A stretch of DNA of 10,321 nt from Brevundimonas sp. (GTDB taxonomy: Bacteria; Pseudomonadota; Alphaproteobacteria; Caulobacterales; Caulobacteraceae). The translations under genes were made by a program, and so were the position numbers. Location: contig NZ_JAVHLH010000086.1 in assembly GCF_031082345.1 (NCBI RefSeq), positions 1 through 10,321 of the forward strand, given 5' to 3'. Below are positions 1-10,321 of the stretch, in pieces. The stretch's first letter is position 1. The number at the start of each line of letters is the position of its first letter. The notes under the pieces were generated by a model. That model searched no databases and was not told where the DNA came from. It saw only the letters and a program-made list of their open reading frames with translations.

Positions 1-526
1 GGCCGGCGATGGCTTGCGCGGCCAGCTTGGCCGAACTGTCATCGGCGCCCACCGCGACGGTGCGGTTGCTCGCCAGGGTGCCGAGGAACTCGGTGTTGAC
101 CCGGTTGATGCCGGCGCCGAGACCGATGAACGGACGCAGCGTCGAGTCGGCGGTGCCGAAGTCGTAAAGCACGTTCACCATCAGGGTGGTGGCCGTGATA
201 TCGCCTTCCGGGTTCTCGCAGGGACCCACCGCCGGAATGGCGTTGCAGATCGCCGGCGTGCCGCTGGCGGTCACCTCGCCCAGCTCGCCGGGACGATAGC
301 CGCCCTCGAGCTCGACGCGCCAGTTCTCCGTAAAGCGGTAACCGAGCCGGGCGAAGCCCGCCCAGTCGTCGTCGACTTCGAACTCATCAGCGAAACGGTC
401 GGTCTCGACCTCCGCCGTATGCCAGCCGGCGTCAATCGCACCGTACCAGCCGTTCGGATCGGCGGACGCAGCGCCGGCTGCAAACAGCCCCGCCATCGCG
501 ACGCCGGCTAATAGCTTCACCTTCAT
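1..526 (-). CDS. OmpA-like outer-membrane beta-barrel protein precursor (C-terminus beyond window)
   Basis: The first 175 residues are visible; the frame is open to the left edge. Residues 1-22 form a typical Sec signal peptide: Lys-rich start, hydrophobic core, and an Ala-Ser-Ala cleavage site before Asp23. The rest alternates aromatic/hydrophobic and polar residues as beta-barrel strands do: about 27-35 (WYGAIDAGW), 55-65 (ending LGYRF), 69-82, 112-124 (ending YDFG) and 130-143 (PFIGLGAGI). This matches the N-terminal barrel of OmpA-type porins. Cys94 and Cys103 bracket a loop and could form a disulfide. The start is supported by GAGGG (536-532) five bases upstream of the ATG. Whether a C-terminal peptidoglycan-binding OmpA domain follows cannot be seen. 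It is divergent from the SDR gene across a 198-bp spacer. The barrel class is fairly sure; the exact family name is inference. Confidence 0.85.
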   Translation of the reverse strand, partial: MKVKLLAGVAMAGLFAAGAASADPNGWYGAIDAGWHTAEVETDRFADEFEVDDDWAGFARLGYRFTENWRVELEGGYRPGELGEVTASGTPAICNAIPAVGPCENPEGDITATTLMVNVLYDFGTADSTLRPFIGLGAGINRVNTEFLGTLASNRTVAVGADDSSAKLAAQAIAG

Positions 527-585
527 GATATCCCTCACACTCAAGGTTGCCCGAATGCCCTCGCTTTACACGGGGCGCTCCGGAG

Positions 586-608
586 CCGAACGGCAATGTA
601 CGGTTCGG
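586..608. repeat. Small inverted repeat in the divergent ompA-like/SDR spacer
   Basis: CCGAAC (586-591) and GTTCGG (603-608) are exact inverted repeats around an 11-bp centre, inside the 198-bp spacer 527-724 between two divergent genes. On the minus strand it lies about 60-80 bases upstream of the beta-barrel ATG, so it could be an operator or a 5'-UTR hairpin. The arms resemble the outer part of the hairpin at 2928-2950, which may be chance at this length. I see no convincing -35/-10 pair in this spacer. Confidence 0.3.
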
Positions 609-724
609 GTTCCTTGTTTTCGCTTGGAATGTGACGACTGTGGCGCCGTTTCAACACATTGGGTGGGGCTGTCTCGACCCGGGACGCCTGCTAGGAGTCC
701 CCGGCAACGCAACGGAGCAGGCGC

Positions 725-1633
725 ATGGCGATGAGGTTCGACGGCCGGGTGGCGATCGTGACAGGGGCGGGCGGCGGGTTGGGCCGCGAGCACGCCCTGG
801 CTCTGGCGAGGCGCGGGGCGCGGGTGGTGGTCAATGATCTGGGCGGCGCCCGGGACGGGTCAGGGGGCTCGGCGACCGCGGCGGAAGCCGTCGTGGCCGA
901 GATCGAGGCGGCCGGCGGCGAGGCGATGGCCAACGCCGCCTCGGTCACCGACTTCGCCGCCGTCCAGGCCATGGTCGACGCCGCCATGGCGCGATGGGGC
1001 CGGATCGACATCCTGGTCAACAACGCCGGCGTCCTGCGCGACAAGACCTTCGCCAAGATGGAACTCGAGGATTTCCGCTTTGTCGTCGACGTCCACCTGA
1101 TGGGGGCGGTCAACTGCACCAAGGCGGTGTGGGATCATATGCGCGAGGCCGGCTACGGCCGCATCGTCATGACCACCTCGTCCTCCGGCCTCTACGGCAA
1201 TTTCGGCCAGTCCAACTACGGCGCCGCCAAGATGGCGCTGGTCGGGCTGATGCAGACCCTGTCGATCGAGGGCGCGAAAAACGACATCCGGGTCAACTGC
1301 CTGGCCCCCACCGCCCACACCCGCATGACCGAGGACCTCGGGGCGCGCCTGCCGCTGGAGCTGCTGGGACCTGAGATGGTTACCCCGGGCCTGCTGTATC
1401 TGGTCAGCGACGAGGCCCCGAGCCGCTGCATCCTCGCCGCCGGCGCCGGCGGCTTCGAGCGCGCCTATGTCACCCTGACCCAGGGGGCCTGGATCGCCGG
1501 CGAGGACGCCCCGGAGCAGGTGGCGGCCCGTTTCGCCGAAATCTCCGACCGCGCGGGCGAGATCGTGCCCGAGATGGGCGCGGCCCAGGGGATGACCGAA
1601 CTGACCAAGGCGCAGGCGGCCCACAAGGGTTGA
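725..1633 (+). CDS. Short-chain dehydrogenase, 3-hydroxyacyl-CoA dehydrogenase type (MFE-2/HSD17B4 N-domain-like)
   Basis: A 302-residue classical SDR. The Rossmann nucleotide motif TGAGGGLG is at 13-20. Asp38 at the end of beta-2 favours NAD(H) over NADP(H). NNAG is at 99-102, and the catalytic set is Ser152, Tyr165 and Lys169 (YGAAK). The stretches VVVNDLGG, NNAGVLRDKTFAKM and SGLYGNFGQSNYGAAK closely resemble the N-terminal dehydrogenase domain of eukaryotic peroxisomal multifunctional enzyme 2, which oxidises (3R)-hydroxyacyl-CoA. The roughly 50-residue C-terminal extension beyond a minimal SDR fits that group; no hydratase-2 or SCP2 domain is attached. The ATG at 725 is chosen because GGAG (714-717) sits seven bases upstream; the ATG at 731 is too far away. 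A thiolase follows after 60 bp, so a role in beta-oxidation or a related acyl-CoA pathway is likely. The substrate is unknown. Confidence 0.88.
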   Translation: MAMRFDGRVAIVTGAGGGLGREHALALARRGARVVVNDLGGARDGSGGSATAAEAVVAEIEAAGGEAMANAASVTDFAAVQAMVDAAMARWGRIDILVNNAGVLRDKTFAKMELEDFRFVVDVHLMGAVNCTKAVWDHMREAGYGRIVMTTSSSGLYGNFGQSNYGAAKMALVGLMQTLSIEGAKNDIRVNCLAPTAHTRMTEDLGARLPLELLGPEMVTPGLLYLVSDEAPSRCILAAGAGGFERAYVTLTQGAWIAGEDAPEQVAARFAEISDRAGEIVPEMGAAQGMTELTKAQAAHKG

Positions 1634-1642
1634 GGGCTTGCG

Positions 1643-1668
1643 TTGACGTGACGGCAGGCGGCTAACCT
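1643..1668 (+). promoter_or_regulatory. Candidate housekeeping promoter ahead of the thiolase gene
   Basis: TTGACGT (1643-1649) is followed, after 11 bp, by GCTAACCT (1661-1668). This resembles the Caulobacter housekeeping promoter consensus as I recall it (TTGACGS, 10-14 bp, GCTANAWC): the -35 half is full, while the -10 half matches at GCTA but not at its last three defined positions. It lies in the 60-bp spacer between the SDR stop and the thiolase ATG, so the thiolase may also be transcribed alone. Just downstream, CTCTT-TTCG-AAGAG (1667-1680) could form a very small hairpin right before the Shine-Dalgarno site. Position and pattern only. Confidence 0.35.
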
Positions 1669-1693
1669 CTTTTCGAAGAGATGGAGAACTCCC

Positions 1694-2896
1694 ATGCGTG
1701 AAGCGGTGATCGTATCGACGGCCCGGACCCCGATCGGGCGGGCCTATCGCGGGGCGTTCAACGACACCCAGGCGCAGCAGCTGGGTGGCCACGCCATCCG
1801 GCACGCCGTCGCCCGCTCGGGCGTCGATCCGGCCGAGATCGAGGACGTGGTCATGGGCGCGGCCCTGCAGCAGGGCTCGACCGGCACCAACATCGGACGG
1901 CAGGCGGCCCTGGCCGCAGGCCTGCCGGTCACTACGGCGGGCATGAGCCTCGATCGCCAGTGCGCCTCGGGCCTGATGGCCATCGCCACGGCCGCCAAAC
2001 AGGTCACCCACGACGGCCAGGTCGTCGCCGTCGGCGGCGGGCTGGAGTCGGTGTCCCTGGTGCAGAACCAGAACATGAACCTGTTCCGCCTGCGCGATCC
2101 GGACCTGCTGAAGCTTCAGCCGCACATCTATATGTCGATGCTGGAGACGGCCGAGGTCGTCGCCGCCCGCTACGGCATATCCCGCGAGGCCCAGGACGAA
2201 TACGCCCTGCGCTCCCAGCAGCGCACCGCCGCCGCCCAGGCCGAGGGCCGGCTCGACGCCGAGATCGTGCCCATGACCACCACCATGCAGGTGATGGACA
2301 AGGCCACCGGCCAGGCTTCGGCGAAAGAGGTCACCCTGGCGAAGGACGAAGGCAATCGCCCCGACACCACCCTCGAAGGCCTGTCCTCGCTGAAACCGGT
2401 CTTCGGCGGCGGTGAGGCGATCAAGGAGGGCCGCTTCATCACCGCCGGCAACGCCAGCCAGCTGTCGGACGGCGCCTCCGCCAGCGTCGTCATGGAGGCG
2501 AAGGAGGCGGAACGCCGCGGCCTCCAGCCGCTGGGCGCCTTCCGCGGCATGGCGGTGGCCGGCTGCGAGCCGGACGAAATGGGCATCGGCCCCGTCTTCG
2601 CCGTGCCCCGCCTGCTGGAGCGCCACGGCCTGAGCGTCGACGACATCGGCATCTGGGAGCTGAACGAGGCCTTCGCGGTGCAGGTGATCTACTGCCGCGA
2701 CCGGCTCGGCATCCCCGACGACCGGCTCAACGTCTCGGGCGGGGCCATTTCGATCGGCCACCCCTACGGCATGTCCGGCGCGCGGATGACCGGCCATGTG
2801 CTGATCGAGGGCAAGCGGCGCGGCGCGAAATACGGCGTCGTCACCATGTGCGTCGGCGGCGGCATGGGCGCGGCGGGTCTTATCGAAATCTACTAG
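1694..2896 (+). CDS. Thiolase (acetyl-CoA C-acyltransferase)
   Basis: A 400-residue thiolase of normal family length. It catalyses CoA-dependent cleavage of 3-ketoacyl-CoA or the reverse Claisen condensation. The nucleophile is Cys90 in DRQCASG. NEAF is at 324-327, the active-site His356 lies in GHPYG, and the proton-donor Cys386 in [11 protein letters not shown]; all catalytic residues are present. The N-terminus ([18 protein letters not shown]) is also typical. GGAG at 1683-1686 lies seven bases from the ATG. It probably forms an operon with the preceding dehydrogenase, together giving the last two steps of a beta-oxidation-type cycle. Whether it is degradative or biosynthetic cannot be settled from sequence alone. 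The last codons (GGT CTT ATC GAA ATC TAC TAG) use A/T third positions unlike the rest of the gene, and a second copy of this tail follows downstream (2954-2983). Confidence 0.95.
2867..2896 (+). repeat. Thiolase tail, copy 1 (used by the current gene)
   Basis: These are the final nine codons plus stop of the present thiolase, encoding GAAGLIEIY. Compared with the downstream copy at 2954-2983, every difference is silent: GCG/GCC, GGT/GGC, CTT/CTG, GAA/GAG and the stop TAG/TGA. Copy 1 carries the less GC-rich codons, unusual for this window. Confidence 0.85.
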
Positions 2897-2927
2897 CCGG
2901 TCAGCCGCGCCCATCACTGGGAGGGTG

Positions 2928-2950
2928 ACCGAACCGCTACGCGGTTCGGT
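2928..2950. repeat. Perfect 10-bp-stem hairpin between convergent genes (REP-like or terminator)
   Basis: Arm ACCGAACCGC (2928-2937) and its exact reverse complement (2941-2950) are separated by the loop TAC (2938-2940). There is no T-run on either strand, so a classical intrinsic terminator is not clear. It sits 31 bp after the thiolase stop and 27 bp beyond the end of the convergent regulator gene, where it could end transcription from both sides or protect mRNA 3' ends. The core CCGC-TAC-GCGG recurs at 9749-9759, next to another convergent gene end, so a dispersed palindromic repeat family is plausible. Confidence 0.6.
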
Positions 2951-2953
2951 TGC

Positions 2954-2983
2954 GGCGCCGCGGGCCTGATCGAGATCTACTGA
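2954..2983 (+). repeat. Thiolase tail, copy 2 (orphan in-frame copy overlapping the regulator gene end)
   Basis: This encodes [13 protein letters not shown] again, in the same reading frame as the thiolase and exactly 87 bp (29 codons) downstream of copy 1. Its TGA (2981-2983) and Tyr codon overlap the antisense stop codon of the WYL regulator (2979-2977). Deleting 2867-2953 on paper gives a normal 400-residue thiolase with a G/C-rich tail that overlaps the convergent gene by 7 bp. I therefore read copy 2 as the likely ancestral end. The duplication is seen directly; its history is inference. Confidence 0.8.
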
Positions 2984-3705
2984 GGCCGCGGCGGCGGGCC
3001 GTCGCAGCCCCGCGCCGTCCACTCGGCCTCCTTGGCCGCCTGCCAGCGCGCGCGCAGCACCGCGGGCCGGCCGGGATAGCGCTCCTCCAGATAGGCGGCC
3101 TCCGCGACCCGGTCGGTGCGGAAGGTGCGGAAGTCGCCGCGCAGTTCGCACCAGCCGACCAGCAGCCGCGTCGTCTCGCGGTAGCCGATCAGGAACGGCC
3201 AGATGACACGCCGGGTCTCCCGCTCCTGTTCGTCGCGGTAGAGCAGCTCCAGCTTGCGCCCGGCGTGGATCGAGGCCCGCACCCGGGCCATGTCCAGCGC
3301 GTCGTCCTTGCGCGGCTCCCACACCGGCGGACTGGCCACGGCCGGCTCCAGCACCACCGGCCGCAGCCGTTCCGGCACGGTGGCGGCGATCTTGGCGACC
3401 AGATCGCGCGCGGCGCGGGCCAGGGCCGGATCGCCACGCCCCGCCACCCACTGCGCCCCCAGCACCGCCGCCTCGATCTCGTCCGAAGTCAGCATCAGCG
3501 GCGGCAGGTCGAAGCCGCCTTCCAGCACATAGCCTAGGCCCGCCTCGCCCCGGATCGGCACCCGCTGGCCCATCAGGGTGGCGATGTCGCGATAGATGGT
3601 GCGCTTCGAGGTCTCCAGCTCGGCCGCCATGGCGTCGGCCGTCAGCGGCTTCGACGAGCGCCTCAGCACCTGGATGATCTGGAACAGCCGGTCCGCGCGT
3701 CTCAT
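2977..3705 (-). CDS. YafY/WYL-family transcriptional regulator
   Basis: A 242-residue protein. Residues about 3-55 form a winged helix-turn-helix, with recognition-helix sequence SKRTIYRDI at 33-41 and the wing near GEAGLGYVLEGGFDLPPL, typical of the HTH_11-plus-WYL architecture. Residues about 137-203 match a WYL ligand-sensing domain (KLELLYRDEQ, RRVIWPFLIGYRE, RTFRTDRV), but the name-giving Trp-Tyr-Leu tripeptide reads Arg-Leu-Leu (180-182). The ATG at 3705 is preferred over an in-frame ATG at 3738: the latter lies inside the palindrome at 3725-3750 and has no ribosome-binding site, and homology starts at RRADRLFQIIQ. Such proteins usually repress or activate an adjacent gene, here probably the divergent GST, and often themselves. 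The ligand is unknown. The 3' end overlaps the orphan thiolase tail. Confidence 0.9.
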   Translation of the reverse strand: MRRADRLFQIIQVLRRSSKPLTADAMAAELETSKRTIYRDIATLMGQRVPIRGEAGLGYVLEGGFDLPPLMLTSDEIEAAVLGAQWVAGRGDPALARAARDLVAKIAATVPERLRPVVLEPAVASPPVWEPRKDDALDMARVRASIHAGRKLELLYRDEQERETRRVIWPFLIGYRETTRLLVGWCELRGDFRTFRTDRVAEAAYLEERYPGRPAVLRARWQAAKEAEWTARGCDGPPPRPQ

Positions 3706-3724
3706 TCCGCCAGTCTCGTGTACG

Positions 3725-3750
3725 CCTGCTGACAGCATGCTGGCAGCAGG
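3725..3750. promoter_or_regulatory. Probable operator: 26-bp near-perfect palindrome between WYL regulator and GST
   Basis: The two 13-bp halves, centred on GCATGC, match with a single mispaired position; the outer arms are CCTGCTG and CAGCAGG. It lies 19 bp upstream of the regulator ATG and about 57 bp upstream of the GST ATG. A second pairing, CTGACA (3729-3734) with TGTCAG (3752-3757), overlaps it. On the minus strand a -35-like TTGACT (3764-3759) lies just upstream, so a protein bound here would block the regulator's promoter and could act on the GST promoter too. The binder is most simply the WYL regulator itself. The symmetry is seen; the function is inference. Confidence 0.6.
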
Positions 3751-3807
3751 GTGTCAGTAGTCAATCTCCGAGGGCGGCGAGGGGTCGCCCTGTTCCGGAG
3801 ATCCATG

Positions 3808-4419
3808 ATGCTGACCCTGTTCCACGCTCCCTGGTCCCGGTCGTCGCGGCTGGTCTGGCTGCTCGAGGAGATCGGGACCGACTACGACATCTGCTACTGC
3901 GACATCGCCCGGATGGACGGGTCCGGCGCCCGCGATCCGCGCAATCCCCATCCCGACGGCAAGGTCCCGGCCCTGCTGCACGACGACGTTCTGGTGACCG
4001 AATCCGCCGCCGTGGCCCTGTATCTGACCGACCTCTTTCCGGCGGCCGGTCTGGGCGCGCCGGTCGGATCGCCCGAGCGGGGCGCCTGGCTGACCTGGCT
4101 GGCGTGGACCGCCGGCGAGATGGAGCCGGCGTTCTGGGCGAAGATCAGCGGCGCGACCGAGAGCGACGCCAAGGCGCGAGCCCGCTACGAGGACGTCATC
4201 GCCCGGCTGTTCGGGGCGCTGGAGCGCGGGCCGTATCTGATGGGCCAGCGGTTCACCGCTGTCGACGTCATGGTCGGCAGCGCCGTCGCCTGGGGCCGGG
4301 AGTTCGTGCCGGCCAGCCCCGCGCTGGACGCCTGGCTGGAGCGGGTGCTCGAGCGGCCCGCCAACGCCATGGCGACGGCGAAGGACGGAACCCCGCCGGT
4401 GCTGGCCCAGGTCGCCTGA
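3808..4419 (+). CDS. Glutathione S-transferase family protein
   Basis: A 203-residue two-domain GST. The N-terminal thioredoxin-like domain (about 1-78) holds LTLFHAPWSRSSRLVWLLEE, the cis-proline motif GKVPALL (Pro54), and TESAAVALYL with Glu65-Ser66, which bind the gamma-glutamyl part of glutathione. The C-terminal helical domain (about 90-203) includes YLMGQRFTAVDVMVG with the N-capping Thr150/Asp153. A catalytic Tyr, Ser or Cys is not obvious; Ser10, Ser12 or Ser13 are candidates. GGAG (3797-3800) is seven bases from ATG 3808 and only four from ATG 3805, so 3808 is preferred; the frame is open upstream to 3751. A possible leader hairpin pairs AGGGCG (3771-3776) with CGCCCT (3786-3791). 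It is divergent from the WYL regulator, which probably controls it, and ends 6 bp from the convergent otsA. The substrate is unknown. Confidence 0.9.
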   Translation: MLTLFHAPWSRSSRLVWLLEEIGTDYDICYCDIARMDGSGARDPRNPHPDGKVPALLHDDVLVTESAAVALYLTDLFPAAGLGAPVGSPERGAWLTWLAWTAGEMEPAFWAKISGATESDAKARARYEDVIARLFGALERGPYLMGQRFTAVDVMVGSAVAWGREFVPASPALDAWLERVLERPANAMATAKDGTPPVLAQVA

Positions 4420-4425
4420 GGTCGA

Positions 4426-5850
4426 TCAGGCGGCGTCGCCGGCGGCCCCGGCCTCGCCCCCGGCCGGTTTCACCACGGCCGTCAGGGACGCCACGAAGTC
4501 GTCGCGCCAGATGCCGACGTCGGTGTCGCGCACCACCTTCATCAGGCACTCCCACTTCCGCTTGCGTTCCGCCAGCGGCATGGTCAGGGCCCGTTTGATG
4601 GCGTCGGACAGCTCCTCACGGCTGAACGGATTGACCAGCAGGGCCTCGCCCATCTGCTCCGCCGCGCCCGCGAAGCGCGACAGCACGAGCACGCCGGGAT
4701 CATCGGGATTCTGGGCGGCGATATACTCCTTGGCGACGAGGTTCATGCCGTCCCGCAGGGGAGTCACCAGGCCGACCCGGGCGGCGCGATAGATGCCCGC
4801 CAGCTGGTCCCGGCGGTAGGTGCGGTTCAGGTAGCGGACCGGCTGCCAGTCCATGTCCGCGTATTCGCCGTTGACCCGTCCCGCGAGCGCGTCGAGGCGC
4901 CCGCGGATGTCCTGGTAGGTGTCGACATCGTCGCGGCTGATCGGCGTCACCTGCAGCAGGAACACCTCGCCGCGCATGTCGGGATTGTCCTCGAGGAACT
5001 GCTCATAACCCAGCAGCCGCTCCTCCAGCCCCTTGGAGTAATCCAGCCGGTCGACGCCGACGATCATCGACCGGAAGGCGGACGACGCCGCCATGCGGTC
5101 GTAGGTGCGCGCGCCGAAGGTCGAATTGCGGGCGGCCAGGAAGGCCTCCACGTCGATGCCGATCGGGAAAACCCCGGTCTGGACGGTCTTGCCGAAGGCC
5201 TCGAGCGCGTCATTGGGCAGAAGCCGGCCGTGCACGCTCGGCTCCGACGCCACATAGTCCCGGAACAGGTCCAGCCACTCCCGCGTCTGGAAGCCGATCA
5301 GGTCGTAGTCGAACATCGACTCCACCAGACGCCGGTGGTGGGGCAGGGTGACCAGCAGCTGCCGCGCCGGCCACGGCGTGTGCAGGAAGAAGCCGATGCG
5401 GTTCTTCACGCCCAGCCGCCGCAGGTCCCGGGCCAGCGGGATCATGTGGTAGTCGTGAATCCAGACCAGGTCGTCGGGATTCAGCAGCGGGGCCAGCACC
5501 TCGGCGAACCGCGCGTTGGTCCGCTCATAGCCCTCGCCATACGACCGCTCATAGGCGGTCAGGTCGACGCGGTGGTGGAACAGCGGCCACAGGGTCTTGT
5601 TGGCGTAGCCGTTGTAATATTCCTCGACGTCCTGGGCCTCGAGGTCGACCAGGGCGACGGTCACGCCGGCCCGGTCCTCGATCTTGGCCTCGGGGACAAA
5701 GGTCTCGACCGTTTCCCCGGACCAGCCGAACCACAGGCCGTCGTACTTCCTCAGGGCCGCCGACAACGCCATCGCCAGCCCGCCGGCCGAGCCCGCGGCG
5801 GGGTCTTTCGGCGCGGACACGCGGTTCGAAACGACGATCAGACGGCTCAT
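4426..5850 (-). CDS. otsA: Alpha,alpha-trehalose-phosphate synthase (UDP-forming), GT20
   Basis: A 474-residue cytosolic retaining glycosyltransferase that joins UDP-glucose and glucose 6-phosphate into trehalose 6-phosphate. Family motifs appear in order: SNRV (8-11) with Arg10; GGLA (23-26); WFGWSGET (40-47); HDYHMIPLA (132-140); FFLHTPWP (154-161); GVDRLDYSKGL (265-275), with Arg268 and Lys273 contacting the UDP phosphates; and DGMNLVAKEY (367-376), with Asp367 and Glu375. All expected active-site residues are there and the length is normal. The acidic/Ala-rich last dozen residues are not conserved. It is the third gene of the otsB-GH15-otsA operon. No clear Shine-Dalgarno site precedes the ATG. 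Instead a C-rich run and a possible GGGG/CCCC hairpin (5851-5865) abut it, and its ATG overlaps the TGA of an 18-codon ORF, so translation may depend on coupling. Confidence 0.97.
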   Translation of the reverse strand: MSRLIVVSNRVSAPKDPAAGSAGGLAMALSAALRKYDGLWFGWSGETVETFVPEAKIEDRAGVTVALVDLEAQDVEEYYNGYANKTLWPLFHHRVDLTAYERSYGEGYERTNARFAEVLAPLLNPDDLVWIHDYHMIPLARDLRRLGVKNRIGFFLHTPWPARQLLVTLPHHRRLVESMFDYDLIGFQTREWLDLFRDYVASEPSVHGRLLPNDALEAFGKTVQTGVFPIGIDVEAFLAARNSTFGARTYDRMAASSAFRSMIVGVDRLDYSKGLEERLLGYEQFLEDNPDMRGEVFLLQVTPISRDDVDTYQDIRGRLDALAGRVNGEYADMDWQPVRYLNRTYRRDQLAGIYRAARVGLVTPLRDGMNLVAKEYIAAQNPDDPGVLVLSRFAGAAEQMGEALLVNPFSREELSDAIKRALTMPLAERKRKWECLMKVVRDTDVGIWRDDFVASLTAVVKPAGGEAGAAGDAA

Positions 5851-5903
5851 GGGGAGGAAACCCCCGTCGGCGTCGCGAGGTCCATCTCGTTGAATCCGCT
5901 CAT
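5847..5903 (-). CDS. Possible 18-codon coupling ORF between GH15 and otsA
   Basis: It encodes MSGFNEMDLATPTGVSSP. Its ATG (5903-5901) overlaps the GH15 stop as ATGA, and its TGA (5849-5847) overlaps the otsA ATG as ATGA. It exactly fills the only gap in an otherwise overlapping operon. It has no convincing ribosome-binding site of its own and no recognisable domain, so it would have to be translated by ribosomes finishing the GH15 gene. Its likely value is to carry ribosomes to otsA, whose own start lacks a Shine-Dalgarno site. The same frame is also open far upstream by GC bias, so chance cannot be excluded. Confidence 0.35.
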   Translation of the reverse strand: MSGFNEMDLATPTGVSSP

Positions 5904-7684
5904 CTGGCGTCCGTCCACGACCGGCTCAGCAGGACGGCGCAGTTGATGATGCCGACGAGCGAATAGGTCTGCGGGTAGTTGCCCCACAGTTCGTTGTCGC
6001 CCAGCGATATGTCCTCCGACAGCAGGCCCGCGTGGGTCCTCCGGCTCAGCATCTCCTCGAAGATCTCCCGCGCCTCCTCGGTCCGGCCGTTCAGATGCAG
6101 GGCCTCGATGAACCAGAAGGTGCAGAAGTTGAACGCGGTCTCGGGCTCGCCGAAATCGTCCGCCTCGACGTAGCGGAACAGGTACGGACCCTTCTTCAGG
6201 TCGCGCTCGATGGCCTCGAAGGTCTTCACCTGCCGCGGGTCCAGCGGATCGAGGAAGCCGAGGTCGGTGAGCTGCAGCAAGGAGGCGTCCAGCTCGCGGT
6301 TGCCGAAGCTGGCCGCGAACCGTCCCTCGTCCGGCAGGAAGGCGTCGGCCTCGATCCGTTGCCGGATGATCTGCGCCCGTTCCCGCCACACGTCGCCGCG
6401 CGAGGCCACGCCCAGATGGTCCGCCGCCTTGGCCAGCCGGTCGCAGGCCGCCCAGCACATCACCGACGAATAGGTGTGCACCCGGGCGATGGTGCGGAAC
6501 TCCCACAGTCCGGCGTCGACCTGGTCGTGCATGGCGAAGGCGCGTTCGCCGACCTTTTCCAGCGCATGGAAGTCCTCGATCGTGCCGGGCCGAAGCAGCC
6601 GCTGGTCATAGAAGGTCTGAACCAGCGGCAACACGATCTGGCCGTAGACGTCGTGCTGCAGGTGCTCGTGCGCCTGGTTGCCGATGCGCACCGGCTTCAT
6701 GCCGCGGTAGCCCTCGACGCTGTCGATGATCCGCTCGCCGATGCCGGGCTCCAGCCCGACGCCGTAGACCGGCTGGACGTGGCCGCCGGCCGAGTCGTCG
6801 ACGAGGTTGCGCAGGTAGCCGAGATAGTTCTCGAGCAGATCGACCGCGCCCAGCCGGTTCAGGGCCCGCACCACATAGTAGGCGTCGCGGATCCAGCAGT
6901 AGCGGTAGTCCCAATTGCGTCCGCTCTCCGGAAACTCGGGCACCGAGGTCGTCAGGGCCGCCACGATCGCGCCCGTTTCCTCATAGGCGCACAGCTTCAG
7001 GGTGATGGCCGCGCGGATCACCGCCTCCTGCCAGTCCAGCGGCAGATAGAGGGTGCGGACCCAGTTCTGCCAATAGGCCACGGTGCGGTCGTAGGCGGCC
7101 GCCACGCCGGGCCCGACATCCTCGTCGTAACCCTCGTCAGGCCCGAGGAAGAAGGCGTACGGCCGCTCCAGCCGGAAGATGCGCTCGTTGAGGATATGCG
7201 ACACCGGGCAGTCGGTGGTCAGCCGGAAGGTCACGTCGGTGCACATATAGCGGATATGGTTCGAGCCGCTGGTCCGCTCCGCCGGGCGCGCGCCCCAGTC
7301 GGCCGAGGGCCGCAGCCGCACCTTGATGCGCGGCGAGCCTTCCAGCGGCCGCACGGTCCGCGCGAACGCCAGCGGGCGATAGGTGCGGCTGTGCTTGGGA
7401 TGACGCGGCGCGAAGTCGATGATCTCGACCGCGGCGCCGTCCTCCGCCGTCAGCACGGTCCTCAGCACCGGCGTGTTGCGGACATAGGCCTGGCTGACGT
7501 GCTTCAGCCCCTCCAGCTCGATGTCCCAGAAGCCGTGGCCCGGATCGCTCCCGTCCATCAGGGCGGAAAAGACCGGATCGCCGTCCACCCTCGGCGCGCA
7601 GGCCCAGACATAGCGGCCATTGCGGTCGATCAGGGCGCTGACCGAGCAATTGCCGATCGGCGCGAGGTCCAGGTTCGGGGTCAT
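5900..7684 (-). CDS. Glycoside hydrolase family 15 protein (glucoamylase/trehalase-like)
   Basis: A 594-residue cytosolic-type protein without signal peptide. Residues 1-about 210 form the N-terminal beta-sandwich typical of bacterial GH15 (PIGNCSVSALIDRNGRYVW, VEIIDFAPRH). Residues about 220-590 form the (alpha/alpha)6 catalytic barrel, with the signature SGRNWDYRYCWIRDA (254-268), DAGLWEFR (390-397; Glu395 probable catalytic acid), SEDI (556-559; Glu557 probable base) and GNYPQTYSLVGII (568-580). Members cleave terminal alpha-glucosyl linkages, and some actinobacterial relatives hydrolyse trehalose. Sitting between otsB and otsA, it probably acts on trehalose or short alpha-glucans in the same pathway, but the substrate cannot be read from sequence. 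Its ATG overlaps the otsB TGA (ATGA, 7684-7681), indicating translational coupling, and its own stop overlaps the mini-ORF start. Confidence 0.93.
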   Translation of the reverse strand: MTPNLDLAPIGNCSVSALIDRNGRYVWACAPRVDGDPVFSALMDGSDPGHGFWDIELEGLKHVSQAYVRNTPVLRTVLTAEDGAAVEIIDFAPRHPKHSRTYRPLAFARTVRPLEGSPRIKVRLRPSADWGARPAERTSGSNHIRYMCTDVTFRLTTDCPVSHILNERIFRLERPYAFFLGPDEGYDEDVGPGVAAAYDRTVAYWQNWVRTLYLPLDWQEAVIRAAITLKLCAYEETGAIVAALTTSVPEFPESGRNWDYRYCWIRDAYYVVRALNRLGAVDLLENYLGYLRNLVDDSAGGHVQPVYGVGLEPGIGERIIDSVEGYRGMKPVRIGNQAHEHLQHDVYGQIVLPLVQTFYDQRLLRPGTIEDFHALEKVGERAFAMHDQVDAGLWEFRTIARVHTYSSVMCWAACDRLAKAADHLGVASRGDVWRERAQIIRQRIEADAFLPDEGRFAASFGNRELDASLLQLTDLGFLDPLDPRQVKTFEAIERDLKKGPYLFRYVEADDFGEPETAFNFCTFWFIEALHLNGRTEEAREIFEEMLSRRTHAGLLSEDISLGDNELWGNYPQTYSLVGIINCAVLLSRSWTDAR

Positions 7685-8469
7685 TCACGCTCCTCGACGG
7701 CGTTCAGCCAGGCCAGCACGGCGTCCACGTCGGGCAGGCCGTAGCGGGCGGCGGTTTCACGGGGCGGCCCGACCAGAACGCCGAAGCCGCCGAGTGTCTC
7801 CGCGGCGCGAAAGCCGTCCTCGTCCGTCAGATCGTCGCCCAGCATGACCGGAACGGCGCCGGCGAACGGAGGCTCCTGCATGAAGGCCTTCAGCGCCGTG
7901 CCCTTGCTGGTTCCCGGGGTCTTGAGCTCCACCACCAGATTGCCGGCCTGCAGCGCCAGGCCGGTCTGGCCGGCCAGGTCTTTGGCCAGCGCCAACGCCG
8001 CCTCGCCCTCCGCCGGGGCGCCGCGGTAGTGCAGACCGGCCGACACCGCCTTGTCCTCGACGATGATGCCGGGGCGGGTGCGGGCGAAGGCCTCGAAGGC
8101 GGCCACGGCGTCCCGCACCGCCGGGTCGGCCTCGGCGCGATCCAGCGAGCCGTCCGCCCGGCGTCGTTCCAGCCCGTGCACGCCGGAGGCCGAGGCGGCG
8201 CTGGCCTCGGCGATGCGGTCGATCTCGGCGATGGTCCGGCCGCTGATGATGGCGACCCGTCCGTCCAGCCGCCCGGCCACGGCCCGCAGCGCCGCCGTCC
8301 GCTCCGGATGGGGCACGACGGCGTCCGGCGTCTCGGCCAGCGGAGCCAGCACTCCGTCCATGTCCAGGAACAGGGCCGGCCGCGGCAGGCGGATGGGGGG
8401 CGGCGGCAGATGCGAGGCGGAAGCGAGCGGCGCGGGCGCGCCGTCGGCGATCAGGTTTGAAATCCGCAT
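7681..8469 (-). CDS. otsB: Trehalose-6-phosphate phosphatase
   Basis: A 262-residue HAD-superfamily phosphatase converting trehalose 6-phosphate to trehalose. HAD motif I is DMDG (36-39), with nucleophile Asp36 and acid Asp38. Motif II is ISGR (75-78), with Ser76. The motif III lysine is probably Lys189 in TSKG, and motif IV is GDDLTDEDGF (211-220). A small cap domain lies about 100-180 (VEDKAVSAGLHYR is typical of OtsB). It is the first gene of the trehalose operon; the end overlaps the GH15 ATG. The start is uncertain. ATG 8469 fits family length but has only a weak AAGAGG one base away. An in-frame ATG at 8529 has GGGAG nine bases upstream and would add 20 residues without recognisable homology. 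Confidence 0.95.
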   Translation of the reverse strand: MRISNLIADGAPAPLASASHLPPPPIRLPRPALFLDMDGVLAPLAETPDAVVPHPERTAALRAVAGRLDGRVAIISGRTIAEIDRIAEASAASASGVHGLERRRADGSLDRAEADPAVRDAVAAFEAFARTRPGIIVEDKAVSAGLHYRGAPAEGEAALALAKDLAGQTGLALQAGNLVVELKTPGTSKGTALKAFMQEPPFAGAVPVMLGDDLTDEDGFRAAETLGGFGVLVGPPRETAARYGLPDVDAVLAWLNAVEERE

Positions 8470-8594
8470 GGCCTCTTCTAACGCAGTCCTGCGGCAAAGG
8501 TTGACCCCGCCCGGCGCTTTTTCTCGCATTGCAGCAATCTCCCGAACCCGCTCCGGCGATTGTGAATCTCCGCCCGATGCGCCACATCGCGGGA

Positions 8595-9590
8595 ATGACC
8601 GACGAAACCAGCCCCGTCCTGTCCGCCGACCCCGCCGCCATGACCGCCCGGGCCCGCGAGGTCATCCGGCTGAACATCGAGGCCCTGCAGGCGCTCGAGT
8701 CCGGCCTCGACGACGGCCTCGCCCGGGCCTGCGAGATCATCCTGTCCCGGCCCGGCTATCTGGTCGTCACCGGCATGGGCAAGTCCGGCCACATCGGCGG
8801 CAAGATCGCCGCCACCTTGGCCTCGACCGGCACCAACGCCTTCTTCGTCCACCCGGCCGAGATGAGCCACGGCGACCTCGGCATGCTGCGCAAGGACGTC
8901 ACCCTGCTGGCCATCTCCAACTCGGGCGAGAGCCGCGAGCTGCGCGATCCGCTGATCTACTGCCAGCGCGAGGGCATTCCGGTCATCGGCCTGACCCAGC
9001 GGCCCAACAGCTTCCTCGGCCGCAACTCGGCCGTCTGCCTGACCATGCCGCAGGTGGCTGAGGCCTGCCCCAACGGCCTGGCCCCCACCACCTCGACCCT
9101 GATGACCCTGGCCCTGGGCGACGCCCTGGCCATGGTGCTGATGGACCGGCGCGGCTTCACCGCCGAGGCCTTCGGCCTGCACCATCCCGGCGGCAAGCTG
9201 GGCATGAGCCTGCAGAGCGTGCGCGACTGGATGGGCGACCGCCCGCCGGCCCCCGCGACGGTCCCGATGACCGCGACCTTCGCCGAGATCGTCTCGGCCA
9301 TCACCGAGGGCCGCAAGGGCGCGGTGGCGGTGGTCAACCCCGACGGGACCCTGGCCGGGATCGTCACCGACGGCGACGTGCGCCGCGCCTTCTCGCGTGA
9401 TCTGGGCGGTCTCACCGCCGCGGACGTCATGAGTCCCCGCCCCAAGGTCATCGGCCCCGACGCCCGCATGAGCGACGCCATCGACCTGATGACCCAGAAC
9501 AAGATCGCCACCCTGCTGGTGGTCGAGGATCAGCGCCCCCTCGCCATCGTCCACATCGCCGAGCTGATGCAGGCGGGATACGTCAGCTAG
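8595..9590 (+). CDS. kdsD: D-arabinose 5-phosphate isomerase, KpsF/GutQ family (SIS plus two CBS domains)
   Basis: A 331-residue protein interconverting ribulose 5-phosphate and arabinose 5-phosphate, the first committed step to Kdo of LPS. The SIS domain spans about 40-205: GMGKSGHIG (60-68), HGDLGM (92-97), NSGES (109-113) and HHPGG (196-200). Lys63, Glu115, Glu156 and His197 align, each with the same +4 offset, to E. coli KdsD Lys59, Glu111, Glu152 and His193, so the active site is complete. Two CBS domains follow at about 212-270 and 277-331. ATG 8595 fits family length; upstream in-frame ATGs at 8577 and 8529 have no better ribosome-binding sites. It is divergent from otsB across 125 bp with no shared pathway. 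No other LPS gene is in view, so kdsD rather than a gut- or kps-specific paralog is inferred from the general pathway. Confidence 0.93.
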   Translation: MTDETSPVLSADPAAMTARAREVIRLNIEALQALESGLDDGLARACEIILSRPGYLVVTGMGKSGHIGGKIAATLASTGTNAFFVHPAEMSHGDLGMLRKDVTLLAISNSGESRELRDPLIYCQREGIPVIGLTQRPNSFLGRNSAVCLTMPQVAEACPNGLAPTTSTLMTLALGDALAMVLMDRRGFTAEAFGLHHPGGKLGMSLQSVRDWMGDRPPAPATVPMTATFAEIVSAITEGRKGAVAVVNPDGTLAGIVTDGDVRRAFSRDLGGLTAADVMSPRPKVIGPDARMSDAIDLMTQNKIATLLVVEDQRPLAIVHIAELMQAGYVS

Positions 9591-9607
9591 GGCGTCATTC
9601 CGGCGCG

Positions 9608-9625
9608 GCCGGCCTTGAGGTCGGC
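9608..9625 (+). terminator. Possible kdsD terminator hairpin
   Basis: A 7-bp stem (GCCGGCC with GGTCGGC, one G-U pair) closes a TTGA tetraloop, 17 bases after the kdsD stop. No T-run follows, so this is a weak call; the much larger inverted repeat immediately downstream may do the same job. Confidence 0.3.
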
Positions 9626-9632
9626 GGGTTCA

Positions 9633-9730
9633 TCACGAAGGACACGAAGGAATTCACAAAGGTCACAAGGGCAGGGGGGCCGGCTCAGGCCCCTTCGTGT
9701 TCTTCGTGAATTCCTTCGTGTCCTTAGTGA
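9633..9730. repeat. Large imperfect inverted repeat of tandem CACGAAGG-like units
   Basis: The left arm holds four units in tandem: CACGAAGGA (9634), CACGAAGGAATT (9643), CACAAAGGT (9655) and CACAAGGG (9664). The right arm holds the matching four on the opposite strand, in mirror order, ending at 9729. The second, 12-nt unit is identical in both arms; the rest differ by four substitutions and one indel over about 38 nt. An inner GGGGCC (9676-9681) / GGCCCC (9688-9693) stem closes the hairpin with loop GGCTCA, leaving a few bases bulged on the left. It fills the spacer between convergent kdsD and the CAP gene. Its low-GC, purine-rich strand contrasts with the surroundings. It carries no ORF and is probably a dispersed hairpin repeat serving as a bidirectional transcription end. 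Confidence 0.8.
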
Positions 9731-9748
9731 AGAACCTTCAATCGGCTC

Positions 9749-9759
9749 CCGCTACGCGG
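9749..9759. repeat. Second copy of the CCGC-TAC-GCGG hairpin core
   Basis: An 11-base core, CCGCTACGCGG, identical to 2934-2944, 18 bases from the CAP-gene stop. The flanks differ: here GAAAGTGGAAG follows on the right and the left side does not complement it, so this may be half of a longer palindrome. Confidence 0.5.
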
Positions 9760-9776
9760 AAAGTGGAAGCTCATCT

Positions 9777-10271
9777 TCAGTACGCCCGTCGCCCGTCGAT
9801 ATTCCCCGGCGGCGCATAGCGGCAGGCCAGCACCGACCGGTCGCCGCGGGTCTCGACCGCGCAGCCGACGTGGGTCGTCTGGCGCCAGACCAGCTGGGTG
9901 TAGTGGCCGACGTCGCTCCAGTTTCCCGTCCGGCTGACGTTCGGGAAAACGTCGTGGCGATAGTCCGCCTTCTCGGCGATCCACTCGCCGACCATCGCCT
10001 CGGGCGTCCAGACGCGGCCGCCCCAGCCGGTCCACAGGTTCTCGCCGTGCCCGTGCAGGGTCGGATCGTGGGTGAAGCGGTTGCTTCCGATCAGTTCCCG
10101 CGCCCAGACCCCCGCCTCGGCCTCCAGGTTGTCGGCCCAGCGCAGGGGCGGGACGCCGACCCGCGCCCGCTCGGCGTCGCGGTTTCCGGCGGATCCGATT
10201 CGCTCGGATTGCTCTACGGCCTCGCCGGTCTTTGCCCCCCGGGCAGGCTGGTCGCGCTGACGGTCGATCAT
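9777..10271 (-). CDS. CAP/SCP-domain protein, 5' end missing or replaced (possible pseudogene)
   Basis: The longest ATG-started frame is 164 residues, but CAP homology begins only near residue 31-34 (AERARVGVPPLRW, about position 10180). Residues about 31-164 form a nearly complete CAP domain. The cavity residues His68 (RFTHD), Glu77 (GENLW), Glu100 (EWIAE) and His123 (GHYTQLVW) are all present, as are CAP1 (GHYTQLVWRQTTHVGCA), CAP2 (CRYAPPGN) and Cys137/Cys150. Bacterial CAP proteins are normally exported. Here the first 30 residues are hydrophilic, resemble no signal peptide and lie antisense to tilS. No ATG, GTG or TTG occurs in frame near the homology start. Either the gene lost its 5' end in a deletion that joined it to tilS, or the sequence is a chimeric join. 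A secreted, functional product is unlikely as it stands. The CAP fold call itself is firm. Confidence 0.7.
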   Translation of the reverse strand: MIDRQRDQPARGAKTGEAVEQSERIGSAGNRDAERARVGVPPLRWADNLEAEAGVWARELIGSNRFTHDPTLHGHGENLWTGWGGRVWTPEAMVGEWIAEKADYRHDVFPNVSRTGNWSDVGHYTQLVWRQTTHVGCAVETRGDRSVLACRYAPPGNIDGRRAY

Positions 10272-10321
10272 GGGCTGCGCGCCGGCTCCGCCGACGAGGC
10301 GCGCCGGGTCAAGGCCCGGTG
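10068..10321 (+). CDS. tilS: tRNA(Ile)-lysidine synthase, N-terminal part (runs off window; start uncertain)
   Basis: From about 10164 the plus strand reads RPLGVAVSGGSDSLGLLYG, then LVALTVDHGLRAGSADEARRVKAR to the edge. SGGSDS (10185-10202) is the PP-loop ATP-pyrophosphatase motif, and TVDHGLR is the next conserved TilS block. TilS converts the wobble cytidine of the AUA-reading tRNA-Ile to lysidine and is normally essential. Family members usually begin 15-25 residues before SGGxDS, but no start codon lies in that interval. The nearest in-frame starts are GTG codons at 10068, 10053 and 10047, all inside the CAP domain on the other strand; 10068 has AGGG eight bases upstream. The native N-terminus therefore appears to be lost or replaced. 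The identity is solid; the start is a guess. Confidence 0.8.
   Translation, partial: MGEAVASDQFPRPDPRLGLQVVGPAQGRDADPRPLGVAVSGGSDSLGLLYGLAGLCPPGRLVALTVDHGLRAGSADEARRVKAR

Follow-up and report, generated by a model that had tools for sequence, protein, structure and literature searches.

The doubled end of a thiolase gene from Brevundimonas sp. is one copy of a module, T1-T'-H-T2, that recurs behind thiolase genes of related bacteria. The coding tail of the gene (T1) is followed, shortly beyond the stop codon, by a copy of itself in inverted orientation (T'), then by a hairpin (H) and a second, forward copy of the tail (T2). Folding predictions place one hairpin of the module around the stop codon and give a second one, and recombination between the direct tail copies is the likely means by which the module is gained, lost or multiplied, a reading to which a probability of about 0.6 is given. 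The reading draws on the anatomy of the module, its recurrence, arrays with three tails, empty sites, scattered presence, an inverted arm that tracks codons of the host gene and paired changes in both stems. To date it has been seen behind no genes other than thiolase genes, all from the order that includes Caulobacter and Brevundimonas. It is best read as a structure of old origin at the thiolase stop codon, with turnover by recombination between the tail copies. The titles and abstract beginnings of the articles found in the searches made contain no description of such a thiolase tail element.

In the window, which is the whole stretch of 10,321 nucleotides analysed, the thiolase gene (1694..2896, plus strand) encodes an acetyl-CoA C-acyltransferase (Pfam Thiolase_N and Thiolase_C; NCBIfam NF005494, 619.5 bits with a cut-off of 615) and ends in T1 (2867..2896, plus strand), the coding tail GAAGLIEIY with the stop codon TAG. 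The same residues are encoded again in T2 (2954..2983, plus strand), at an offset of 87 bp and with the stop codon TGA. The two tails differ in four codons, all silently (GCG/GCC, GGT/GGC, CTT/CTG and GAA/GAG). A convergent gene for a WYL-domain regulator (2977..3738, minus strand; Pfam HTH_11 and WYL) has its stop codon at 2977-2979 and overlaps T2 by 7 bp. The first-pass annotation had reported the doubled tail with its silent differences, the overlap with the WYL stop codon and a hairpin inside the spacer; the first was confirmed exactly and the other two were borne out, the hairpin H (2925..2953, plus strand) having a 13-bp stem (2925-2937/2941-2953) and a 3-base loop. It had missed the inverted copy of the tail start, T' or A' (2904..2914, plus strand; GCCGCGCCCAT), which is the exact reverse complement of 2864-2874 and is an element also found in relatives. 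The segment at 2864..2874 (plus strand; ATGGGCGCGGC), within the coding tail, is the 5' arm (A) of the stop-codon hairpin and pairs with 2904-2914 in the predicted fold. Elsewhere in the window, a trehalose-type cluster with adjoining genes for glycosyltransferase family 20, glycosyl hydrolase family 15 and trehalose-phosphatase occupies 4426-8529 on the minus strand.

The T' of the window is an 11-base inverted copy in which the outer arm alone is clear and the inner arm is absent. In its fuller form, T' is an inverted tail copy in two sub-arms with a bulge of 3-4 bases between them, and this bulge recurs in Brevundimonas-like, Caulobacter-like, Phenylobacterium-like and f5 examples (7/8 alignments and 3/4 folds). 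Three modules chosen for a long T', two Caulobacter-like and one paralog (L265, L268 and L295), have fold z-scores of -7.9 to -9.9 and are predicted to fold into a single long hairpin, which has the stop codon at the tip and lies ahead of H. The fold of the window, with a z-score of -2.6, retains no more of the first hairpin than its outer 11 bp. When T2 is included, the z-score is -0.92 for the 126-base fold of the window and -2.6, -3.9 and -3.3 for L012, L148 and L062, respectively. The T1-T2 spacing takes values such as 60, 85, 86, 87, 89, 90 and 91 bp and ranges from 60 to 100 bp, second tails having been sought within ~300 bases. A role of H as a transcription terminator was considered and rejected, as the GC-rich T2 follows H and there is no T run. 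By eye, several Caulobacter-like and Phenylobacterium-like loci have a separate GC hairpin with a T run further downstream, whether the module is present or not. A search of Rfam with positions 2600-3300 of the window gave no match at E<=1, and five other loci gave a single sub-threshold snoRNA match (27.2 of 50 bits, L263 at 1066-1150).

The genome collections sampled have one genome per species, and among named genomes the nearest thiolases are those of Brevundimonas. Each of the 131 genomes searched in the genus has a thiolase match, and the best-scoring 90 of the 131 loci were read. A second tail, with a best match of 22-30 of 30 bases at most 300 bases downstream, is found in 20 of these 90, and two of the 20 have three tails. 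The remaining 70 loci have a best tail match of 13-18 of 30, and since intermediate values do not occur the second tails are beyond chance. G050, outside the 90 loci, also has a second tail. The two other genera, one Caulobacter-like (g13, named by guess) and one Phenylobacterium-like (g20, named from L166 of Phenylobacterium sp. Root1290, whose tail and spacer are the same as those of the G298 locus), have second tails in 13/30 and 7/30 loci, the latter comprising six complete modules and one short remnant; these are the 30 best-scoring loci each, of 60 and 55 genomes searched, and favour carriers because the search query itself contained the module. The g20 thiolase paralogs that were selected for near-full-length alignment with the query all have a second tail (7/7). 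A pattern search of 390 genomes of the family matched 19, namely 15 of the genus, 1 of g13 and 3 of g20. A covariance model, which itself includes the tail, gave 17 matches above 45 bits in 150 genomes of the order, all at thiolase tails (16 modules and one single tail of 46.9 bits). Three of these modules (51.8, 83.1 and 84.8 bits) belong to two other families, f3 and f5, and in one of them the last tail has drifted. The doubled tail had been regarded as a one-off event, which does not agree with its presence in three genera and two further families; a plain duplication and deletion history was thought to be favoured if relatives had both tails and a spacer of this kind, and a minority of them do.

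Among the 80 thiolase loci from the named-genome search, of which the family contributes at least eight, second tails are found at two, L166 and L207. The one at L207, from Candidatus Rokubacteria, is of a different kind, a ~65-bp tandem repeat that spans the thiolase tail and stop codon with a spacer apparently unrelated to that of the module. The idea that tails are duplicated throughout these genomes was rejected, as only 4/802 ORF ends in 400 kb of G119 have a copy of at least 21 of 30 bases and only 3/560 in 220 kb of G271 have a copy of 22-23 of 30. The best genome-wide case, 27 of 30 at L102 in G119, looks like an intergenic palindromic repeat. At 16653 and 17474 of L102 there are direct repeats of ~50 bp, intergenic-looking and with palindromic parts, one of which holds the stop codon of the ORF with the 27 of 30 tail copy.

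Pairing of the stems was compared in 45 aligned modules, the set of 46 less L262; L010, which has a different spacer, is outside the 46. The outer arm and the inner H stem are paired in 94.5% of cells, in comparison with 30-43% in slid controls. The A:T' helix is paired in 91.5% of cells and the inner 7 bp of H in 99.4%, with both-side changes in six of these seven pairs. Such changes occur in 10 of 18 pairs, with a shuffled mean of 4.6, indicating that the stems are kept as in a structured cis RNA. The inverted arm also tracks the codons of its own host gene. The duplex energy of T' is -35.8 kcal/mol with its own T1 and -30.5 with all others, and none of 5000 within-genus shuffles was as good (shuffle mean about -33.0); for the Caulobacter-like T' the gap is small (-38.6 with own T1 and -37.8 with others). 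At the diagnostic sites where T1 and T2 differ, T' follows T1 at 25, T2 at 9 and neither at 6. The clearest cases are L293 and L330, the latter with 17/17 T' bases matching a T1 of unusual codons while its T2 has drifted. Local complementarity of T1 and T' is at or below the 99% level of shuffled sequence in 22/49 modules. The T1:T' stem contains 22 G-U and 16 A-C oppositions (p = 0.42), and with no significant G-U excess RNA-level and DNA-level causes are not separated. Third-position variation in the tail of Caulobacter-like loci is 0.083 in carriers and 0.333 in non-carriers (0.119 and 0.080 upstream), and this lower tail diversity in carriers is confined to that genus, being absent in the other two.

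Relatives have one, two or three tails, the pattern of a tandem repeat with a variable number of units (VNTR). As the first-pass annotation expected for a locus without the insert, compact empty junctions are seen in relatives by eye. The sequence after the stop codon of single-tail relatives resembles that after the T2 stop codon of carriers (L072/L090, L009/L022, L012/L064 and L017/L051; by eye), which makes the empty sites as precise as those of a transposable element with a target-site duplication. The presence of the module requires 18 changes on the gene tree, with 18.4 for shuffled labels, and is thus scattered as if at random. Within a genome, T1 and T2 have 3.3 differences, and across genomes 5.8 (25 modules). 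In 8/13 Caulobacter-like modules the two are identical over 30 bases, and the two- and three-tail arrays of L062, L083, L299 and L300 have near-identical units. To judge from this anatomy, recombination or slippage between tails would generate arrays of the form T(UT)n, in which n = 0 is the clean gene end; n = 0, 1 or 2 are the sizes clearly seen. In such arrays, the unit could therefore be lost or multiplied without harm to the enzyme.

Possible remnants of the module are found at L247, with two tails 37 bp apart and T'-H missing, at L264 and L037, with T' and no second tail, and at L237, with part of T'. L069, L079, L077, L085 and other single-tail genomes have different palindromic repeats (CTCCTCCC..., GTCATCCT...) near the stop codon, at the place of the module. 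Two silent tail alleles, GGGGCTGCGGGATTG and GGCGCGGCCGGGCTG, are mixed among close relatives (L065, L068, L077, L078 and L098), which hints at exchange of tails.

Spacer distance tracks gene distance in the genus and overall (Mantel p about 0 for both; 0.044 for Caulobacter-like, 0.07 for Phenylobacterium-like loci and 0.32 for paralogs), so much of the history is vertical. Clade tests of a shared history of spacer and gene did not reject it (p 0.209, 0.402 and 0.246). For L238, L232 and L292 kept together on the module tree the p value is 0.002, and this group is also no clade of the gene tree. An apparent case of near modules in genes 34% apart, L238 and L241, came from ungapped distances and was not borne out by the gapped tree. 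Lateral transfer of the module may have occurred.

The silent differences between the tails of the window are part of a wider bias. Over 46 modules, the T1-T2 codon differences are 62 silent and 24 changing, while random change is expected to be 74% changing. This is odd for a decaying copy and would fit two tails that were both once coding ends. The T2 of the window equals the single tail of L018 at 27/27 coding bases and T1 differs from it at four, so T2 is likely the resident end, in support of the earlier proposal that the downstream copy is the original one in this genome. In all five modules with at least three silent codon differences, no other codon change and the stop codon kept (the window, L017, L075, L238 and L241), T2 is closer than T1 to the nearest single tail. 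By ungapped distances, and with the remnant loci L264, L247, L237 and L037 excluded from the single-tail set, the sister tail is nearer to T1 in 14, nearer to T2 in 8 and equally near in 17 of all 39 modules tested, so import is not the general rule. The T1-T' of the window is nearest to those of L012 and L014 and not to that of L011, although L011 is closest by gene among the module-bearing relatives. Recombination with a diverged thiolase, one of the original suggestions, is a fair account of the silent-only differences: in the window, T2 would be resident and T1-T'-H would have entered by such recombination, and the copies would differ at silent sites only because of this origin. Replacement of T1 by recombination may explain the window and some other modules, not all.

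Several other explanations were weighed. Read-through of TAG, giving a 29-codon extension that ends in identical residues, would be allowed by the window, whose tails are 87 bp apart with no in-frame stop codon in the spacer. In contrast, just 9/46 modules have a spacing divisible by three and the T2 stop codon is lost in 5/46; the frame is not kept between the first stop codon and T2, and read-through is therefore refuted, with a negligible probability. It is unlikely that the module is a mobile or homing element whose inverted arm finds thiolase tails and which supplies a ready-made gene end on insertion at the stop codon, as integrative elements restore tRNA ends. The precise filled and empty sites (by eye), the scattered presence and the modules in several paralogs agree with it, as do L232 and L292, paralogs of one genome that differ by 17% over the last 370 gene bases (ungapped) and at only 2/62 bases of the spacer. 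However, the module has no coding capacity, spacer distance tracks gene distance and the tree tests keep a shared history (p 0.40 and 0.25). No full copy of the spacer was found elsewhere in the same genome or of the module in six relative genomes, where short matches to the tail part do occur at other places, and in 23 genomes all seven core hits, in five genomes, are at thiolase tails by a strict pattern that missed the modules of most carriers. In these limited searches, the mobile palindromic segment proposed at the outset is left unsupported, and the several unrelated sites typical of a transposable element were not seen in the genome itself or in the six relatives, with which the strict pattern in 23 genomes agrees.

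A neutral tandem repeat, in which slippage duplicates and deletes the tail with its adjacent hairpin and the copies are alike because they are young, is doubtful. It would account for the near-identical array units and for the identical tails of the eight Caulobacter-like modules. It accounts poorly for spacer motifs and stems that persist across genera and families, for pairing that survives double changes, for a T' that tracks T1 and for the reduced third-position variation in Caulobacter-like carriers, the last of which is absent in the other two genera. Somewhat more credible, and still tentative, is the matching of the arms by mutation alone, through template switching between inverted arms and gene conversion between direct copies, with no use to the cell. 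Inverted and direct copies are both matched, G-U pairs are not in significant excess, and template switching has been proposed to create and maintain hairpins (PMC8794818). On the other hand, the recurrent bulge of 3-4 bases, which pure matching would erase, speaks against mutation as the sole cause, the window itself showing no inner arm.

The preferred reading, a structure around the stop codon that is turned over between tails, includes a putative function in messenger RNA. The folded tail might, for example, present a double-stranded target that responds to the ribosome and determines the 3' end or the lifetime of the messenger. A ribosome at the stop codon would open the first hairpin, and in its closed form this hairpin, whose predicted stem is ~26 bp in L268, would be a natural target of RNase III. 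Use in messenger RNA would keep T' matched to T1, while template switching may supply the matching changes. The unit follows the stop codon and, by eye in several loci of other genera, precedes a terminator-like hairpin with a T run; it would thus belong to the 3' end of the messenger. The absence of the module in most genomes argues against an important function. A bolder and quite speculative extension is that the module mimics a gene end. Because it has the tail of the gene at both ends, such a hairpin cassette would use ordinary homologous recombination to pass from one thiolase gene or species to another and, in the same way, to leave without trace, its inverted arm would be rewritten for each host tail, and it would last across the order, at one gene type, as an RNA switch centred on the stop codon.

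The module offers a natural example of an enzyme gene whose final codons also serve as one arm of a hairpin, in RNA or in DNA. Silent codon choice is here tied to sequence after the stop codon, and the direct tail copies would make the unit removable without damage. Two questions thus become testable at a single locus: the joint evolution of coding tails with 3' structures, and whether host recombination alone can keep a non-coding cassette in play. The locus is also a warning that a doubled gene end is not necessarily a transposon scar or an assembly error.

Among known systems, integrative elements that rebuild the 3' end of their target, a tRNA or protein gene, resemble the module in having a precise insert with a duplicate of the gene end beside it. 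Unlike them, the module has no integrase, no long insert and no copies found elsewhere, and it has an inverted tail arm and a hairpin; within the ~300 bases searched, its tails are 60-100 bp apart with neither a recombinase gene nor a long insert between them. REP/BIME and other dispersed bacterial palindromes are short intergenic hairpins after stop codons, and the module shares with them a short hairpin at such a place. In contrast to REP/BIME, which occur in many copies independent of the neighbouring gene, the module was found only at thiolase tails in the genomes searched. Attenuators, described as competing hairpins of leader RNAs (PMC6649704), have, like the module, three repeats, possible alternative hairpins and one arm in a translated stretch. 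They differ in their leader position, the module being placed where a complete enzyme gene ends, and in the module T' tracks T1 over T2 (25 to 9) and T2 forms no terminator. In the same source, coding palindromes with arms that evolve together are described from Nematomorpha mitochondrial genes, with template switching named as a possible mechanism (PMC6649704). There, as in the module, a protein-coding stretch serves as a hairpin arm; both arms are coding in the palindromes as that text presents them, whereas the second arm of the module lies after the stop codon of one bacterial gene type.
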